Positions 1 through 64,000 of a DNA stretch of 64,000 bases are shown here, piece after piece. A program made the position numbers and the translations under genes. Positions within the stretch are counted from its first letter, which is position 1; every line of letters starts with the position of its first letter. Source of the DNA: Varibaculum prostatecancerukia. GTDB taxonomy: Bacteria; Actinomycetota; Actinomycetes; Actinomycetales; Actinomycetaceae. The notes below the pieces were generated by a model. That model was not told where the DNA came from and ran no database searches. It worked only from the letters and a program-made list of their open reading frames with translations. Location: positions 310,001 through 374,000 of the forward strand of contig NZ_OW968402.1 in assembly GCF_943169825.2 (NCBI RefSeq). Direction: 5' to 3'.

Positions 1-189
1 AGATTTGAATTCCTTGACAATCTCGGATGCCCCGTCATCGGCATACAAAATCGCCTCAGCCACCTCCACAGACAATTCTGCAGATATTGCTTTAGCGAGC
101 GGTTTAGGAACGGCATAGGTTTCCTCACCGCTAGTGGGATCCTCAGTGATGGTTGCGTAGTAGAGCTTGTCTAAACCAATAGTTGCCAT
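1..189 (-). CDS. phage major tail protein, N-terminal part (runs off the window)
   Basis: The first 63 codons of a minus-strand gene that continues past the left edge. The protein begins MATIGLDKLYYATITED, a start like that of phi13-type major tail proteins, and a GVDK/GLDKLYYA-like opening is usual for that family. It would form the tail tube. An AGGAG ribosome site lies about 8 nt before the ATG. It follows the neck genes at 773-2216 in transcription order, which is the expected place for the tail-tube gene. The family call rests on this short N-terminus plus position. Confidence 0.7.
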   Translation of the reverse strand, partial: MATIGLDKLYYATITEDPTSGEETYAVPKPLAKAISAELSVEVAEAILYADDGASEIVKEFKS

Positions 190-263
190 GATGTTTCTCC
201 TTTTGGGTAGTAATTTTCGTGACATGGGTGTCTTTAGATGTCATCGAGAGATAGAATTGGGGA

Positions 264-776
264 ATGAGAGAGAAAAAGCGATGCTTGACCTATGCGGTGT
301 TCGGGATTTATCTGCTCTTGTTGTTGTGGATGGTGCTGTTCAAATTCGCCACCAGCGTTGACGACATACTGGGCATGCGGCATGGGCGCTACTTAAATCT
401 GATCCCATTTACAGATTCTGCGAATCTTTACGGGTCGAACTTCTTTGATGAGATCGTGGTCAACTTCCTTATTTTCATCCCGTTTGGCTTGTACATGAGG
501 ATGTTGTTGAAACGGCGCTCATGGTTAATTCAATTGCTCCCACCGTTTTTAGCAAGCGTGGCATTCGAGGTCGTTCAGTACGTTTTCGCTATTGGGATCA
601 GCGATATCACCGATGTCATAATGAACACTGCTGGAGCCGCTACTGGCTTAGCAGTTTTTGCTCTGCTAGCCAGATTCTGGCCTGAAAAGAGCGAAAAAGT
701 CATTAACGTCATCGGGTTAGTCCTGGAGATCTTGTTCATCGGATTTTTGACTTTCCTGATCATTGCAAACTCTTAA
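264..776 (+). CDS. VanZ-like membrane protein (phage moron)
   Basis: A 170-residue protein with an N-terminal membrane segment (YAVFGIYLLLLLWMVLFKF), a conserved NLIPF motif near residue 46, a VNFLIFIPFGLYM segment and two more hydrophobic stretches, in the order seen in VanZ-family proteins. In VanZ relatives this fold is linked to teicoplanin or other cell-envelope resistance, but no substrate can be read here. It lies on the plus strand between minus-strand tail and neck genes, so it needs its own promoter. A TAGAAT hexamer at 252-257 ends 6 nt before the ATG, the spacing of a leaderless transcript. The 3' end overlaps the neighbouring convergent gene by 4 nt. Confidence 0.8.
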   Translation: MREKKRCLTYAVFGIYLLLLLWMVLFKFATSVDDILGMRHGRYLNLIPFTDSANLYGSNFFDEIVVNFLIFIPFGLYMRMLLKRRSWLIQLLPPFLASVAFEVVQYVFAIGISDITDVIMNTAGAATGLAVFALLARFWPEKSEKVINVIGLVLEILFIGFLTFLIIANS

Positions 777-1117
777 GGACAGGCTCTAAAACTCGAAACA
801 TCGATGGAATAGTGGTGAAAACCGGTATCCGCCTCGTATCCGATATAGCGCCTGCCTGTAATAACCAGGCGAGCGCTGATTAGAGCTTTCGTGATCTGGT
901 CTCTTAGTGCCAGGTAGTTGGTTTTCGTGAACAGGCTGATTCGGGCTTCTTCTATTTCGACGCCGGGGGTGTTGTCGGCGAAGATCTCGAAAGAATCTGT
1001 TAACGGGGTGAATACTAGATACGTGTCTGGGGCTGGGGAGGCGGTGTAGCAGCTGACTGCATAGGCGAGCCCAAGTTGTTTAGCGATTTGGCTTAGGTTT
1101 TCTAAAAGCCCGTTCAT
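773..1117 (-). CDS. phage neck / tail completion protein
   Basis: A 114-residue protein between the gp10-like gene and the major tail protein. Siphophages of this type carry a tail-completion (SPP1 gp17-like) protein in that slot. No strong motif is visible. The sequence is a mixed alpha/beta protein with TYLVFTPLTD and GRRYIGYEADTGFHHYSIDV stretches. Its ATG overlaps the stop of the upstream gp10-like gene, which indicates translational coupling. The function is inferred mainly from gene order. Confidence 0.55.
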   Translation of the reverse strand: MNGLLENLSQIAKQLGLAYAVSCYTASPAPDTYLVFTPLTDSFEIFADNTPGVEIEEARISLFTKTNYLALRDQITKALISARLVITGRRYIGYEADTGFHHYSIDVSSFRACP

Positions 1118-1551
1118 GGTTTCACCTGCTGAATTCGCGCGGCCAGGGTTTGTTTCATTGCGGTGATTGCGGCTCGCCTGGTTTGTGAACGCGTGGGGGC
1201 TAGGAAGGGTCTAGCGGGCTGGTTGGAGCGTCCGTGTTCTAGAACGTTAGCGATTAGTGCGTTAGCTCTACCATCGTCTCGGTTCTCGGCGAAACCAACT
1301 TTGACGTTGTAGTCTCCTCGGCTATTGACTTTTACTGGCGCGGTTCCTAACGCTTTGGCGAGCTGTCCGGTAGAGCGGGAGGGCTGTTTCGTTGAGCTGC
1401 CGATGGCGGCAGAAAGGTTAGAGCGCATACCCGGCTCCACTATGTTAGCCCCGGCTTTAAGTACTTGCTCAGCGGAGTTATCAATGAGGCTGCTGGCTGA
1501 GTCGAGTGCGTCAATGAAATCGTTGGGAAGCTTGATTTGTACTCTAGCCAT
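1114..1551 (-). CDS. HK97 gp10-type head-tail joining protein
   Basis: A 145-residue basic protein. The central NVKVGFAENRDDGRANALIANVLEHG and the following RPFLAPT motif are typical of HK97 gp10-family proteins (EFG/EHG...PARPFL...). The family sits at the head-tail junction of siphophages. The gene overlaps its neighbours on both sides by one to a few bases, so it is part of a tightly packed morphogenesis operon. Confidence 0.82.
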   Translation of the reverse strand: MARVQIKLPNDFIDALDSASSLIDNSAEQVLKAGANIVEPGMRSNLSAAIGSSTKQPSRSTGQLAKALGTAPVKVNSRGDYNVKVGFAENRDDGRANALIANVLEHGRSNQPARPFLAPTRSQTRRAAITAMKQTLAARIQQVKP

Positions 1552-1883
1552 CAGGGTGCTCCTTCTGCTTCGGTGCGGTGGGCGAGGATCTCGATATAGC
1601 GGCCGAGGTATTCGACAGCATCAATCACACACCTGCCACGTGCGGAGCTGATTTGCATTGCCTCGGTTATTTTTATGCCGGGTATTGCTCGGATCCTAAA
1701 TAACAGGTCTGCTTTGGTGTAGGCGGCGCGGTTGACCCACGCACCACTTGCGTGCCGCACTTCCATATATGCGCGCACCGAAGCAATAATCTCGTTACCA
1801 GTAGTGGCGAACCCGGCAGCGTCTTTAGTAACCACTGGCTGTATCAGGTCGATGTGCTCGCTCATTTTGCCTAGCGTTGCCAT
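1551..1883 (-). CDS. phage head closure / head-tail adaptor protein
   Basis: A 110-residue protein with a MSEHIDLIQPVVTKDAAGF start region and a DRIEIQ-like body typical of the SPP1 gp16 / Joining_1 head-tail adaptor family, which seals the portal after packaging. The ATG at 1883 was kept, and an internal ATG at 1865 (MSEHID) is a possible alternative. It abuts the gp10-like gene (1 nt overlap) and follows the connector gene by 15 nt. Confidence 0.7.
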   Translation of the reverse strand: MATLGKMSEHIDLIQPVVTKDAAGFATTGNEIIASVRAYMEVRHASGAWVNRAAYTKADLLFRIRAIPGIKITEAMQISSARGRCVIDAVEYLGRYIEILAHRTEAEGAP

Positions 1884-1898
1884 GGGGCGCGTCTTTCT

Positions 1899-2216
1899 TT
1901 AGATTTTCCAGTCCCGATCCAGACGAAGCAGGGTGTTAACTGCGTTCCACACGGCGCGGGCAGCATCGGTTTTGTCTGCCCAAAACCCGGCGGTTGCTCC
2001 ATCTCTGGATTCATAGAAATGGGTGGCGAGCATGATAATGCCTTGCCGGGTTGCCTGCGACATGGGCTCCGTTTGGTAGTAGCCCTCGGGCAGATGTTGA
2101 TAAGCGGTAGCGTAGGAGATGGCAGCCAAAACAAACGAGGCAATCAAAGAATCATCCTCGCTATGGTCGACCAGCAGATTCTGCTTGACTAAAGCCATGA
2201 GTTCGTCTGTTTTCAT
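1899..2216 (-). CDS. phage gp6-like head-tail connector protein
   Basis: A 105-residue, mostly helical acidic protein (KTDELMALVKQNLLVDHSEDD ... ISYATAYQHLPEGYY ... GIIMLATHFYESRDG). The late helix with ATHFYExR is characteristic of gp6/gp15-type connectors, which form the ring below the portal. The ATG at 2216 was chosen over the GTG at 2225 because AGGAGG lies 8 nt before it. It sits directly after the major capsid gene, as expected. Confidence 0.75.
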   Translation of the reverse strand: MKTDELMALVKQNLLVDHSEDDSLIASFVLAAISYATAYQHLPEGYYQTEPMSQATRQGIIMLATHFYESRDGATAGFWADKTDAARAVWNAVNTLLRLDRDWKI

Positions 2217-2245
2217 GGCTGCCACCTCCTAACTATTTTTCTGGT

Positions 2246-3463
2246 TTACCCGGCGGTCTTCTGGGTAAGAACCTTGATCGCCTCGGGCAAGACGAGCTTG
2301 CCGTCTAGGCGTTGGGAGGCGAGGAACCCGATCTGCCCGGTGGTTGCAAATAGCTCGTTTAGGCGTTTGAAGGAGCGACCTTGCCGGTCAGCAATCCAAT
2401 AAAAACCGAGGTCACCGAACGCTACTGTGCGCGCCCCGGCTTTGACCTCAGGTGCAAAAACACTGGTGTAGACGGGTCGGCCAAGGATCATGTCTGGAGT
2501 CCCAGCAGTTAGGGCTGGTTGCCACAGGTACTGCCCGTTACCGTCTTTGAGCTTGCGTACGGTCTTTACTGTTGCATCGTTCATCAGCCACACCGCGCGC
2601 GCCCGGTACGGGGCGCGCAAACTATAGTGCAGATCGATGAGTTCATCAGCGCTAATGTCGGTAGGCTTACTGGTGGTCACGCCTAAGTCTGCTCCGCCGG
2701 TGGGGTTGAAGATACCGGTGGGTTTACCTTTACCATCGCCAACCAGGAAGGCTTCTTCTTCAGCAGCTCCAATACGGCGAGCAAACTCGCTCGCTAGGTA
2801 TTGTTCAACGTTAAATGCTGCGTCGTTGAGCAGTTCTTCGCTGATTTTGAGGAAGGTACCCAGCTTGAACGCCGACAGGGAGATTTGGGTGAAGGCTTCA
2901 TCGGATTCGTTGTATGGTTTGCCTTCATCCAGCCAGGTAGCGGTGCCATGGGTAGACACGACCGGGATTTTACGATCCCCGCTAGTGGTCTGGATAACCT
3001 TGGCGAGGGTGCGCATGATGTTTTGGTCGGCTAAAGACTGCACTAGGGTGCGTTCGAACTCGTCAGGCACTAGGTATCCGCCCTCAGAATCCACCCCCTC
3101 GCTTAGCGCATTCCTTACTTCCATGGGGGAGGTGTTAAGCCGCATCGCATCCCAAAACGCCCGCTTGTAGGAAGCTGTAGCACGGGCAGGCTTGACCTTA
3201 CTGTCTTCGCCCATGGCGCTTCCAGGAGCGGAAGTGATGGGATTACAGGTCGCCTTGGCAAGAGTGTTTTCTAGGTGTTCGGCTCGCTCACATCGAGCAA
3301 TCTCGCCGCTAAGTGCCTCAATCTCGGCCTCCATTTTGGCGTAGGCCGCGTCATCTTCGGCGTTTAGACAGCCAGTCTCGCTATCGCGCCGCTCATCTAG
3401 AAACTTCTTAGCTTTATTCCAGGTTTGGGCACGGCGGGTATACAAATCAGTAACAGTAGTCAT
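2246..3463 (-). CDS. HK97-type major capsid protein
   Basis: A 405-residue protein with a typical two-part layout. Residues about 1-110 form a charged, partly coiled-coil delta domain (ERRDSETGCLNAEDDAAYAKMEAEIEALSGEIARCERA), which a prohead protease normally removes. Residues about 115-400 carry HK97-fold signatures: SEGVDSEGGYLVPDEFE, GDGKGKPTGIFNPTGG, the RAVWLMN strand and the DMILGRPV...FGDL...DRQG C-terminal part. It forms the icosahedral shell. It lies immediately downstream of the ClpP-like protease and portal genes. Confidence 0.95.
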   Translation of the reverse strand: MTTVTDLYTRRAQTWNKAKKFLDERRDSETGCLNAEDDAAYAKMEAEIEALSGEIARCERAEHLENTLAKATCNPITSAPGSAMGEDSKVKPARATASYKRAFWDAMRLNTSPMEVRNALSEGVDSEGGYLVPDEFERTLVQSLADQNIMRTLAKVIQTTSGDRKIPVVSTHGTATWLDEGKPYNESDEAFTQISLSAFKLGTFLKISEELLNDAAFNVEQYLASEFARRIGAAEEEAFLVGDGKGKPTGIFNPTGGADLGVTTSKPTDISADELIDLHYSLRAPYRARAVWLMNDATVKTVRKLKDGNGQYLWQPALTAGTPDMILGRPVYTSVFAPEVKAGARTVAFGDLGFYWIADRQGRSFKRLNELFATTGQIGFLASQRLDGKLVLPEAIKVLTQKTAG

Positions 3464-3485
3464 AATGGAATATTTCCTCTCTTAG

Positions 3486-4361
3486 TTAATGGGGTTGGTT
3501 GGTTAAATGGGCGTATAAATCAACAACCCGCCGACCACAAGAGGCAGCGGGCTTTAAACAAGGATGCTCACTTACAGGAGGCGGCGGCCCGGGAGGGGCA
3601 GCACTTTTACCGTGCATATCTAGTTGGGCAACAAGTTGTTGCTCTGAAACCTTTCTGGAAAACACCACGCCGCGCTCATTTTTCGCTCGCCCCGGTACTT
3701 TCTTGCTCGCGGATTCTTCATCCTCTCCATCACCAGGATCATCACCCTTGTCAGGATTGGCCTTATTGGGTTCGTCATCTTTGTCTGGAATAGAGCCCTG
3801 TTTACTGGTGAGGATTTTATTTGCGAACCCCAAGTCGATAGCAGCTGTTGCGTCCATCCATGTCTCCATATCCATGAGCTTGGACAGTTTCGCCCGGGAC
3901 AGGCCAGTTTTTAGCTGGTAGGCGTTGATAATCGAGTCTTTGACCGATTCGAGCATGTCGAGGGCACGCGACAGCTCGGTTTTATCTCCCATAGCGAGCG
4001 TGGCGGGATTATGGATCATGAGCATCGAAACCGGGCTCATTGCCACCGTGGGCGCCGCCATAGCAATCACAGATGCCGCCGATGCCGCGATCCCGTCAAT
4101 ATTCACCGTGACTTTATCGGGATAATCCAGCAGCATGTTGTAGATACGAGCAGCTGCCACTACGTCACCGCCAGGGGAGTTCAGCCAGATAGTGACCGGC
4201 CCAGACCCCGCGTTTAACTCGGAGGCAAAAACCGCTGGGGTTATGTCCTCATCTAGCCATGATTCCTCAGCGATAACCCCGTTAATACGCAAAACCCTTT
4301 CACCCCCATCACTGTCCGGGCTGGTTTCCTCTGGGGTTAGCCAGTTCCAAAAACGCTTCAC
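3486..4361 (-). CDS. ClpP-like prohead protease
   Basis: A 291-residue protein. Residues about 20-175 are a ClpP/crotonase-fold serine protease with WLNSPGGDVVAA, the nucleophile region DGIAASAASVIAMA (probable Ser94) and MIHNPA (His117). In this capsid gene order it processes the scaffold/delta domain of the capsid protein. From about residue 185 the chain turns into a low-complexity Asp/Glu/Lys/Pro tail, then an ordinary C-terminus, which makes it longer than many relatives. The ATG overlaps the portal stop codon (ATGA). Confidence 0.92.
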   Translation of the reverse strand: MKRFWNWLTPEETSPDSDGGERVLRINGVIAEESWLDEDITPAVFASELNAGSGPVTIWLNSPGGDVVAAARIYNMLLDYPDKVTVNIDGIAASAASVIAMAAPTVAMSPVSMLMIHNPATLAMGDKTELSRALDMLESVKDSIINAYQLKTGLSRAKLSKLMDMETWMDATAAIDLGFANKILTSKQGSIPDKDDEPNKANPDKGDDPGDGEDEESASKKVPGRAKNERGVVFSRKVSEQQLVAQLDMHGKSAAPPGPPPPVSEHPCLKPAASCGRRVVDLYAHLTNQPH

Positions 4362-5656
4362 ATTCTCCTCCTCAATAGTTGGTTCTCTCTAGGTTCATCA
4401 CCAGACTCGCCTTCTTTAGCTTGTTGTGAGTCGGCATAAGCCCCAGCCATAGGAAGCGGGAGCATGTTCCCGTTCACCAGGTACAGATCCCCGCCATCAG
4501 CCGCCTCGATCCGGTCAAGGTTTTCTAACTCTCGGATATCGTTGGCGCTCATCCACCCGTTTTGGCGAGCTACCGCGTATCCCTCCATACGTGACTGGTA
4601 ATCCCCGCGCAGTAGGCCCTCGACATTGAACTTCACAAACAACTGCTGCTTTTCACGCGGGTTCAAGAGAGTTTTCGTGATGGCTTGTTCCCAGCGGATT
4701 ACCCACGGATCAAGCGTGTATTTCACAAACTCTAAAGACTGCTGTTCAATATTGGAAAACGAGGATTTTTCCAGGTCGCCAATCATGTGGGGCGGAATAC
4801 GAAATATTCGGGCGATCTCATTGAGCTGAAACTTCCGTGTTTCTAAAAATTGTGCCTGCTCCGGGCTTACCGATATCGGCGTGTACTTCATACCCTCTTC
4901 CAAAACAGCGACTTTGTTGCCGTTACGAGCGCCACCGAAGGTTGCCTGCCAGGATTCGCGCACCCGAGAAGGGTCTTTGATCGTGCCTGGATGCTCTAAC
5001 ACCCCGCCAGGAGCCGCCCCATTAGCAAAAAATGAAGCACCGTAATCCTCGGTGGCCTGCGCGAGCCCGATAGCGTTTTTTGCCATCGCGATCGGGGAAT
5101 AACCAACCAACCCATCAAAACCAAGACCTGGAACATGAAGCACATCGTTAGGGGTAAGACGGATGGTTTTATACTCTCCTGCGGGTTCGTCCCAGGAGGT
5201 CTGGTACTCGTAATACAAAGCCTTGCTGTCTAGATCCCTGCCTACGCTCATCCGATTCGGTTGCAGCGGATACAGTCCAATGACTTCGCCTAGACCGTTA
5301 CGCACTACCTGAGCAAACGCATTACCCCACAACAACAGGTGCGTCATGAGGGTTTCTCTAAACACGAAGCTCGTCATCTCTGGGTTAGGTTCATCATGCA
5401 ACAGCCGGTATAAGGGGTGGTCTAGGGCTTTTTTCTTGCCGCCACCGTCCTTGTAACGGTAGACGTGCAGTGGTAGCCCGGCTATCGCCTCAGCCAAGAT
5501 CCGCACGCAGCCATAGACAGCAGTCATCTGCATCGCGCTACGTTCGGTCACCGGACGCCCAGCAGACGTCGGCCCAAACAAAAAGCTGTAGCTGGTGGAC
5601 AGCTGGTGATTCTCGACTGGTTTCACTCTGCCGCGTAGCCAGTTGAATAGGCCCAT
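4358..5656 (-). CDS. phage portal protein
   Basis: A 432-residue HK97-family portal. Landmarks are MGLFNWLRG at the start, SAMQMTAVYGCVRILAEAIAGLPLHVYRY, HPLYRLLHDEPNPEMTSFVFRETLM, LLLWGNAFAQVVRNG, the IARIFRIPPHMIGDLEKSSFSNIEQQSLEFV block and a LRGDYQSRMEGYAVARQNGWMSANDIRE C-terminal region. It forms the dodecameric channel for DNA entry. The ATG at 5656 is preferred over upstream in-frame starts because GAAGGG lies just before it and the protein then starts exactly as its relatives do. Confidence 0.95.
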   Translation of the reverse strand: MGLFNWLRGRVKPVENHQLSTSYSFLFGPTSAGRPVTERSAMQMTAVYGCVRILAEAIAGLPLHVYRYKDGGGKKKALDHPLYRLLHDEPNPEMTSFVFRETLMTHLLLWGNAFAQVVRNGLGEVIGLYPLQPNRMSVGRDLDSKALYYEYQTSWDEPAGEYKTIRLTPNDVLHVPGLGFDGLVGYSPIAMAKNAIGLAQATEDYGASFFANGAAPGGVLEHPGTIKDPSRVRESWQATFGGARNGNKVAVLEEGMKYTPISVSPEQAQFLETRKFQLNEIARIFRIPPHMIGDLEKSSFSNIEQQSLEFVKYTLDPWVIRWEQAITKTLLNPREKQQLFVKFNVEGLLRGDYQSRMEGYAVARQNGWMSANDIRELENLDRIEAADGGDLYLVNGNMLPLPMAGAYADSQQAKEGESGDEPRENQLLRRRM

Positions 5657-5690
5657 GGTTTTTCCCTTCTGCTCATGAAAAAATGAGTGC

Positions 5691-6074
5691 ATGCAAAGGT
5701 GGAAAAGACGCGGCACCTGCATGCGCTTTGGCGGGCTTTTCGCGTGCTATCTTTTACTGCCTGCTCTCATGACAGCCGCCATCGGAGTATTCAGCGCCCC
5801 TGATTCAGGAATGACGCTGTTTATCTTGATGCTGTTCATAGCGTTTCCACTCGCCACTATTGCGCTAGCCGCCTGGGACGCAGTCACGGAGGGATTCACG
5901 GTTTTATGGATAGTGATGCCGATACTGTTTTTCATGGTGCCCACGGTTATCTTTTTCAACGAATCCGCGCTCATCTACGGAGCCATCTATTCAGTGCTAG
6001 CAATAGTGGCCAATGGTGTCGGTAGCCTGTTTCACCCAAAATCTCACAGCACCAATAGTCCCCGCGAATCATAA
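5691..6074 (+). CDS. small membrane protein between portal and terminase (moron)
   Basis: A 127-residue protein of no recognised family. It has a basic N-terminus (MQRWKRRGT) and four hydrophobic segments (GGLFACYLLLPALMTAAIGVF; MTLFILMLFIAFPLATIALAAW; VLWIVMPILFFMVPTVIFF; LIYGAIYSVLAIVANGVGSLF), so it is integral to the membrane with the N-terminus probably inside. It runs against the flanking phage genes and its 3' end overlaps the terminase 3' end by 31 nt. A second start at 5721 (MRFGG) is possible, and no convincing ribosome site decides between them. Candidate role: lysogenic conversion or exclusion, by position only. Confidence 0.6.
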   Translation: MQRWKRRGTCMRFGGLFACYLLLPALMTAAIGVFSAPDSGMTLFILMLFIAFPLATIALAAWDAVTEGFTVLWIVMPILFFMVPTVIFFNESALIYGAIYSVLAIVANGVGSLFHPKSHSTNSPRES

Positions 6075-7641
6075 ACTGAGCTCGCCTCTGGGGTATTGCC
6101 GCACCTGATTGCCCGATCCAAGGCCATGATGGTTGCGACTACGCCGTCGATCTTCTCCGTGGACTTTTGCTTATCTGGCTTAATGTTGCCTGCCGGGTCG
6201 GTGCGCACGTGAATGTTATCGACCATCCAGGCCAGCACCGGGTGCCCTCCATGCGCCAACCGTCTTTCGAGGGCGAGTTTCATCAGTTCCTTTGATGGTG
6301 GGGACATGTCTTTGAAGCCTTGCCCAAACGGCACCACCGTAAACCCGGCATCCTCCAAATTCTGTGACATTTGGACAGCGCCCCACCGGTCGAAAGCGAT
6401 TTCTCGGATATTGAATCGGGTGCCAAGATCCTCAATGAACTTCTCGATATACCCATAGTGCACCACGTTGCCTTCAGTCGTGAGTAGGTGGCCTTGCTGA
6501 TGCCATAGGTCGTAGGGGACGTGATCCCTAGAAACTCTGAGTTTGAGGTTGTCTTCGGGTATCCAAAACCAGGGCGCGACCGTGTATTTGTCATCGTCAT
6601 CCGTGGGTGGGAATACGAGAACGAAAGCAGTGATATCGGTGGTGGATGCCAGGTCGAGCCCGCCGTAACAAACACGTCCTTCTAACTCATCTAAGTGGAC
6701 TGGGCCATCGTTTTTGTTCCAGGTGTTCATGGGCATCCACCGCACAGACTGTTTGACCCACTGGTTCAAACGCAATTGTCTGAAGGTGTTTTCTTCAGCC
6801 GGATTCTGCCTGGCACTATTACAAGCGTCCCTAACTTTCTGGATTGGCACCGTCACGTCCAAGGATGGGTTGGCTTTATGCCACACGGCTTCATTAGTCC
6901 AATCATCATCTTGCGCTGCCCCATATATGACTGGATAAAAGGTGGGGTCGTGCTTTTGTCATCTAGAATGTCTTGGGCTTTTGGTGTTGCTCGTAGCAGA
7001 TGCTGTGGGTGTCGGTGCCGGCGGTTGTGATCAGGAAGTACAGCGGCTGGGTGCGAGCATCCCCACTGCCTTTGGTCATCACGTCGAAGAGCGCCCGGTT
7101 GGGTTGGGTGTGTAGCTCATCGAATACCACTCCGGAAATATTGAATCCGTGTTTGGAATAGGCCTCGGCGGATAGTACCTGGTAGAAGGAATTAGTAGGG
7201 GAGTAGATGATACGTTTTGGCTTCTAAGGATCTTTACCCGCTTGGCTAGTGGGGACACATTCTCACCATGTCGGCTGCCACTTCGAACACGATGGATGCT
7301 TGTTGCCGATCGGCAGCACACCCATAAACTTCAGCGCGTTCCTCGCCATCGCCGCAACACAGCAAGAGCGCGACGGCGGCGGCTAGTTCAGATTTCCCTT
7401 GCTTTTAGGGATCTCCACGTAAGCGGTAGTGAATGGCGAAACCCGTCAGGTTTGACCACCCCGAAAAGGTCGCGAATGATTTGTTCTTGCCAATCAATCA
7501 ACTTAAAGGTTTTCCTGCCCACCGGCCTTTCGTATGCTTTAAGGCTTGGATGAACGCGACCGCAAAATCGGCTCGACGCTTGTCGTAGCGCGAGCTTTCA
7601 GCCATGAACCGTGTCGGTTGATATTCAGCTAGCTGACGCAT
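6044..7641 (-). pseudogene. phage terminase large subunit, broken by seven single-base losses
   Basis: Reading all frames from the ATG at 7641 gives one continuous terminase of about 534 residues if one base is restored at each of seven places. The N-terminus is MRQLAEYQPTRFMAESSRYD. The ATPase half follows (VEIPK-KQGKSELAAAVALLL Walker A; GVVFDELHTQ Walker B; ITTAGTD coupling motif). The nuclease half (GGLDLASTTDITAFVLVFPP; AFDRWGA; KSTEKIDGVVATIMALDRA) is intact as a 280-codon frame at 6044-6886. The observed length of 1598 nt is exactly 7 short of 1605 (535 codons). Each loss lies in or beside a short base run. The enzyme would power packaging and cut the genome. As written it cannot be made. 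Confidence 0.88.
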
Positions 7642-7714
7642 ACGAATCAGTTACCTTCTGTTGGTTAAAAGTCAGTTGCTACCGGCGATAGCAGGTGCCC
7701 TCATGCCCGGCGGA

Positions 7715-8004
7715 CTAGGCTTCGGGCAGATTAGCTAACGCCCAGGCGATCGCATGTCCTGCGTCAGCGAAAAGGTGGTCTGACTCAGCGATGAGTTCGA
7801 GTTCGCATTCTCCGCGGCCTCGAGTTGGGCTGAACCCGCTGACGGGTTCTTCCATCAACCGGTAGATTTGGGCGTTATTGCCAAATCCTTCAGTCTTGGT
7901 CAGGTAGCAAAACTTGCTAGCGTGTAGCCTCCGTAGGCAAGAACCGTCCCGTAGGAATCAACGCTCATCTGGAGGGTTTCGCTGGTGACCTTTGTGCTGT
8001 TCAT
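7715..8004 (-). pseudogene. small phage protein gene with one frameshift
   Basis: From the ATG at 8004 the frame reads MNSTKVTSETLQMSVDSYGTVL... and stops after 33 codons. Restoring one base near 7920 gives a protein of about 96 residues ending in AWALANLPEA, with KFCYLTKTEGFGNNAQIYRLMEEP and ECELELIAESDHLFADAGHAI in the body. No family is recognised. The span of 290 nt (3n+2) fits a single lost base. It has its own copy of the repeated promoter-like element just upstream and lies directly before the terminase. Confidence 0.6.
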
Positions 8005-8019
8005 GGCTGGTGCCTTTCT

Positions 8020-8090
8020 GTTGTGTACCGTTTCGGTATGTATATACAGCCATAGACTTCGCTACTTATCCAGTCATTTTCCGCCTATTT
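8020..8090 (-). promoter_or_regulatory. repeated promoter/operator element, copy 1
   Basis: This stretch is nearly identical to 8533-8605 and related to 9310-9366. All three lie just upstream of small phage genes. The shared core on the minus strand reads AATGACTGGATAAGT, then TCTATGGCTGTATATACAT, then the dyad TACCGAAACGGTA. Copies 1 and 2 share the dyad, and copy 3 keeps only the first two blocks. The position before three separate gene starts suggests a phage promoter with an operator. Confidence 0.6.
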
Positions 8091-8138
8091 TCAAGAAAAC
8101 TTAGAGATGTACATCTCTAGGTCATAACGCTTCACGAT

Positions 8139-8173
8139 AAAGGCAAACCCCACGCCAGGTGGGGTTTGCCTTT
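8139..8173 (-). terminator. strong hairpin terminator
   Basis: A perfect 15-bp stem (AAAGGCAAACCCCAC paired with GTGGGGTTTGCCTTT) with a 5-nt loop. It lies 11 nt past the stop of the minus-strand gene at 8184-8518 and before the next repeated promoter element, so it separates two transcription units. Confidence 0.8.
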
Positions 8174-8183
8174 GTGTTTAGTT

Positions 8184-8518
8184 TTAACGGGTCAGGTGGT
8201 AGTTGACAACGTTTCCTGGTGTAGCATGCTCAAGTTCACGCACCATCGCTGCTGCCCGCCCGTATCCCTCGGTGACTTGTTCGATGTTGTCTAGGTTCAA
8301 CGCTCCGTAGGCGGTGGTTTGCATCCGCCATTGATCGGTTTCAAAATCCCGGTCAAGCTCCGGGGTGTAGGGAACAGCGGGGAAGGAACAATAGAAATCG
8401 CGACCCGGCCAGGTTCAATCTCAATGCTGGTGATGGTGTATCCCAACCGGTTAGCACGTCCGATAAGGCGTTCGGTGTTTTCTTCCTCGACGCTGCATTC
8501 AGGTTCTTTGGTGTTCAT
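8184..8518 (-). pseudogene. small phage protein gene with one frameshift
   Basis: From ATG 8518 the protein reads MNTKEPECSVEEENTERLIGR and then TITSIEIEPGRVAISIVP. The frame then slips near 8370. With one base restored it continues VPYTPELDRDFETDQW...GALNLDNIEQVTEGYGRAAAMVRELEH and ends ...NYHLTR, about 111 residues. The 335-nt span (3n+2) agrees with one lost base. No family is recognised. It is bounded by the repeated element upstream and a strong terminator downstream, so it is a single-gene unit. Confidence 0.6.
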
Positions 8519-8532
8519 GGCTGTTCTTATGT

Positions 8533-8605
8533 GTTGTGTACCGTTTCGGTATGTATATACAGCCATAGACTTGCCTACTTATCCAGTCATTTTGCCGCCT
8601 ATTTT
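8533..8605 (-). promoter_or_regulatory. repeated promoter/operator element, copy 2
   Basis: The second copy of the element at 8020-8090, with the dyad TACCGAAACGGTA and the block TATGGCTGTATATACAT intact. It lies 15 nt upstream of the ATG at 8518. The copies differ mainly at the edges, which argues for selection on the core. Confidence 0.6.
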
Positions 8606-8622
8606 GCCTAATAAATAGTGGT

Positions 8623-9075
8623 TTACATCTCTTGGTTAGTGTTTACTTGTGGCGGGGTTTTCCATGCAGAATCACCGTTTAATGGTGCAAGTAAGATCTT
8701 GCGTACTTCCTTATTTTCTTTACCAGAAAGTCCGATGCGGTAAAGCAGGGAGCGCAGTTCATACTTCTCATTCACCACCTTGTCACTCGCGGCGCGGTGG
8801 GTGGTGAGCCCGATGCGTTTCGCATATGCGACCATTTTGCTTAGGAACTCGGTGTATGCCGTGATCTTCTCGAACTCTGGCAGCTCATCCCACCAAGGAA
8901 AACTCAGCCCCTCGCTACTGGTGGTGATGCTAAGCTGGCTCGCGCCGAGCGCTTTAGCGATCAAGTCTTTCTTGGCTGCGATAAGTTCATGCAGCCTTGC
9001 CAGCTCAGTCTCATCAAGCGTGGCGGGTAGGGTGACTACGAGTCCGTAGTTTTCAGCCTTTTTGGTGTTCACCAT
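8623..9075 (-). CDS. uncharacterised phage protein
   Basis: A 150-residue protein with no recognised domain. The N-terminal half is helical and hydrophilic (DETELARLHELIAAKKDLIAKALG), then WWDELPEFEKITAYTEFLSKMVAYAKRIGLTTHRAASDKVVNEKYELRSLLYRIGLSGKENKEVRKILLAPLNGD. The alternating helices suggest a small DNA- or protein-binding helical bundle. It overlaps the upstream small gene by 7 nt and is therefore co-translated. The reading frame is undamaged, unlike the genes just downstream. Confidence 0.7.
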   Translation of the reverse strand: MVNTKKAENYGLVVTLPATLDETELARLHELIAAKKDLIAKALGASQLSITTSSEGLSFPWWDELPEFEKITAYTEFLSKMVAYAKRIGLTTHRAASDKVVNEKYELRSLLYRIGLSGKENKEVRKILLAPLNGDSAWKTPPQVNTNQEM

Positions 9076-9284
9076 TGCTCATCCTCCTCACCATCAAATT
9101 CGATGCTTTGAACGTCCAGCCATGTGCGGATGAGGCGCATGAAGTCGTGCGGGAAGTTGGAGACAATCATTTCTACGTGCTCGTAGCCGTGGTCTTCGGC
9201 TGCATCCCACACCGCACCAATATCGGTCAGGTCGACTCCGAGGTTTTCGATTTCTTCTAGATCGGCGTATAGCTGTCCCATCAT
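9069..9284 (-). CDS. uncharacterised small acidic phage protein
   Basis: A 71-residue strongly acidic protein (GQLYADLEEIENLGVDLTDIGAVWDAAEDHGYEHVEMIV, ending DGEEDEQW). The ATG at 9284 was chosen over the longer TTG-initiated frame because AGAGGG lies 7 nt before it. Such small acidic phage proteins are often DNA mimics or inhibitors, but nothing in the sequence proves this. It is the first gene behind repeated-element copy 3. Confidence 0.6.
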   Translation of the reverse strand: MMGQLYADLEEIENLGVDLTDIGAVWDAAEDHGYEHVEMIVSNFPHDFMRLIRTWLDVQSIEFDGEEDEQW

Positions 9285-9309
9285 CACCAAACCCTCTCTT
9301 TCTTGCTGG

Positions 9310-9366
9310 TTGTTTGGTCATGTACATACAGCCATAGCTTCGCGGGCTTATCCAGTCATTTTCGCC
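9310..9366 (-). promoter_or_regulatory. repeated promoter/operator element, copy 3 (diverged)
   Basis: This copy shares AATGACTGGATAAG and CTATGGCTGTATGTACATGA with copies 1 and 2 but lacks the TACCGAAACGGTA dyad. It lies 26 nt upstream of the 9284 start. The block kept in all three copies probably holds the core promoter, and the dyad an operator present at only two of them. Confidence 0.5.
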
Positions 9367-9372
9367 TTAAAA

Positions 9373-10788
9373 TCAAGGAGTTTTAGTGGTCTCGGCGACT
9401 ATCTGAGTGAGCACGAGTTTGGCGCACGGCAAAGCTATCCCGTTTCCCCACAGCTTGTATAACGCCCGGTCAGTGACGGGATTGGCGAGCCATTTTTTCA
9501 CTTGTGCTCTTGTTTTGGTTTCCTTCAAACCTGCCGCTACTGCCCACCTGGCCCAGACCTGCCACCAGTAATCCAACTGTGAATCTGTAGGATTGCTGAT
9601 TGCTAAATCTCGTGTCCAATCGTCAGGGAAGCCTTGTAGGCGGGCGCACTCGGTGGGCGTAAGCCTGCGCACCCTATAACCGCTAGGTTGTGGCGCGGTG
9701 ACAATAGGCGGATCAGTAAAATCCGAGGCAAGTAGAGGCCCGGTGAGGTTGTTGGTGCCCTTGCAAAAGAAATCACTCTTTGATGCCGAAACTACCGTGT
9801 CGACTATCGCGATCCCACCCTGATTACAGGTCGGGCAGATACCGCTTGTATCTAAAGTTTTTGCGACCTCGGTTTCGTAGCCGTACCTGCCAGTCCGGCT
9901 TTTACGCTTGGTATGTATAGCGTTGAAACCATAAGCGATCGGCTCAAAAATCCTCTGATCGTTATTACAACCAAGCCTGCCAGAAATATCGGTTTGGATA
10001 AGCGGGCCTTTACCACCTCCAGGTTTCCCGCCATGCATCCGCAACGTGAACGAGCGCGCTACACCATTTCTGCTGCTTGCTGTTTGAGGGCTTGATGCAG
10101 GATTGCTGGTAGCGGCTTGCCCCTGGTCGCAGCCCGCCTGAGTATTCCGGCGCAGGCTCGGGGGCTCAAAGAGTATGTGTCCGGCACGCTCGCTTGCAAA
10201 ATCTGCGATAAGGAAGATCCGTTTGCGTCGTTGGGGCAGGCCGAAAAATTGCGCGTCCAATACTCGCCACGCAATACTCCATTGGTCTGCCACGATCGCT
10301 CCAGCTTTATGCCACTTTTGTACTCGAGGTAGGTCAGCCGCTGCCGTTTCGTCGACAACCGAGATGAGGTTTTGCAGGACGCTGTGGAAGTCTGCCCCTT
10401 TATTGCTTGAGAAGGCTCCGGGCACGTTTTCCCAAACAGCGAATCTTGGATATAGACCATGACTTGCCTTTCTCATTTCTCTGATGACTCTGACGGCTTG
10501 GTGGAATAGACCCGAGCGTTCGCCAGCTAAACCTGCCCTTTTACCTGCTACCGACAGGTCTTGGCAAGGAGAGCCAAACGTGACCACATCCACCGGCTCT
10601 AGCTGACTGCCGTCAATGTCGCAGATGTCGCCTAGGTGTTGCATTTGCGGAAGGCGCGTGGTGGTGACCAGGATCGGGAAGGGCTCAATCTCACTTGCCC
10701 ACACCGGCACTATGCCAACCTTGGTGGCGGCGAGTGGGAAACCACCTGAGCCATCAAAAAGCGAGCCAAGCCTTAAAGTTTGTGTCAA
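9373..10788 (-). CDS. phage DNA (cytosine-5) methyltransferase
   Basis: A 471-residue C5-methyltransferase: motif I LRLGSLFDGSGGFPLAA, the catalytic loop SPCQDLSVAG (Cys75), motif VI WENVPGA (about 120), motif VIII region GLPQRRKRIFLIADF, a variable target-recognition part, and the late motifs RRLTPTECARLQGFPDDW and LYKLWGNGIALPCAKLV. It methylates cytosine in DNA using S-adenosylmethionine. The target is unknown. It follows the ParB-methyltransferase by 3 nt and lies in the same transcript as metK. No cognate endonuclease is seen, so it is probably an anti-restriction or epigenetic enzyme. Confidence 0.95.
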   Translation of the reverse strand: MTQTLRLGSLFDGSGGFPLAATKVGIVPVWASEIEPFPILVTTTRLPQMQHLGDICDIDGSQLEPVDVVTFGSPCQDLSVAGKRAGLAGERSGLFHQAVRVIREMRKASHGLYPRFAVWENVPGAFSSNKGADFHSVLQNLISVVDETAAADLPRVQKWHKAGAIVADQWSIAWRVLDAQFFGLPQRRKRIFLIADFASERAGHILFEPPSLRRNTQAGCDQGQAATSNPASSPQTASSRNGVARSFTLRMHGGKPGGGKGPLIQTDISGRLGCNNDQRIFEPIAYGFNAIHTKRKSRTGRYGYETEVAKTLDTSGICPTCNQGGIAIVDTVVSASKSDFFCKGTNNLTGPLLASDFTDPPIVTAPQPSGYRVRRLTPTECARLQGFPDDWTRDLAISNPTDSQLDYWWQVWARWAVAAGLKETKTRAQVKKWLANPVTDRALYKLWGNGIALPCAKLVLTQIVAETTKTP

Positions 10789-10791
10789 GGG

Positions 10792-12048
10792 TTAGCCTTT
10801 CTGCTTGGGGCGGTCGACCTCTTTGACCAGATCCAGGTAGGCGTATTGCCCACCGCCTCGCTCACACGTGATCCCTGCTGCGTCTCCGGTTGCTTCGGCA
10901 TAGCGGCGCACAATCACGGAAGCGTATTTCTCATCTAGCTCCATGCAATAGCAAGTGCGGTCTGTGGCTTCTGCAGCCATTAGCGTGGAACCAGAGCCAG
11001 CAAACGTATCTAGCACTATCGCGTTGGTTTGGGTGGAGTTACGAATCGGGTAAGCCAACAGGTCTAGTGGCTTCGAAGTCGGATGGTCACTGTTTTTGCG
11101 GGGCTTGGCGAAATTCCACACCGTGGTTTGTTTGCGGTCGGCATACCAAGCGTGAGAGCCGTCTTTCTTCCACCCATACAGCACCGGTTCGTGCTGCCAC
11201 TGATATGGGGAACGACCAAGTACGAGGGAGTCTTTGACCCAAATACAACAGCCCGACAGGTAGAAACCAGCATCAAGAAACGCTTTACGGAAGTTGAGGC
11301 CTTCGGTGTCGGCGTGGAAAACATAGGCTGACCCTCCCTTATCTAGGGATGCCGCCATGTTGGTGAATGCAGCTAGTAGGAACTGGTAGAAGGTGTTGGC
11401 GTCTTGTTTGTCGCCTGCGATTTTCAGGCCGCTGTTCGATTTGAAGTCCACGTTGTAAGGCGGGTCTGTGACCACCAGATTAGCCTGTTTGCCATCCATC
11501 AAGGTTTCGACGTCGCTTGGGTTCGTGGCATCCGCGCACATTAGGCGATGCCTACCAATCCTCCAGATATCGCCTTTTTCGACAAAGGCTGCCGCTTCTA
11601 GGGCGGCGTTCAGGTCGAAGTTATCGTCCTCGATACTGTCGCCGTCAAGAGAACCTATTAACTGTTGTATTTCGGATTCGTCGAAACCGGTGAGTTCAAC
11701 CTCGAAATCGGAAGCATCCAGGTCGGCTATAAGTAGGGCGAGTTTGGAATCATCCCAATCGCCACTGATCTTGTTTAGAGCAACGTTGAGCGATTTTTCG
11801 CGGGTTTCGTCTAGCTCGACGACCACGCAGTCCACGGTTTTATAGCCCAGATCAGCCAGTACTTTCAGACGCTGATGCCCACCCACAATATTTCCGGTGG
11901 TTTTGTTCCAGATGACTGGCTCCACATACCCAAACTCGCTCAGGGAGCGCCTTAACTTTTCGTAGTCCGCGTCCCCAGGTTGTAGGTCTTTGCGGGGGTT
12001 GTAGTCAGCTGGGGTGAGATCACTTATAGCTATTTGCTTGATGCGCAT
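10792..12048 (-). CDS. ParB-domain DNA methyltransferase (N4/N6 type)
   Basis: A 418-residue two-domain protein. Residues about 1-95 are a ParB/Srx-like domain (ISDLTPADYNPRKDL ... GNIVGGHQRLKVLADLG). A linker is followed by an amino-methyltransferase with catalytic DPPYNVDF (about 195) and the later SAM-binding block VLDTFAGSGSTLMAAEATDR (about 345), which is the beta-class order. It transfers methyl groups to adenine or cytosine amino groups. This fusion is common in phages. The gene starts inside the 3' end of metK (29-nt overlap), a sign of coupled expression. Confidence 0.93.
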   Translation of the reverse strand: MRIKQIAISDLTPADYNPRKDLQPGDADYEKLRRSLSEFGYVEPVIWNKTTGNIVGGHQRLKVLADLGYKTVDCVVVELDETREKSLNVALNKISGDWDDSKLALLIADLDASDFEVELTGFDESEIQQLIGSLDGDSIEDDNFDLNAALEAAAFVEKGDIWRIGRHRLMCADATNPSDVETLMDGKQANLVVTDPPYNVDFKSNSGLKIAGDKQDANTFYQFLLAAFTNMAASLDKGGSAYVFHADTEGLNFRKAFLDAGFYLSGCCIWVKDSLVLGRSPYQWQHEPVLYGWKKDGSHAWYADRKQTTVWNFAKPRKNSDHPTSKPLDLLAYPIRNSTQTNAIVLDTFAGSGSTLMAAEATDRTCYCMELDEKYASVIVRRYAEATGDAAGITCERGGGQYAYLDLVKEVDRPKQKG

Positions 12049-13210
12049 GGTTTTTCACCGCCTTGACAATTTCGCGGCTAGTAGTCCAGGTGTCTTCCCA
12101 CTTGCGTGTGTAATCCCCGAAATGCCCATACGTCGAATAGCGCACATAGCCGGGTGCTCGCAGCCCAAACTGGTCGATGATTGCTGCTGGCCGAAGATTG
12201 AACACATCTCGAGCCGCAGCCGTGATTATTTCGTCGGTGTATTGGCCGGTGCCGAGCGTGTCAACACTGAAAGCAACCGGGTCGGCTTTACCAATCGCGT
12301 AACTAATCGCCACCTGGCACCGGGATGCAAGATCCGCATCCACCACGGTTTTCGCGATCAGCCGCGCCATATAAGCACCCGAGCGGTCAACCTTAGAAGG
12401 ATCTTTACCACAGAAAGCTCCACCACCATGAGAAGCTAGCCCGCCATAGGTATCAACCATAAGTTTTCGACCAGTGAGTCCAGTGTCAGCTTTAGGGCCG
12501 CCCTCCACGAACCGCCCAGAAGGATTCACCAAAATAGTCGTGTTCTCATCGACAGGAAGATACGAAGAGCAAGCTGGACCGATAATCAGCGAAGTTATTT
12601 CACGGCGCAACACCTCGAAATCCTTGGATTTATCGTGCTGGACGGAAACCACCACCGTCTCTACGGCTTGCGGTTTTCCTGCGTCGTCGTAGCGCACCGA
12701 AACTTGTGCTTTACCATCCGAAAGGATCCCAGTGATGGTTCCTTGCTTGCGCGCATCATCTAGCCGCTTACAAATCTCGTGGGCTAAAACAAGAGGCAAT
12801 GGTAAACGCTCAGGAGTATCAGTGCAGGCATAACCGTAGACCGTGCCTTGATCACCAGCACCCTGAAGACAATAAGCAGACTCATCACCATGGCGAGCCT
12901 CTAAAGATGTGGTCACCCCGCCGTTAATATCACTAGATTGACGCCTCACCCACACATACACCAAAAATCTCCACGGCTTATAGCCAGCCGCAGTCAGTGC
13001 AGTTCGTACGCAATCACGCAAGTCCACACGAGCATTAGTGCTGATTTCACCAGTAACAATAATCCGCCGCCCAGTAGCCATGACCTCTACCGCGACGCGG
13101 GCGTTGCGATCAGTGTAGAGAATCTCGTAGAGAATCTGATCAGCAATTAAATCGCACAGTTTATCGGGGTGACCGATACACACTGCTTAAGCACTGCGAA
13201 CCATAGTCAT
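12020..13210 (-). CDS. metK: phage S-adenosylmethionine synthetase, stop codon at codon 8
   Basis: MetK makes S-adenosylmethionine from methionine and ATP. Visible signatures are GHPDKLCDLIADQI, AGDQGTVYGYA, NPSGRFVEGGPKADTGLTGRK, the P-loop-like GGGAFCGKDPSKVDRSGAY and SYAIGKADPVA. An ATG at 13210 with GAAAGGG upstream starts MTMVRSA, then TAA (13187-13189), then AVCIGHPDK. If the stop were one sense codon (for example Glu), the start would align with the usual SESVTEGHPDK N-terminus. A GTG at 13183 could start a shortened protein (VCIGHPDK..., 387 residues) lacking the first beta-strand. The gene leads the methyltransferase operon, so its likely role is supplying SAM to the two enzymes. Confidence 0.85.
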
Positions 13211-13250
13211 AGGAATGCCCTTTCAGTAGAAAAATCAAAAGAAATAAAAA

Positions 13251-13280
13251 CTCCCCACCATGTCAGCCAGGAGTGGGGAG
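13251..13280 (-). terminator. hairpin plus T-run just before metK
   Basis: An 8-bp stem (CTCCCCAC paired with GTGGGGAG) around a 14-nt loop, followed on the minus strand by TTTTTATTTC. It ends about 30 nt upstream of the metK ATG, leaving too little room for an ordinary promoter behind it. It could end terminase-small transcription or act as an attenuator for the metK operon. Confidence 0.65.
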
Positions 13281-13312
13281 CGAAGATAAAGAGGCGAACC
13301 CGAGTCAGGTGT

Positions 13313-13318
13313 TACACT
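13313..13318 (+). promoter_or_regulatory. -10 hexamer TACACT, leaderless start
   Basis: TACACT lies 7 nt before the GTG at 13326, so transcription would begin at or next to the start codon. No clear -35 is seen. The same -10-to-start spacing is found in front of the other plus-strand moron at 264. Confidence 0.4.
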
Positions 13319-13325
13319 GGAATAC

Positions 13326-13529
13326 GTGCAAGACGAAACGAGTAAACCTAATCCGCCAGAGCCTTCCGGCGGCGATGGTAGGGCCGTGGTTTACGGGATG
13401 ATTGCTGGGATGATGGCCGGCATTATCTTTGGGTTCATTATGAATAATATTGCCTTAGGGGTAGGTATTGGCACCGGAGTTGGAATCGCGCTAGGGGCAG
13501 GCTTTAGCGAAACAAAAGGCTCCAAATAG
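13326..13529 (+). CDS. small glycine-rich membrane protein (moron)
   Basis: A 67-residue protein starting at GTG. It has a hydrophilic Pro/Glu-rich head (QDETSKPNPPEPSGGDG), then two close membrane segments (VVYGMIAGMMAGIIFGFIMN and IALGVGIGTGVGIALGAGF) with GxxxG spacing typical of glycine-zipper helices, and a short polar tail. No family is assigned. It is transcribed against all flanking phage genes. Plausible roles are superinfection exclusion or a membrane-acting toxin, but only size, topology and position support that. Confidence 0.55.
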   Translation: MQDETSKPNPPEPSGGDGRAVVYGMIAGMMAGIIFGFIMNNIALGVGIGTGVGIALGAGFSETKGSK

Positions 13530-13553
13530 CCCCGGGAAACAAGTAGGACGCAT

Positions 13554-14126
13554 CTACGAGCGTGCTTTCAACAACTGCTCCATAACCTCATCACCCGGAG
13601 CCGCACCCGAATAGTCACTAGTGCAGTTAGCCCGCACAATCTCAAAAATCTCATACCAATACACGTTTGCCTGTTTACCAAAAGACTGGGACATCGCAAC
13701 GAACGGGGAAGCGATAGCAGCCCCAGTGGTCGGGTGCTTGCCGAGCAAACCGAACTTGGAAATCGCCTGCTCACACTGCACATAGCGGGCGAACGCCTGG
13801 GCGTAGGCCTCAATCAGACGCTTAGAAACAAACCTCGTGCAACCACGCTCATCCAACCACCGCCAGGTTTCTTTGTAGACAAGGTCAGCACCCAAGGGTT
13901 TGCCATCGCGCTGAACCTCCGACAGATACTCAGAAGGCTCCGGCATCACCTCACCAGCAAGCACCGCGCCATCACCAACATCTGCGCCCTCAAAATCAAA
14001 AGGGGTCGCTAGCGGATCTTCCAGGCGAGTAGCAGGCAGACCCTTGGCGAGTTTCTCATTGAGCGGGTCGGGTTTCGCGCCAGCCCTCACGCGGCGCCCA
14101 CCGCGATTGGTTCCGTCTTTCGCCAC
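13554..14126 (-). CDS. P27-type phage terminase small subunit
   Basis: A 190-residue protein with an N-terminal GTNRGGRRVRAGAKPDPLNEKLAKG segment typical of P27-family small terminases, then a helical body with YKETWRWLDERGC, LIEAYAQAFARYVQCEQAISKFG and SPFVAMSQSFGKQANVYWYEIFEIV. It recognises the packaging site and loads the large subunit. The GTG at 14126 was chosen because AGGAGG lies 9 nt before it. Unusually, it is separated from the large subunit by about 5.9 kb carrying the methylation cassette and small genes. Confidence 0.88.
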   Translation of the reverse strand: MAKDGTNRGGRRVRAGAKPDPLNEKLAKGLPATRLEDPLATPFDFEGADVGDGAVLAGEVMPEPSEYLSEVQRDGKPLGADLVYKETWRWLDERGCTRFVSKRLIEAYAQAFARYVQCEQAISKFGLLGKHPTTGAAIASPFVAMSQSFGKQANVYWYEIFEIVRANCTSDYSGAAPGDEVMEQLLKARS

Positions 14127-14382
14127 GGCTATCAGCCTCCTATCTGACCTGCGGTGGCCAGAAAAAACGGCCTTCAAATATGCGCTAGGTTAATACCCTG
14201 TTTGATTCGGTCTTTTTGCGTACGGTTGGCCCCGCCCGCTGACCTTCGCCAAGGCTGTAGAGATTCGAGGCCCCCAACCCCTAACCGAATCCTCGACTGC
14301 TCCCGTAACGTGGCGTGGGAACAAGATCGATATTTTTAGGGTGGGGAAGTGCTTGGTGGTTATGTCGCGTTTTTCAAAAAAT

Positions 14383-14760
14383 CTAGTAGGTGTAGACCTG
14401 AAGGGCTTGCCTCCATCTGTCACCGTCTAACGCGCTCTGCCTGGAGTGGCAGGGTTTGCACAGGCTGCGCAGGTTAGAAAAGTCGTGGCTGCCACCATGC
14501 TCTAAGGGCAGGACGTGGTGGACTTCCTGAACTGGGGTGGTCACTCCTTTTTCCAGGCAGTCTTCGCACAAAGGATGTTGCGCGATGTATGCGGCGCGAA
14601 TCTTGCGCCAGCGCGCACCGTAACGCTTGTTGATTCTCGGGTCACGTTGAAACTTACGGTAGTTCTTGTCCGCCTCCTGGGCGTGGATCTCGCAGAATCT
14701 TTCGCGGGTCAGTTCGGGACAGCCAGGCGCAGAGCAGGGGTGTTTGGGTTTGCGTGGCAT
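14383..14760 (-). CDS. phage HNH endonuclease
   Basis: A 125-residue protein with CSAPGCPELTRERFCEIH, then the HNH core HPLCEDCLEKG...VQEVHHVLPLEHGGSHDFSNLRSLCKPCHSRQ (His-His dyad, Asn, CxxC zinc pairs). In HK97-type phages an HNH nuclease beside the small terminase assists terminase cutting of cos-type genomes. About 256 bp without a gene separate it from the terminase small subunit. I see no clear element there. Confidence 0.95.
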   Translation of the reverse strand: MPRKPKHPCSAPGCPELTRERFCEIHAQEADKNYRKFQRDPRINKRYGARWRKIRAAYIAQHPLCEDCLEKGVTTPVQEVHHVLPLEHGGSHDFSNLRSLCKPCHSRQSALDGDRWRQALQVYTY

Positions 14761-14785
14761 TCCCGTTATCTCCTGTGGTGATGGT

Positions 14786-14819
14786 AAAGCCCCGAGGGAA
14801 TGTATCCGTTCGGGGCTTT
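14786..14819. terminator. hairpin terminator upstream of the HNH gene
   Basis: A perfect 10-bp stem, AAAGCCCCGA paired with TCGGGGCTTT, with a 14-nt loop. The plus-strand side is followed by a T-rich run (CCTTTTTCT). In transcription order it lies between the late-regulator gene and the HNH gene, at the early/late boundary. Confidence 0.65.
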
Positions 14820-14891
14820 GACCTTTTTCTAACTAGTTACACTATATCGGGTTTGATTCGGGAATGTCGTCCGGGTTTTGTCCAACCGGGT

Positions 14892-15371
14892 TTAGCGTCC
14901 GTAGAGGAGACTGGTGAGGTGGTCGAGGGCGGTTTTGCGCCGGTTGTAGGCGGTGGAGCGCTCCACATTCAGCCGCTCTTGCACCTCATAAATCGCATCA
15001 GTGGCGGACTCGTACCCGGAAAGGAAGCAAACCTCTAGCACGTCACGCTCCTCATCGGTGAGCGCTTGCCAGGCGGGGTTGAACCAGTCCATGTAATCCT
15101 TGGCTTGCAGGTACTTCCTCGTACGGTTATCGATCCGTTCCAAGTGGTTAAGGATTTTGTCCTCGGCCGCGGTGGGATTAAACGCACGGCGGCTGCCATC
15201 CAAGACGGGGGAGGACAGGCTGGGCAGGTCTGCTTCGATAGCTTTCAGGTCGTCGGGAGTGTTATCGATGATGGTTTCCATAGTGGCGTAGTCACGCAGC
15301 GCGTTGATAGCAGCGGCGCGGCGGTCAACGTAGCGCCAAGTGATGTCGGTTTCTTGATGCGTAACGCTCAT
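14892..15371 (-). CDS. ArpU/sigma-like phage late transcription regulator
   Basis: A 159-residue protein. The last third is a sigma region 4-like helix-turn-helix (LTDEERDVLEVCFLSGYESATDAIYEVQERLNVERSTAYNRRKTALDHLTSLLYG), as in ArpU/DUF1492-type regulators that turn on phage late genes. The N-terminal part is a helical region (AAAINALRDYATMETIIDNTPDDLKAIEADLPS). Its place just before HNH-terminase fits a late-operon activator. It overlaps the helicase stop by 4 nt. Confidence 0.82.
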   Translation of the reverse strand: MSVTHQETDITWRYVDRRAAAINALRDYATMETIIDNTPDDLKAIEADLPSLSSPVLDGSRRAFNPTAAEDKILNHLERIDNRTRKYLQAKDYMDWFNPAWQALTDEERDVLEVCFLSGYESATDAIYEVQERLNVERSTAYNRRKTALDHLTSLLYGR

Positions 15372-16726
15372 TTGGTTTCTCCTTTCAAGGTCTGCGCTAC
15401 CGCGTCGATGAGCGCCGACTGGGTCATGTTCTTCGATTCGAGTGCCGATAAGATCCGCTGATCTACCGAATCTTTGGTCGCAATATGCGTAATAGTCACC
15501 GGCTTGGTCTGGCCTTGCCGATACAGGCGGGCGTTGGTTTGCTGGTAGAGCTCAAGGCTCCAGGTGAGGGAATACCAGATGAGGATTGAGCTGCCTTGTT
15601 GGAGGTTGAGCCCATGCCCAGCGCTGGCTGGGTGAATCAACCCGAGTGGGATTTCACCGTCATTCCAAGCCTCAATATCCGCTGAAGTTTTTAACTGTCT
15701 GGCTTGCGGGAAGCGCTCACGGATGCGTGCTAGGTCGTGCTGCCACCAATATGCCACAAGCACGGGATTTCCATTCGCTGCTTCGATGAGGTCTTCGAGA
15801 GCGTCGAGTTTGCGGCCGTGTACCACAATGGGGTCGCCGGCTTCGGTGTAGATCGCGCCGGACGCTAGCTGGGTGAGCTTGCCAGCCAGGACGGCAGCAT
15901 TGCTTGCGTCAATCACCTCATCGCCCAGCTCGACTACCATCTCTGCCGCTAGCTGGTTGTAGACCTTGCGCTCCCTGCCGTTCATGGTCACCTCGGTGGT
16001 CGTGACAGTCAGTGGTGGGAGGGTGAGGTAGTCGCTGGTTCGCATAGACAGCGTGATATCCGAGATTGCTCGGTAGATTTCGTCCTCAGCGCTAGGTTTG
16101 GGCTTGTAGGTGAACACCTGCATCCCACTGCGCTTATCGGGCACGAACCATCTAGCGCGGTAGTGGGAAATGTAGCGTCCGAGCCGCTCACCTAAATCGA
16201 GGAGTCGGAACTGGGCCCATAAATCCATCAACCCATTGCTGGCCGGAGTGCCGGTCAGGCCAATAATCCGCTTCACTTGGGGGCGGATCTTCATCAGCGC
16301 GACGTGGCGTTTGGCGCGGTGGTTTTTGAAGGAGGAGAGTTCGTCGATGATGACCATATCCCACTGCCACTTGATGCCACTATGGGTAATAAGCCAGTCA
16401 ACGTTCTCCCGGTTCATCACTGTGATGTCTGCGCCTGAGTTGAGTGCTTGGCGGCGTTGGCGTTCGGTGCCGACAGCCACCGCCAGGCGTAGCTGGCGTA
16501 AGTGGCTCCACTTTGCCTGCTCAGCAGGCCACGTGTCTCTCGCTACGCGCAGCGGTGCGATAACCAGCACCTTGTGTATTTCAAAGCTGTCGAAGAGGAG
16601 ATCTTGTATTGCTGTCAGGGTGATGACGGTCTTGCCAAGACCCATACCCAATAGCAGTGCTGCAACCGGGTGTTCCTCAATGAAGGTGGTGGCTAGGGTC
16701 TGATAATCATGCGGCTGATATTGCAT
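15368..16726 (-). CDS. phage SNF2-type DEAD-box helicase
   Basis: A 452-residue superfamily 2 ATPase: Walker A GMGLGKT (27-33), a DELS motif in MVIIDELSSFKNH (about 125), motif III LTGTPASNG, and the C-terminal RecA lobe with AGHGLNLQQGSSILIWYSLTWSLELYQQTNARLYRQGQ, the motif V/VI region of SNF2-like phage helicases. It probably acts in phage replication or recombination. The ATG at 16726 follows AGGAGGTG, and the frame upstream of it is not needed. It overlaps VRR-NUC by 20 nt. Confidence 0.93.
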   Translation of the reverse strand: MQYQPHDYQTLATTFIEEHPVAALLLGMGLGKTVITLTAIQDLLFDSFEIHKVLVIAPLRVARDTWPAEQAKWSHLRQLRLAVAVGTERQRRQALNSGADITVMNRENVDWLITHSGIKWQWDMVIIDELSSFKNHRAKRHVALMKIRPQVKRIIGLTGTPASNGLMDLWAQFRLLDLGERLGRYISHYRARWFVPDKRSGMQVFTYKPKPSAEDEIYRAISDITLSMRTSDYLTLPPLTVTTTEVTMNGRERKVYNQLAAEMVVELGDEVIDASNAAVLAGKLTQLASGAIYTEAGDPIVVHGRKLDALEDLIEAANGNPVLVAYWWQHDLARIRERFPQARQLKTSADIEAWNDGEIPLGLIHPASAGHGLNLQQGSSILIWYSLTWSLELYQQTNARLYRQGQTKPVTITHIATKDSVDQRILSALESKNMTQSALIDAVAQTLKGETK

Positions 16727-16988
16727 GGCACACCTCCTCAACCTCATCAGGGTTATTGAGGACGAGTGCGGTGAAGCCTAGGTGCTTCAACTGCCTGAGC
16801 CTGTGTTTTTGGATTGCGCGAACTTTACCGCCGGGTGCCTTGACTTCCACGAAGCCGACATGCCCATCAGGTAACAGCACGATTCGGTCAGGTACACCGG
16901 CGGTTCCGGGGCTGACTAGTTTCCAGCAGACCCCGCCCAAAGCCTCAACGGTTTTTACGAGTGCTTGTTCTAAATGTTGTTCTTTCAT
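16707..16988 (-). CDS. VRR-NUC domain nuclease
   Basis: A 93-residue single-domain PD-(D/E)xK nuclease: VPDRIVL (Asp34), GFVEVKAPGG (Glu48, Lys50) and QKHRLRQLKHLGF with the helix end of the VRR-NUC fold. Such stand-alone VRR-NUC proteins pair with SNF2-type helicases in many phages and probably work on branched DNA. The ATG at 16988 is preferred to the GTG at 17009, which has no ribosome site. Confidence 0.92.
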   Translation of the reverse strand: MKEQHLEQALVKTVEALGGVCWKLVSPGTAGVPDRIVLLPDGHVGFVEVKAPGGKVRAIQKHRLRQLKHLGFTALVLNNPDEVEEVCHAISAA

Positions 16989-17012
16989 CACGTGTTGCTT
17001 TCTGCTCACGTG

Positions 17013-17114
17013 GTGACGGTCTATGACGGTCGTCTACATAACCTTTTATAGAAAGAAGTAGTAAAAAATTGCTTCCTATGTAAGGACTAGTACACGACTG
17101 GCACTGACCGTCAC
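17013..17114. repeat. inverted GTGACGGTC/GACCGTCAC repeats
   Basis: GTGACGGTC at 17013-17021, a direct near-copy TGACGGTC at 17024-17031 and the inverted copy GACCGTCAC at 17106-17114 bracket an AT-rich 75-bp stretch between the primase-helicase gene and VRR-NUC. This could be a replication origin or regulatory loop site. There is no direct evidence for either. Confidence 0.4.
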
Positions 17115-17124
17115 CCGCTCACTG

Positions 17125-19368
17125 TTAGAGGTCGAATTCGCTCTTGAGCTGCAGGCCGTCAACGAAGCGCCCGCTCTTGGTGCGGCGACGGTTGAAGCCC
17201 ATTTGTTCGAGTGCGGTGTAGAAATCGGAGGTGGATCTGGCGTACTCGCCAATCGAGAGCGCGAAAGCCCGATAGTCGGCATACAAGTCACCAGACTTCT
17301 GCTCAAAAGCCGGGTTTATATCGCAGCGCTCATCGAGAAAGTGCTGCAGCCAATCATTCGATGACTTATACGAATCAATCGCGGCCTGTACTCGCGGCGG
17401 TGGAGTCAGGTGGTAGTCCTCGGCGATAATCTTCTTGGCCCCGTCCACAATCCACTGCAAAATCGCGCCGCCAGCATCCTGCAATAGGAACTCTGCATAG
17501 TTTTTTACGTCAGAGTTGCCTTCGATTTTTGCCTCGAATGGGATCACAATCAGCCGCCTCCAGATGCCTGCGTCCATGGCACCAACCTTGGGTAGATGGT
17601 TGGTGTAGAGCACGAGCGTGTGGGTTGGCTGATAAGCAAACGGAGCCTTGAACTTCTTTTCCGCATATATCTCGTCAGTGGAAGAAAGCTGCTTCGCATT
17701 CGAAGTGGACAGCCTCATACCCTCTTCCATCTCCGCTGCAATCAGGAGCCTTTTGCCTTTAGCCTCGGCTAGTTCGGGTTTGACGTTCCTGCGGTTAGAA
17801 ACCGTGAGCACATCAGCAGAAATATGACCCGCATACGAGCCCAACACCCTGGCGATCGTGTTCCAAAACGTGCTCTTACCGTTACGTCCATCCCCATAAG
17901 CGATGATGAGGGCTTCGACGTAGACTTTGCCGATAGCGGTCAGCCCCACGATTCGTTGCACATAGTCGATCAGCTCGCTATCGCCTTGGAAGAACACCTC
18001 GAGCGCAGCCAACCACGTGTCCATGCCTTTGGTGGCGGGGTCGGTGGTGGTTTGTTTGGTGATGAAATCCCCATAGTCGTGCTCGTACATTTGCCCGCTG
18101 GTGAGGTCAATGGTGCCACCAGGGGCGTTGAGAGCGAAAGGGTCTGCGTCAAGGTCCGCTTGGGTGACTTGCAACATCGGAGCTGCCTCCTTCAGTGACG
18201 CTGTAATCGCCTTGCTATCCCTGCGTTTGAGCACATATTTCTCATAGGCCTGAGCATCAGTGAGCTGCTCGTAAGCGGTCCACTGCTCGGTGGTAAATAG
18301 ATTTTTCGCTTTGGTCAGGCTCATTGCCGACAGCAACTGAGTGACCCCAGTGGAATCACACGCCTCACGGGCTTTCTCCAACAGGTCTGTGGCTTGCTCT
18401 AACTGGCGCGTGGTGAGTTCTTGGGCGATGGCGCGCGAGCCGGGTCTGGTTTCTTCCCAAAACGAGCCGTTATACACCAGCCAATCTGTTGCCTCAGAGA
18501 ATGCGAGTTTTTGTGCATATTCGTCTGCCAGGACGGTGGCTTGACCGACATCGGTGAAGTCGGTGGGACGCAGTCCTTGGATTTCGGCGTAGCGTTCGGG
18601 TGGAATATAACCCGGTGTTGCAGCTACTTTTGCACCAAACTTCAATGCCGAGGCCCAGATTGCCTCCAGCTCGGCATCGGGCAAGGGTGGCACGCAGGTG
18701 TGTGCTTTCGTCTCGAAAAGCTGGCGTGCTTGCTCAGTATTGCCAAAACGCACAATCACTCGCCCAGCGAAAGCGCTCATGGTCGCATTGCGTGCGCCTT
18801 CCCGAATCTCACCAGTAGCCATTTCGAGCGCGGCGAACGCGTCAGCATCAAGGAAATCGGTGATGGATAGGGCACCGTCTACCCAGGTGACCTCAGCTGT
18901 CGGGTTTCCGTAAATAAATCTGGCGGCATCGAGAGCGTTGCGGTCGAAGATTCCGGTGTAAGAGGCAAGCTTCTTCTTGATTCCCGTATAGACTCCAGAG
19001 TCGGTGACTGGCCTGATAGGGAAGTAGGCGTGGAAGCGCGGCCTGGCGGTCTTTTCGCCCTTCGGCTTTAAATGATTACGCGAAGTGGCGGTCGCTAGGG
19101 CAACGCCTGGGAATACGAGAGCCAAGGATTGTGGTGTAACCCAATCAGCCGGAGAGTTCGACTGGTCGTTATCGATGTCCATCACCACACACGCGGAGTT
19201 CAAGAACTTGTCGGTGGAACGGATATCGCCCTCATATTCGGCCGCCACATGGTCACGTGCCACAGCGTTTTTCAAATCAGCCGCGCTCGTGATGTGCCGG
19301 TGATTCGGGTATTTGAGGTTGCGTTGCGCGCTCACCAGATTAGTCGTGCACAAAATGAAGTCAGTCAT
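17125..19368 (-). CDS. phage primase-helicase (P4/D5 family)
   Basis: A 747-residue protein. The N-terminal part resembles the BT4734/primase-like domain (CVVMDIDNDQSNSPADWVTP, ARPRFHAYFPI, DAARFIYG). A D5_N-like region follows (DLDADPFALNAPGGTIDL). The superfamily 3 helicase core has Walker A YGDGRNGKSTF (about 490), GKRLLIAAEMEEGMRL, and the arginine-finger-type block LYTNHLPKVGAMDAGIWRRLIVIPF. It primes and unwinds phage DNA. It overlaps the DUF7768-type gene start by 8 nt. Confidence 0.93.
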   Translation of the reverse strand: MTDFILCTTNLVSAQRNLKYPNHRHITSAADLKNAVARDHVAAEYEGDIRSTDKFLNSACVVMDIDNDQSNSPADWVTPQSLALVFPGVALATATSRNHLKPKGEKTARPRFHAYFPIRPVTDSGVYTGIKKKLASYTGIFDRNALDAARFIYGNPTAEVTWVDGALSITDFLDADAFAALEMATGEIREGARNATMSAFAGRVIVRFGNTEQARQLFETKAHTCVPPLPDAELEAIWASALKFGAKVAATPGYIPPERYAEIQGLRPTDFTDVGQATVLADEYAQKLAFSEATDWLVYNGSFWEETRPGSRAIAQELTTRQLEQATDLLEKAREACDSTGVTQLLSAMSLTKAKNLFTTEQWTAYEQLTDAQAYEKYVLKRRDSKAITASLKEAAPMLQVTQADLDADPFALNAPGGTIDLTSGQMYEHDYGDFITKQTTTDPATKGMDTWLAALEVFFQGDSELIDYVQRIVGLTAIGKVYVEALIIAYGDGRNGKSTFWNTIARVLGSYAGHISADVLTVSNRRNVKPELAEAKGKRLLIAAEMEEGMRLSTSNAKQLSSTDEIYAEKKFKAPFAYQPTHTLVLYTNHLPKVGAMDAGIWRRLIVIPFEAKIEGNSDVKNYAEFLLQDAGGAILQWIVDGAKKIIAEDYHLTPPPRVQAAIDSYKSSNDWLQHFLDERCDINPAFEQKSGDLYADYRAFALSIGEYARSTSDFYTALEQMGFNRRRTKSGRFVDGLQLKSEFDL

Positions 19369-19819
19369 GTAGTTCTACCTCCGCGAAGTTGTGGTCAAAA
19401 TAGGTAATCGGGAGTTCGAGTTGGTGTGCCCAGGAAATTTCGGCTTTCATGCCTGGAGAGACGCGCGGCGTATACACCCACATTGCTTCGCACTTGGATA
19501 GCAGCACGCGACCCATGAACATGGCGAGGTCGCGATCCCACGGATCGGTATCATCCATAAACTGCGGAAACAGCAGGTGAGGTGCAAGTGGGATACGGCG
19601 ACAGCGCACCGCATAAGCTGAGAAATTCCTTGCCAACTCCACATTCATCTGCACGTCCCCGGAGTAAGGTGAGCAGATATAGGTCAAGGGACGGTGGCCG
19701 AATTCGGATATTTCCAGAGCCCGCAGCGCCCTATATGCAGTCGGGTCTGCGTAGCCTTTGGAGTTACGCCACGGTGTTAGATCACTGATTAGTGGTCGGT
19801 CATCTTGGAGTGTGTTCAT
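19361..19819 (-). CDS. DUF7768/DUF4406-type nucleotide-sugar-like protein
   Basis: A 152-residue protein whose core, TYICSPYSGDVQMNVELARNFSAYAVRCRRIPLAPHLLFPQFMDDTDPWDRD...LLSKCEAMWVY...SPGMKAEISWA, matches the phage DUF4406/DUF7768 pattern, related to nucleoside 2-deoxyribosyltransferases. It may hydrolyse or exchange nucleoside glycosidic bonds, which is unproven. The ATG overlaps the antirepressor stop. Confidence 0.8.
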   Translation of the reverse strand: MNTLQDDRPLISDLTPWRNSKGYADPTAYRALRALEISEFGHRPLTYICSPYSGDVQMNVELARNFSAYAVRCRRIPLAPHLLFPQFMDDTDPWDRDLAMFMGRVLLSKCEAMWVYTPRVSPGMKAEISWAHQLELPITYFDHNFAEVELHD

Positions 19820-20583
19820 TTGGTTTCACCTGCTTGTCGTTCGATAACCGGCAGGATCTGGCAGCGGTTTTTCAACAGGTCATAGATGAACAGGCGGCCT
19901 TTCTGCGTCCAATACGTGTGCATCACCGTCTTGCCGCTCTCCAGCAGGTGGGTTTTGGATTGGGTGTAGCCACATTTCGCATACTCGGCATACAGATACC
20001 AGATGCCTGACTGTTTGAACTGGATATGTTCATCAGCTAACAGTCGGTTGAGTTTCTTCGCACTCAGCCCGTAGTCCTTGGCGATAGCAGTAATCGGCAT
20101 CAACGACGGCGATTGCAACACGATATCGTAGTAGGAGAGCTTCGGTGCTGCCTCGAGTAGCGCCTGCTCGGCAGCAAGACGCTTGACACGCTCGGCACGT
20201 AGACGTGTGAGGGCTTGTTCGAGCAGATCATCGTTGTCGAGTAGTTCATCGATCGCGTACAGGCCGTGGTGGCGGATCGATGGCAGCACCTCATCAAACA
20301 CCCAGGCTTCGAAGTTCTCTGCCGCTGGCAGGTGGCTGGAGACAATCAGCCGATAAACATCACCCTCGGTAATGAAGCGGGCTTGCTGGGTGCGCCCGAG
20401 GCTATCGACGATGGGGTGGTATTTTGCCACCCCACGGCAGTGCAGTTTGATCGCATTTACCGGGTCTTTGTAGCCGAGTGCGATGGCGACGTCTTTACCA
20501 GCAAACGTGGTGGTGCCATCCACGGTGATGGTGCGAATCTGCCCAAACACGGGATTGGTAAAAAACTGAAGGTCAGCAGCCAT
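19816..20583 (-). CDS. phage antirepressor (Bro-N + KilAC domains)
   Basis: A 255-residue two-domain protein. Residues about 1-110 are Bro-N (GTTTFAGKDVAIALGYKDPVNAIKLHC, FITEGDVYRLIVSSHLPAAENFEAWVFDEVLPSIRHHGLY). Residues about 145-250 are KilAC/ANT (MPITAIAKDYGLSAKKLNRLLADEHIQFKQSGIWYLY, KTHLLESGKTVMHTYWTQKGRLFIYDLL). Antirepressors of this type bind phage repressors or regulate early genes. In this prophage no repressor gene is visible nearby. A putative divergent promoter for the DUF3800 gene lies about 190 bp upstream. Confidence 0.93.
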   Translation of the reverse strand: MAADLQFFTNPVFGQIRTITVDGTTTFAGKDVAIALGYKDPVNAIKLHCRGVAKYHPIVDSLGRTQQARFITEGDVYRLIVSSHLPAAENFEAWVFDEVLPSIRHHGLYAIDELLDNDDLLEQALTRLRAERVKRLAAEQALLEAAPKLSYYDIVLQSPSLMPITAIAKDYGLSAKKLNRLLADEHIQFKQSGIWYLYAEYAKCGYTQSKTHLLESGKTVMHTYWTQKGRLFIYDLLKNRCQILPVIERQAGETK

Positions 20584-20775
20584 TCCTGGCTCCTTTCATG
20601 GACTCACAGAGAGCCACCTTGTGTGGATCTCGCTATAAGCCACGGCAGGAGCCCAATCCGGACGGGCGCGCCACAATTCGTTTTCCGGCAATGGCGCAAT
20701 ACGCCCACGGCAAGACCCAAAACCGGACGGGGTTGGAGAAAAAACGGACTGTTTCGAAGCGGTAGTATTTCGCTA

Positions 20776-20805
20776 TTGCTGATGACGGTAGGGCTCTGGT
20801 ATATT
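20776..20805 (+). promoter_or_regulatory. sigma70-like promoter for the DUF3800 gene
   Basis: TTGCTG (20776-20781) and TATATT (20800-20805) are separated by 18 bp. The next plus-strand element is the hairpin at 20839-20860, then the DUF3800 start. Confidence 0.5.
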
Positions 20806-20838
20806 TACCTGTGGACGCATTTCGGTGCTCCACTTCCG

Positions 20839-20860
20839 AAGCCCGCGATTTCGCGGGCTT
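20839..20860 (+). terminator. leader hairpin before DUF3800
   Basis: A perfect 10-bp stem AAGCCCGCGA/TCGCGGGCTT with a 2-nt TT centre, followed by TTCGTGTTCG. It lies between the promoter at 20776 and the gene start at 20884, so it could act as an attenuator, a translation control or a terminator of leftward traffic. Confidence 0.5.
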
Positions 20861-20883
20861 TCGTGTTCGTAGCGGGAGGTGAC

Positions 20884-21696
20884 GTGTACGTCGGGTATTT
20901 CGATGAGTTTGGGCATAACGGCGCATACGTGAGTCGATTCGACCCGTCCTATAAGACTCACCCAGTATTCGGACTCGGCGGTTTCGTGATCCCAGCCCAG
21001 AACATTCGCAAGCTATCTGGTATTTTCCGTTTCGTTAAGGAGCGTGGGCTACGTGAAGAAATTGAGGCGAAAGTAATCTCGGCAGGTAAGCGCGTGGAGC
21101 ATTGGGAAAAGAAAGGCTCAGCGCTGCTCACCACGAAGAATATCGAGAAGTATCGGGAAACTCGCCGCCTCATTTTCAGGGTTTTAGAAACGCTGAAATC
21201 GTTGGATGCTCGCGTGGTGTTTTATGGGCAGGAGAAACTGCGCGGTACTCCGATTGAGGCCCCTGAGACGAATGCTGAGCGTTACGACCATGCGATGAAG
21301 CAGCTGATTCAACGAGTGAATTGGGATTTGCCTGATGCTGAGAATCTGTTGATGGTGCTCGATAAACAGGGTGAGAAGGAACGACTGGAGATTTTCGCTG
21401 GCGCAGCAGCGTTCATGTTCAGCAGTGAAGATGCCACGAAACTTGTGGAGCCGCCGATGGAGGTGGAGAGTCATCTTTATCAAACGGTTCAATGCGCGGA
21501 CTGGATATGTGCAATCCTTGGCCGCATTGCTGCATACAAGTATGATTCGAATTTTGCTGAATATAGGTGGGCACTCAAGTATTTTGGCGACCGGCTTAGC
21601 AAGATCACGAGCGAACACTCCAAAATCCGCGCCGCAAGCAGCGCCACGAAAGATCTCTACCCGAAATTCCTCGGCAACTACGCCACCTGCTACTAG
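20884..21696 (+). CDS. DUF3800 protein (moron within early region)
   Basis: A 270-residue protein with the DUF3800 N-terminal motif YFDEFGHNGAY (usual form DESG...), GLGGFVIPAQ, a middle ARVVFYGQEKLRG strand, LLMVLDKQGEKERLE and the late VESHLYQTVQCADWICAILGRI, all conserved acidic positions of this RNase H-like predicted nuclease family. The GTG at 20884 was chosen because MYVGYFDE is the family start and GGGAGG lies 4 nt before it. GTG 20863 is an alternative. The gene runs opposite to the flanking antirepressor and polymerase genes. DUF3800 proteins are often found in phage and defence contexts. Confidence 0.82.
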   Translation: MYVGYFDEFGHNGAYVSRFDPSYKTHPVFGLGGFVIPAQNIRKLSGIFRFVKERGLREEIEAKVISAGKRVEHWEKKGSALLTTKNIEKYRETRRLIFRVLETLKSLDARVVFYGQEKLRGTPIEAPETNAERYDHAMKQLIQRVNWDLPDAENLLMVLDKQGEKERLEIFAGAAAFMFSSEDATKLVEPPMEVESHLYQTVQCADWICAILGRIAAYKYDSNFAEYRWALKYFGDRLSKITSEHSKIRAASSATKDLYPKFLGNYATCY

Positions 21697-21712
21697 ATCG
21701 CGAGCCGTGCAC

Positions 21713-23635
21713 TCAATCCTTCTGATAGAAGTCGCACTCGTACCCAGTAGCATCAATCGGTAAACCCTCAGCCCATTCGGGTAGCTCGTTCATGAGGGCG
21801 CATATGTCAGCAACGGTGATGTCAGAATTGATGGGTTCGTCGATGACGACCTCATCGTGAACATGCATCACAATCCGGTGCCCGGCACTCTCGATACGGG
21901 TGATGGCTTCTGCGAGGAGGTCTCTGGCAGTTGCTTGGACGATGTTTTCCACTAGCTTGCCGCCGTAGGTTTCGAGCTTCTGCCACTTCCGAGCAACACC
22001 TTGACCCCAATACGTGATCGCAGTGCCACCGAACCGATTTACCCCGATACCAGGTTTCACGTATGCCAAGCGTCTACCCGAGGATAGAGTAATGAACAGC
22101 ATCCCGGATTTCTTCTCGAAGACGAGGTTCCGTAGGGTCACAGGTCTACCCGTGCTGATTACCCTGGTCGCAGCATCATCGACCTCTCGCCACAGCTGCA
22201 CAATGTGCGGGTTTGCTTCTCGCCAAGCATCGACGATTAGCTGCAGCTCGTCTTCAGCAAGTCCCATCTTCAAAGCGCCCATAGCTTTGAGCGCACCCAC
22301 GGAGCCGTTGTAGCCGCAGGCCAAAACGGCGATTTTGCCTTTCTGCCGAAGCTCACTATTGGCTCCGTGCTTTTCCACAGGTACACCAAACATCGCCGAA
22401 GCGGTAGCACAATACAAGTCCTCGCCGTTTTTGAACGCGGTGAGCGTGGTTTCCTCGTCAGCGAGCCACGCCAACACGCGCGCCTCGATTGCGCTGTAGT
22501 CGGCAACGATGAACCGATGCTCCTCGCTCGGGATGAATGCGGTGCGGATGAGTTGGCTAAGGGTATCGGGCACGGAGGGATAGAGCATATCCAGCGCCTC
22601 ACCATTACCAGCACGCACCAAACTACGTGCCTGAGCGAGATCCGGCAGATAATTCCTCGGCAGGTTTTGCACTTGCACGAGACGTCCAGCCCACCTGCCG
22701 GTGCGGTTAGCCCCATAAAATTGCAGGAGCCCATGCGTGCGTTGGTCGGTGCAGGTAGCATCCATCATCTTCCTATATTTCGCCACAGATGAGCGCGATA
22801 ACTCCTGGCGCAGTTCGAGAGCTTCTTTCACCTCGCCACTGGCATATGCCAGGGCATCATCGACTGATTCTTTAGCCATCGACTCTATCGGGCAGCCATG
22901 CTGGTTTAACCATTCTTGTAGCTGCAATGGTGAGGCAGGATTATCCAAGCCAGTGAGTTCTTGCGCACGGGCGAGTGCTTGCGCACGGTGTTCTTCGTCA
23001 ATCGTTATAGCGTTTGCGGCCAGTGTGGTGTCTATACGGATACCACGGTCGTTAATCCGCTGATCCACCTCATACTGCTCCCAGAGGTAATCAGGTACTG
23101 GAAAGTTGGCGAGCTTTTGACGGATAGCCGTTTCTACCTGGACGTCGCGGGCGTTGTAGCTCTGAAAAAGTTTCCAGCCAGCCGGGTCGCTGCTGGGGAG
23201 CCGCCGCTGGCTGTTTTCATCCGGTACGCAGAAGTGCTTGATGAGTTCTTTACCTTCATCCATCTTTTGCGCGTCAAGATTCAGCACTTTGCCGACATCT
23301 TTAAGAGAAAGTGGCAGGCCAAGGGTTGCCGCCCACACCATGGAGCATCGCCACCCAGCTGGATCAAGTCGTCGTCCGAGGTAGGTGCTGAGACAGGTGC
23401 GTTCAAAAGCAGCGTTGTACGCCCACTTGGTGACGGCCGAATCATCTAACGCATCAAGAACGGCATCCGGGAGTGGCTCTCCAGATGCTAGATCCACGGT
23501 GCGCACCGTGCAACTGTCGATCGCGTAGGAGAAAAGGAGAATCTTGAAGTCAGGGTGGTTACAGTATTTGTAGACTCCGGCTTTGGCTAGGTTGATTGGT
23601 GAGTAGGTTTCGATGTCGATACTTAAGGTGCGCAT
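21713..23635 (-). CDS. phage family A DNA polymerase
   Basis: A 640-residue enzyme. An N-terminal 3'-5' exonuclease starts LSIDIETYSP with WAYNAAFERTCL. The polymerase part has motif A FIVADYSAIEARVLAWLADEE (about 375), the O-helix block LRQKGKIAVLACGYNGSVGALKAMG (about 436) and motif C VMHVHDEVVIDEP (about 588). It replicates phage DNA, and no 5' nuclease domain is present. It is downstream of the DUF2815 and DUF2800 genes, the usual early order in this phage group. Confidence 0.95.
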   Translation of the reverse strand: MRTLSIDIETYSPINLAKAGVYKYCNHPDFKILLFSYAIDSCTVRTVDLASGEPLPDAVLDALDDSAVTKWAYNAAFERTCLSTYLGRRLDPAGWRCSMVWAATLGLPLSLKDVGKVLNLDAQKMDEGKELIKHFCVPDENSQRRLPSSDPAGWKLFQSYNARDVQVETAIRQKLANFPVPDYLWEQYEVDQRINDRGIRIDTTLAANAITIDEEHRAQALARAQELTGLDNPASPLQLQEWLNQHGCPIESMAKESVDDALAYASGEVKEALELRQELSRSSVAKYRKMMDATCTDQRTHGLLQFYGANRTGRWAGRLVQVQNLPRNYLPDLAQARSLVRAGNGEALDMLYPSVPDTLSQLIRTAFIPSEEHRFIVADYSAIEARVLAWLADEETTLTAFKNGEDLYCATASAMFGVPVEKHGANSELRQKGKIAVLACGYNGSVGALKAMGALKMGLAEDELQLIVDAWREANPHIVQLWREVDDAATRVISTGRPVTLRNLVFEKKSGMLFITLSSGRRLAYVKPGIGVNRFGGTAITYWGQGVARKWQKLETYGGKLVENIVQATARDLLAEAITRIESAGHRIVMHVHDEVVIDEPINSDITVADICALMNELPEWAEGLPIDATGYECDFYQKD

Positions 23636-23656
23636 AAGGTTCCTTAACGAGTGAGT

Positions 23657-23687
23657 GGGGCGGAGCCAACCGACTTGACTCCGCCCC
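23657..23687 (-). terminator. GC-rich hairpin between DUF2815 and polymerase genes
   Basis: A perfect 9-bp stem GGGGCGGAG/CTCCGCCCC with a 13-nt loop and no T-run. It more probably sets mRNA stability or partial termination between the two genes than full termination. Confidence 0.5.
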
Positions 23688-23706
23688 TTGAGTGGATTGG
23701 TTTGCT

Positions 23707-24279
23707 TTAGGCGAGGAAGTCTTCGTCTGCATCCCAGGTATCGAACTCGGATGCCGCGCTCACGTGCCCGCCGAGTGGCTCACCATCACGGGTCTTTTGA
23801 ATATTGCCAAGACCGCAGGCCACGCCACGGTTCCCGTTGGTGTTGAAAGCGTAGAAATTGATGGAAACTCGCCCGTAGCAGCCAGAATAGACTTCGGAGC
23901 GATCAAGGATGGGGTTTACGTCTTGATCCACGATCTGCGGAGCATTAATACTGTTGGCATTCACGAAATAATGTCCGGCATAAGCGTCATCGTCACGCTC
24001 AGTATCTCCATCACGTAGCGGCAGCTTCAGTGATGCGCGTGGCGGGATCTTCCCTCCGAACTTCCCAATACCCTCGGTGATTGCTGCCTCGATAGCAGCA
24101 TTAATTGCATCGATAGTTGCAGCATCATCTTTAGGAATAAGAAGCGATACTGAGAACTTCGGTTTGCCGCCGTTAATGGATTTTGCTTCCCACACGTTCG
24201 CGTAGCTCAAGCGTATTTCGCCGGTAATAACCTTGGTCGGATTATTCTTCTTATTCTTGGTGTTCACGCGGTTCGACAT
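23707..24279 (-). CDS. DUF2815 single-strand DNA-binding-like protein
   Basis: A 190-residue protein with the family pattern TGEIRLSYANVWEAKSINGGKPKFSVSLLIPKDD, LRDGDTERDDDAYAGHYFVNANS, and SGCYGRVSINFYAFNTNGNRGVACGLGNIQKTRDGEPLGG. DUF2815 proteins have an OB-fold-like character and pair with DUF2800 and polymerase genes in phage replication modules. A role in protecting single strands is inferred. Confidence 0.92.
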   Translation of the reverse strand: MSNRVNTKNKKNNPTKVITGEIRLSYANVWEAKSINGGKPKFSVSLLIPKDDAATIDAINAAIEAAITEGIGKFGGKIPPRASLKLPLRDGDTERDDDAYAGHYFVNANSINAPQIVDQDVNPILDRSEVYSGCYGRVSINFYAFNTNGNRGVACGLGNIQKTRDGEPLGGHVSAASEFDTWDADEDFLA

Positions 24280-24302
24280 TTTCGTTACCTTCTTTCTTTT
24301 CG

Positions 24303-25439
24303 TTATTTGTCGATGTTTGTGAAATCATCAGCCGCAGTACTAACCTGCAGTTCTGGGCGTTTGTCAGTGACGGGAACCAGAGTGGGTTTACCCTCGGGCT
24401 TGACCACTAGATTCCCGAGGATTTCGGAAAAGTTCTTCTTTCCCATGAGCTTTTCCATCGCGGTAATAGTGAGCAGTGATCGTTTATAGATATCGCGGTA
24501 GCCTGCAGCTTTCGCAGCCTCAGCCACCGCAGTCTCATCGGTGTATTTGCGGATCGAGCGGCCAGCAACCAACTTGAACCCCTCGTAGAGCTCACCGCTT
24601 AGGGCTTGACTGAGTGCATAGTCCTGCACGTCTGACGCCCACCGCGTGAGTTCTGGTATTTGCGCCAACACCTCAGCCACCTCATCAGCCGATAGTTCGG
24701 CGGGCGGGGTGAAATCGAATTTAGCCAGCTCAAGGTTCGCTTCAGCCCTGGCTCTACAGGTGGAGGCGATGCGGCAGAACTGACACCAGGTACCAGCACA
24801 AAACTCGCCTTCACCTTTCGCTGCTAGTTCGGCGGCAGGCTTGAGCGTCTGCTCGGCCCACTTGTTCAGTTCAGTGACGCTAATCGTCCAGGTGGATACG
24901 TTTGCGCGCCGTGGCTGAAAAACAGTTAATGCCACCTGCTCAATGTCGTAAAGAGCGTCGAATAAGGCAAGTGCACCGAGCGCGTAGAGCATCATTTGCG
25001 GGTTCCACTCAGCTTCTACCAGCACGCCCAAGCCATATTTCAAATCGATAACGTGCAAGGTGCCATCAGCCACGATGAGGCAGTCGCCAGTGCCGAAGCC
25101 ACCAGGCACGACATAGCTGAAGTCGAGGCGCTGTTCGATATAAATTACCGCGCCAGGCGTCGCCTGTTTGGCTTGCTCGTATTGTTCGAGCACGTAGGAG
25201 ACGTAATCATCGGTGTGGGCATTCATCTCGTCATCTTCGTATTTGGAGACGGGGCGTTTAGATTGCTGCTTGAGTGCTCGGCGCAGCTTATGTTCTGCCA
25301 GAGCGTGAGCCGCCGTACCTTGAAGGGCGGCTTCACTTGGAGCCTCTGTCACCCCAGCCGTGAGTTTCGCGGATGGGGGACAGTGCAACCATCGATGCGC
25401 CGACGAGGCGCTCAAGAGTGCGTGTTTTTGCGGTGGCAT
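24303..25439 (-). CDS. DUF2800 RecB-like nuclease
   Basis: A 378-residue protein: SSAHRWLHCPPSAKL, the helix GTAAHALAEHKL, the catalytic strand set GFGTGDCLIVADGTLHVIDLKYGLG (Asp and Asp-x-Lys of the PD-(D/E)xK fold) and a Cys cluster CAGTWCQFCRIASTC likely to bind iron-sulfur or zinc, as in Cas4/AddB-like nucleases. It probably processes DNA ends in phage recombination. The ATG overlaps the previous stop (ATGA). Confidence 0.92.
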   Translation of the reverse strand: MPPQKHALLSASSAHRWLHCPPSAKLTAGVTEAPSEAALQGTAAHALAEHKLRRALKQQSKRPVSKYEDDEMNAHTDDYVSYVLEQYEQAKQATPGAVIYIEQRLDFSYVVPGGFGTGDCLIVADGTLHVIDLKYGLGVLVEAEWNPQMMLYALGALALFDALYDIEQVALTVFQPRRANVSTWTISVTELNKWAEQTLKPAAELAAKGEGEFCAGTWCQFCRIASTCRARAEANLELAKFDFTPPAELSADEVAEVLAQIPELTRWASDVQDYALSQALSGELYEGFKLVAGRSIRKYTDETAVAEAAKAAGYRDIYKRSLLTITAMEKLMGKKNFSEILGNLVVKPEGKPTLVPVTDKRPELQVSTAADDFTNIDK

Positions 25440-25867
25440 CAGGCACCACCAGCCTCAGCCTCAGCTGCGACGAGCACCGCGTTGGCCTGCTCCACCGTCA
25501 ACTGCGAGAGCTTAGTGTGCCCATGCTCGCGGATCTGGGATTTGATGAAGTCGCTCAAGCCCGAGCGTGCATAATTCGCCAAGACTGCACGTACCTGCTC
25601 AATTGGCAACAGCTCAACGATCGGCTCGGGCTCGACTGTGGTCTGTTCTTCGTCGGGTTCGTCTTCGACGAGTTCTGTATCCAGAATGTCCTCATCCGCA
25701 TAGGGGCTTTCGAGGCGCGCTGCCGTGATTGGGCGCTCGCCCGGCATTCCGGCGTGATCTTCGATACCGTCCCACGCGGCCTGCTCGACAATCGCGCTGA
25801 GGCGAGTCACATCCTCAGCAATCGAGTTCAACAGCCCAATAATGCTGTTCGCAGTACTAATATTCAT
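25439..25867 (-). CDS. uncharacterised early phage protein
   Basis: A 142-residue acidic protein: a helical N-terminus (ANSIIGLLNSIAEDVTRLSAIVEQAAWDG), a low-complexity acidic centre (DTELVEDEPDEEQTTVEPEPIVELL) and a C-terminal helical part (IEQVRAVLANYARSGLSDFIKSQIREHGHTKLSQLTVEQANAVLVAAEAEAGGA). The C-terminal domain resembles small domains found in phage early proteins, but no name is assigned. It overlaps its neighbours at both ends by ATGA, so it is co-translated with the DUF2800 gene. Confidence 0.7.
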   Translation of the reverse strand: MNISTANSIIGLLNSIAEDVTRLSAIVEQAAWDGIEDHAGMPGERPITAARLESPYADEDILDTELVEDEPDEEQTTVEPEPIVELLPIEQVRAVLANYARSGLSDFIKSQIREHGHTKLSQLTVEQANAVLVAAEAEAGGA

Positions 25868-26070
25868 TCCTGCTCACCGCCTTGGCGCTCGTAGCGCTCG
25901 GGGTAGAGGGCACGTGCCAGAGCCATCAAATCGTCATCGTTATCCACGAGGCTGACCGTTTCTGGCACGGGGCGGCGCATCGAGTGTTTCTCAATGGTGG
26001 TGCGTTCGGTGCGTCCAGTGATTCGCCGCATCAGTCGGCGCAACCGGCTTTCGTTTCGCTTATGTCGCAT
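25864..26070 (-). CDS. small basic early phage protein
   Basis: A 68-residue, very basic N-terminal region (MRHKRNESRLRRLMRRITGRTERT) followed by an acidic helix (DNDDDLMALARALYPERYE). The ATG at 26070 with AGGAG 9 nt before it was preferred over a longer frame that runs into the preceding gene. The charge distribution suggests nucleic-acid binding. No family is recognised. Confidence 0.65.
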   Translation of the reverse strand: MRHKRNESRLRRLMRRITGRTERTTIEKHSMRRPVPETVSLVDNDDDLMALARALYPERYERQGGEQE

Positions 26071-26083
26071 CGCAATTACTCCT

Positions 26084-26572
26084 TCACTTGATTCGGTTTT
26101 GTTGCTTCGCTCTATAAGCCACGCCAAAGCTCGATTCCGGACGGTCGGCCTCGAGAATTCTTCGTGCCCGCTTAATCGCACGGTTATAGGCATGACGAAT
26201 AGCTGACTCGTCCTTGTTTTCGGCTCGCGCTATTTCAGCAAAGGAGTAGCCGTCTAAGACGACTGCTTCGATTAGGAAGCGTTGGCGCTCGGACAGTCCA
26301 GCGAATGCCGTAGCGACAGCCTGTTTGTTGATGAAGTCGCGTTCGATATCAATATCGGCAGCGAAATGCATACCCTCCTTGGGAAACTCGGATGGGGAGG
26401 AGTGCCGATCTCGGCGGGTGTCTGCTCGGTTTGTTTTCTTCCACCGCGCATCATGCTCAAGCAGCGCCTGCGTAATCGGGCTATCGGTTGGGAGTTGGAC
26501 TTCGATGCGCTCGTCAGTGACGTAATCGAAGCTGAAAGTGACGTGATTTTGATTGTTGTCGGTCGTGCTCAT
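26084..26572 (-). CDS. sigma-70 region 4-like phage regulator
   Basis: A 162-residue protein with a C-terminal sigma region 4-like helix-turn-helix (GLSERQRFLIEAVVLDGYSFAEIARAENKDESAIRHAYNRAIKRARRIL) and a polar N-terminus without a visible region 2. It is the first gene of the early operon, the place for a phage transcription regulator. It may recruit RNA polymerase to the early or the repeated phage promoters. Confidence 0.85.
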   Translation of the reverse strand: MSTTDNNQNHVTFSFDYVTDERIEVQLPTDSPITQALLEHDARWKKTNRADTRRDRHSSPSEFPKEGMHFAADIDIERDFINKQAVATAFAGLSERQRFLIEAVVLDGYSFAEIARAENKDESAIRHAYNRAIKRARRILEADRPESSFGVAYRAKQQNRIK

Positions 26573-26671
26573 GGCAGCGCCCTTTCTTTGTCAGAAAGAG
26601 CCGCATGAGCGAGCTGCCGTTATTCACTTGTGTCTGTAAACCGAAGTCGTCTTGAGCGCTGATAAAGAAGC

Positions 26672-26699
26672 GGCGGGCAACCCGTTCGGATTGCCCGCC
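26672..26699. terminator. hairpin in the divergent region
   Basis: A perfect stem GGCGGGCAA/TTGCCCGCC with a 10-nt loop. No T-run follows on either side, so termination is only one of several possible functions. Confidence 0.4.
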
Positions 26700-26970
26700 A
26701 GCGTCAGCTCACTCAATTGGCTCCCTCGGTTTTACAGAGGAATCTGCCTGTGTAGCTTGCACCGGCATCAGTGGAGCCACACGCCGATGTTTGCAACCAT
26801 CAGCGATCTAGCTGGGCGAACCTGCCACCAGCTTTGCGCACCAAGCGAGCTGAGCTATTTTTAGAGCCAATTTCGATAGAATTAACTCTGGAAATCTCTC
26901 GCACAACTTAGGCTTCGATTCGCTTGGCTTCTACGATAGAAAACAGACATTCGCCGATCGGTATGGTTTA

Positions 26971-26995
26971 GGACAGGGCAGGACAGGCAGGACAA
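26971..26995 (+). promoter_or_regulatory. GGACAG-type repeats upstream of ABC-3C
   Basis: GGACAG at 26971 and 26981 and GGACAA at 26990 are spaced 9-10 bp, one helical turn, and end 22 nt before the ABC-3C first gene. That position suits a repressor operator. A candidate binder is the truncated HTH protein at the end of the same operon. Confidence 0.5.
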
Positions 26996-27017
26996 AACTG
27001 ATGGGGTGAGGTGAGCG

Positions 27018-28184
27018 ATGAGCCTATTCACAGAGCTGATGAAAGCCGCTTACCCGCACCTTAGTGAGGGAATGAACGTTGCTCCTTACATGCGGAGCAT
27101 GATTAGTCGACTTTGTTCTGTGCCCGAAGAACTCTGGTACACCTCACGAGACAAAACCCCAGACGTTGCCCGGTCGGATAGAACCCTAGAGCAGTACTAC
27201 AAACGCGGAGCATCGAAGAAGTTAGCGCGGGAAATGCTGAACAATCCAACCCGCAGGGAGTTCGTTGATTCGCTCGATTATATTGAGGGCGTCCCAACTG
27301 AGGCCGCAGATGAGGTAAAAGCAGCACTTGCCGAATCCATCGCCCCATTTATCGACAAGGAAGTAAGCGTCGATAACGTTGGAGACGTATTCTTCGATCT
27401 GATTCAGGAATCGCTGCGTTTAACTGTCGATCCGTCTCTTGAAGCTGGTCGTAAGCTGCAGCGAGCCAAAACAGGCTCGATGGCAGCTATTAATAAATAC
27501 GGGTCGCTTCTCCTCGAAGACTGTAAATACGTGTGCTCAAAACCCGGTTGCGGAGAATCTCTACAAAATGTTGCTCCTAGTGGGCAATCGCAGGCTGTAT
27601 ATGAAGCCGCACGTATCGCCGGAGATAAAGCCGAATACGGAAACCTCGTGGCTTTGTGCTCCAAGTGCTTCAATCAGTATGTTCTCGGCCATAAAAAGGC
27701 CGAGGAAAAAGAACTGAAAAAGATTAAAGAAATTCAAGAACGAAGCGCCAGAGCTAGGCAAACCCTCAGCGCTGTCCAGATTGAGCGTGGCATCACGAGG
27801 GTAGTAGAAAACCTGGCACGCGCGAATCCGAAAGACTTCGAACCACTTAACTTCGATCCCGTAGCGGTTAAAAGCAAAATAGACGAGGCCTCCGACTTTT
27901 TCCTTTTCGATGAGGTCATGCAGCACGTGACAAGATTCTTCAGATTCATCCAAAACCAACTAAAAGAACAGGCCCGTATTAAAACTTTCGATGAAGAACT
28001 CCTGCGCGCTCAAATAAAAGCTTCCTATCGAAAGCTCGCGGACAAGAAGTTCGACAAGCTCATCATTCACAGCGAACTATCAAAACGCCTGAGCCAAATC
28101 ACGAAACAAGACCAAAGATACTGCGCCTACGTGATCTCCTATTTCGTTCAATCCTGCGAGGTGTTCGATGCTGCTACCAAGTAA
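27018..28184 (+). CDS. ABC-3C system first component with HNH-like zinc site
   Basis: A 388-residue protein leading a three-gene operon. Residues 1-160 are helical and of unknown fold. A treble-clef-like zinc site lies at residues 173-217 (C173-x4-C178 and NLVALCSKCFNQ, C214/C217). The late strand looks like an HNH motif with the catalytic His replaced. A long coiled-coil helix (EEKELKKIKEIQERSARARQTLSAV) leads into a C-terminal helical domain of the type seen in ABC-three-component proteins. It is probably the effector or regulator partner of the ATPase. The ATG at 27018 has GAGGTGAGCG before it. Confidence 0.72.
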   Translation: MSLFTELMKAAYPHLSEGMNVAPYMRSMISRLCSVPEELWYTSRDKTPDVARSDRTLEQYYKRGASKKLAREMLNNPTRREFVDSLDYIEGVPTEAADEVKAALAESIAPFIDKEVSVDNVGDVFFDLIQESLRLTVDPSLEAGRKLQRAKTGSMAAINKYGSLLLEDCKYVCSKPGCGESLQNVAPSGQSQAVYEAARIAGDKAEYGNLVALCSKCFNQYVLGHKKAEEKELKKIKEIQERSARARQTLSAVQIERGITRVVENLARANPKDFEPLNFDPVAVKSKIDEASDFFLFDEVMQHVTRFFRFIQNQLKEQARIKTFDEELLRAQIKASYRKLADKKFDKLIIHSELSKRLSQITKQDQRYCAYVISYFVQSCEVFDAATK

Positions 28185-28386
28185 ACTCTTCGCCTACCAA
28201 GACAGCGTGCTACCACTGCTACCAGAAATCCTGCGCCACCTCGATACCCCCAAAACGCCCAACGAAATCGCTCAAGATCTTGCCAGCACCAATACTGATC
28301 CGACTAGGCTCATTGAAGCCCTAGATTGCCTGTATGCGCTTGGCCGGATTGCGCTCAGCGAAGAAGGGAAACTATACCGATGCTAA
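28168..28386 (+). CDS. ABC-3C middle component
   Basis: A 72-residue protein with a winged-helix-like pattern (LPEILRHLDTPKTPNEIAQDL ... DPTRLIEALDCLYALGRIALSEEGKLYRC). This matches the small middle components described for ABC-3C systems. It overlaps the first gene by 17 nt and the ATPase start by 7 nt (ATGCTAA). Such tight coupling suggests a fixed stoichiometry. It would link the first component to the ATPase. Confidence 0.75.
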   Translation: MLLPSKLFAYQDSVLPLLPEILRHLDTPKTPNEIAQDLASTNTDPTRLIEALDCLYALGRIALSEEGKLYRC

Positions 28387-30029
28387 AACAAATCAGCTGC
28401 CGATTATTCCGTGAAGACGGACAACTACGCCCACCTATCAACTTCACTAAAGGCCTGAACACCATCCTCGGCGCGATCAAAGGCGAAGCAGGCTCTATCG
28501 GCAAATCAACCATGATGCTCATCATCGACTTCGCATTCGGCGGCAACACGTATGTTGGTAGTGATGCTGTCAAAGAACTGGACGACCACACGATTTACTT
28601 CACATTCGAATTCGCTGACGGGCAGTACCACTTCGCTAGGACTCCCACCGATCCAAAACTTGTCGCACAAGTCGATGAAAACCAAACCGTCATTGGAACA
28701 ATGAAAATTGAAGAGTTCAACGCGTGGCTTGCTGCGAAATACCACATGGACCTGCCAGGACTGAAATACAGGAATACGCTCAGCCGCTTCTTCCGAATCT
28801 ACGGCAAGAACAACCACAACGAACTCAAACCTCTCCAAACCCGAGGAGGAGACGAATCCCAAAAGGACGCAATTACCGTCCTAATCGCGCTATTCGGGTA
28901 CTATGACGAAATCAAGGACTTCAAAGAACAACTGCAACAAGCCGAAAACAAAATCTCAGCGTTCAAAATGGCACGCCGCTATGAATTCATACCCTCAGCT
29001 GTAGATGGGATGACCAAATACAAGCAGAACGTAGTAGAAATCGCTGCTCTAGAGGAAGACCGTAGCAAACTCGCCCAATCCGATGAGACTGATGTAGAAC
29101 CGGCAGAAATCGAGAAAGCGAACGAACGTAACGAGCTCAAGCGCCAGCTCAATGATCTGCGCCGCGAGATTACAAGCAAGAAAGACGAGCTACACCTGCT
29201 TGACCTGAATATTCACCACGGCGCATACCCAACCGAAGCTGACCTCAAAAGTCTGAAAGAATTCTTTCCAGGGGCGAACCTTGCAAAGCTCATGGAGATT
29301 GAAAAGTTCCATACGAAAATACAAGCAATCCTCGGTGAAGAACTTGAAGCCGCTCACACCCACGTTACCAGGCAACTCGCTACGCTCGAGGGGCAGGCCA
29401 CCGAGCTACTATCTAGCATAGATTCCATACCAGCATCAAAAGCATTCACAGACGAGTTCCTGGATGCCTACACATCCTTAGACCGCCGTATCAATAAGCT
29501 GCAAGACGAAAACGATGCTTTTGATACTCGTGACAGGCTCCAAAAAGAAAAGCAAGAAGCGAACACACGCTACCAACAACAGCTCGATGCGGTGCTCTCG
29601 TCTATTGAAACTGCAATCGACAGCCAGATGGAAGCCATCAATGAAGAAGTAACCGGCGGCGAATACAACGCTCCAAGGCTCTCGCTTAGCGCGTTCAACA
29701 GCTACGACTTTGAAACCCCGAGAGATAAAGGCACTGGCACTAACCATCGTGGCGTCATCATTTACGATCTGGCGATAGCGCAGAACACAGCGCTTCCGGC
29801 CATCGCGCACGACTCGATCATGTTCGACTCCATGTCACGCACCGACCTCAGCAACCTCATCCGCGTATACAACGACCAGGTAGAAAAGCAGATCTTCATA
29901 GCCGTTGACAAAGTTAGTGACTGCACTGACGAAGCCAAAGCTATCATCAAGCGAACCATGGTGCTCAAGCTCGACAACAACGAGCACGCCCTGTTCGGGG
30001 AGAAGTGGAGCCGAAAGGAACGCCCGTGA
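28380..30029 (+). CDS. ABC-3C ATPase (DUF2326 / SMC-like)
   Basis: A 549-residue ATPase. An N-terminal lobe carries the Walker A region LGAIKGEAGSIGKSTMM (GSIGKST, residues 38-44), typical of Rad50/DUF2326 proteins. The middle is a long coiled coil (about 195-430, with IEKANERNELKRQLNDLRREITSKKDELHLLDL). The C-terminal lobe has IIYDLAIAQNTALPAIAHDSIMFDSMSRTD (Walker B region) before a final strand. ABC-3C ATPases of this class are predicted to sense phage or nucleic-acid changes and to switch the effector. The start at 28380 is the family start, overlapping the previous stop. Confidence 0.85.
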   Translation: MLKQISCRLFREDGQLRPPINFTKGLNTILGAIKGEAGSIGKSTMMLIIDFAFGGNTYVGSDAVKELDDHTIYFTFEFADGQYHFARTPTDPKLVAQVDENQTVIGTMKIEEFNAWLAAKYHMDLPGLKYRNTLSRFFRIYGKNNHNELKPLQTRGGDESQKDAITVLIALFGYYDEIKDFKEQLQQAENKISAFKMARRYEFIPSAVDGMTKYKQNVVEIAALEEDRSKLAQSDETDVEPAEIEKANERNELKRQLNDLRREITSKKDELHLLDLNIHHGAYPTEADLKSLKEFFPGANLAKLMEIEKFHTKIQAILGEELEAAHTHVTRQLATLEGQATELLSSIDSIPASKAFTDEFLDAYTSLDRRINKLQDENDAFDTRDRLQKEKQEANTRYQQQLDAVLSSIETAIDSQMEAINEEVTGGEYNAPRLSLSAFNSYDFETPRDKGTGTNHRGVIIYDLAIAQNTALPAIAHDSIMFDSMSRTDLSNLIRVYNDQVEKQIFIAVDKVSDCTDEAKAIIKRTMVLKLDNNEHALFGEKWSRKERP

Positions 30030-30169
30030 AAATCAAATACAACAAACTCCGGAAAATCCTTTTAGGCAAGAACATGAACAGAGTACAGCTCCGTGAAGCA
30101 GCAGGCGTACGAGAGAAGCAGATACTTCGCAGGCGTTTTTCAATTACACGCCCTTGGAACTCTGGCTAA
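30026..30169 (+). pseudogene. truncated XRE-type HTH regulator, fourth gene of the ABC-3C operon
   Basis: A GTG inside the ATPase stop starts KIKYNKLRKILLGKNMNRVQLREAAGV, the beginning of a common Cro/CI-like DNA-binding protein (about 70 residues). After VREKQIL the reading changes to unrelated sequence and stops at residue 47, missing the recognition helix and C-terminus. It was probably cut by a recombination event at about 30115. A full copy would be a natural autoregulator of the operon. Confidence 0.65.
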
Positions 30170-30208
30170 TACCGGGTTAATACCTAAAAATGGGGGTGCG
30201 GATTGTTT

Positions 30209-30474
30209 TTTGGACAGTTACAGCCAGTAGGTGCAGGCTTCGAGGCAGGTGCCACTGCTGGGGTGGATGTAAAGAACCTCGGTTACTTATTCTTGACGAA
30301 GCTACCTCGGGGCTGGACCAGAGAACTGAGGCAAGTCTATACGAGTCGTTAAGTAGATTGGGTTGTGCCTTTGTGACAATTACGCACCGCCTCGAGACAC
30401 GTGGAGACGGTGTGTTTGATGACGCGAGTGTAGTCGCGGAAAGCCTTGTTTATCAGGGGTTTTGCGTGATTTAA
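30209..30474 (+). pseudogene. fragment of an ABC exporter ATP-binding domain
   Basis: GQLQ (remnant of the signature region) near 30212 and then, in another frame, PRLLILDEATSGLDQRTEASLY...FVTITHRLE, the Walker B, D-loop and H-loop of an ABC ATPase. The Walker A half is missing and the frame between signature and Walker B is disrupted. It lies between the broken HTH gene and the AT-rich island, so it is a remnant left by recombination. Confidence 0.75.
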
Positions 30475-30587
30475 TTTGAATGAGATTTGGTGGCGAGGGC
30501 TGATTGGATGTTCGGGGGAACTGGTCAACGGGTTTTCGGGGCGAATTGCTCAGAGGGTTGAGTAGTCGATTTTGCTTTTGTCGTTTT

Positions 30588-30634
30588 TGAGTGGGTGAGA
30601 TTGATATTTCGGCTGCTGAGTGGGTGAGATTGAT
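30588..30634. repeat. 18-bp direct repeat at the left edge of the AT-rich island
   Basis: TGAGTGGGTGAGATTGAT occurs at 30588-30605 and again at 30617-30634. The repeat lies where base composition changes from chromosomal to AT-rich, 61 bp before the VOC gene. It could be a recombination scar or a regulatory site. Confidence 0.6.
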
Positions 30635-30694
30635 GAAGGCTGATGAAAAGATCGAATGCGAGGAAGAACAAATTTGAATTCATAGGAGGTAACG

Positions 30695-31123
30695 ATGAAC
30701 AAGATTACTTGTGTTTGTTTAGGTGTCAAAGATATGGAAAGGTCAATCAAGTTTTATAGAGATGGATTAGGATACAAAACTGATTGTAGAGAAGATAATC
30801 CGCCGGTATGCTTTTTTGATACTCCGGGAACTAAGTTTGAACTGTTTCCTTTGGAGCAATTAGCAAAAGATATTGATGAAAATAATCCACCAAAAGGAAG
30901 TGGATTTTCAGGAATTACCTTGGCTTACAATGTTGAACATAAAGAAGATGTAGATACCGTAATTGAATTAGTAAGAAAAGCAGGTGGAAAAATCGTAAAA
31001 GAGCCACAGGAAGTTTTCTGGGGTGGATATCACGCATATTTTTCAGATTTGGATGGATACTATTGGGAAGTATCATGGGGTTCAGATTTTCAATTTGATG
31101 AAAATGGATTGCTGAAATTTTAA
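30695..31123 (+). CDS. VOC-family (glyoxalase/bleomycin-resistance-like) protein
   Basis: A 142-residue VOC-fold protein: CVCLGVKDMERSIKFYRDGLGYKTD, VCFFDTPGTKFELFPL and the final metal-site strand YHAYFSDLDGYYWEVSWG. The family includes lyases, dioxygenases and antibiotic-binding proteins, and the substrate here is unknown. AGGAGGT precedes the ATG. The AT-rich codon choice (AAA, GAT, TTT) differs from the flanking genes and points to a Firmicutes source. Confidence 0.85.
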   Translation: MNKITCVCLGVKDMERSIKFYRDGLGYKTDCREDNPPVCFFDTPGTKFELFPLEQLAKDIDENNPPKGSGFSGITLAYNVEHKEDVDTVIELVRKAGGKIVKEPQEVFWGGYHAYFSDLDGYYWEVSWGSDFQFDENGLLKF

Positions 31124-31142
31124 GAGTGCGTGGGAAAAGATT

Positions 31143-31484
31143 ATGGCATCTTCAAAGGACTACCTGGACTTCATTTTAGAACAGCTCGCTGGTTTGGATG
31201 AGATTTCTCATCGGGCAATGATGGGTGAATACATTCTCTATTGCCAAGGGAAAGTCTTTGGCGGGATTTATGACGACCGCTTTTTAGTTAAGCCAACCAA
31301 ATCAGCCATAGCAATGATGCCGGATGCAAAGAAAGAGCTGTCCTATGAAGGAGCAAAAGCAATGCTCCTCGTAGAAAATGTAGATGATCGAGCGTTCTTG
31401 CAAAACTTAGTTCAGGCGATGATCACGGAATTACCGGCGGTTAAAAAAAGAAAACAGCTGATGGGTGGTAGAGAGATAAATTGA
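31143..31484 (+). CDS. TfoX N-terminal domain protein
   Basis: A 113-residue single-domain protein: YLDFILEQLAGLDEISHRAMMGEYILYCQGKVFGGIYDDRFLVKPTKSA, then VENVDDRAFLQNLVQAMITELPAVKKRK, matching the stand-alone TfoX-N/YjhE-like family. TfoX proteins regulate competence in Gram-negative bacteria, but the role of this short Firmicutes form is unknown. A decayed copy of its C-terminal half lies at 36541-36700, about 5 kb away. Confidence 0.85.
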   Translation: MASSKDYLDFILEQLAGLDEISHRAMMGEYILYCQGKVFGGIYDDRFLVKPTKSAIAMMPDAKKELSYEGAKAMLLVENVDDRAFLQNLVQAMITELPAVKKRKQLMGGREIN

Positions 31485-31503
31485 AAGTTGGAGGTGAATA
31501 CGC

Positions 31504-32190
31504 GTGAAACGAATCTTCTTTGTCGAAGATGATTTGAGTTTAATAAATGGCCTGTCTTTTGCAATTAGGAAACAGGGCTATGAAGTTGATGTTGCTCGGA
31601 CAAGTGTAGAAGCAGCAAATCTATGGAAGCAGGACAGGTATGACTTAGTCATATTAGATGTATCTTTGCCGGATGGCTCTGGTTATGATCTGTGTAAAAG
31701 AATCCGACAGACTTCAAGGATACCGATTATTTTTTTGACTGCAGCAGATGAAGAAACCGATATTATTATGGGCCTTGATATAGGTGCTGACGATTATATT
31801 ACGAAGCCTTTCCAATTGGGCGTATTTTTATCAAGAATTAATGCTCTCCTCCGAAGATGCGAGAACTTCACTCAACTTAATACAGAGTTGAAATCTAATG
31901 GAATAACGGTGCATCTATTAAGGCATGAAGTTTACAAGGGTGATATTCCTATTGACTTAACAGCAGGAGAATACAAATTGCTATGCCTATTTATGGAAAA
32001 TCCCAATATAGCATTATCGTCAGAGCAGATTTTAAGTAGACTCTGGGATTCTGAAGGAAACTACATCAACACTAGCACCCTAACGGTATACATCCGAAGA
32101 TTACGAACTAAAATTGAAGACAATCCAGATTGTCCACAAAAGATCATCACTCTTCGTCGTGTGGGTTATAAGTGGAATGTGATAGCATAA
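31504..32190 (+). CDS. OmpR/PhoB-type response regulator
   Basis: A 228-residue protein, receiver then winged helix. The receiver has FFVEDD acidic pocket, VILDVSLPDGSG with phosphoacceptor Asp52, FLTAADEETD and DDYITKPF. The Trans_reg_C domain has DLTAGEYKLLCLFMENPNIALSSEQILSRLWD and LTVYIRRLRTKIEDNP. It starts at GTG 31504 behind GGAGGTG. With the kinase and ABC exporter downstream it forms a Bce-type or VraR-like resistance module that probably senses a peptide antibiotic and turns on the transporter. Confidence 0.95.
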   Translation: MKRIFFVEDDLSLINGLSFAIRKQGYEVDVARTSVEAANLWKQDRYDLVILDVSLPDGSGYDLCKRIRQTSRIPIIFLTAADEETDIIMGLDIGADDYITKPFQLGVFLSRINALLRRCENFTQLNTELKSNGITVHLLRHEVYKGDIPIDLTAGEYKLLCLFMENPNIALSSEQILSRLWDSEGNYINTSTLTVYIRRLRTKIEDNPDCPQKIITLRRVGYKWNVIA

Positions 32191-32198
32191 GGCGCACG

Positions 32199-33239
32199 AT
32201 GAGATTATTGGCAAACCGAAGAATTAAAAATCTCTTTATTTATATTCTGTTGATTATTGTTGGTTTTTCATCATTTTCTATTGCTGCTGTCATTATGCAG
32301 TGGGAGTTCGCAGTATTACATATATTGATCTCTACAATTTTAATGGGATTTTTGATTTTAATTTTTCTGTATTTCTATTTTAGAAAACAGGAGAAAATTA
32401 TGGAAAATGCAGTGACACAGATACGAGAGTATATTTCGGGTAACCACAATGCCAGAATTAGCTGCGATGATGAGGGTGAACTGTACCAGCTATTCCATGA
32501 GATAAATACTTTGGCTACAATCTTAAATTCTCGCGCGGAAAATGAGGAAAAAGCAAAGATTTCTTTAAAAAATACTATATCAAATATTTCTCATCAACTA
32601 AAAACACCTCTTGCAGCGCTGAACATATACAATGGAATTCTAAAAGAAGAAACAGTGAATTCCCCGACAATTAAAAAATTTACAGATCTTTCTGAACAAG
32701 AGCTCTACCGTATAGAAATTCTCGTCAAAAATCTTTTAACGATTGCGAAATTAGATGCTGGAATAATTATTTTTGACAAAAGTAAACACTATATTGATGA
32801 CATAATGAAGCAAATCCAGCAACGTTTTGCATTTCAAGCACAGCAACAAAATAAAATTTTAAATTTTATTGAACACGATACTGCTACCATCCTGCTTTGT
32901 GATCCATATTGGCTTATGGAGGCAATCAGTAATGTTGTTAAAAATGCTTTGGATCATACAACAGCAGGAAGTACCATCGAAATTTCATGGCGCAAGTCAT
33001 TATCAATGGTGCAAATTATGATAAGAGATAACGGAAGTGGCATACACTCAGAAGATCTCCCCCACATTTTTAAGCGATTTTATCGTAGCCGCTTTTCAAA
33101 AGATACACAGGGTGTTGGATTAGGACTTCCTCTTACGAAAGCGATCATAGAAGCTCATAGCGGAACAATAGAAGTAGATAGTGACTTAGGCAAAGAAACA
33201 ATATTCATAATCAATTTATTGATTCCTACAAATTTGTAG
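32199..33239 (+). CDS. sensor histidine kinase with two membrane segments
   Basis: A 346-residue protein: two N-terminal helices (LFIYILLIIVGFSSFSIAAVIMQW and ILISTILMGFLILIFLYFYF) joined by a very short outside loop, a HAMP-like linker, H-box ISNISHQLKTPLAAL (His132), N-box MEAISNVVKNALDHT and G-box RDNGSGIHSEDLPHIF ... GVGLGLPL. A short loop is typical of intramembrane-sensing kinases that work through an ABC transporter. ATG 32199 was chosen over the upstream in-frame start, which lies within the regulator gene. Confidence 0.92.
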   Translation: MRLLANRRIKNLFIYILLIIVGFSSFSIAAVIMQWEFAVLHILISTILMGFLILIFLYFYFRKQEKIMENAVTQIREYISGNHNARISCDDEGELYQLFHEINTLATILNSRAENEEKAKISLKNTISNISHQLKTPLAALNIYNGILKEETVNSPTIKKFTDLSEQELYRIEILVKNLLTIAKLDAGIIIFDKSKHYIDDIMKQIQQRFAFQAQQQNKILNFIEHDTATILLCDPYWLMEAISNVVKNALDHTTAGSTIEISWRKSLSMVQIMIRDNGSGIHSEDLPHIFKRFYRSRFSKDTQGVGLGLPLTKAIIEAHSGTIEVDSDLGKETIFIINLLIPTNL

Positions 33240-33311
33240 GAAAAAAGTCATTTAGCTGTAGGGTTCACGTAATACTCTTTCTATATGAAAGCAGAAAGGG
33301 GTGTTAATACA

Positions 33312-33995
33312 GTGAGCTTACTAGAAGTGCAAAACCTATCAAAAACCTATGGAAATGGTGAGACTGCTGTTCATGCATTAAAAGATGCTACTTTTTCCGT
33401 TCCAAAAGGTGAATTTGTTGCTGTGGTTGGTGAATCTGGCTCTGGCAAAAGTACTCTACTGAACCTGATTGGCGCGTTGGATACTCCAACTTCAGGCAAA
33501 GTGTTTATTGATGGCAAGGATATTTTTGCCATGAAAGACCGTAACTTGACTGTATTTCGTCGTAGAAATATCGGCTTTATTTTTCAAAGCTTCAACTTGA
33601 TTCCAGAGTTAACAGTCGAACAGAATATCATTTTCCCAGTGTTGTTAGATTATCAAAAACCCGACAAAAATTTTCTGGAAGATTTGCTTTCGATATTAAA
33701 ACTGTCTGCGCGGCGCGATCATCTTCCCAATCAACTTTCTGGTGGACAGCAACAACGTGTTGCTATTGGACGCGCGTTAATTACACGCCCTGCTCTTATA
33801 CTAGCAGACGAGCCAACTGGAAATCTGGATACTCAAAACACTAGTGAAGTCATTGCTTTCTTGAAAGAAGCATCCAGAAAATATGAGCAAACAATTATCA
33901 TGATTACTCACAGCAAAAGCATATCCCAGGTCGCAGACCGCATTTTACAGGTATCTGATGGTGCATTGACAGATTTTGGGAGGTGCCGTGAATGA
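33312..33995 (+). CDS. MacB/BceA-type ABC transporter ATP-binding protein
   Basis: A 227-residue protein with Walker [11 protein letters not shown]-loop [13 protein letters not shown], signature [15 protein letters not shown], Walker [13 protein letters not shown] and H-loop MITHSKS. GTG 33312 was chosen because GGGG lies 11 nt upstream and [13 protein letters not shown] is the family start. An ATG at 33285 has no ribosome site. It overlaps the permease by 4 nt. It would energise the FtsX-type permease for peptide antibiotic resistance. Confidence 0.93.
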
Positions 33996-35800
33996 AAAGT
34001 TATCTCAGTCTTATCCCGATCTCAGCCAAAGCGCACCACAGACGAAATCGCATGACACTATTTTGCATTGCTCTTGCAGTGTTTATGGTAACTGCTGTAT
34101 TTAGCATGGTCGAAATGGGCTTACGAATGGAACAAGAAAGACTGTCTAGTAAGCATGGGAGTATCTCTGTTCTAGATATTCTTACCAGCTCAATGGGACA
34201 AACTCTTCTTTCTGTCGCGACTGTTCTGTTTCTGCTAATTTTAATTGCAGGCGTTTTGATGATTTCCAGCACAATGAGTAGTAGCGTCGCACAAAGAACC
34301 AAGTTTTTTGGAATGATGCGCTGTATTGGAATGAGTAAACAGCAGATTACACAGTTTGTCCGTTTGGAAGCTTTAAGCTGGTGCAAAAAGGCTATACCTA
34401 TCGGACTTGCCTTAGGGGTTGTTGCTACATGGATACTATGCGCAGCCTTACACTTTATAGTGAGAGGAGAGTTCTCTCATATTCCTCTTTTTGGCATCAG
34501 CGTTTTGGGTATTGCCAGCGGTATTATTTTAGGCCTAACTACTGTACTTATCGCTGCGCATGCTCCGGCAAAATGCGCTGCAAAAGTATCGCCTATTACG
34601 GCAGTATCAGGAAATGCAAATCATGAGAAAACAACACGTTGTGCATCATATATAAGATGTAGAAAAATTGAAGCGGCTCTCGGGATTAATCATGCAATCA
34701 CTAGGAAAAAGAATCTGTTCTTGATGACAAGCTCTTTTGCACTTAGCATCATCTTATTTTTAAGTTTCTCTGTCCTAGTCAGTTTTGTTAACTACCTGAT
34801 ACCTCAGTCAGCTGCCACATCAGATATTGATATCGCAAGCACTGATGGCAATTCTATTCCTAAAGAACTGCTCGCATCTATTCGTAGAATGGATGGGGTC
34901 AAGGAAGTTTACGGTCGTCGCAGTGCATTTGATATTCCTGCCAAAGTGAACGGCGATAGTCACTCTCTGAGTACAGTTGATTTGATTTCTTATGATAATT
35001 TTGATCTGCAATGTCTGAAAAAAGACAGTGCTTTAAAAACTGGGAGCGATCTATCAAAAGTATATGGAGACAGCGACTCTGTTTTAGCAACATCTGACCA
35101 GAACAGCACATGGAAAATCGGCGATACGGTTCAAATTGGAGAGAAAACTCTCACAATAGCTGGATTGTTAAAGAATGATCCATTTAGCGATAACGGATTG
35201 ACAAACGGAAAACTCACGTTGATTACCTCTGATGATACGTTTGTTCGTCTAACAGGAAATGAAAAGTATTCTCTCGTGTTAATACAGACAACAGCAGATG
35301 CTACGGATAAGGATATTCAGACAATCCATAATTATGTAGGTAAGGCATACAGCTTTCAGGATAAGCGCAACGAACGCACCACGGGAACCTATGTAGCTTT
35401 TGTCTTTTGTATCTATGCGTTTTTGGCTGTTATTGCACTAGTAACAGTGATGAATATCATCAATAGTATTTCCATGAGCGTATCTGCTCGCACAAAACAG
35501 TATGGGATGATGCGTGCAGTAGGAATGGATGGACAGCAAATGACGAAAATGATTATTTTTGAAGCGCTCACTTATGCCCTTTTAGGGTGCCTATCCGGTT
35601 GTGTTTTTGGTTTGCCAATTAACAAAATGCTGTACGATTTCCTTATTATTCAGCATTTTCCATCTGCGGTATGGCAATTCCCAATTCTCTCTCTAGGCAT
35701 CATTCTTTTGTTTGTCTCACTAGCGACAATTGCAGCTGTATATTCCCCGACAAAGCGGATTCGTGATATGTCAGTTACTGAAACGATTAATGAACTATAG
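33992..35800 (+). CDS. FtsX-type ABC transporter permease
   Basis: A 602-residue protein with eight predicted membrane segments in two FtsX-like units. The first unit has TM helices at about 22-42, 72-92, 135-155 and 168-190. The second has TM helices at about 245-265, 470-495, 530-550 and 570-595. Between helices 5 and 6 lies a large outside domain (about 270-465). The FtsX motifs RTKFFGMMRCIGMSKQQITQ and RTKQYGMMRAVGMDGQQMTK stand in both units. It is shorter than BceB but has the same plan. It is probably the export or target-release channel of this two-component-linked transporter. Confidence 0.9.
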   Translation: MKSYLSLIPISAKAHHRRNRMTLFCIALAVFMVTAVFSMVEMGLRMEQERLSSKHGSISVLDILTSSMGQTLLSVATVLFLLILIAGVLMISSTMSSSVAQRTKFFGMMRCIGMSKQQITQFVRLEALSWCKKAIPIGLALGVVATWILCAALHFIVRGEFSHIPLFGISVLGIASGIILGLTTVLIAAHAPAKCAAKVSPITAVSGNANHEKTTRCASYIRCRKIEAALGINHAITRKKNLFLMTSSFALSIILFLSFSVLVSFVNYLIPQSAATSDIDIASTDGNSIPKELLASIRRMDGVKEVYGRRSAFDIPAKVNGDSHSLSTVDLISYDNFDLQCLKKDSALKTGSDLSKVYGDSDSVLATSDQNSTWKIGDTVQIGEKTLTIAGLLKNDPFSDNGLTNGKLTLITSDDTFVRLTGNEKYSLVLIQTTADATDKDIQTIHNYVGKAYSFQDKRNERTTGTYVAFVFCIYAFLAVIALVTVMNIINSISMSVSARTKQYGMMRAVGMDGQQMTKMIIFEALTYALLGCLSGCVFGLPINKMLYDFLIIQHFPSAVWQFPILSLGIILLFVSLATIAAVYSPTKRIRDMSVTETINEL

Positions 35801-35842
35801 CTCTATGATTGTCACATAGAAACTTTTTATAGGAGGCATATT

Positions 35843-36351
35843 TTGAAAGTCGCTTTTTTAGATAGAGATGGAACGTTAAATAAAGATTATCCTGATAATG
35901 AATGGTTTGATAAAAGGACTCCCGAAATCCTACCAGGCACAGTGGATGGACTAACTTATTTAAAAGAAAAAGGATATGAATTAATAATTATTACCAACCA
36001 ATTATAGGGGAAGGGTATATTTCATATTCACATTATGAAGAATTTAATGATAAGTTAATAGCCGCATTGAGGAAAGAAAATATAGAAATATTAGATATAT
36101 TTCGCTGCCCACATAGCAGGAAAAGTAAATGCAATTGCCATAAACCCTCACCGGGTTTGATCGTTCAAGCTCTTAATAAGTATCCTGATATTGATTTGGA
36201 AAGCTCTATTTATATTGGAAATTCTATATCTGATTTAGCTTTAGCCAATGAATTTAGGTTAGAATTTTTTAGGTTAGAATTCTATGGTATAAATTTTAAT
36301 TGCAAAAATCAATTTGATAGTTTATCTCAAATTAGAAAGTATATTCTGTGA
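35843..36351 (+). pseudogene. HAD-type D,D-heptose bisphosphatase-like gene, frameshifted
   Basis: TTG 35843 with AGGAGG upstream starts KVAFLDRDGTLNKDYP, the nucleophile motif of HisB-N/GmhB-type HAD phosphatases. After IITNQ the frame meets TAG (36005-36007). In the next frame it continues IGEGYISYSHYEEFNDKLIAAL and then CPHSRKSKCNCHKPSPGLIV (zinc loop) to SIYIGNSISDLALA. The 509-nt span (3n+2) fits one lost base. It is the last AT-rich gene and is probably inactive. Confidence 0.8.
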
Positions 36352-36540
36352 AGTAGATAAGCAGGTATTTTTAAAATGTACTACACACAGCAAATTCAAC
36401 ATATAGGCTGGAACTATTATGAGAATATAAAAGTTCCTGTATCATAAAAACTAGGGATTAAAGAATTGGATTCGTCAAGTCCAAATACCGAGATCCTCTT
36501 CTTCTTTATGCATAAATTTGCATGGTGTGTTCAATGCCTA

Positions 36541-36700
36541 CAATGATGCCGGATGCAAAGAAAGAGCTGTCTTAGAAGGAACAAAAGCGAAGCTCCTCAT
36601 AGACAATATAGTTGACCGCGAGTTCTTGCGAGACTCAGTTCAAGCGATGGTTTCAGAATTACAGGCGCTAAAAAAGAAGCATACTAGTAAGAGTCGATAA
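36541..36700 (+). pseudogene. decayed second copy of the TfoX-N C-terminal half
   Basis: The sequence ATGATGCCGGATGCAAAGAA and much of what follows matches the 31143-31484 gene from its codon 57 on, with many substitutions and an internal TAG. The open frame (DREFLRDSVQAMVSELQALKKKH) still resembles the original C-terminus. It marks a duplication or recombination at the right end of the island. Confidence 0.75.
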
Positions 36701-36743
36701 TGCAGTAATTGACTTGAGTCGGCTATCTTTTAAATCTGATTGT

Positions 36744-36848
36744 TTATGCATTCATCTCCACCCCTGACTTGAACTGCACCTTGATTCTCCCCTCCTCGAT
36801 GGTAATGCGCTCGATGAGGCGACCAACGAGGGCTTCGTCAAAGCCATC
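36744..36848 (-). pseudogene. C-terminal tail of a serine recombinase
   Basis: On the minus strand the last 34 codons read DGFDEALVGRLIERITIEEG then RIKVQFKSGVEMNA and a stop, which is the standard C-terminal end of large Tn/ICE-type serine recombinases (FDE.L...LIERI.I...KI.V.FK.G). The rest of the gene is missing, as the sequence beyond 36850 reads as an ABC permease on the other strand. It identifies the AT-rich island as a former integrative element. Confidence 0.75.
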
Positions 36849-36849
36849 T

Positions 36850-37412
36850 TTTTTGGAGCTGCAATAATCGCCTACATTTGTGCCGAGTGGGGTTCTGGTT
36901 TTATCTATACCACTTTCGGGGCAAGTCGTCGACCTGCAAGGTTTATCGCATCTAAACTTTTTTGGCCACTAGCGTTTTCGCTATCAACATTCTTTGTAAT
37001 TCTAATGGCGATTATTCCTCTCGAAGGCATCTTAGTATCACATGACACGCCATACACGATCACTCTAGCTGATGCTACAGTTTGGAGGCAGATCCTAGTC
37101 GCGTGTTTCAATTTGGCTACTAGTGTGTTGTTTGCGGGTGGATTGGCGTTTATCTTTCGCCATGCTGCTTCCGCGATCGGATCATATATTGCGATAAGCC
37201 TGATAGCTCCTATTGTATTTGGTCTTATACCGCTAGACATTTCAAAGACAATCAGTTCTTGGCTGCCCAACAATGTTTACGGATACTTGATTACACAAGA
37301 TCCTGTGATGACAGGCACATTGAACTATCCACTCCTATTTTGTGCTGCTATAGCGTATCCCGTGATTTCGGTTTTGGTTGGATTTGTTAGATTCAAAAGG
37401 AACGTAGTCTAA
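36850..37412 (+). pseudogene. 5'-truncated ABC-2 type permease
   Basis: An open frame that enters at about 36850 without a start codon: IFFGAAIIAYICAEWGSGF, then TTFGASRRPARFIASKLFWPL and several membrane helices (LVACFNLATSVLFAGGLAFIF, IAISLIAPIVFGLIPL, LLFCAAIAYPVISVLVGFV), ending in RFKRNVV. The pattern FSSG/xxGASRxxxFxxxKL is typical of the conserved end of ABC-2 permeases of the lantibiotic-immunity type. It was cut where the recombinase tail now ends. An ATG at 37005 might still allow a partial product. Confidence 0.72.
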
Positions 37413-37705
37413 GCCGGTGGTAGCGATTAAGAGCTTGCGGCGTGTTCTCCGCATGAAAAGTTCTCACTTGGGTGGTTTTAATCCGGTTACAAATTGCCTG
37501 GAAAATCAGAACGACCTGCTACTATGTTCCGCGACCGCAGCAGAAACCAGCGCTGCCAAGGAAAAACCGCCCTATACGACAAAACAAGAGAACACCCATT
37601 TTGGTACAGAGTGCTGGGCGGGTACAAAAGTCAATAGCCTGGGTACACAAATTTTTATTTCGAGAGAATATTCTAAAGCAGTGAACTTTAGATTTACCAG
37701 ATTGG

Positions 37706-38197
37706 TTACACGTTTTTATACCACAAGTTTTCCGCTCTTTTCTTGGCATTCTTCCACTGTCTCGTTGAGAAATTAAGATCAATTACGCGACGTGCGATCA
37801 GATCCATAGTCTCCCTATTTCTTTTCTCAGCATCGCTGCGGTGGCAAGCATCTGAGCTTCCCACCAGCGTTGCAAAAGCTCCCACTATAAAAGTTAGTAT
37901 TGTGATGATGGCTTCTTTTGACAGCTCTCCTAAGAAGGAAAAGAATGCTGGAATACTGTCGACGGCGCCTTCAGAAAAAGCAACGAAAAGACATACCCCC
38001 AGTAGAACCAAGCCGAGAACAATCTTCAAAATTGAACTTTTAACCCGTGATTTACGAGTCTTGGTAACAACATTTTTTCTGTGACACCATTCGTACGCTA
38101 GGTCATCAATATCAAAGAGGTCATATATGGATTTGCCACCAATATTTTGATTGAAAATGTTTCCATCGCCAGAGTTATTTATGTTATTGATGGACAT
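37706..38197 (-). CDS. two-transmembrane protein with NNSGDGNIF leader
   Basis: A 163-residue protein: N-terminal MSINNINNSGDGNIFNQNIGG, a short basic linker (RKNVVTKTRKSRVKSS), two membrane segments (ILKIVLGLVLLGVCLFVAF and AIITILTFIVGAFATLVGSS) and a basic C-terminal helix (AEKRNRETMDLIARRVIDL). The ATG at 38197 has GGAGGAAG before it. Small two-TM proteins with an NN-repeat leader are often membrane-killing effectors in conflict systems, but none is recognised here. It sits alone in a remnant-rich region. Confidence 0.6.
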   Translation of the reverse strand: MSINNINNSGDGNIFNQNIGGKSIYDLFDIDDLAYEWCHRKNVVTKTRKSRVKSSILKIVLGLVLLGVCLFVAFSEGAVDSIPAFFSFLGELSKEAIITILTFIVGAFATLVGSSDACHRSDAEKRNRETMDLIARRVIDLNFSTRQWKNAKKRAENLWYKNV

Positions 38198-38742
38198 TTT
38201 ATGACTTCCTCCAAAATATATCTGACTGCTAATATAGCTTATACAAGCATCTATTCTTGCCCCAAGATAAACTGTCAACGAGCTTTGGGTTTGATGAAAT
38301 ACCAGACAATTGGCCAGGTAATGTGGATTATCGCCAGTCACGACCGTTGGCTGATTGACCACTGGCACGGTCATCGCCTTAATCTAAATCCTGTACTCCC
38401 GTCAGCTTCACCACGAGAATGACAATCCGTCACGGAAAGTGAATACAATGATGCCGTCTGCGTCTACTACGGAAGAATCAATGATCCGGCAGAAGAATGT
38501 GGAGCAACCTTTGCGCGGGAGGAGTAACTTTTTCGCGGCACGGCTTTCGCGGGGTAAAGCCCGCTCCAAAATTCGTAGACAGATAATCCATTAGTGATGT
38601 GCTCCGATCATTTGCGACCAAACCAATGCCTCCCGGCTCAGGTCCGTAATCGGCATTTTGGCTTGTTATCAGGCGGAAAAGCCTGCTTGCACCGTCGCCC
38701 TCGAGCCGAACATTTTGTATCATCTTCAGCAGCTACATAACT
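38198..38742. other. 545 bp without a clear gene; possible remnant of a host gene
   Basis: Small open stretches on the plus strand look protein-like, for example DEIPDNWPGNVDYRQS near 38296 and VCVYYGRINDPAEECGATFAREE ending at 38527, in different frames and split by stops. I read them as pieces of a decayed gene, but no family is recognised. No RNA or repeat signal was seen. Confidence 0.4.
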
Positions 38743-38785
38743 AAAATGTTGGAGCCCCAGGTTTATCCTGGGGCTCCAACATTTT
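38743..38785. terminator. very strong bidirectional terminator
   Basis: A perfect 19-bp stem: arms AAAATGTTGGAGCCCCAGG and the complement CCTGGGGCTCCAACATTTT, with a 5-nt TTTAT loop. The arms begin and end in A/T runs, so it works on both strands. It separates the remnant region from the structured region and iron-transport operon. Confidence 0.85.
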
Positions 38786-38789
38786 ATAA

Positions 38790-38975
38790 GCTGAGGGAAT
38801 CGAACCCGCGAGGGCTGGCGCGGGGAGGTTGCGAACGCGGGTTGAGCATTCGCCCGCGCCAGTGGTTTTAAAGTGCGCTGCGGGTCTGGCACGGTAAAAG
38901 CACTCCGGGGACCCCGTGACCGGCTTCGCTGGTCAAGCCCCTCTCGTATCTTTTACCGGCCGCGCCCCTTGCTCA
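38790..38975. ncRNA. strongly structured intergenic region, possible RNA
   Basis: Two large foldable blocks: CTGGCGCGGG/CCCGCGCCAG closing a 28-nt loop (about 38816-38864), and CGGTAAAAG...CTTTTACCG enclosing GACCGGC-TTC-GCTGGTC (about 38892-38958). On the minus strand a T-arm-like GCGGGTTCGATTCCC stands beside the terminator. The region lacks an open frame of note. It may be a small RNA or a tRNA-like att-site remnant. A complete tRNA or tmRNA could not be built. Confidence 0.35.
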
Positions 38976-39195
38976 CACCGTGAAGTCAGATTCCACGGCA
39001 CCCATTCGGATAAAACCTAGCCCCCGCACCTCGGGGTCGAAGTTCGTGAAAGCATGTACAAAACCCTAAAAGCCCTAGCAAAACCACTAAAATCAGCGGC
39101 TAATGCCCATTTTGTGTATCTTTTTCCGGGCGCGTCGGTTTTTATTAGTGCGGGTGAGGAAACGGTGCGCAACACGAAGTGTTGCTGGCACGGCG

Positions 39196-39225
39196 AACCC
39201 GAACGGTGCGAAAACCGTTCGGGTT
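39196..39225. terminator. hairpin upstream of the iron-transport promoter
   Basis: A perfect 12-bp stem AACCCGAACGGT/ACCGTTCGGGTT with a 6-nt loop GCGAAA, followed by TT. A second small hairpin (GCAACAC-GAA-GTGTTGC) lies about 10 nt before it. Together they insulate the following operon. Confidence 0.6.
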
Positions 39226-39264
39226 TTCGGTATTAACCCGAAATGCGTGAGGTATGTCAGATTA

Positions 39265-39293
39265 TTGACACCAGGGAAGGAACATGCTTTAAT
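39265..39293 (+). promoter_or_regulatory. sigma70 promoter for the iron ABC operon
   Basis: TTGACA (39265-39270), a 17-bp spacer and TTTAAT (39288-39293), a near-consensus promoter. The 5' leader to the ATG at 39405 is about 105 nt. I saw no clear DtxR/IdeR-type box overlapping it. Confidence 0.65.
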
Positions 39294-39404
39294 CAAGTAT
39301 TAAATCGAATGATTGAATATTCTTTGGTTAGAGTCCACCACCGCACCTCAACCACTCTTTGCTCGGATGTGGTGCGACCCAAATTTAGAAAGAAAGTCGT
39401 GGTT

Positions 39405-40580
39405 ATGAGCTTTAGCGTACGAAAAATATTTTCTAGTCTCGTTGTCAGCGTAGCAATGATCTGTTCACTGGCCGGCTGCGGTGCTCCGGGAGGGAGCTCT
39501 TCTGCCTCTAAATCGGATCAGGCAACAACATCCGCGTCCCAAGGCGTAACTATCACGGATGTTACAGGCAATACTGTTAAATTGAAGAAACCGCTTGAGA
39601 AGGCGGCTATTCAATTGTCGGGCTCGGGCGGACCTCTCTTGACGATGGCGGCTCTCGACCGAGACAACTACACTTCTAAGATTGGCGCAATGGACAAGGG
39701 GCTGGAATCTAACCGCCAAGACCTCTGGTCACTCTTACTCAAGGCCAACCCGGAGTTAGCTGATATCCCGAAAATTGGTGATGCAACAAAGGATCAGCTC
39801 ACCGCCGAGCAATTGCTGGCGGATAATGTCGATGGAATCATCGCTCCTGTTACCCAAAAAGCAAAGATGGACGTTATCGCTGATAAATCAGGGTTGCCAG
39901 TTATCTACATTGATTATCATGGGCAAGACCTGAAAAACCATATCAAATCCACGAAGATCATCGCGGAGGCAACCGGCCTAACTAAGAACGAAAAAGCAAT
40001 CACAAAGTTCTATTCTGACATCGTCGGGGACATAGAAAAGCGTGCTGCGAAACTTAAAAAATCTGAATCAGTGTATTTTGAAACTACGTCGAGTGGGCCA
40101 AAGGAATTTGGAAACACCTATGGCTCAGGAACGATGTGGGGTGCAATCCTCGAGGATGTTGGCGCCGATAACATCGCAAAACAGTTTCTCGATGCAAAAG
40201 ATGCGCAACCGCTTTCCGCTGAACAAGTGCTGGTAAGTAACCCAGACAAAATTATCTTCTCGGGTTCCCTGTGGGCGGATCAGCCGGATTCAGTGAAGAT
40301 GGGTTTCTCCGTGTCGAAGGAAGAAGCGCGGGCATCTATCGCCCCCTTCCTGGAACGTGACGGCTGGGACAAACTAAAGGCAGTAAAGAACAAAGAGATA
40401 TATGCGATCGGCCATCCGCTGACCCGTGACATGCTTGACTTTTACTCCTACGCAAGACTTGCCAAACTGTTCCATCCAAAGGAATTCGATGATCTCGATC
40501 CGGATGCGTTAATCAAGGAGTACTTCGACAAGTTCATGCCTATTAAGTACCAGGGGACATGGTTTATCAAGTATGAGTAG
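39405..40580 (+). CDS. iron-siderophore ABC transporter substrate-binding lipoprotein
   Basis: A 391-residue FecB/PeriBP-type lipoprotein: signal peptide with lipobox LAGCG (Cys25), a Ser/Ala-rich spacer, VTITDVTGNTVKLKKPLEKAAI, then AEQLLADNVDGIIAPV, IDYHGQDLKNHIKSTKIIAEATG, PLSAEQVLVSNPDKIIFSG and YAIGHPLTRDMLDFYSYARLAKLFHP. It captures ferric siderophore or heme-like iron complexes outside the cell. The start at ATG 39405 gives a proper signal peptide. The longer frame upstream lies inside the leader. Confidence 0.88.
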   Translation: MSFSVRKIFSSLVVSVAMICSLAGCGAPGGSSSASKSDQATTSASQGVTITDVTGNTVKLKKPLEKAAIQLSGSGGPLLTMAALDRDNYTSKIGAMDKGLESNRQDLWSLLLKANPELADIPKIGDATKDQLTAEQLLADNVDGIIAPVTQKAKMDVIADKSGLPVIYIDYHGQDLKNHIKSTKIIAEATGLTKNEKAITKFYSDIVGDIEKRAAKLKKSESVYFETTSSGPKEFGNTYGSGTMWGAILEDVGADNIAKQFLDAKDAQPLSAEQVLVSNPDKIIFSGSLWADQPDSVKMGFSVSKEEARASIAPFLERDGWDKLKAVKNKEIYAIGHPLTRDMLDFYSYARLAKLFHPKEFDDLDPDALIKEYFDKFMPIKYQGTWFIKYE

Positions 40581-41568
40581 TGCGAAAGTGCGGCATCTTC
40601 CGCGCGGGCTGTGGATCGTACTTGCCGCTTTAGCGGTCATCGCTCTGTTTGTGGTTGACCTTTGTGTTGGCCCTGCGAAGATCACACTCTCGAATCTGGC
40701 CGTGGTGTTTGACCCTAATACAGTCGAGCATATTGCATTCTTCCGAATACGCATGCCCGCAGCTCTCATGGCAGTCGGGGTGGGCTTAAGTCTTGGGTTG
40801 GCCGGCGCGGTAATGCAAACAATATTGAACAACCCGCTGGCCTCTCCATTTACTCTCGGTGTTTCTTCCGCAGCGAGTTTGGGGGCGGCAATTGTATTTG
40901 TGATGGCAGTGCCGATGGTGTTCGTCACCGGTGGCGCGCTACTTGTGGCGCTCCTTTCGGTGTTCGTGATCTTCGCGGTGGGAAAGTACATTGCGATGAG
41001 CAACTCTTCGCTGGTACTCGCTGGTATTGCGCTGAATTTTCTATTCGACGCATTTTTGTCGTTGATTCAATACCGTGCCTCAGAAGAAAGCCTTTCGTAT
41101 ATTGTCTTCTGGACCATGGGTGGCCTCACTCGCGGCTCGTATACTCAAGGCTGGATAATGCTTTCAGTGTTCGTCATAGTATTTGCCGTGCTCTTGCGCA
41201 ATGCATGGAATCTCACAGCGTTGAAGTTCGGTGAAGCACGTGCGGATGCGCTTGGGGTGCCAGTCCAACGAGTAAAAATTGTGTCGCTGATATCGGCATC
41301 AGTGCTCACAGCACTGGCGGTGAGTTTTTGCGGGAAAATTGGTTTTATCGGGCTGGCGGCGCCGCACTTGGCACGAAGGCTCGTGTCTGAGGATCAGCGA
41401 TTCTATTTGACCGGTTCTGCGATTCTTGGCGCAATGATTCTGCTTTTCTCTTCGATTGTTTCCAAGCTGATTGTTCCCGGTGTGGTTGTGCCAATCGGCA
41501 TCATCAGTTCCATTATCGGCATCCCATTCTTGGTGTATGCCCTAGTTAGCCAGCGGCGTCAACGATAG
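40573..41568 (+). CDS. FecCD-family iron ABC transporter permease
   Basis: A 331-residue permease with about nine membrane segments and FecCD signatures: RIRMPAALMAVGVGLSLGLAGAVMQTILNNPLASPFTLGVSSAASLGAA, AGIALNFLFDAFLSLIQ, the ALGVPVQRVK loop, FIGLAAPHLARRLVSEDQRF and GIISSIIGIPFLVYAL. It forms the channel of the iron uptake system. The gene overlaps the binding-protein stop by 8 nt. Confidence 0.93.
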   Translation: MSSAKVRHLPRGLWIVLAALAVIALFVVDLCVGPAKITLSNLAVVFDPNTVEHIAFFRIRMPAALMAVGVGLSLGLAGAVMQTILNNPLASPFTLGVSSAASLGAAIVFVMAVPMVFVTGGALLVALLSVFVIFAVGKYIAMSNSSLVLAGIALNFLFDAFLSLIQYRASEESLSYIVFWTMGGLTRGSYTQGWIMLSVFVIVFAVLLRNAWNLTALKFGEARADALGVPVQRVKIVSLISASVLTALAVSFCGKIGFIGLAAPHLARRLVSEDQRFYLTGSAILGAMILLFSSIVSKLIVPGVVVPIGIISSIIGIPFLVYALVSQRRQR

Positions 41569-41577
41569 GTGTAGAAC

Positions 41578-42330
41578 GTGATTAATGTCAGTGATTTCTC
41601 GTTTAACTATGGCAGTCGCCGAATCATCGATGGTATTAGTTTCCAGGCGAAACCTGGTCAGGTCACCGTATTTATGGGCCGCAATGGCGCTGGGAAAACC
41701 ACGCTGATGAAGGCGATTGTGCATTCGAGCAGGGAGAAGCCGCGCCCGGGCACGGCAAAGTCGATTGAGGCCGTCGGTACGATGTCATATCTCAACCAGC
41801 ATACCGAGGCCGATTTGCCGTTTTCGGTGTTCGAGACCGTGTTGATAGGAAAGGTAGCGAAACTCGGGTTGCGGACTGCGCAACAGGATGTTGACGATGT
41901 TAACGAGATCTTAGACATGCTTGAACTGCAGCCCCTCAAAAACGTTGCCATCAGAAACCTGTCCGGCGGTCAACGTCAAAAGGTATTCATAGGCCAGGCA
42001 ATGGTGAAAAACCCTGATGTCCTTCTTCTTGACGAACCTACGTCAGCACTCGATCTAGAAAATCAGTACCGTATTCTGCAGCAGATAAAATCACTAACCG
42101 TGGCTCGGCACATCACAACTGTGGTTACCCTGCACCAGATCGACCTCATTGAGCGTTTTGCGGATCACATTGTCGTCCTCCACGAAGGCAAGATTTATGC
42201 GGAGGGCGCGCCCAACAAGGTTTTTACGAAGCAACTCTTCAGGGAAGTTTATACGGTGGACGCAATATTGGAGTCAGTTAAAGACCGGATTCTTTTCGGG
42301 TTCGACCTCTTGGACGACCCGCATAAGTAG
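41578..42330 (+). CDS. iron-siderophore ABC transporter ATP-binding protein
   Basis: A 250-residue FepC-type ATPase: Walker A GRNGAGKTT, Q-loop YLNQH, signature LSGGQRQKVFIGQAM, Walker B VLLLDEPTSALD, and a His-switch TTVVTLHQID. It starts at GTG 41578, 9 nt after the permease stop. About 230 bp without a gene follow before the convergent YeiH gene. Confidence 0.94.
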   Translation: MINVSDFSFNYGSRRIIDGISFQAKPGQVTVFMGRNGAGKTTLMKAIVHSSREKPRPGTAKSIEAVGTMSYLNQHTEADLPFSVFETVLIGKVAKLGLRTAQQDVDDVNEILDMLELQPLKNVAIRNLSGGQRQKVFIGQAMVKNPDVLLLDEPTSALDLENQYRILQQIKSLTVARHITTVVTLHQIDLIERFADHIVVLHEGKIYAEGAPNKVFTKQLFREVYTVDAILESVKDRILFGFDLLDDPHK

Positions 42331-42562
42331 GCCACTCAGCAGCACACCTCCAAGTGTTGCCAGAATTAGCGTTAACTGAGCAAGTTACATGGCCAACCCT
42401 GGCCAAAAATCATCACCTCGCCAAGTGTGTAACTTCTTCTTCTGGATAATCTGGCGCTCAACAAGGAAGTGCTCACTAGCTAGTTTTCAACATGTTTGCC
42501 TGCCCGAAACGATGGTGATCCGTTCCGTATCGCTTTGGAACCAATGCACCACCAGGTGTTTC

Positions 42563-43624
42563 CTACTCGACGAATACAAGTACCGTCCCTAGCGAGACTG
42601 CGGCGATTAGGACACTCAGGATTATTCCGAGGATGAGGGCGCGCCCTCCGGATTTTATAACGTTGCGTAAGTTTACCCCCGCCCCCATTGCGCCCATCGC
42701 TACGGTGAGCAACAAAGTAGCTACTGTGCCCCCTAGGATACTGAAAACGTTATTGACAGTGGAAATACCGGCAAACACTGAGGCCAGCGCGACTGCGACC
42801 AGAAACCCCACAACAAATCCGGGAATCAGCGGCGGGCGCTTGCCAGAGCTAGCTTTTTGTGCCTGTTCATGGCGTACTTGCACCACGCGCCGCTCGATAA
42901 TCCCCACAATCGCCACTACGACCGCCAGGCAGGCCACGCGCCCAAGCTTGGTGGCCGTGGCCAAATCAGAGATCGCCGGGTCGTAAATATTTGCTGCCGC
43001 CACTACCTGGCCGACCTCATGAATGGAAGCACCCAGCCAGACGGCAGCTTGGGTGGGGGACAGGTGCAGTGCGTGGGCGGCAGCCGGCAAAGCAACGAGG
43101 GAAATCGTCCCAAATAGGGTAACGCAAGCGATAGCGGTGGCGACCGCGTCATCGGCGTCCTCGCGACTGCGGGCAGACACCACTGGGGAGATACCGGCAA
43201 CGGCAGACGCTCCACAAATAGCCGTACCCGAGGTAGTGAGAATCCCAGTGGCGTGACTGACCCGCATAAAGTAAGTCAGCAAGTAACCCGCCACCATAGT
43301 TACCGCAACCGCGCAGATGATAGTCACAATCGCGCCAGTACCTAGCGCGGCAATAGCCGGTAGCGATAGTCGAAAACCAAGCAGCACCACCCCGGCGCGC
43401 AGAATAGTCTTCGCGGAAAAAGCGATTCCGGGTTCGCAGACAGCCGGAATTAGCTTAGTGTTACGGACTGCTACCCCCAGCAGGATCGCCACCAGCATCG
43501 ATGACAGCAGGGGGATAAACAGGTTAATCAGCCAGGCGATACCGGCGACTACGCACGCGTAGGCTACTCCCGGCAACAAGCGTTTAAAGTTATTCCAAAA
43601 GTCCACTTGCCAGGTATACCACAT
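42563..43624 (-). CDS. YeiH/UPF0324 family membrane protein
   Basis: A 353-residue integral protein with about ten membrane segments and conserved UPF0324 blocks: SSMLVAILLGVAVRN, AKTILRAGVVLLGFRLSLPAI, LTTSGTAICGASAVAGISPVV, VWLGASIHEVGQVVAAA and MGAMGAGVNLRNVIKSGGRAL. Members are predicted sulfate or thiosulfate exporters, so the substrate here is open. It faces the iron operon tail to tail. Confidence 0.93.
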   Translation of the reverse strand: MWYTWQVDFWNNFKRLLPGVAYACVVAGIAWLINLFIPLLSSMLVAILLGVAVRNTKLIPAVCEPGIAFSAKTILRAGVVLLGFRLSLPAIAALGTGAIVTIICAVAVTMVAGYLLTYFMRVSHATGILTTSGTAICGASAVAGISPVVSARSREDADDAVATAIACVTLFGTISLVALPAAAHALHLSPTQAAVWLGASIHEVGQVVAAANIYDPAISDLATATKLGRVACLAVVVAIVGIIERRVVQVRHEQAQKASSGKRPPLIPGFVVGFLVAVALASVFAGISTVNNVFSILGGTVATLLLTVAMGAMGAGVNLRNVIKSGGRALILGIILSVLIAAVSLGTVLVFVE

Positions 43625-44030
43625 GTTTTAGGCGATGGAGCTTAGTGAACCGGCAGAGAAAACCTCGATAGAGGCAGATAGTTGATAACCGGCAGTGAAC
43701 AATTCGAAGAAAATAACTTTCAACTCGTCTGTCAGATATTTGGTGGCTATCACTAGAACTATGGAACCAGCTACCTGCTCCCTTGCTGTTTGTAGTACCC
43801 GCGCGAAAGTCCTTCAATAATCTGCTAATAAATCAAGGTGAATTCCTCGTTTGCCAAAGCTAAGTACGACCTTCTCGACGCGCTCAAAATAAGTGAGGCA
43901 CCAGTCCCAGCATGCGTTCAATATACGTAGGGTACGTCGTTTATGGCTGTAGCTCTGAGAGAGCCGGGAACGATTGCTAATTCAAGGTAAGGTGACTGAT
44001 AAGTAACAATTTCACCAAGAAGGGTATGCG
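43625..44030. other. 406 bp gene-free region between YeiH and the MmeI-like enzyme
   Basis: Divergent promoters for the minus-strand YeiH gene and the plus-strand restriction gene should lie here. Short frames exist on the minus strand, but none has a ribosome site and recognisable sequence. I saw no repeats or hairpins of note. Confidence 0.55.
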
Positions 44031-46925
44031 GTGAGTGAAGTAGGCAGCCGGCGGCGGGCAGCGGAGCATTTCGTGCAACAGTGGACAGGTCGCGGCTACG
44101 AAAAGGGCGAAACCCACAGCTTTTGGCTCTCCCTGCTGCAAGACGTGCTGGGGATGCGCGAAGTTTCCACTAAGTGCCGTTTTGAGCAGCGCACCCGGAC
44201 TCGCGGATTTATTGACGTGGTGATTCCATCAGCGCGCACCATCGTGGAACAAAAATCTTCTGGCGTAAACCTAGATGGGGGTGAGCTGCGTCAGGGGCAG
44301 ATAGTTACCCCGTTTGAACAGGCTAAACGTTATGCCGATGCGCTGCCGAATCGGCAACGCCCAGACTTTATTATTGTTTGTAACTTCGAGCATTTCCGGA
44401 TTCATGACCTCAATAAAGATGATCCGGCCGGCGATTTTATTGAATTTTCCTTAACGGAACTGCCTGAACAGTCCTATCTGCTGGATTTTTTGATTGACCC
44501 GGCATATTCTCGCACGGAGAAGGAACGCCAAGTTTCTATCCGTGCCGGGGAACTGATAGGAAAGCTGCATCGCGGGTTGCTGGTGCAATACCAAGACCCC
44601 GATTCTCCCTGGTCGCAGCACTGTCTGAATGTGCTGTGTGTGCGCTTGGTGTTCTGTCTTTTTGCCGAGGACGCGGGGCTTTTTGGTAAGGACGCGTTGC
44701 TGCGTTACCTGCGAGGTTTTACCGCCTCCCAAACTCGGGTGGCGCTGCAACGCCTGTTTAAAGTGCTAGATACTCCACTTGAGCAGCGGGATCCCTATCT
44801 GGAGGAAGAACTCGCGGTTTTCCCCTATGTGAATGGGGGACTGTTTCGGGACTCCGCTGCCGGCGCTCCTCACTTAAAGGGTGCTGGGGAAAGTTCGGAT
44901 GAAGAAGGCGGGGAGAGCACATTTCCCTCTTCGTTTGCGGTTGAACCGGGACGAAGTTTAGAGATTCCGAACTTCACCGCGGAGTTACGCGACCTGCTGC
45001 TTAACGAGGTATCGCAAGGAACCGACTGGTCACAGATTTCTCCTACCGTTTTCGGGGGCGTATTTGAGTCGACTTTGAATCCGGAAACTCGCCGCAGCGG
45101 AGGGATGCACTACACCAGCCCAGAAAATATCCACCGGGTAATCGATCCGCTTTTCCTTGACGGTTTAAAGAATCAACTAGAGGGGATCCTGTCTGATCCC
45201 GGGATTTCCGATAGGTCACGGCGGGCGAAACTGCGGGCTTTCCAAAACCGTTTGGCCAGTTTGACCTGGATGGATAGCGCCTGCGGGTCCGGGAACTTCT
45301 TAACCGAAACCTATATTGAGGTGCGACGCCTGGAAAACCAGGTGATTGCGGAGCTAGAGCGGGGGCAACAGGCTTGGGAGTTCGAGCAGGAGGGCGCCAC
45401 TACCAACCAGATAAAAGTGAATCTGGGACAGTTCTACGGGATTGAGATTAATGATTTTGCGGTCGCGGTGGCGCGTACCGCGCTGTGGATTGCCGAGCTG
45501 CAGGCTAATGGGGAAACAGCCGCGATTTTGCAGCGGGAAGTAGCGGATTTACCGCTGCACGATGACTCCAATATTGTGCTGGCAAACGCGGTCCGCATGG
45601 ACTGGGAGCAGCTGCTACCTGCGGAAAAGTGTTCATATTTAATTAGTAACCCTCCCTTTATTGGCTATTCGAACCACACCGCGGAGCAAAAGCAGGATCG
45701 GGCAGACCTATTTGGTAAGCGGGGGGGGGTGCTGGACTATGTGGCCTGCTGGTACCAGAAAGCCGCCAATTATATGCAAGGCACCGAGATTCGGGCCGCC
45801 TTCGTATCTACCAACAGTATTTGCCAAGGACAGCAGGTTACCCCGCTATGGCGACCGCTATTTGAGCAAGGGATTCGCATTAACTTCGCCCATCGCAGTT
45901 TCGTCTGGGACAACGAAGCCGAGAATCAAGCCCATGTACACGTGGTGATTATCGGGTTTTCTTATCAGGATGACGAACCGAAATATCTTTTTGAGCACCC
46001 TAAAGAGGGAGAATCCCGCCGTCAGCAGGTAGGACATATTAACGGCTATCTGACAGACGCCCCGGATGTGTTTGTGGACAAACAGATGAAACCGCTTTCT
46101 GATGTGCCAGGAATGGCGCAGGGATTCAAACCTGCTGACGGCCAAAATCTATTGCTTTCTGCCCAGCAACGCGACGAGCTACTAGCTAAAGAGCCGGCAG
46201 CCGAAAAGTGGGTTCGTCCCTTTTCTATGGGAGCAGAATTTATTAAAGGCATCGACCGTTATTGCCTGTGGTTACCGCAGATTACCGGAGCGGAACTGAA
46301 AAAAGTGCCGGAAGTGCGCAAACATATTGAGGCTTGCCGCGCCTGGCGTGAACAGCAAATCCCGACGGGTGATGCCTATAAGTTGGCTGATCGTCCCCAC
46401 CTGTTGCGTCCCTGTGGAAAATTCCGAGACGGAACCTATCTCGGGTTCCCAAAGGTGTCCTCAGAGCGTAGACACTATATACCGATTGGCTTTGTGACTG
46501 ATGGGATGATTCCGGGAGACATGCTGTACTTCGTTCCCACCGCTGATATTTACCATTTCGGTATCCTCTCTTCCCAGTTCCATAACGCCTGGATGCGGGC
46601 AGTCGCAGGCCGTTTAGAGATGCGGTATCGCTATACGAATACTCTGGTTTATAACACTTTTATTTGGCCAGACCCTACGCCGCAGCAAAAACGAGCAATT
46701 GAGGAGGCCGCCGCCCTCGTCCTCGAAAAGCGGAAAGTCTATGCCCCAGCTACCTTGGCGGAGCTGTATGACCCGGACAATGATTTCCTCTATCCGGAGT
46801 TAACCCGGGCGCACGCCCAGCTAGATCGGGCAGTAGAAGCTGCCTACGGGGTGAACTTTGCCGGTGACGAAAGCAAAATCACCGCCCACCTGTTCACCCT
46901 CTACCAAGCCGCCACCACTTCCTGA
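44031..46925 (+). CDS. MmeI-like type IIL restriction-modification enzyme
   Basis: A 964-residue single-chain enzyme. The N-terminal endonuclease domain has RGFIDVVIPSARTIVEQKSS (Asp62, Glu73, Lys75: D-ExK). A helical spacer follows, then a gamma-type N6-adenine methyltransferase with motif I DSACGSGNFLTETY (about 418) and motif IV SNPPFIGY (about 540), a target-recognition region (about 650-810) and a C-terminal helical domain with LEMRYRYTNTLVYNTFIWPDP. Type IIL enzymes cut about 20 bp from a short asymmetric site and protect only one strand. All catalytic residues are present, so it appears active. Confidence 0.92.
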   Translation: MSEVGSRRRAAEHFVQQWTGRGYEKGETHSFWLSLLQDVLGMREVSTKCRFEQRTRTRGFIDVVIPSARTIVEQKSSGVNLDGGELRQGQIVTPFEQAKRYADALPNRQRPDFIIVCNFEHFRIHDLNKDDPAGDFIEFSLTELPEQSYLLDFLIDPAYSRTEKERQVSIRAGELIGKLHRGLLVQYQDPDSPWSQHCLNVLCVRLVFCLFAEDAGLFGKDALLRYLRGFTASQTRVALQRLFKVLDTPLEQRDPYLEEELAVFPYVNGGLFRDSAAGAPHLKGAGESSDEEGGESTFPSSFAVEPGRSLEIPNFTAELRDLLLNEVSQGTDWSQISPTVFGGVFESTLNPETRRSGGMHYTSPENIHRVIDPLFLDGLKNQLEGILSDPGISDRSRRAKLRAFQNRLASLTWMDSACGSGNFLTETYIEVRRLENQVIAELERGQQAWEFEQEGATTNQIKVNLGQFYGIEINDFAVAVARTALWIAELQANGETAAILQREVADLPLHDDSNIVLANAVRMDWEQLLPAEKCSYLISNPPFIGYSNHTAEQKQDRADLFGKRGGVLDYVACWYQKAANYMQGTEIRAAFVSTNSICQGQQVTPLWRPLFEQGIRINFAHRSFVWDNEAENQAHVHVVIIGFSYQDDEPKYLFEHPKEGESRRQQVGHINGYLTDAPDVFVDKQMKPLSDVPGMAQGFKPADGQNLLLSAQQRDELLAKEPAAEKWVRPFSMGAEFIKGIDRYCLWLPQITGAELKKVPEVRKHIEACRAWREQQIPTGDAYKLADRPHLLRPCGKFRDGTYLGFPKVSSERRHYIPIGFVTDGMIPGDMLYFVPTADIYHFGILSSQFHNAWMRAVAGRLEMRYRYTNTLVYNTFIWPDPTPQQKRAIEEAAALVLEKRKVYAPATLAELYDPDNDFLYPELTRAHAQLDRAVEAAYGVNFAGDESKITAHLFTLYQAATTS

Positions 46926-47011
46926 CCGCGGTAAAAACCTCAAGCCCGCAGGGGAGTCGCTAACTGCCACTAACCCTGGTACGCAGTAGAGACACCTGCC
47001 GCTCGCGACTT

Positions 47012-47034
47012 ATATGTAAAGCAGTTTTACATAT
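47012..47034. repeat. palindrome copy 1 left of the relBE pair
   Basis: Arms ATATGTAAA and TTTACATAT around GCAGT. An identical 23-bp copy is at 47892-47914, on the other side of the toxin-antitoxin genes (see that entry). Confidence 0.75.
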
Positions 47035-47205
47035 CGGGAAAACGAATAGGTTGACGTGAAGTCCCTTATAACCATAAGACATGTGTTTGGAATGGTTATT
47101 TCCACCAGTATCGCCTAGTTCTCTGGGTAGGAACTCTATTTTGCGCAAGTGTTGCGATATGCGATACATACGCAGTATATTGGTTGCGTGGGTGAAAGAA
47201 GGGGG

Positions 47206-47508
47206 ATGGTCGCTGTGAAATCCGCAAGCGTGAATGTTCGTATTCAGGAAAACGTGAAGGCTAAGGCCGAAGAAATCTTGGATACTATGGGGGTTTCTCG
47301 CGCGACCGCGATTGATATGTTTTATCGGCAAATCATCATGCACAATGGGATTCCTTTTCCCCTTACTATCCCTAGTGAGCTCCCATCTCGTGATGCTCTG
47401 GACGAGAAAAAGTTTAACGCCCTGATGAGCGCGGGGTACTCCCAAGCTCTATCAGGTGACTCCTACGGTATTGACGAAGTATTCGACGATTTGGGCAAAA
47501 ATCTGTGA
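47206..47508 (+). CDS. RelB/DinJ-type antitoxin
   Basis: A 100-residue protein with the DinJ ribbon-helix-helix pattern: SASVNVRIQENVKAKAEEILDTMGVSRATAIDMFYRQIIMHNGIPFPLTIP. The C-terminal part (DALDEKKFNALMSAGYSQALSGDSYGIDEVFDDL) is the toxin-binding segment. It binds its own promoter and masks the toxin. ATG 47206 was chosen because AAGGGGG stands just before it. The stop overlaps the toxin ATG (TGATG). Confidence 0.9.
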   Translation: MVAVKSASVNVRIQENVKAKAEEILDTMGVSRATAIDMFYRQIIMHNGIPFPLTIPSELPSRDALDEKKFNALMSAGYSQALSGDSYGIDEVFDDLGKNL

Positions 47509-47837
47509 TGGATCAGTATGCAATCCGCTTTACCGCACAGGCGCGACAACACCTGAGGCTCATTAGGGACTATATTGCTGTAGACCTGCGAGAGCCTGAA
47601 ATCGCGAAAAAACTATTGGAACTGTTGCAAAAAGAAATATCCACGCTGTCATTTATGCCCTATCGGGTGAAACTAATCGAAGAGAAGCCTTGGCGTGATA
47701 TGGGTTTCCGCAAAATTCGGGTGAAAAATTATTACATTTACTTTTGGGTCAATGATGATACTAAGGAAGTCAATATCATTGCCGTAATTTATGTCAGACG
47801 CGACCAAGCCCAGCAATTGGAATCGCATATTTGGTGA
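47508..47837 (+). CDS. RelE/ParE-type toxin
   Basis: A 109-residue toxin: FTAQARQHLRLIRDYIAVDLREPEIAKKLLELLQKEISTLSFMP, then KPWRDMGFRKIRVKNYYIYFWVNDDTKEVNIIAVIYVRRD, the RelE/ParE barrel pattern with the basic/aromatic end (FRKIRVKNYYIYFWV). Whether it cuts mRNA (RelE) or acts on gyrase (ParE) cannot be told. It is translated from a TGATG junction with the antitoxin. Confidence 0.9.
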   Translation: MDQYAIRFTAQARQHLRLIRDYIAVDLREPEIAKKLLELLQKEISTLSFMPYRVKLIEEKPWRDMGFRKIRVKNYYIYFWVNDDTKEVNIIAVIYVRRDQAQQLESHIW

Positions 47838-47891
47838 AGCTCGTGAGCTTGTCTATCTGCGCCAACTCTAACAAGACGCTAGTTCGCTCAA

Positions 47892-47914
47892 ATATGTAAA
47901 GCAGTTTTACATAT
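47892..47914. repeat. palindrome copy 2 right of the relBE pair
   Basis: The same 23-bp palindrome as at 47012-47034, in the same orientation, 880 bp away. It sits 55 bp after the toxin stop and just before the terminator. The pair brackets the toxin-antitoxin operon exactly, which could mean a mobile cassette or two operator sites. Confidence 0.75.
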
Positions 47915-47917
47915 CAA

Positions 47918-47958
47918 GGGAACGTGTAAAAAAATCGGCGAATTTTTTACACGTTCCC
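47918..47958. terminator. terminator after relBE
   Basis: A perfect 16-bp stem GGGAACGTGTAAAAAA/TTTTTTACACGTTCCC around a short ATCGGCGAA-type loop, followed by a T-rich GATTTT stretch. It ends the toxin-antitoxin transcript before lysA. Confidence 0.8.
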
Positions 47959-48032
47959 GATTTTACCCAGCCTGCGGGCAAGGTTTTGCAAGCTTTTATC
48001 GGCTTGGCGATACTTTAAGGGAAGATACCTAG

Positions 48033-49436
48033 ATGCTTGAGAGGTTACCGATGCTCACTTGTCCCGAACCTGCGGAAAATCCCGTGCTTTGGCCTTGGGG
48101 AGCCAAGCGGGAGGATGATGGACAGCTATCTTTTGCCGGACAAAAAGTAACTGAGCTGGCTCAGGGTTTCGGCACCCCCTCCTACCTGTTTGACTTGGAT
48201 GATTTTGCTGCCCGCGCCCAAACTATTGCCTCGGCGATGGCCGAAGAGTTTTGGGAAGGTTACGGATTTTCCGGTGCCAGCGTCTACTACGCGGGGAAGG
48301 CTTTCCTGTGCACCGCTTTAGGTGATGCCATCACCAGGGCGGGGATGGGAATCGACACCGCCAGCCTGGGAGAACTTACGGTGGCGCTTGATCCGGCGAT
48401 GGGGGCTGAACCTAAGAAAATCGGGCTGCACGGGAACAATAAATCCCTTGAATGCTTGCGGCTGGCACTACGAAGCGGCATCGGACGGATCATCGTAGAT
48501 TCCCTACCTGAAATCGACCTTTTGCAGTCTCTGAGCGAGAGCGAAAACATGACTGCTCCGGTGATGGTGCGGGTGACCACCGGTGTCCACGCTGGGGGGC
48601 ACAGTTTTATCGCCACCGCCCACGAAGACCAAAAATTTGGCCTCTCCCTGGCATCTGGAGCTGCCCTCCAGGCGGTAAAGAAAATTATTGCCGCCCCAAA
48701 TCTGCGCCTGGTGGGGCTGCATTCCCATATCGGCTCCCAAATCAAAGATTTAGAATCCTTCCAGGTGGCAGCGGAAAGACTGCTGGCATTCCGCGCCCAG
48801 GTGCAAAAACTAGGTGAGGCCGTCCCCGAAGTTGACCTGGGTGGGGGCTTAGCTATCTCCTATCAGGGGGAGGAAGTGCCTACCGCCAGTGAATATGCGC
48901 GCTCTCTGGCGGCCTCGGTAAAGAGAGCCTGCCAGCAGGCGGGCACCGATATTCCTCATATTTCGATTGAACCCGGACGTTGGTTGGCCGGTCCGGTATG
49001 CGTCAGTCTGTACCAGGTGGGGACGGTTAAAGACGTGCAGCTAGAGGACGGCAGCATCCGCAAATACGTGAGCGTAGATGGCGGCATGAGCGACAATATT
49101 CGCCCCGCCCTCTATGACGCCGGATATGTGGCCACTTTGGCCTCACGGGTGTCGGATGCGCCTGCGGTCAGCTGCCGGGTAGTGGGAATGCATTGCGAAT
49201 CCGGGGATATTTTAGTGCCTGAGATTGCCCTGCCTGCTGATATTTGTGCTGGTGATTTACTGGTGATTCCGGCTACTGGAGCCTACGGGAGGGCGATGGC
49301 CTCGAACTACAATCTGGTGCCTCGCCCCGGGGTGGTGGGGCTTAGCTGTAAAACACCCCCGCGCTACATCATTGCGCGAGAAACCGTTGCTGACCTGCTG
49401 CGACTTGATACTGGAGCGCGCGGTCTATCTCAGTGA
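48033..49436 (+). CDS. lysA: diaminopimelate decarboxylase
   Basis: A 467-residue PLP enzyme of the alanine-racemase fold: GTPSYLFDLDDFAARA, the lysine site SVYYAGKAFLC, GLHGNNKSLECL, GLHSHIGSQIKDLESF, EVDLGGGLAISY, SIEPGRWLAGP and the late HCESGDILVPE ... GAYGRAMASNYN. It converts meso-diaminopimelate to lysine, the last step of lysine synthesis. Two starts (48033 and 48051) both have possible ribosome sites. The longer was kept. It lies upstream of hom-thrC-thrB, the usual actinobacterial order. Confidence 0.96.
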   Translation: MLERLPMLTCPEPAENPVLWPWGAKREDDGQLSFAGQKVTELAQGFGTPSYLFDLDDFAARAQTIASAMAEEFWEGYGFSGASVYYAGKAFLCTALGDAITRAGMGIDTASLGELTVALDPAMGAEPKKIGLHGNNKSLECLRLALRSGIGRIIVDSLPEIDLLQSLSESENMTAPVMVRVTTGVHAGGHSFIATAHEDQKFGLSLASGAALQAVKKIIAAPNLRLVGLHSHIGSQIKDLESFQVAAERLLAFRAQVQKLGEAVPEVDLGGGLAISYQGEEVPTASEYARSLAASVKRACQQAGTDIPHISIEPGRWLAGPVCVSLYQVGTVKDVQLEDGSIRKYVSVDGGMSDNIRPALYDAGYVATLASRVSDAPAVSCRVVGMHCESGDILVPEIALPADICAGDLLVIPATGAYGRAMASNYNLVPRPGVVGLSCKTPPRYIIARETVADLLRLDTGARGLSQ

Positions 49437-49530
49437 AAAATCTCGAACGCGCCCAGCCACAAATAACCGCTAGAGTAGAAAGCCCCGGCAGGAAAATACG
49501 CCCTGCTGGATGCGACGAAAAGGGTGAGAA

Positions 49531-50826
49531 ATGAAGCAAGCGGTGAAAATAGCAGTCCTCGGGTGCGGAACCGTGGGCGCCCAGGTAGTGCGCCTACTGC
49601 AAGAGCGCGCTGCCGATTATCAGGCTAGGTGTGGAGCCAACCTGGAGATTATCGGTATTTGTGTAAATAATTTGGCTGCCCCGCGCCCCGATTTTATTAG
49701 CCGCGATCTGCTCACCGACCAGGCGGAACCCTTGATTGACCAAGCGGACCTGGTGATTGAACTAATCGGGGGAATCGAGCCGGCACGCACCTACATTACC
49801 CGCGCCCTCGAAGCCGGAAAATCCGTGGTCACCGGCAATAAAGCGCTGCTGGCGCAACACGGCCCGGAACTTTTTGATCTCTCTCGCGAGCGGGAAGCCG
49901 ACCTTTACTATGAGGCCGCAGTAGCGGGCGCCATCCCGGTAGTCTATGGTCTGCGGGAATCTCTGGCGGGGGATCGCGTCGAGGTGGTGCAAGGAATCGT
50001 TAATGGCACCACCAACTACATGCTTGACCAGATGGAAAAGAAAGGATGGTCATTTGACCAGGCGCTTTCTACCGCACAAGAACTGGGCTATGCCGAAGCT
50101 GACCCGACTGCCGATATTGATGGGCTAGATGCCGCCGCCAAATGCGCCCTGCTTGCGCAGTTGGCTTTCCATACTCGGGTTTCCCTAGATCAAGTAGCGG
50201 TGAAGGGAATTCGCCATATCACCGCTGACGATATTCAAGATGCGAAGGAATCCGGGCACACTATTAAACTGCTGGCCATTGCGCAGTTGGCGCAAGATGA
50301 ACAAGGACGCGAATGTGTATCTTGCCGGGTAGAGCCGGTATTGGTGAAACCAGAAAATCCGCTGGCAAACATCGCGGGAGCCTTTAACGCGATTGTGATT
50401 GATGCTGAGGCCGCGGGCAGACTAATGTTCTACGGTCAAGGCGCCGGCGGGGTACAGACCGCCTCGGCAGTGCTTTCGGACGTGGTCGCCGCCGCGTTCC
50501 ACCTGGTATCTGGGGGTGCCGCACCCCGCGAATCTTCCTATGCCGACTTGCCGCAAATGCCGGCCGGACAAGTGCGTTCTAAGTACAGCATCCGCCTAGA
50601 GGTAGAGGACGCAACCGGGGTATTAGCCGAGGTAGCGGGGATTTTTGCCCGGCGCGGAATCTCGATAGAGCAGGTGCGTCAAAGCAATGACAGCGAATCC
50701 GGTAAAGCGGTAGTTTCCCTATCGACTGCCTGGGCGCGGGCGGACGCCATAGACTTAACAGTAAAAGATTTGGAAGCCGCACAGCCGGTGAGCCGGGTAA
50801 TCCAAGTAATCAGTATGGAGGGCTAA
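49531..50826 (+). CDS. hom: homoserine dehydrogenase
   Basis: A 431-residue enzyme: Rossmann VLGCGTVGAQVVRLL, SVVTGNKALLAQHG, the catalytic region IVNGTTNYMLDQMEKKG (about 155), GYAEADPTADIDGLDAAAKCALLA and a C-terminal ACT domain (about 350-431; YSIRLEVEDATGVLAEVAGIFARRGISIEQVRQ), which allows threonine feedback inhibition. It reduces aspartate semialdehyde to homoserine. It lies 95 nt after lysA and directly before thrC. Confidence 0.96.
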   Translation: MKQAVKIAVLGCGTVGAQVVRLLQERAADYQARCGANLEIIGICVNNLAAPRPDFISRDLLTDQAEPLIDQADLVIELIGGIEPARTYITRALEAGKSVVTGNKALLAQHGPELFDLSREREADLYYEAAVAGAIPVVYGLRESLAGDRVEVVQGIVNGTTNYMLDQMEKKGWSFDQALSTAQELGYAEADPTADIDGLDAAAKCALLAQLAFHTRVSLDQVAVKGIRHITADDIQDAKESGHTIKLLAIAQLAQDEQGRECVSCRVEPVLVKPENPLANIAGAFNAIVIDAEAAGRLMFYGQGAGGVQTASAVLSDVVAAAFHLVSGGAAPRESSYADLPQMPAGQVRSKYSIRLEVEDATGVLAEVAGIFARRGISIEQVRQSNDSESGKAVVSLSTAWARADAIDLTVKDLEAAQPVSRVIQVISMEG

Positions 50827-50829
50827 AAA

Positions 50830-51933
50830 ATGGCGCATCTTTGGCAGGGAATAATCAACGAATACCGTGATTGGCTCCCGGTAAAGGACGAAGAAGAAAT
50901 CGTCACCTTACAGGAAGGTGGCACTCCGCTGGTTTATTCGGATGATCTGTCTAATGAAGTAGGGGCGAAAGTCTATATCAAAGTCGAGGGTGTGAACCCC
51001 ACCGGCTCTTTTAAAGATCGCGGGATGACCATGGCCATCACCAAAGTGGTCTCTAGCGGGCAAAAAATGGTGGCCTGTGCCTCTACCGGAAACACTTCTG
51101 CTTCGGCGGCCGCCTATTCGGCGAAAGCCGGCTTGGAATGCGCGGTGATCCTACCTGCGGGGAAAATCGCTGCCGGTAAACTTGCCCAGGCGATTGTGCA
51201 TGGCGCGCGGTTAGTGGCAGTAGACGGAAACTTTGACCAGTGCCTAACCATTACCCGCCAGCTCACCGAAAGCTATCCGGTAGCCCTGGTTAATTCGATT
51301 AATCCCTACCGCCTGCAGGGCCAAAAGACCGCGGCCTTCGAAATCGTTGACTTCCTGGGGGATGCCCCTGATATTCACGTACTACCAGTAGGAAACGCCG
51401 GAAACATCTCGGCCTATTGGATGGGGTACAACGAATACGCTGGTCGGCGCACCGCGGCCTCTTTAGAAAAAGAAACTAAACTCGGGCAGGCACGCGCTAG
51501 TAAAGTACCGCAAATGTGGGGTATCCAGGCCAAAGGGGCAGCTCCCTTCGTAGCCGGACACCCGATTGACAACCCGGAAACGGTAGCCACCGCCATCCGG
51601 ATTGGTAACCCCGCCTCCTGGGATTATGCATCGGCGGCGCGGGATGATTCTCACGGTTTCATCACCGCAGTCACAGACGAAGCTATTTTGGCGGCACAGG
51701 CGCGGCTCGCGGCCAGTACCGGGATCTTCGTAGAGCCCGCCTCGGCGGCCTCGATAGCCGGACTTTTACAAGCTGCCAGCCAGGGGAAAGTGCCTGAGGA
51801 CGCGACTATTGTTTGTACCGTTACCGGCAATGGTCTAAAGGACACTGCCACCGCGCTGGGGGAGCGGGATATCAATCCGCAGGTAATCGCGCCCACCCTC
51901 GAGGCTGCCCTGCATGCCCTCGACCTGAAATAG
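50830..51933 (+). CDS. thrC: threonine synthase
   Basis: A 367-residue PLP enzyme: [16 protein letters not shown], the lysine site [54 protein letters not shown] and the late [18 protein letters not shown] and [11 protein letters not shown]. It makes threonine from O-phosphohomoserine. It starts 3 nt after hom, so the two are one operon. Confidence 0.96.
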
Positions 51934-51952
51934 CGGGAACTAAAATAGCGAT

Positions 51953-52963
51953 ATGCGAATCGTAAAGGATGAAGCGGAAGTCAAAGTTCCCGCCACCTCG
52001 GCTAATTTAGGTCCCGGATACGACTGTATGGGGCTGGCGGTTTCCCTCTATGATCGAGTTGGTTTTCGGGCGACTGTGGGGAAAACCCAGGTTCATGTGC
52101 GCGGGCAAGGCAAAGATCAGTTGCCAGAGGACGAAAATCACCTGGTAGTGCGAGCAATCCGCCTGGGGCTAGACGCGGTAGGAGCATTCCAAGTGGGGGT
52201 ATCCCTTTGGCAAGAAAACCAGATTCCCCAATCGCGAGGCCTGGGGTCTTCTGCCTCCGCGATCGTTAGCGGTTTGGCTATCGTGCGGGCGATTATTTCC
52301 GATCCCGAGGTTTTGGACGCCGATACTATGCTGCGAATCGCGACCTACCTGGAAGGACACCCCGATAACCTGGCGCCGGCAATTTACGGGGGAATCACCC
52401 TAGCGGGCATCCATCGCACTTCCAGTGAAGAGGCTGCCACTACCAAAGAACTCACCTCGCCCTTTTTAGAAATGGGGGAAGATGACGAAGCTGCGCAGGA
52501 TACCAGCTCTGACCAGCCCGTCCTCAGCGGGGATTTTCCCAAGACCTGGGCAGTGAAAATCGAGAATCAATACGGATTGCGCCCCACGGTGTTTATCCCC
52601 GACTTCGAGTTGGATACTTCCCAGGCACGCGCCCTGCTGCCTGAACAGGTACCCCACGCAGATGCTGCCGCGAATGTGGCTAATGGAGCGCTTTTGGTGC
52701 GCGCTCTACAAGATCATCCTGAGCTATTGATGGCGGCAACCACCGATTATTTGCATCAAAACTATCGCCGTGCCGGCATGCCCGCCTCCTTGGATCTAAT
52801 GTATTGGTTACGCGCCCAGCAGCTACCAGCAGTTATATCCGGAGCGGGACCGTGCGTGCTAGTGCTAGCAAACGTCGATGACCAGGTGAAATCACGAGCG
52901 GAAAAAGTGGGTTGGAAGGTGCGCACCTTGGAATTAGACACTCGCGGGGTGCGGGAACTCTAA
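51953..52963 (+). CDS. thrB: homoserine kinase
   Basis: A 336-residue GHMP kinase: VPATSANLGPGYDCMGLAVSLYD at the start, ATP loop IPQSRGLGSSASAIVSGLAI, GHPDNLAPAIYGGITLA and a late ISGAGPCVLVLAN. An insertion of about 35 acidic residues (SSEEAATTKELTSPFLEMGEDDEAAQDTSSDQ) makes it longer than most. It phosphorylates homoserine for thrC. It closes the threonine operon. Confidence 0.95.
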   Translation: MRIVKDEAEVKVPATSANLGPGYDCMGLAVSLYDRVGFRATVGKTQVHVRGQGKDQLPEDENHLVVRAIRLGLDAVGAFQVGVSLWQENQIPQSRGLGSSASAIVSGLAIVRAIISDPEVLDADTMLRIATYLEGHPDNLAPAIYGGITLAGIHRTSSEEAATTKELTSPFLEMGEDDEAAQDTSSDQPVLSGDFPKTWAVKIENQYGLRPTVFIPDFELDTSQARALLPEQVPHADAAANVANGALLVRALQDHPELLMAATTDYLHQNYRRAGMPASLDLMYWLRAQQLPAVISGAGPCVLVLANVDDQVKSRAEKVGWKVRTLELDTRGVREL

Positions 52964-53052
52964 GGAGCTATTGCCACCTTGACCTTTATTGTTAGCTCGA
53001 CGCCAGATATGCCGATGGCGCCAGCAGCATGGTCAGGTTCACTAAGCGCAAG

Positions 53053-53082
53053 TTACCGACTGGCCGCAAATCCTGGTAAGCT
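53053..53082 (+). promoter_or_regulatory. probable rho promoter and leader
   Basis: TTACCG (53053-53058) and TAAGCT (53077-53082) with an 18-bp spacer. A leader of about 130 nt, with a small GGAAC/GTTCC hairpin at 53123-53137, leads to the GTG at 53221. A long leader fits the Rho-dependent self-control known for rho in other bacteria. Confidence 0.4.
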
Positions 53083-53220
53083 AAATTCACGAAGGCAAAA
53101 GCACCTGGCGGCTTGAACGTTAGGAACGCTCAGTTCCAGCCTTCAAAATCGAGACCTATTTCTCTCGGTTCTTAATATCCAGGCGCGTCTGCGTCATACC
53201 TACATTCAGAAGGAAAGTTT

Positions 53221-54909
53221 GTGAGCACAAACGAGAACGCTAATGATCTTCGCACTATGAAGCTGGATGAGCTAAAAGCCCTAGCAGCAAAAATGCAGTT
53301 GCGAGGGATTTCCCGGCTGCGCAAGAACGAGCTAATCGAAAAAATATCCGAGGCTCGCCAATCCTCCGGCACTGTTGCTGAGGATACTCAGAAGGCTGCC
53401 GTCACGAAAGATGACTTACCTAAGCGGACTGCGGATGCGCGAGGACGCAAAGGACGCCGTCACGGTGCGGTGCGCCAAGATTCCGGCAGCAAAGAAGAAG
53501 CGAAGGAACAGCTAAAGCAAGACTTGGCGCAGCGCGCCAACAAGAATAATAAGCAAAATAAAGCTGGTAAAAGCAAGGCGGAGGCTCCGCATTCCGTTGA
53601 TGAGATCGCTCTCCCCAGCGCAGAAGATGAGGAACGCGGGGAAGGTCGCGGACGCGGACGGCGTAATCGGCGCCGCGACCGTAATCGGCGCCGCGACGAC
53701 AATTGGAATGACAATCGCGGAGAGCGCGGACGCGGCAAATTCGATAACGACGAAGACTCCAGCGAGGACAACGAGGAAGAACTCCTGCCGATTGCAGGGG
53801 TTCTGGACGTGCAAAGCAATCATGCTTTCGTGCGCACCTCGGGATATATTGCCGGTCCCAATGACGTTTATGTGACCCTCGGCCAGGTGCGCCGTTGGGG
53901 ATTGCGTTCCGGGGACGCGGTACAGGGAGCGGTGCGTCCTCCCAAAGAGGGAGAAAATAATCGCCGGCAAAAATACAATGCCCTGGTGCGTTTAGACACC
54001 GTAAACGGCATGAGTGTCGAGGAGGCGCGGGCACGCACCCAGTTCAAAGATTTGGTCCCGCTGTATCCGAATGAACAGTTGCGCTTGGAGAACACTCCCA
54101 AGAACATTACTCAACGGATAATCGACTTGATTGCCCCTATAGGTAAGGGTCAGCGCGGGTTGATTGTTTCTCCGCCTAAAGCCGGTAAAACCATTATTTT
54201 GCAGCAGATTGCCAATGCGATCACTACGAATAATCCGGAATGTCACCTGATGGTGGTACTGGTAGATGAACGGCCCGAAGAGGTCACCGATATGCAGCGC
54301 ACGGTGAAGGGGGAAGTTATTGCTTCTACCTTCGACCGGCCAGCTTCAGACCATGCTTCGGTAGCAGAACTAGCGATTGAACGAGCAAAACGCCTGGTAG
54401 AGCTAGGTCAAGACGTGGTGGTACTGCTGGATTCGATTACTCGCTTAGGGCGTGCCTATAACTTGGCGGCCCCGGCTTCGGGACGAATCCTCTCCGGTGG
54501 TGTGGATGCTTCGGCGCTTTATCCTCCCAAGAAGTTCTTCGGGGCGGCCCGCAACGTTGAAAACGGTGGTTCGCTAACTATTCTGGCTACTGCCTTGGTG
54601 GAAACTAACTCCAAGATGGATGAAGTTATTTTTGAAGAGTTCAAGGGCACCGGCAATATGGAGCTGCGCCTATCGCGGCAGCTGGCTGACAAGCGTCTGT
54701 TCCCGGCCGTAGATGTGAACGCTTCGGGTACTCGCCGGGAAGAACTGCTGCTAAACAAAGAAGAGTTGCAGGTCACCTGGAAGTTGCGGCGGATGCTTAG
54801 CGCCTTGGATTCTCAGCAGGCTACCGAGTTTGTGCTTTCGAAACTGAAGAATACTAACTCTAACGCCGAATTCTTGATGATGATCGCCAAGATGAGCACC
54901 CAAGTTTAG
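53221..54909 (+). CDS. rho: transcription termination factor Rho
   Basis: A 562-residue hexameric RNA helicase starting at GTG. The N-terminal Rho_N helices ([30 protein letters not shown]) are followed by a low-complexity Arg/Gly/Asp/Lys-rich insertion (about 60-185; [18 protein letters not shown]) typical of actinobacterial Rho. The cold-shock-like RNA-binding domain has [26 protein letters not shown]. The ATPase has Walker [13 protein letters not shown] (about 317), [13 protein letters not shown] and Walker [17 protein letters not shown] (about 401). The inserted segment probably adds RNA affinity. Confidence 0.97.
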
Positions 54910-54952
54910 CTGCTAGCAGACTTAGTGTTTAGATAAATAGATAAAACATCAG

Positions 54953-54979
54953 GCGCCCCGCCGATTCTCGGCGGGGCGC
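54953..54979 (+). terminator. rho terminator
   Basis: A 12-bp GC stem GCGCCCCGCCGA/TCGGCGGGGCGC with a 3-nt loop, then TCTATTTTG. It lies 44 nt after the rho stop. Confidence 0.88.
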
Positions 54980-55114
54980 TCTATTTTGTCTGCCCAAACT
55001 GTGGTAACGGCTACGAATATAACGATTTGGTAGCGAAAAGGTTGCGTATTGGTCTAAACTGATTTCTGCCTGGTTAAAACAGGCAGGTTATTGTGTCGAC
55101 TGAATGGGATAATC

Positions 55115-55669
55115 GTGGGACGTCATTGCCAAAAGAAGAAACCATTCCGCCATTTGCTCTGGCAGGCCGGATTAGCCACCGCAGTGATCGCGGGGGCAGT
55201 CGGCACCTCAGGGGCGGTAGCTCTGCATACTTCCTCGCTGCCTGCCGGTCAGCCGGTACCGGAAGTTACCGCGCAAACTATTTCCGCCACCAACCCAGTT
55301 GCCCAAGCGGACGGTGATTTGGGGCTTCAGGTAATTAATGCGAAAGTGCTTACTGGCGCGGAAGCTGATCCTGCCGGTGGCGCCGCCTCACCCGGACAGT
55401 ATTCTTTAGCTGCGCTGCGCAGTGCCGGGGTTATTAACTGGGGTGGATACAAGTTCACCTACTATTCCCAACAGGTTTTACCTGGTGGCGGTCTCAATAT
55501 TCCGGGACGTCACGTAAATGGGGGCGGCTTTGTAGCCGATGGGGACGGATATATCGTGCTGGCAAACGATGCCCCCAAAGGTACGGTTATCAAAACTCCG
55601 TTTGGCGCTCCCGGCAAAGTCTATGACCGGGGTACCACAGGTAACCATTTCGACGTTTACACTTCCTAA
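55115..55669 (+). CDS. secreted protein with 3D/double-psi-barrel-like C-terminus
   Basis: A 184-residue protein from GTG 55115 (TTG 55091 is an alternative). It has a basic N-terminus and hydrophobic signal segment (GLATAVIAGAVGTSGAVALHTS), then a Pro/Ala-rich linker. The C-terminal domain has YKFTYYSQQVLPGGGLNIPGRHVNGGGFVADGDGYIVLAND and ends GKVYDRGTTGNHFDVYTS, close in pattern to the 3D/RlpA-like barrels of cell-wall enzymes (GNxxDVY end). It may act on peptidoglycan, although the usual aspartate triad is not fully visible. It lies between rho and mfd. Confidence 0.65.
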   Translation: MGRHCQKKKPFRHLLWQAGLATAVIAGAVGTSGAVALHTSSLPAGQPVPEVTAQTISATNPVAQADGDLGLQVINAKVLTGAEADPAGGAASPGQYSLAALRSAGVINWGGYKFTYYSQQVLPGGGLNIPGRHVNGGGFVADGDGYIVLANDAPKGTVIKTPFGAPGKVYDRGTTGNHFDVYTS

Positions 55670-55765
55670 GCCTCCGCCTTATGGCCAGGCGCATCCTCGA
55701 GAATGATTTTGCCCTGTTAAGCAGGCGAAGTGAACTAGCTAGCGCTCTCATCTAGGATATAAACG

Positions 55766-58700
55766 ATGAGTTTGCAAGCCGTTGTAGAAGAAATTGCCAG
55801 TGAACCGGCAGCTAAAGAGTTCTTTTCTCACCCCGCCAGTGCCCAATCACTGTATTGCCCCGTGGGGCTACGACCGGCGCTAATCGCTGCAGCAGCGCAA
55901 ACCAATGCGACTACCGGGAAATTTTCTCCTCTTTTCTCTCCTATACAGAAGCTCCCGGAAGCCTCTCAAAGTAAACAGATAACACCTGCGCACGGATTAA
56001 TCCTGTATGTAACCGCGTCAGGACGCTCCGCGGAACAGGTAGAGGCAGAACTGGCAGGTTATCTGCCACGAGTTGCCCGTTTTCCCTCTTGGGAGACTCT
56101 GCCTCATGAACGTCTCTCGCCCCGCGCTGACACTATGTCGCAGCGGATAGCCGCCTTGCGTCGCCTGACCCATCCCGAAAAAAGCGGACCGGGGGAAACG
56201 ATTTCTATATTGGTTGCTCCTATCAGGGCGCTATTACAGCCGGTAGTAGCAGGTCTAGCCGAGATTGAACCCCTAAAAATTTCCGAGGGTGAAGATTACC
56301 CCCTAGATAAACTGGCGGCGCGCCTGTTGGAGTTGGGATACGAGAAAACCGATTTGGTATCTAGCCGGGGACAGTTTGCGGTGCGAGGAGGAATCGTCGA
56401 TGTCTTTGTTCCCGGGGAATCACATCCCCAGCGTCTAGATTTCTTTGGCGACACTCTCGAGGAAGTAACTTATTTTTCCCTCTCTGATCAGCGCAGCCTA
56501 GAAAAAAGTCCTTCCGGGGTATGGGCGCCGGCATGTCGGGAACTGTTACTGACCGACCAGGTGAAGAGTCGCGCTAGCGAGCTGCAATCCTCCTTGCCGG
56601 GTGTGGCAGATATGTTAGAACTGATCAGCCAGGGGATAGCAGTACAGGGGATGGAATCCTTAGCTCCGGTATTGGCGCCGGGGCTGCAAAGCGTGGTTTC
56701 TCTGCTGCCGGAAGATACCACCATCGTGATGGATGAGCCGGGGAAGATAGCGCGCCGGGCAGCAGACTTGCTAGCTACTTCCCATGAGTTTGAGCAGGCC
56801 GCCTGGCAAGCGGCCGCTGGCGGAGGAAAAATTCCTGTCCGAGCCTCCCGCGCCCTCCAAAGTCTCAATGATTTCAACCAAGAGGTGCGCGATAGAGGTT
56901 TAGGCTGGTGGGAGCTAAGCGGGCTGCCTGGCGCGGATATTTTGGCCACCGAAAGCGAGGAATCGGCGGGGGAGGAACTCGCGGATCTGGGGGGAGAAGC
57001 GGCAGAAAATACGGGGGAACTAACTGGCGGTGAAGAAGACAGAGGGTTGAGTGAAACCACCCGTCCTACCTATGTTTTTAGTGGTCAAAAGACCCTAGAA
57101 GCGCGGGCGGCTAAAGGCTATCGCGGACATATTGACCAGGCAGTTAAAGACTTAAATCAATATCTAAATGCTGGCTGGAAAGTGATTTTGTCTTGTTCTG
57201 GGCGCGGCCTGGCCAGCCGGTTTGCGTCCAATCTTTCCGAGGCAGGCCTGCCTGCCAAAGCGGTAGCAACCCTGGCTGCGTCCTCGGATATAGAAAAGGG
57301 AAGCGTACTGGTCACCCCCGGTAAAATCACCGGTGGCTTTGCCTTGAAAGCCTCGCACCTGCTGGTACTGGCCGAGGCGGATCTGACGGGACGGTCTCCG
57401 CGCCTAGCGCAAGCTCCCCGCAAATTGGCTAGTCGGCGCGGGAAATCGATAGTTGATCCCCTTTCTCTAAAACCCGGGGACTATGTGGTGCATAGCCAGC
57501 ATGGGGTGGGGCGTTTCGTGCAGATGACCAAACGCACTATCGGTAAAGGTCAAGACGCGGTTACCCGCGAATACCTGGTGATTGAATATGCCCCTTCGCG
57601 GCGGGGACAAGCCGGTGACCGGCTCTATGTTCCTACCGACTCTTTGGATTTGGTGTCCCGCTATGCCGGGTCTGATACCCCGCAGCTCAATAAGATGGGG
57701 GGAGCGGATTGGGCGAAAACTAAGAATCGCGCCCGCAAAGCCACCCGGGAAATCGCGGCGGAGTTAATCCGCCTCTACGCGGCGCGGCAGGCTACTAAAG
57801 GTCACGCTTTCGGTCCCGATACTCCCTGGCAAAAGGAACTTGAGGACGCTTTTGAGTACCAGGAAACCCCCGACCAGCTCGCCACTATCGATGAGGTCAA
57901 GGCAGATATGGAAAAGCCTGCCCCTATGGATCGGCTGCTTAGCGGAGACGTGGGATTCGGGAAAACCGAAGTAGCGGTGCGCGCGGCGTTTAAAGCTATC
58001 CAAGAAGGTTATCAAGTCGCGGTACTGGTCCCGACCACGCTGCTAGTAAAACAACATTTTGAAACTTTCTCAGACCGCTTTGCCCCCTTCCCGGTGAAAA
58101 TCGGGCAGCTTTCGCGCTTTTCCACTCCCGCCCAGGCGCGGGAAGTCAAAGACCAGTTGCGCGGCGGAGAAATTGATCTGGTGATTGGCACCCATAGCTT
58201 GATTACCGGGGAAGTGGGGTTTAAGAACCTGGGGCTGGTGGTAATCGATGAAGAGCAACGTTTTGGGGTCGAACACAAGGAAACCTTGAAAGCTCTGCGC
58301 ACCAATGTGGATGTACTGTCTATGTCGGCCACCCCGATTCCGCGTACCTTAGAAATGGCGGTCACCGGGATTCGGGAACTATCTACCCTTTCGACTCCCC
58401 CGGAAGAACGCCACCCGGTACTAACCTTTGTTGGTCTCTACCAGGATAAACAGGTAAAAGCGGCGATTCGTCGCGAATTGCTACGTGATGGACAGGTCTT
58501 CTATGTCCACAACCGGGTGGAGTCTATCGACCGGGTGGCTGCCCATCTGGCAGAACTGGTGCCAGAAGCCCGGATCGCAGTGGCACACGGGAAAATGCAT
58601 GAAAAACAACTGGAAGAGGTGATGATTGATTTCTGGAATCACCAGGCTGACGTGCTAGTTTGCACCACTATCGTGGAAACTGGGCTAGATATTTCCAATG

Positions 58701-59536
58701 CCAACACTCTGATTGTTTCCGGAGCCCATCGGATGGGTCTCTCTCAGCTACACCAACTGCGAGGACGAGTAGGGCGCGGGCGGGAACGCGCCTACGCCTA
58801 CTTCTTCTATCCGGGCGATAAACCGCTGACGGAAACCGCGCAAGAACGCCTGCAAACCATTGCTACGAATACCGATTTAGGGGCAGGTACTGCGGTGGCG
58901 CAAAAAGATCTGGAGATTCGCGGCGCAGGGAATCTCCTGGGCGGTCAGCAGTCGGGCCATATCGCCGGGGTTGGTTTTGACCTCTATATCCGGATGGTGT
59001 CCGAGGCCGTGCGCGGCTTTAAAGAGGGCGCGGATCAGGAAGAAGAAGACAGCGAGGTTCGAATCGAACTGCCGATCGATGCCCATATTCCGCCTGAATA
59101 TATGGATTCGGAGCGGTTGCGCCTAGAGATGTATCAAAAGCTCTCTAGCGTGCGTAAAGAAAAAGAGTTGGAGGCGGTGCGCGAAGAAATGACTGATCGC
59201 TACGGAGTGCCTCCGGCAAATGTTGAACTGCTGTTTACGGTGGCGAAGCTGCGGATGCAAGCGCGCGTCCTGGGAATCAAAGAAATTGTGGCGCAAGGGC
59301 GGTTCGTGCGCTTTTCCCCGATTAGTTTGGCGGATTCACAAATGCTGCGGATAAAGCGGTTACATCCGGGGACGGTGATTAAACCGGCGGTACGCCAAAT
59401 CTTGCTGCCCGCTCCCAAAGGGGAAAAACTGGGTCAAGGCTCGCTCCATGATGAACCTTTAGCGCAGTGGGTATCGCAGTTGCTACAAAATGTGCTTACC
59501 CCCTTTGGGAAAGTAAAAACAGATGCCCAAAAATAG
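55766..59536 (+). CDS. mfd: transcription-repair coupling factor
   Basis: A 1256-residue Mfd/TRCF. A UvrB-like N-terminal module (with PRVARFPSWETLPHERLSPR and SRGQFAVRGGIVDVFVPG) is followed by a glutamate/glycine-rich linker insertion (about 394-430, TESEESAGEELADL). The RNA polymerase-binding CarD-like domain has KPGDYVVHSQHGVGRFVQM (about 569). The RecG-like translocase has SGDVGFGKTEVAVRAAF (about 725), VIDEEQRFGVEHKE (about 825), TATPIPRT-like SATPIPRTLEMA and QLRGRVGRG. The C-terminal D7 domain ends the protein. It removes stalled polymerase and recruits UvrA. Confidence 0.97.
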   Translation: MSLQAVVEEIASEPAAKEFFSHPASAQSLYCPVGLRPALIAAAAQTNATTGKFSPLFSPIQKLPEASQSKQITPAHGLILYVTASGRSAEQVEAELAGYLPRVARFPSWETLPHERLSPRADTMSQRIAALRRLTHPEKSGPGETISILVAPIRALLQPVVAGLAEIEPLKISEGEDYPLDKLAARLLELGYEKTDLVSSRGQFAVRGGIVDVFVPGESHPQRLDFFGDTLEEVTYFSLSDQRSLEKSPSGVWAPACRELLLTDQVKSRASELQSSLPGVADMLELISQGIAVQGMESLAPVLAPGLQSVVSLLPEDTTIVMDEPGKIARRAADLLATSHEFEQAAWQAAAGGGKIPVRASRALQSLNDFNQEVRDRGLGWWELSGLPGADILATESEESAGEELADLGGEAAENTGELTGGEEDRGLSETTRPTYVFSGQKTLEARAAKGYRGHIDQAVKDLNQYLNAGWKVILSCSGRGLASRFASNLSEAGLPAKAVATLAASSDIEKGSVLVTPGKITGGFALKASHLLVLAEADLTGRSPRLAQAPRKLASRRGKSIVDPLSLKPGDYVVHSQHGVGRFVQMTKRTIGKGQDAVTREYLVIEYAPSRRGQAGDRLYVPTDSLDLVSRYAGSDTPQLNKMGGADWAKTKNRARKATREIAAELIRLYAARQATKGHAFGPDTPWQKELEDAFEYQETPDQLATIDEVKADMEKPAPMDRLLSGDVGFGKTEVAVRAAFKAIQEGYQVAVLVPTTLLVKQHFETFSDRFAPFPVKIGQLSRFSTPAQAREVKDQLRGGEIDLVIGTHSLITGEVGFKNLGLVVIDEEQRFGVEHKETLKALRTNVDVLSMSATPIPRTLEMAVTGIRELSTLSTPPEERHPVLTFVGLYQDKQVKAAIRRELLRDGQVFYVHNRVESIDRVAAHLAELVPEARIAVAHGKMHEKQLEEVMIDFWNHQADVLVCTTIVETGLDISNANTLIVSGAHRMGLSQLHQLRGRVGRGRERAYAYFFYPGDKPLTETAQERLQTIATNTDLGAGTAVAQKDLEIRGAGNLLGGQQSGHIAGVGFDLYIRMVSEAVRGFKEGADQEEEDSEVRIELPIDAHIPPEYMDSERLRLEMYQKLSSVRKEKELEAVREEMTDRYGVPPANVELLFTVAKLRMQARVLGIKEIVAQGRFVRFSPISLADSQMLRIKRLHPGTVIKPAVRQILLPAPKGEKLGQGSLHDEPLAQWVSQLLQNVLTPFGKVKTDAQK

Positions 59537-59595
59537 AGCTGGCCGCGCCCTCTTGATAAACTAACCCTAGCTATTAGCTTCAGAAAGACAGTCTT

Positions 59596-60300
59596 ATGAA
59601 TAACAAAGTTCTTCGCGTTATTGGTATTTGCGCCGGCACTGCCCTGTTAGGGGTGGGGCTTGGGGGATGTTCTTCCTCTGAAAAGGCGAAAGATAGTTTC
59701 CCCGTGGAACAGGTGGCTTCCGAGTTAAACGCTGTCACCCCTACTGACACGCAGCAAGCAGCCGGTATGCAGCAGATGCGGTTAGACGTGCAAAAACAGC
59801 TGGGAACCGGAGTGTATCCCCAAGCTGTTTGGGAGTCATTTGAAAGGGGAGAAATACCTACCCAATCCCTCGCCTCGTGGGCACCAGCGATGAAGGTTGC
59901 CAAGGAAGAACTGCGGGGCCAGCCCGGATACACCGATGCCGATATTAATAAGTGGCTTTCTGAACAGGTGAAACAAGGGGTTTTGCGGAAAGCAGATTTT
60001 TCTAAGGACACCCTAGATTTCTGGCGGCTGCAAAAATTATCTAGCGATCAGCAACAGGGGAAGTTAAACCCAGATTTAGCGAAACGAATTCAGCCGAAAC
60101 TCCTGGCTGCTCAAAAAGAGGGTGCCAAACAGGCTGCGGGATTGAAAACCAACGCCCTATTAACTCAAGTGTTGTCGGCGTCAACCGGGACACCAGTGCT
60201 AGAACCTGACCTGGGTCCGGGAGTTAAACTACAGGGGTTTGCCAAAGCGGAGCAAGTAGTGCAAACCCAAATGCAGCAAGGCGCACAGCCCGCTAAATAA
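59596..60300 (+). CDS. uncharacterised lipoprotein (SurA-N-like)
   Basis: A 234-residue secreted lipoprotein: signal peptide with lipobox LGGCSSS (Cys25), then a helical hydrophilic body with Gln-rich segments (QQAAGMQQMRLDVQKQLG, KLSSDQQQGKLNPDLAKRIQPKLLAAQKEGAKQAAG). The spacing of helices is reminiscent of the SurA/PrsA N-domain, but no peptidyl-prolyl isomerase domain follows. It lies 60 nt after mfd. Confidence 0.72.
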   Translation: MNNKVLRVIGICAGTALLGVGLGGCSSSEKAKDSFPVEQVASELNAVTPTDTQQAAGMQQMRLDVQKQLGTGVYPQAVWESFERGEIPTQSLASWAPAMKVAKEELRGQPGYTDADINKWLSEQVKQGVLRKADFSKDTLDFWRLQKLSSDQQQGKLNPDLAKRIQPKLLAAQKEGAKQAAGLKTNALLTQVLSASTGTPVLEPDLGPGVKLQGFAKAEQVVQTQMQQGAQPAK

Positions 60301-60312
60301 AAATTCCGTATT

Positions 60313-60335
60313 TCCCGTACAAGAACGGGACTTTT
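60313..60335 (+). terminator. short hairpin before eno
   Basis: A 6-bp stem TCCCGT/ACGGGA with a 6-nt loop, followed by CTTTT. It lies 13 nt after the lipoprotein stop. It is weak but well placed. Confidence 0.55.
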
Positions 60336-60377
60336 GCAACCTGCCGACTGGCTTTGCTTCCAGTAGACTGTAGTTAA

Positions 60378-61688
<1,311 letters not shown>

Positions 61689-61721
61689 TAGCTGACGCAA
61701 ATAATAACTTAATAAAAAAAT

Positions 61722-61754
61722 GGGTGGGGGCGAAACTAAGTTTCGCCCCCACCC
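61722..61754. terminator. bidirectional terminator between eno and the LuxR gene
   Basis: A 14-bp perfect stem GGGTGGGGGCGAAA/TTTCGCCCCCACCC with a 5-nt loop, A-rich before and CTTTTA after. It serves eno and the convergent LuxR-type gene. Confidence 0.9.
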
Positions 61755-61770
61755 CTTTTATCCGTTCAAA

Positions 61771-62481
61771 CTATTCGCTGTCGGCGTCAGCTTGGCTATC
61801 AGATAACTCTTGGGGCTCCTCATTTTCGGAATACTCGGGGAAATCCTCCTTAAAGCGGTGATAGAGATCTAGGCGGGAGGAAGCGGGTCTGCCTTGAGCC
61901 GCATAGGCGCGCCTAATGCGCTGTACATAGGTGTTCACCGTGTTGGTGGTGAGCCCTAGCTGGCGGGCAACCGTTTTCGCTGGCAGTCCCCGAAAACCGT
62001 AGAGTTCTAATACTCGCAGTTCATTAGGGCTAAGCAGTAAACAGTTAGGTTGGGGGGACTCTGAATTTTCATCGGCCTTGTTGCTTTGCCCCCGGTTCTT
62101 TTCTCCGTGGGGTTGACAGAGCGCAGTAAGCAAGTGTGCTAGCGGCTCACATTTGAAAACTGTTTTATTGCAGCAGGGGCGCTTGGTGACTGCGGGTACC
62201 AAGGCGGTTTCCTCTGATTGCAGGTAGGGCAGAACCGTAAAACCTAAGGCACATAGCCTGTCTAGGTTGTCCAGAAGTTGGGAGTCGTCAGCTAAATTAC
62301 CGGCTAGGATGACCGCAATCGAGGAGTTTTCATCCGCTTTCTCTTCCGGAAAACTCTGTAAAAAACCATTTATAGTGTTGAAACTTCCCAAAAAGGTCAT
62401 GGCGGTGTCCTCTAAAATCACCTCGCGAATCCCGAGGCCGATTGCGGGTTGTTCGTCCAATACCGCTACAGATTTAAGCAT
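61771..62481 (-). CDS. LuxR-type regulator with a pseudo-receiver
   Basis: A 236-residue protein. Residues 1-125 follow a response-regulator receiver plan (SVAVLDEQPAIGLGIREVIL ...), but the phosphoacceptor strand reads IAVILAGN with Ala60 where Asp is expected. A Cys pair (RPCCNKTVFKC) lies in the linker region. The C-terminal GerE HTH is complete (LSPNELRVLELYGFRGLPAKTVARQLGLTTNTVNTYVQRIRRAY). An acidic tail ends the protein. It probably binds DNA without phosphorylation control. It is divergent to the nSTAND gene. Confidence 0.88.
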   Translation of the reverse strand: MLKSVAVLDEQPAIGLGIREVILEDTAMTFLGSFNTINGFLQSFPEEKADENSSIAVILAGNLADDSQLLDNLDRLCALGFTVLPYLQSEETALVPAVTKRPCCNKTVFKCEPLAHLLTALCQPHGEKNRGQSNKADENSESPQPNCLLLSPNELRVLELYGFRGLPAKTVARQLGLTTNTVNTYVQRIRRAYAAQGRPASSRLDLYHRFKEDFPEYSENEEPQELSDSQADADSE

Positions 62482-62491
62482 CTTCCTCTCC

Positions 62492-62592
62492 TGTCTTAAA
62501 AATTAGACACCCTTTATATAAGGGAGGAGTTGAATATCAGATTAGAGAAAATCACGTCTAATTTCCGGTGAATTCAGACTTAATACTTAGAC
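62492..62592. promoter_or_regulatory. TTAGAC/GTCTAA repeats in the divergent intergenic region
   Basis: An inverted pair TGTCT/AGACA with an 8-nt spacer at 62492-62509, GTCTAA at 62556-62561 and TTAGAC at 62587-62592. Two or more copies in one 300-bp divergent region suggest an operator, perhaps for the LuxR-type protein. Confidence 0.45.
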
Positions 62593-62780
62593 AATGTACG
62601 GGCAGGTAGAAGCGATTTAAGTGGTTTATTTACCCTTAGGTTCGCACACAACCGACTCTGACCGAACCTTATTGTAAACCTAGAAAAAGCAGGACTTAGT
62701 GCCTATGGAAACCGCCTTATATGAGGAAGGGTAACGATTAGAATAAAAATAATCAGATTAAATCCTCACGAGTGTCACGA

Positions 62781-64000
62781 TGTTAGAAATATATTCCTCT
62801 CAAGAATTGGCAGCTGTTTTAAATCAGGCCCGTCAGACGAAAGTGTCGGCGGGTGAAAAGGGCTACTCTATCCGTGACCTCGCTAAACGTCTTGATCTCG
62901 CACCTAGCACCCTGCAGGGGTGGCTACAGGGTGCGCATCTGCCCACCCTCGCCCTACGCGAGAAATTCTTGCAGCTGCTGGACGAGCTGGGATTATTAAC
63001 CCCCGAGGACAATGAATCTTTCTGGCAGCGCACTCTAGATACACTTTCCCGCTCTAAACAGGGATGGATCGGCTGTCCCTACCAGGGGTTACTGCCTTAT
63101 AGCGCACAGACTGAAAGCGTATTTTACGGGCGTGAACAGCTGCTGGGGGAACTGGAAAACGCGATCACCACCGCTCAAGGCAAACGTACAAAACTGGTAA
63201 TAGTGCTCGGCGCTTCCGGTGCGGGAAAAACTTCTCTGCTTTCAGCCGGTTTAGTAGGTAAATCCTGTCAACCATCTGGGCGGCTCAGCCACTACCAACC
63301 CCGGACTCTGTCGGCGGGAGAAGTGATTAAACAGCTTCCGCAGCTATTAGCGCCTGCCGATAAAACTCAGTGGGCAAAATCCTTGCTGATAATCGATCAA
63401 CTTGAAGACTTTCTGATTGCAAACCCGGATAAAGTTACTACCGCGCTGGATGCCCTCTATGAACTGGCAGAAACCCGGGTAGTAGTTTTGGGGGTGCGTT
63501 CAGATGCCCTGGATGCATTATTGCAGGATGTACGCTTTTCCCGAGCTCTTTCCAGTCCGCTGATCGTCACGGCTCCCAGCGTCGTTGAATATGGGGAAAT
63601 TATTTCCCGTCCCGCCCTGGATGCGGGGCGAAAGATCACTCCTGAACTTAAAGAGCTGCTGCTTTCTCAAATCCAGGAATCTACTGCCGAGGACGCCAGC
63701 GTACTTCCGCAGCTGTCTAACTTGCTGTTGATGGTTTGGAAGTCCACCAATAACTCGCTTTTGACCGTTAGTGATTACCTGAAAGTAGGCGGATTGGCGG
63801 GTAGCCTGGAAAAACTAGCCGACCAGTTTTACCAAAAACTCTCGGCCTCTGAGCGCGAAAAATTACGTTCTCTGCTGCTTTCGCTGGTGGAAGTGGGCGA
63901 ACATCGGGTTACGCGGCGAGTAATAGCTCTTAGCGATGTTCCTGAAGAGTATCTGGAACTACTGGAAAGTCTCAGCCGCGAACGCCTGGTGGTAATCGAT
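62781..64000 (+). CDS. XRE-nSTAND NTPase (runs off the window)
   Basis: The first 406 codons of a long gene. A Cro/CI-like HTH (about 12-65; GYSIRDLAKRLDLAPSTLQGWLQGAHLPT) is followed by a P-loop STAND NTPase: FYGREQLLGELENAI, Walker A LVIVLGASGAGKTSLLSAGL, Walker B SLLIIDQLEDFLI and a sensor strand VVVLGVRSDALDALL. This is the nSTAND1 plan seen in actinobacterial WD40- or TPR-bearing signalling proteins. The effector or repeat part lies beyond the edge. Such proteins have been linked to signalling and phage sensing. Confidence 0.82.

Follow-up and report, generated by a model that had tools for sequence, protein, structure and literature searches.

The structured, gene-free stretch at positions 38743-39225 of the window is the far edge (right junction) of a foreign island of about 52.5 kb, which lies between a tRNA-Ala gene and what is most likely its stop signal. 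The window, i.e. the whole stretch of 64,000 nucleotides that was analysed (G000:C1:310001-374000), belongs to a 2.21-Mb single-contig genome, and the tRNA-Ala(GGC) gene (C1:296149-296224; L121:6150-6223) is located about 52.5 kb to the left of the stretch. A single joint explanation, the right junction of this island followed by a pile of repeat modules specific to the genus, is very probable. Five such modules are found to the right of the junction: a hairpin, element A, a complete element B, half of an element C and module D. The features are as follows (positions of the window).

38466-38739: right end of the island; genome G004 also has it (from L114:12885), adjoining a truncated serine recombinase gene and ending at the same junction
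38740-38744: right junction, ACTAA, the presumed crossover point
38742-38786: perfect inverted repeat of 20 bp around a 5-nt loop, most likely the terminator that was moved away from tRNA-Ala(GGC)
38788-38808, minus strand: inverted remnant of a tRNA-Ala 3' end that includes the T-arm
38795-38807: T-arm, GGGAATCGAACCC on the plus strand, GGGTTCGATTCCC on the minus strand
38795-38869, minus strand: element A, proximal half only; full copies extend as far as a copied tRNA-Ala 3' end in direct orientation
38877-38968, plus strand: element B, complete, with outer stem P1, GGGG/CCCC stem P2, stem P3 and nearly invariant internal loops
38993-39027, plus strand: element C, 3' half only, ...CGGATAAAACCTAGCCCCCGC
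39137-39227, plus strand: module D, two small hairpins, of a type that belongs to arrays near tRNA 3' ends
39169-39185: hairpin, read by eye
39196-39225: hairpin, computed
39137-42555, plus strand: iron/siderophore-type ABC transporter module, bordered by D on the left and located between C and the gene at 42563-43624
42563-43624, minus strand: flanking gene (Pfam Cons_hypoth698), which identifies the orthologous locus of V. cambriense DSM 15806

Fold and gene content of the stretch

The original prediction had named a terminator hairpin, two large foldable blocks, a T-arm-like sequence on the minus strand and two more hairpins, and all these features are present. On the minus strand, positions 38743-39225 fold with an overall z of -7.9 (0/100 shuffles). 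The hairpin 38742-38786 reaches -10.8 and -10.7 on the two strands, block B (38877-38970) -3.4 and -3.0, and the segment that covers both last hairpins (39145-39231) -3.3 and -4.7; block A (38788-38873) reaches -3.8 on the minus strand and only -1.4 on the plus strand. The segment 39000-39145 stays at chance level (z 0.2), and therefore the description "highly structured" holds overall but not for the whole of 38743-39225. As had been stated, there is no coding frame of note: no gene-like frame was found across the stretch, which is overlapped only by ORFs of 52-84 aa (the floor of the list being 50 aa).

A search of the genome with its own sequence 38700-39260 gave 25 matches, including the window itself and the self-match of the hairpin, and delimited four blocks: A (38795-38869), B (about 38877-38972), C (38993-39044) and D (39167-39191). 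These block types recur in 6/6 Varibaculum genomes and in 0/53 of the others searched.

The island at tRNA-Ala(GGC)

The tRNA-Ala(GGC) gene is adjoined by two large serine recombinase genes (L121:6405-9208), both encoding Resolvase, Recombinase and Zn-ribbon domains, and then by prophage genes that continue into the window. The same tRNA gene is followed in V. cambriense DSM 15806 (G003) by the recombinases (84%) and by the prophage (88-95%, up to window position 25614), then by different cargo, a D module, the series hairpin-A-B-C and the gene of window 42563-43624. As this D module lies between cargo and hairpin, the right end of the island differs across species. In a third Varibaculum genome (G005), tRNA-Ala(GGC) leads straight into hairpin and A with no island (L234:12821-13021); this island-free form comes from another species, whose left flank is about 75-86% identical, so that a precise loss of the island is indistinguishable from its absence. 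A further arrangement is found in G004 (L114), where tRNA-Ala(GGC), transporter genes, a truncated recombinase gene, the sequence of window 38466-38739, a hairpin and a full A succeed each other within 5 kb, and L114:13328 holds the tRNA 3' end a second time; by blastn, window 38466-38869 matches L114 12885-13283 at 92%. The insertion border suspected from the sequence thus exists, the right junction of an island that starts just 3' of tRNA-Ala(GGC) being at 38740-38744.

At this junction, ACTAA matches ...CTCCACTAA, located directly 3' of tRNA-Ala(GGC) at the left junction, and ACTA(A), i.e. 4-5 bp, is the only sequence common to both junctions. Uninterrupted forms are found at other tRNA-Ala loci, as tRNA-CTCCACTAAAATGTTG in L084 and tRNA-CTCCACTAAAATATTG in L091. 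Directly 3' of the tRNA, the left junction carries a hairpin with a T-rich tail, CCTGCTGG...CCAGCAGGTTTTGTTTT (read by eye), which is likely a replacement terminator for the tRNA. This probable replacement, together with synteny, makes the hairpin 38742-38786 most simply the tRNA's own terminator, carried off by the insertion.

Similar hairpins, with perfect stems of 13-20 bp, are found directly 3' of tRNA-Ala at five loci (L081, L082, L084, L087 and L091), all in the order tRNA-Ala, hairpin, inverted T-arm, A; at two others (L090 and L097), a D-type module separates the tRNA from the hairpin. A strict search for hairpins of A units found an uninterrupted inverted repeat of at least 9 bp in 10/20 pattern matches; the remaining 10, which include a tRNA-Ser, have none. 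The "19-bp terminator" of the original prediction is real as a hairpin, its stem being a perfect one of 20 bp; as no T run follows, its role as a terminator rests on its position after tRNA genes. A consensus terminator scan of 38300-39500 returned one terminator-like site (1.6 expected by shuffling) and did not pick up the 20-bp hairpin, probably because of this missing T run, so that termination is deduced from context.

The following series of events would account for the locus. Before insertion, the hairpin terminator and element A would have directly followed tRNA-Ala(GGC). An island of prophage type, carrying two large serine recombinases on its left, would then have inserted between the tRNA 3' end and the hairpin, at the 4-5 bp ACTA(A) match. 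The left end of the island would have brought the likely new terminator, and the old hairpin and A would have moved to its far end, now 38742-38869. The distal half of A would have been replaced by elements B and C, which are dispersed hairpin repeats whose stem pairing is kept by compensatory change. Finally, the D-bordered iron-transporter module would have landed between C and the next gene. The two serine recombinases are the putative agents of the insertion; they may differ from the enzymes that made the junction.

The region 30500-38500 of the window, which ends at the island border, is AT-rich (GC about 0.30-0.44 vs mostly 0.46-0.60 elsewhere). It carries genes for a response regulator and an FtsX-type permease and, by eye, for a sensor kinase and an ABC ATPase, a set that resembles a peptide-sensing transporter set. 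This AT-rich region (30.5-38.5 kb) could be a separate, second insertion instead of belonging to one island.

Module D and the iron transporter

In V. vaginae, D-type repeats extend from the 3' end of a tRNA-Lys gene (L124:1512-1673), between tRNA-Lys and a B element; the genome of the window has none at that position (L009). The iron transporter module that D borders on the left (39167-42555) is 98% identical to G004 L115 8532-11920, at a different locus; left of tRNA-Ala(GGC), the two genomes are about 80-84% identical. The contrast between these identities suggests that the module was likely acquired by a recent transfer. It is absent from the locus of V. cambriense DSM 15806 (L119), at which only about 15 bases separate the match to 38752-39026 from that to 42561-43623. 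The V. cambriense genome also carries a second, similar Cons_hypoth698-type gene (L238:4512-5556).

A short motif around CTAATGCCCATTT recurs at borders of repeats or modules, at 39097-39115 of the window and near 12010 in L115, where it adjoins a GGTATTAACC sequence.

Two families of covarying repeats

A covariance model of B gave 117 matches in 6 of 151 genomes of the family, all from Varibaculum (17-22 each), and 0 matches in the 145 other genomes. Among the 117, 14 are long variants of 140-155 bp; these (G000:C1:143083-143237 and 13 others) display the same outer and inner strands around a larger, different centre. Element C has at least 25 covariance-model matches in each of the six Varibaculum genomes and a single match outside the genus, in G158, which belongs to another genus of Actinomycetaceae. 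This intact copy (L232:2602-2713, G158:C7) lies near a contig end and, by eye, the start of an IS3-type transposase gene; it would result from either transfer or contamination. An exact 24-mer of B was found in 12 stretches, from V. cambriense, V. vaginae and one record labelled Tissierella sp. Marseille-P2918. This record (FQLW01000006.1; L122, L128 and L131) carries Varibaculum-specific repeats, and its organism label seems wrong.

Stem pairing covaries strongly in both families. In the alignment of B (53 of 54 rows, the truncated duplicate L041 being left out), 19 of 31 pairs have changed on both sides, in 130 cells, a value as high as which occurs in 0/500 shuffles; with slid partners, the number of both-side cells does not exceed 26. 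For C, the alignment of 30 of the 64 copies found contains 34 pairs, of which 23 have changed on both sides (105 cells; 0/500 shuffles; at most 22 cells with slid partners). A large part of the internal loops of both elements is invariant. The original prediction had named a lack of conserved base pairs in relatives among the findings that would speak against it; this is not the case, because blocks B and C covary strongly.

The strand on which these structures would act is another matter. Mismatched pairs amount to 43 G-T vs 31 A-C in B and to 55 G-T vs 114 A-C in C, counts that disagree, so that no strand is claimed. They were obtained from the best 103 of 104 rows of B and 123 of 150 rows of C, reduced to distinct ones (86 and 119), in columns with at least 60% Watson-Crick pairs, most of the rows left out being matches to the opposite strand of palindromes already included. 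Hairpins that are held perfect in the DNA itself would be consistent with these counts too.

Neither B nor C matches an Rfam family, and 16 loci with copies of A, B or C gave only 3 matches at gathering score, all to tRNA. As far as searches reach, B and C are undescribed, strongly covarying families: no description was met in the titles and abstract beginnings of the papers listed for repeats of Varibaculum or for very small, palindromic or compensated repeats. In several gaps, C is accompanied on its far side by another C-like variant, GGGGCGGATTTATGCCG...AAATCCGCCCC (L130:797, L228:1302, L208:1582 and L048:1493).

Genomic placement and possible mobility of B and C

Genes around the elements were called by a simple ORF score. 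Among 111 distinct element-bearing intergenic regions, taken from loci selected for holding elements (hence not independent samples) and with related regions of several species counted separately, 63 are convergent, 43 tandem and 5 divergent. The 57 two-element regions comprise 42 with tail-to-tail elements, 15 with elements in the same direction and 0 in the head-out order. In the tail-to-tail pairs between convergent genes (n=28), the median distance from stop codon to element is 57 nt. An ortholog in another species' locus exists for 79/111 regions, each with at least one element-bearing ortholog, here again with related regions counted separately. One ortholog row is devoid of any element (L176 vs L029), and element composition often differs between orthologs in the raw, uncleaned matches.

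It is possible, if rather doubtful, that B and C, perhaps together with A, serve as functional RNA modules of 3' ends, i.e. terminators or mRNA-end elements under selection, the B of the window being a stray copy. The preponderance of convergent and tandem regions, the short distance to stop codons, the covarying stems with nearly invariant loops and the recurrence in orthologous regions all speak for such modules. However, the tail-to-tail order is also found in 11/18 two-element tandem regions, so that orientation belongs to the doublet and not to the genes; the wobble pairs favour no strand common to B and C; and the counts come from loci chosen for their elements, with related regions counted apart. 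Lone elements are nearer to the sense gene in only 12/20 convergent regions, and sense vs antisense is 11 to 7 in tandem regions. A gene-sense orientation of B and C, also considered, was thus rejected as weak for single elements once partner elements were recognised and regions counted.

B and C are dispersed through the Varibaculum genomes. In V. vaginae (L132), a B is nested inside a C that is intact in G004 (L071), which argues for mobility. No target-site duplication was seen by eye in the flanks of the copies that were read. An unlikely proposal would unite both aspects: B and C would be a new, genus-bound kind of hairpin with near-invariant internal loops and free-running compensated stems, which would multiply in tail-to-tail doublets without RAYT and be retained at the 3' ends of genes because its RNA or DNA structure is functional; this would combine mobility and gene-end function in one 100-bp fold.

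The proposed small RNA and known classes of palindromic repeats

The original prediction had offered a regulatory RNA as one explanation. It is very improbable that the stretch encodes one, for example a small RNA made of block A and the T-arm and ended by the hairpin on the minus strand. Block A does fold on that strand and runs into the strong hairpin. However, A is incomplete here, ending at 38869 where full copies reach the tRNA copy; a scan of 38300-39500 for sigma-70-like promoters, the only type scanned, found none (0.8 expected by chance); and in relatives the hairpin lies directly 3' of tRNA-Ala genes. The Rfam covariance search gave 0 matches at gathering score within the window, the sub-cutoff matches to microRNA and sRNA families being mostly to the perfect hairpin. 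B and C, for their part, are dispersed repeats and not one RNA gene, and their stems display no consistent preference for G-U over A-C.

B and C could also be REPINs or REPs moved by a RAYT transposase, which is most improbable. In PMC3116915, 93% of 430 REP doublets are inverted pairs, and PMC3733652 describes GTAG/CGTC REPs as units of 20-40 bp, one end of which is tagged GTAG or CGTC. Like the REPINs and the GTAG- and CGTC-REPs so described, B and C are palindromic, dispersed, intergenic and found as inverted doublets. They differ in their size of about 92-110 bp, in their nearly invariant asymmetric internal loops and in their outer ends, which covary instead of being constant. Furthermore, no Y1 transposase was found in the genus, Y1_Tnp (PF01797) occurring in 0/6 Varibaculum genomes and in 5/14 of a control set.

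MITEs share with B and C a size of about 100 bp and inverted ends. This identity was rejected: B and C have no constant terminal inverted repeat, and their outer stems vary with compensation.

Element A and the T-arm

The minus-strand sequence GGGTTCGATTCCC agrees letter for letter with the T-arm of tRNA-Ala(GGC) in the same genome. Element A, to which it belongs, has other copies in the same genome (C1:2109496 and C1:922933), and A-type matches occur in 6/6 Varibaculum genomes, in a search whose query included 33 tRNA bases, so that rows on query positions 1-38 represent tRNA only. Full forms are found at L081, L082, L083, L088 and L093; in full units (e.g. L081 and L082), the terminal direct copy of the tRNA-Ala 3' end matches the isoacceptor located just upstream. 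A follows tRNA-Ala in relatives, which makes the T-arm part of a repeat that contains a tRNA-Ala 3' end copied in inverted orientation. The fusion A-B-C' also occurs in V. cambriense DSM 15806 (L119), before the same flanking gene, and at a different place in V. vaginae, after tRNA-Ala(CGC) (L064).

The proposal of an att-site remnant is only partly right. The tRNA-like piece is an inverted tRNA-Ala 3'-end copy that sits in A, which is present after the tRNA without any island in G005, and the island junction itself is the 4-5 bp match beside it. An attachment site in a tmRNA or tRNA gene, considered from the T-arm alone, was rejected, the tmRNA gene being intact elsewhere and the similarity in the window covering 13 bp only; the idea was retained for other A copies alone.

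That the piece is a decayed tRNA or tmRNA gene, as had been proposed for a tRNA-like gene, is hardly credible: its T-arm is that of tRNA-Ala(GGC) and other A copies (L015, L085, L102 and L108) have tmRNA-type ends, but it comprises only the T-arm and acceptor-like sequence, with no apparent 5' acceptor, D-arm or anticodon arm (a missing body that refutes a standard tRNA), ARAGORN detected no tRNA or tmRNA within the window and Rfam was likewise negative, intact tRNA-Ala and tmRNA genes exist elsewhere in the genome, and in relatives the same piece belongs to a repeat and is found in inverted orientation next to an intact tRNA gene.

A tyrosine integrase gene of this genome adjoins an A element (L014:1756-2916 and 1501-1575, respectively), whose inverted tRNA-Ala(CGC)-type end could be the attachment site of this integrase. 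In L105, the start of a similar-looking integrase gene directly follows tRNA-Ala(CGC) itself.

Comparison with tRNA-linked islands and CIMEs

Like other genomic islands and prophages of tRNA genes, a class that includes integrative elements with serine recombinases and accretion at tRNA genes, this island lies directly 3' of a tRNA gene, has its recombinases next to it and carries cargo that varies across species. It differs from them in several respects: the tRNA is split from its hairpin at a 4-5 bp match, with no long duplication of the tRNA 3' end; a likely replacement terminator was brought in; and, at its distal end, the island is bordered by a repeat module that occurs in island-free form as well.

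CIME-type remnants are flanked by copies of att sites. In the same way, full A units are enclosed by two tRNA-Ala 3' ends in direct orientation (L081 and L082); unlike such remnants, they span only about 155-250 bp, display no genes and include an inverted copy of the tRNA 3' end as well.

Concluding remarks

The locus displays in unusual detail an event of an ordinary type, the border of an island linked to a tRNA gene. It points to an island that inserted between a tRNA gene and its hairpin, brought a likely replacement terminator and carried the old hairpin to its far border. The locus also reveals two well-sampled repeat families of Varibaculum with strong covariation (117 matches of B, and at least 25 of C in each of the six genomes). 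This sampling allows a direct test between RNA signals of gene ends and DNA parasites whose hairpins are repaired during copying.
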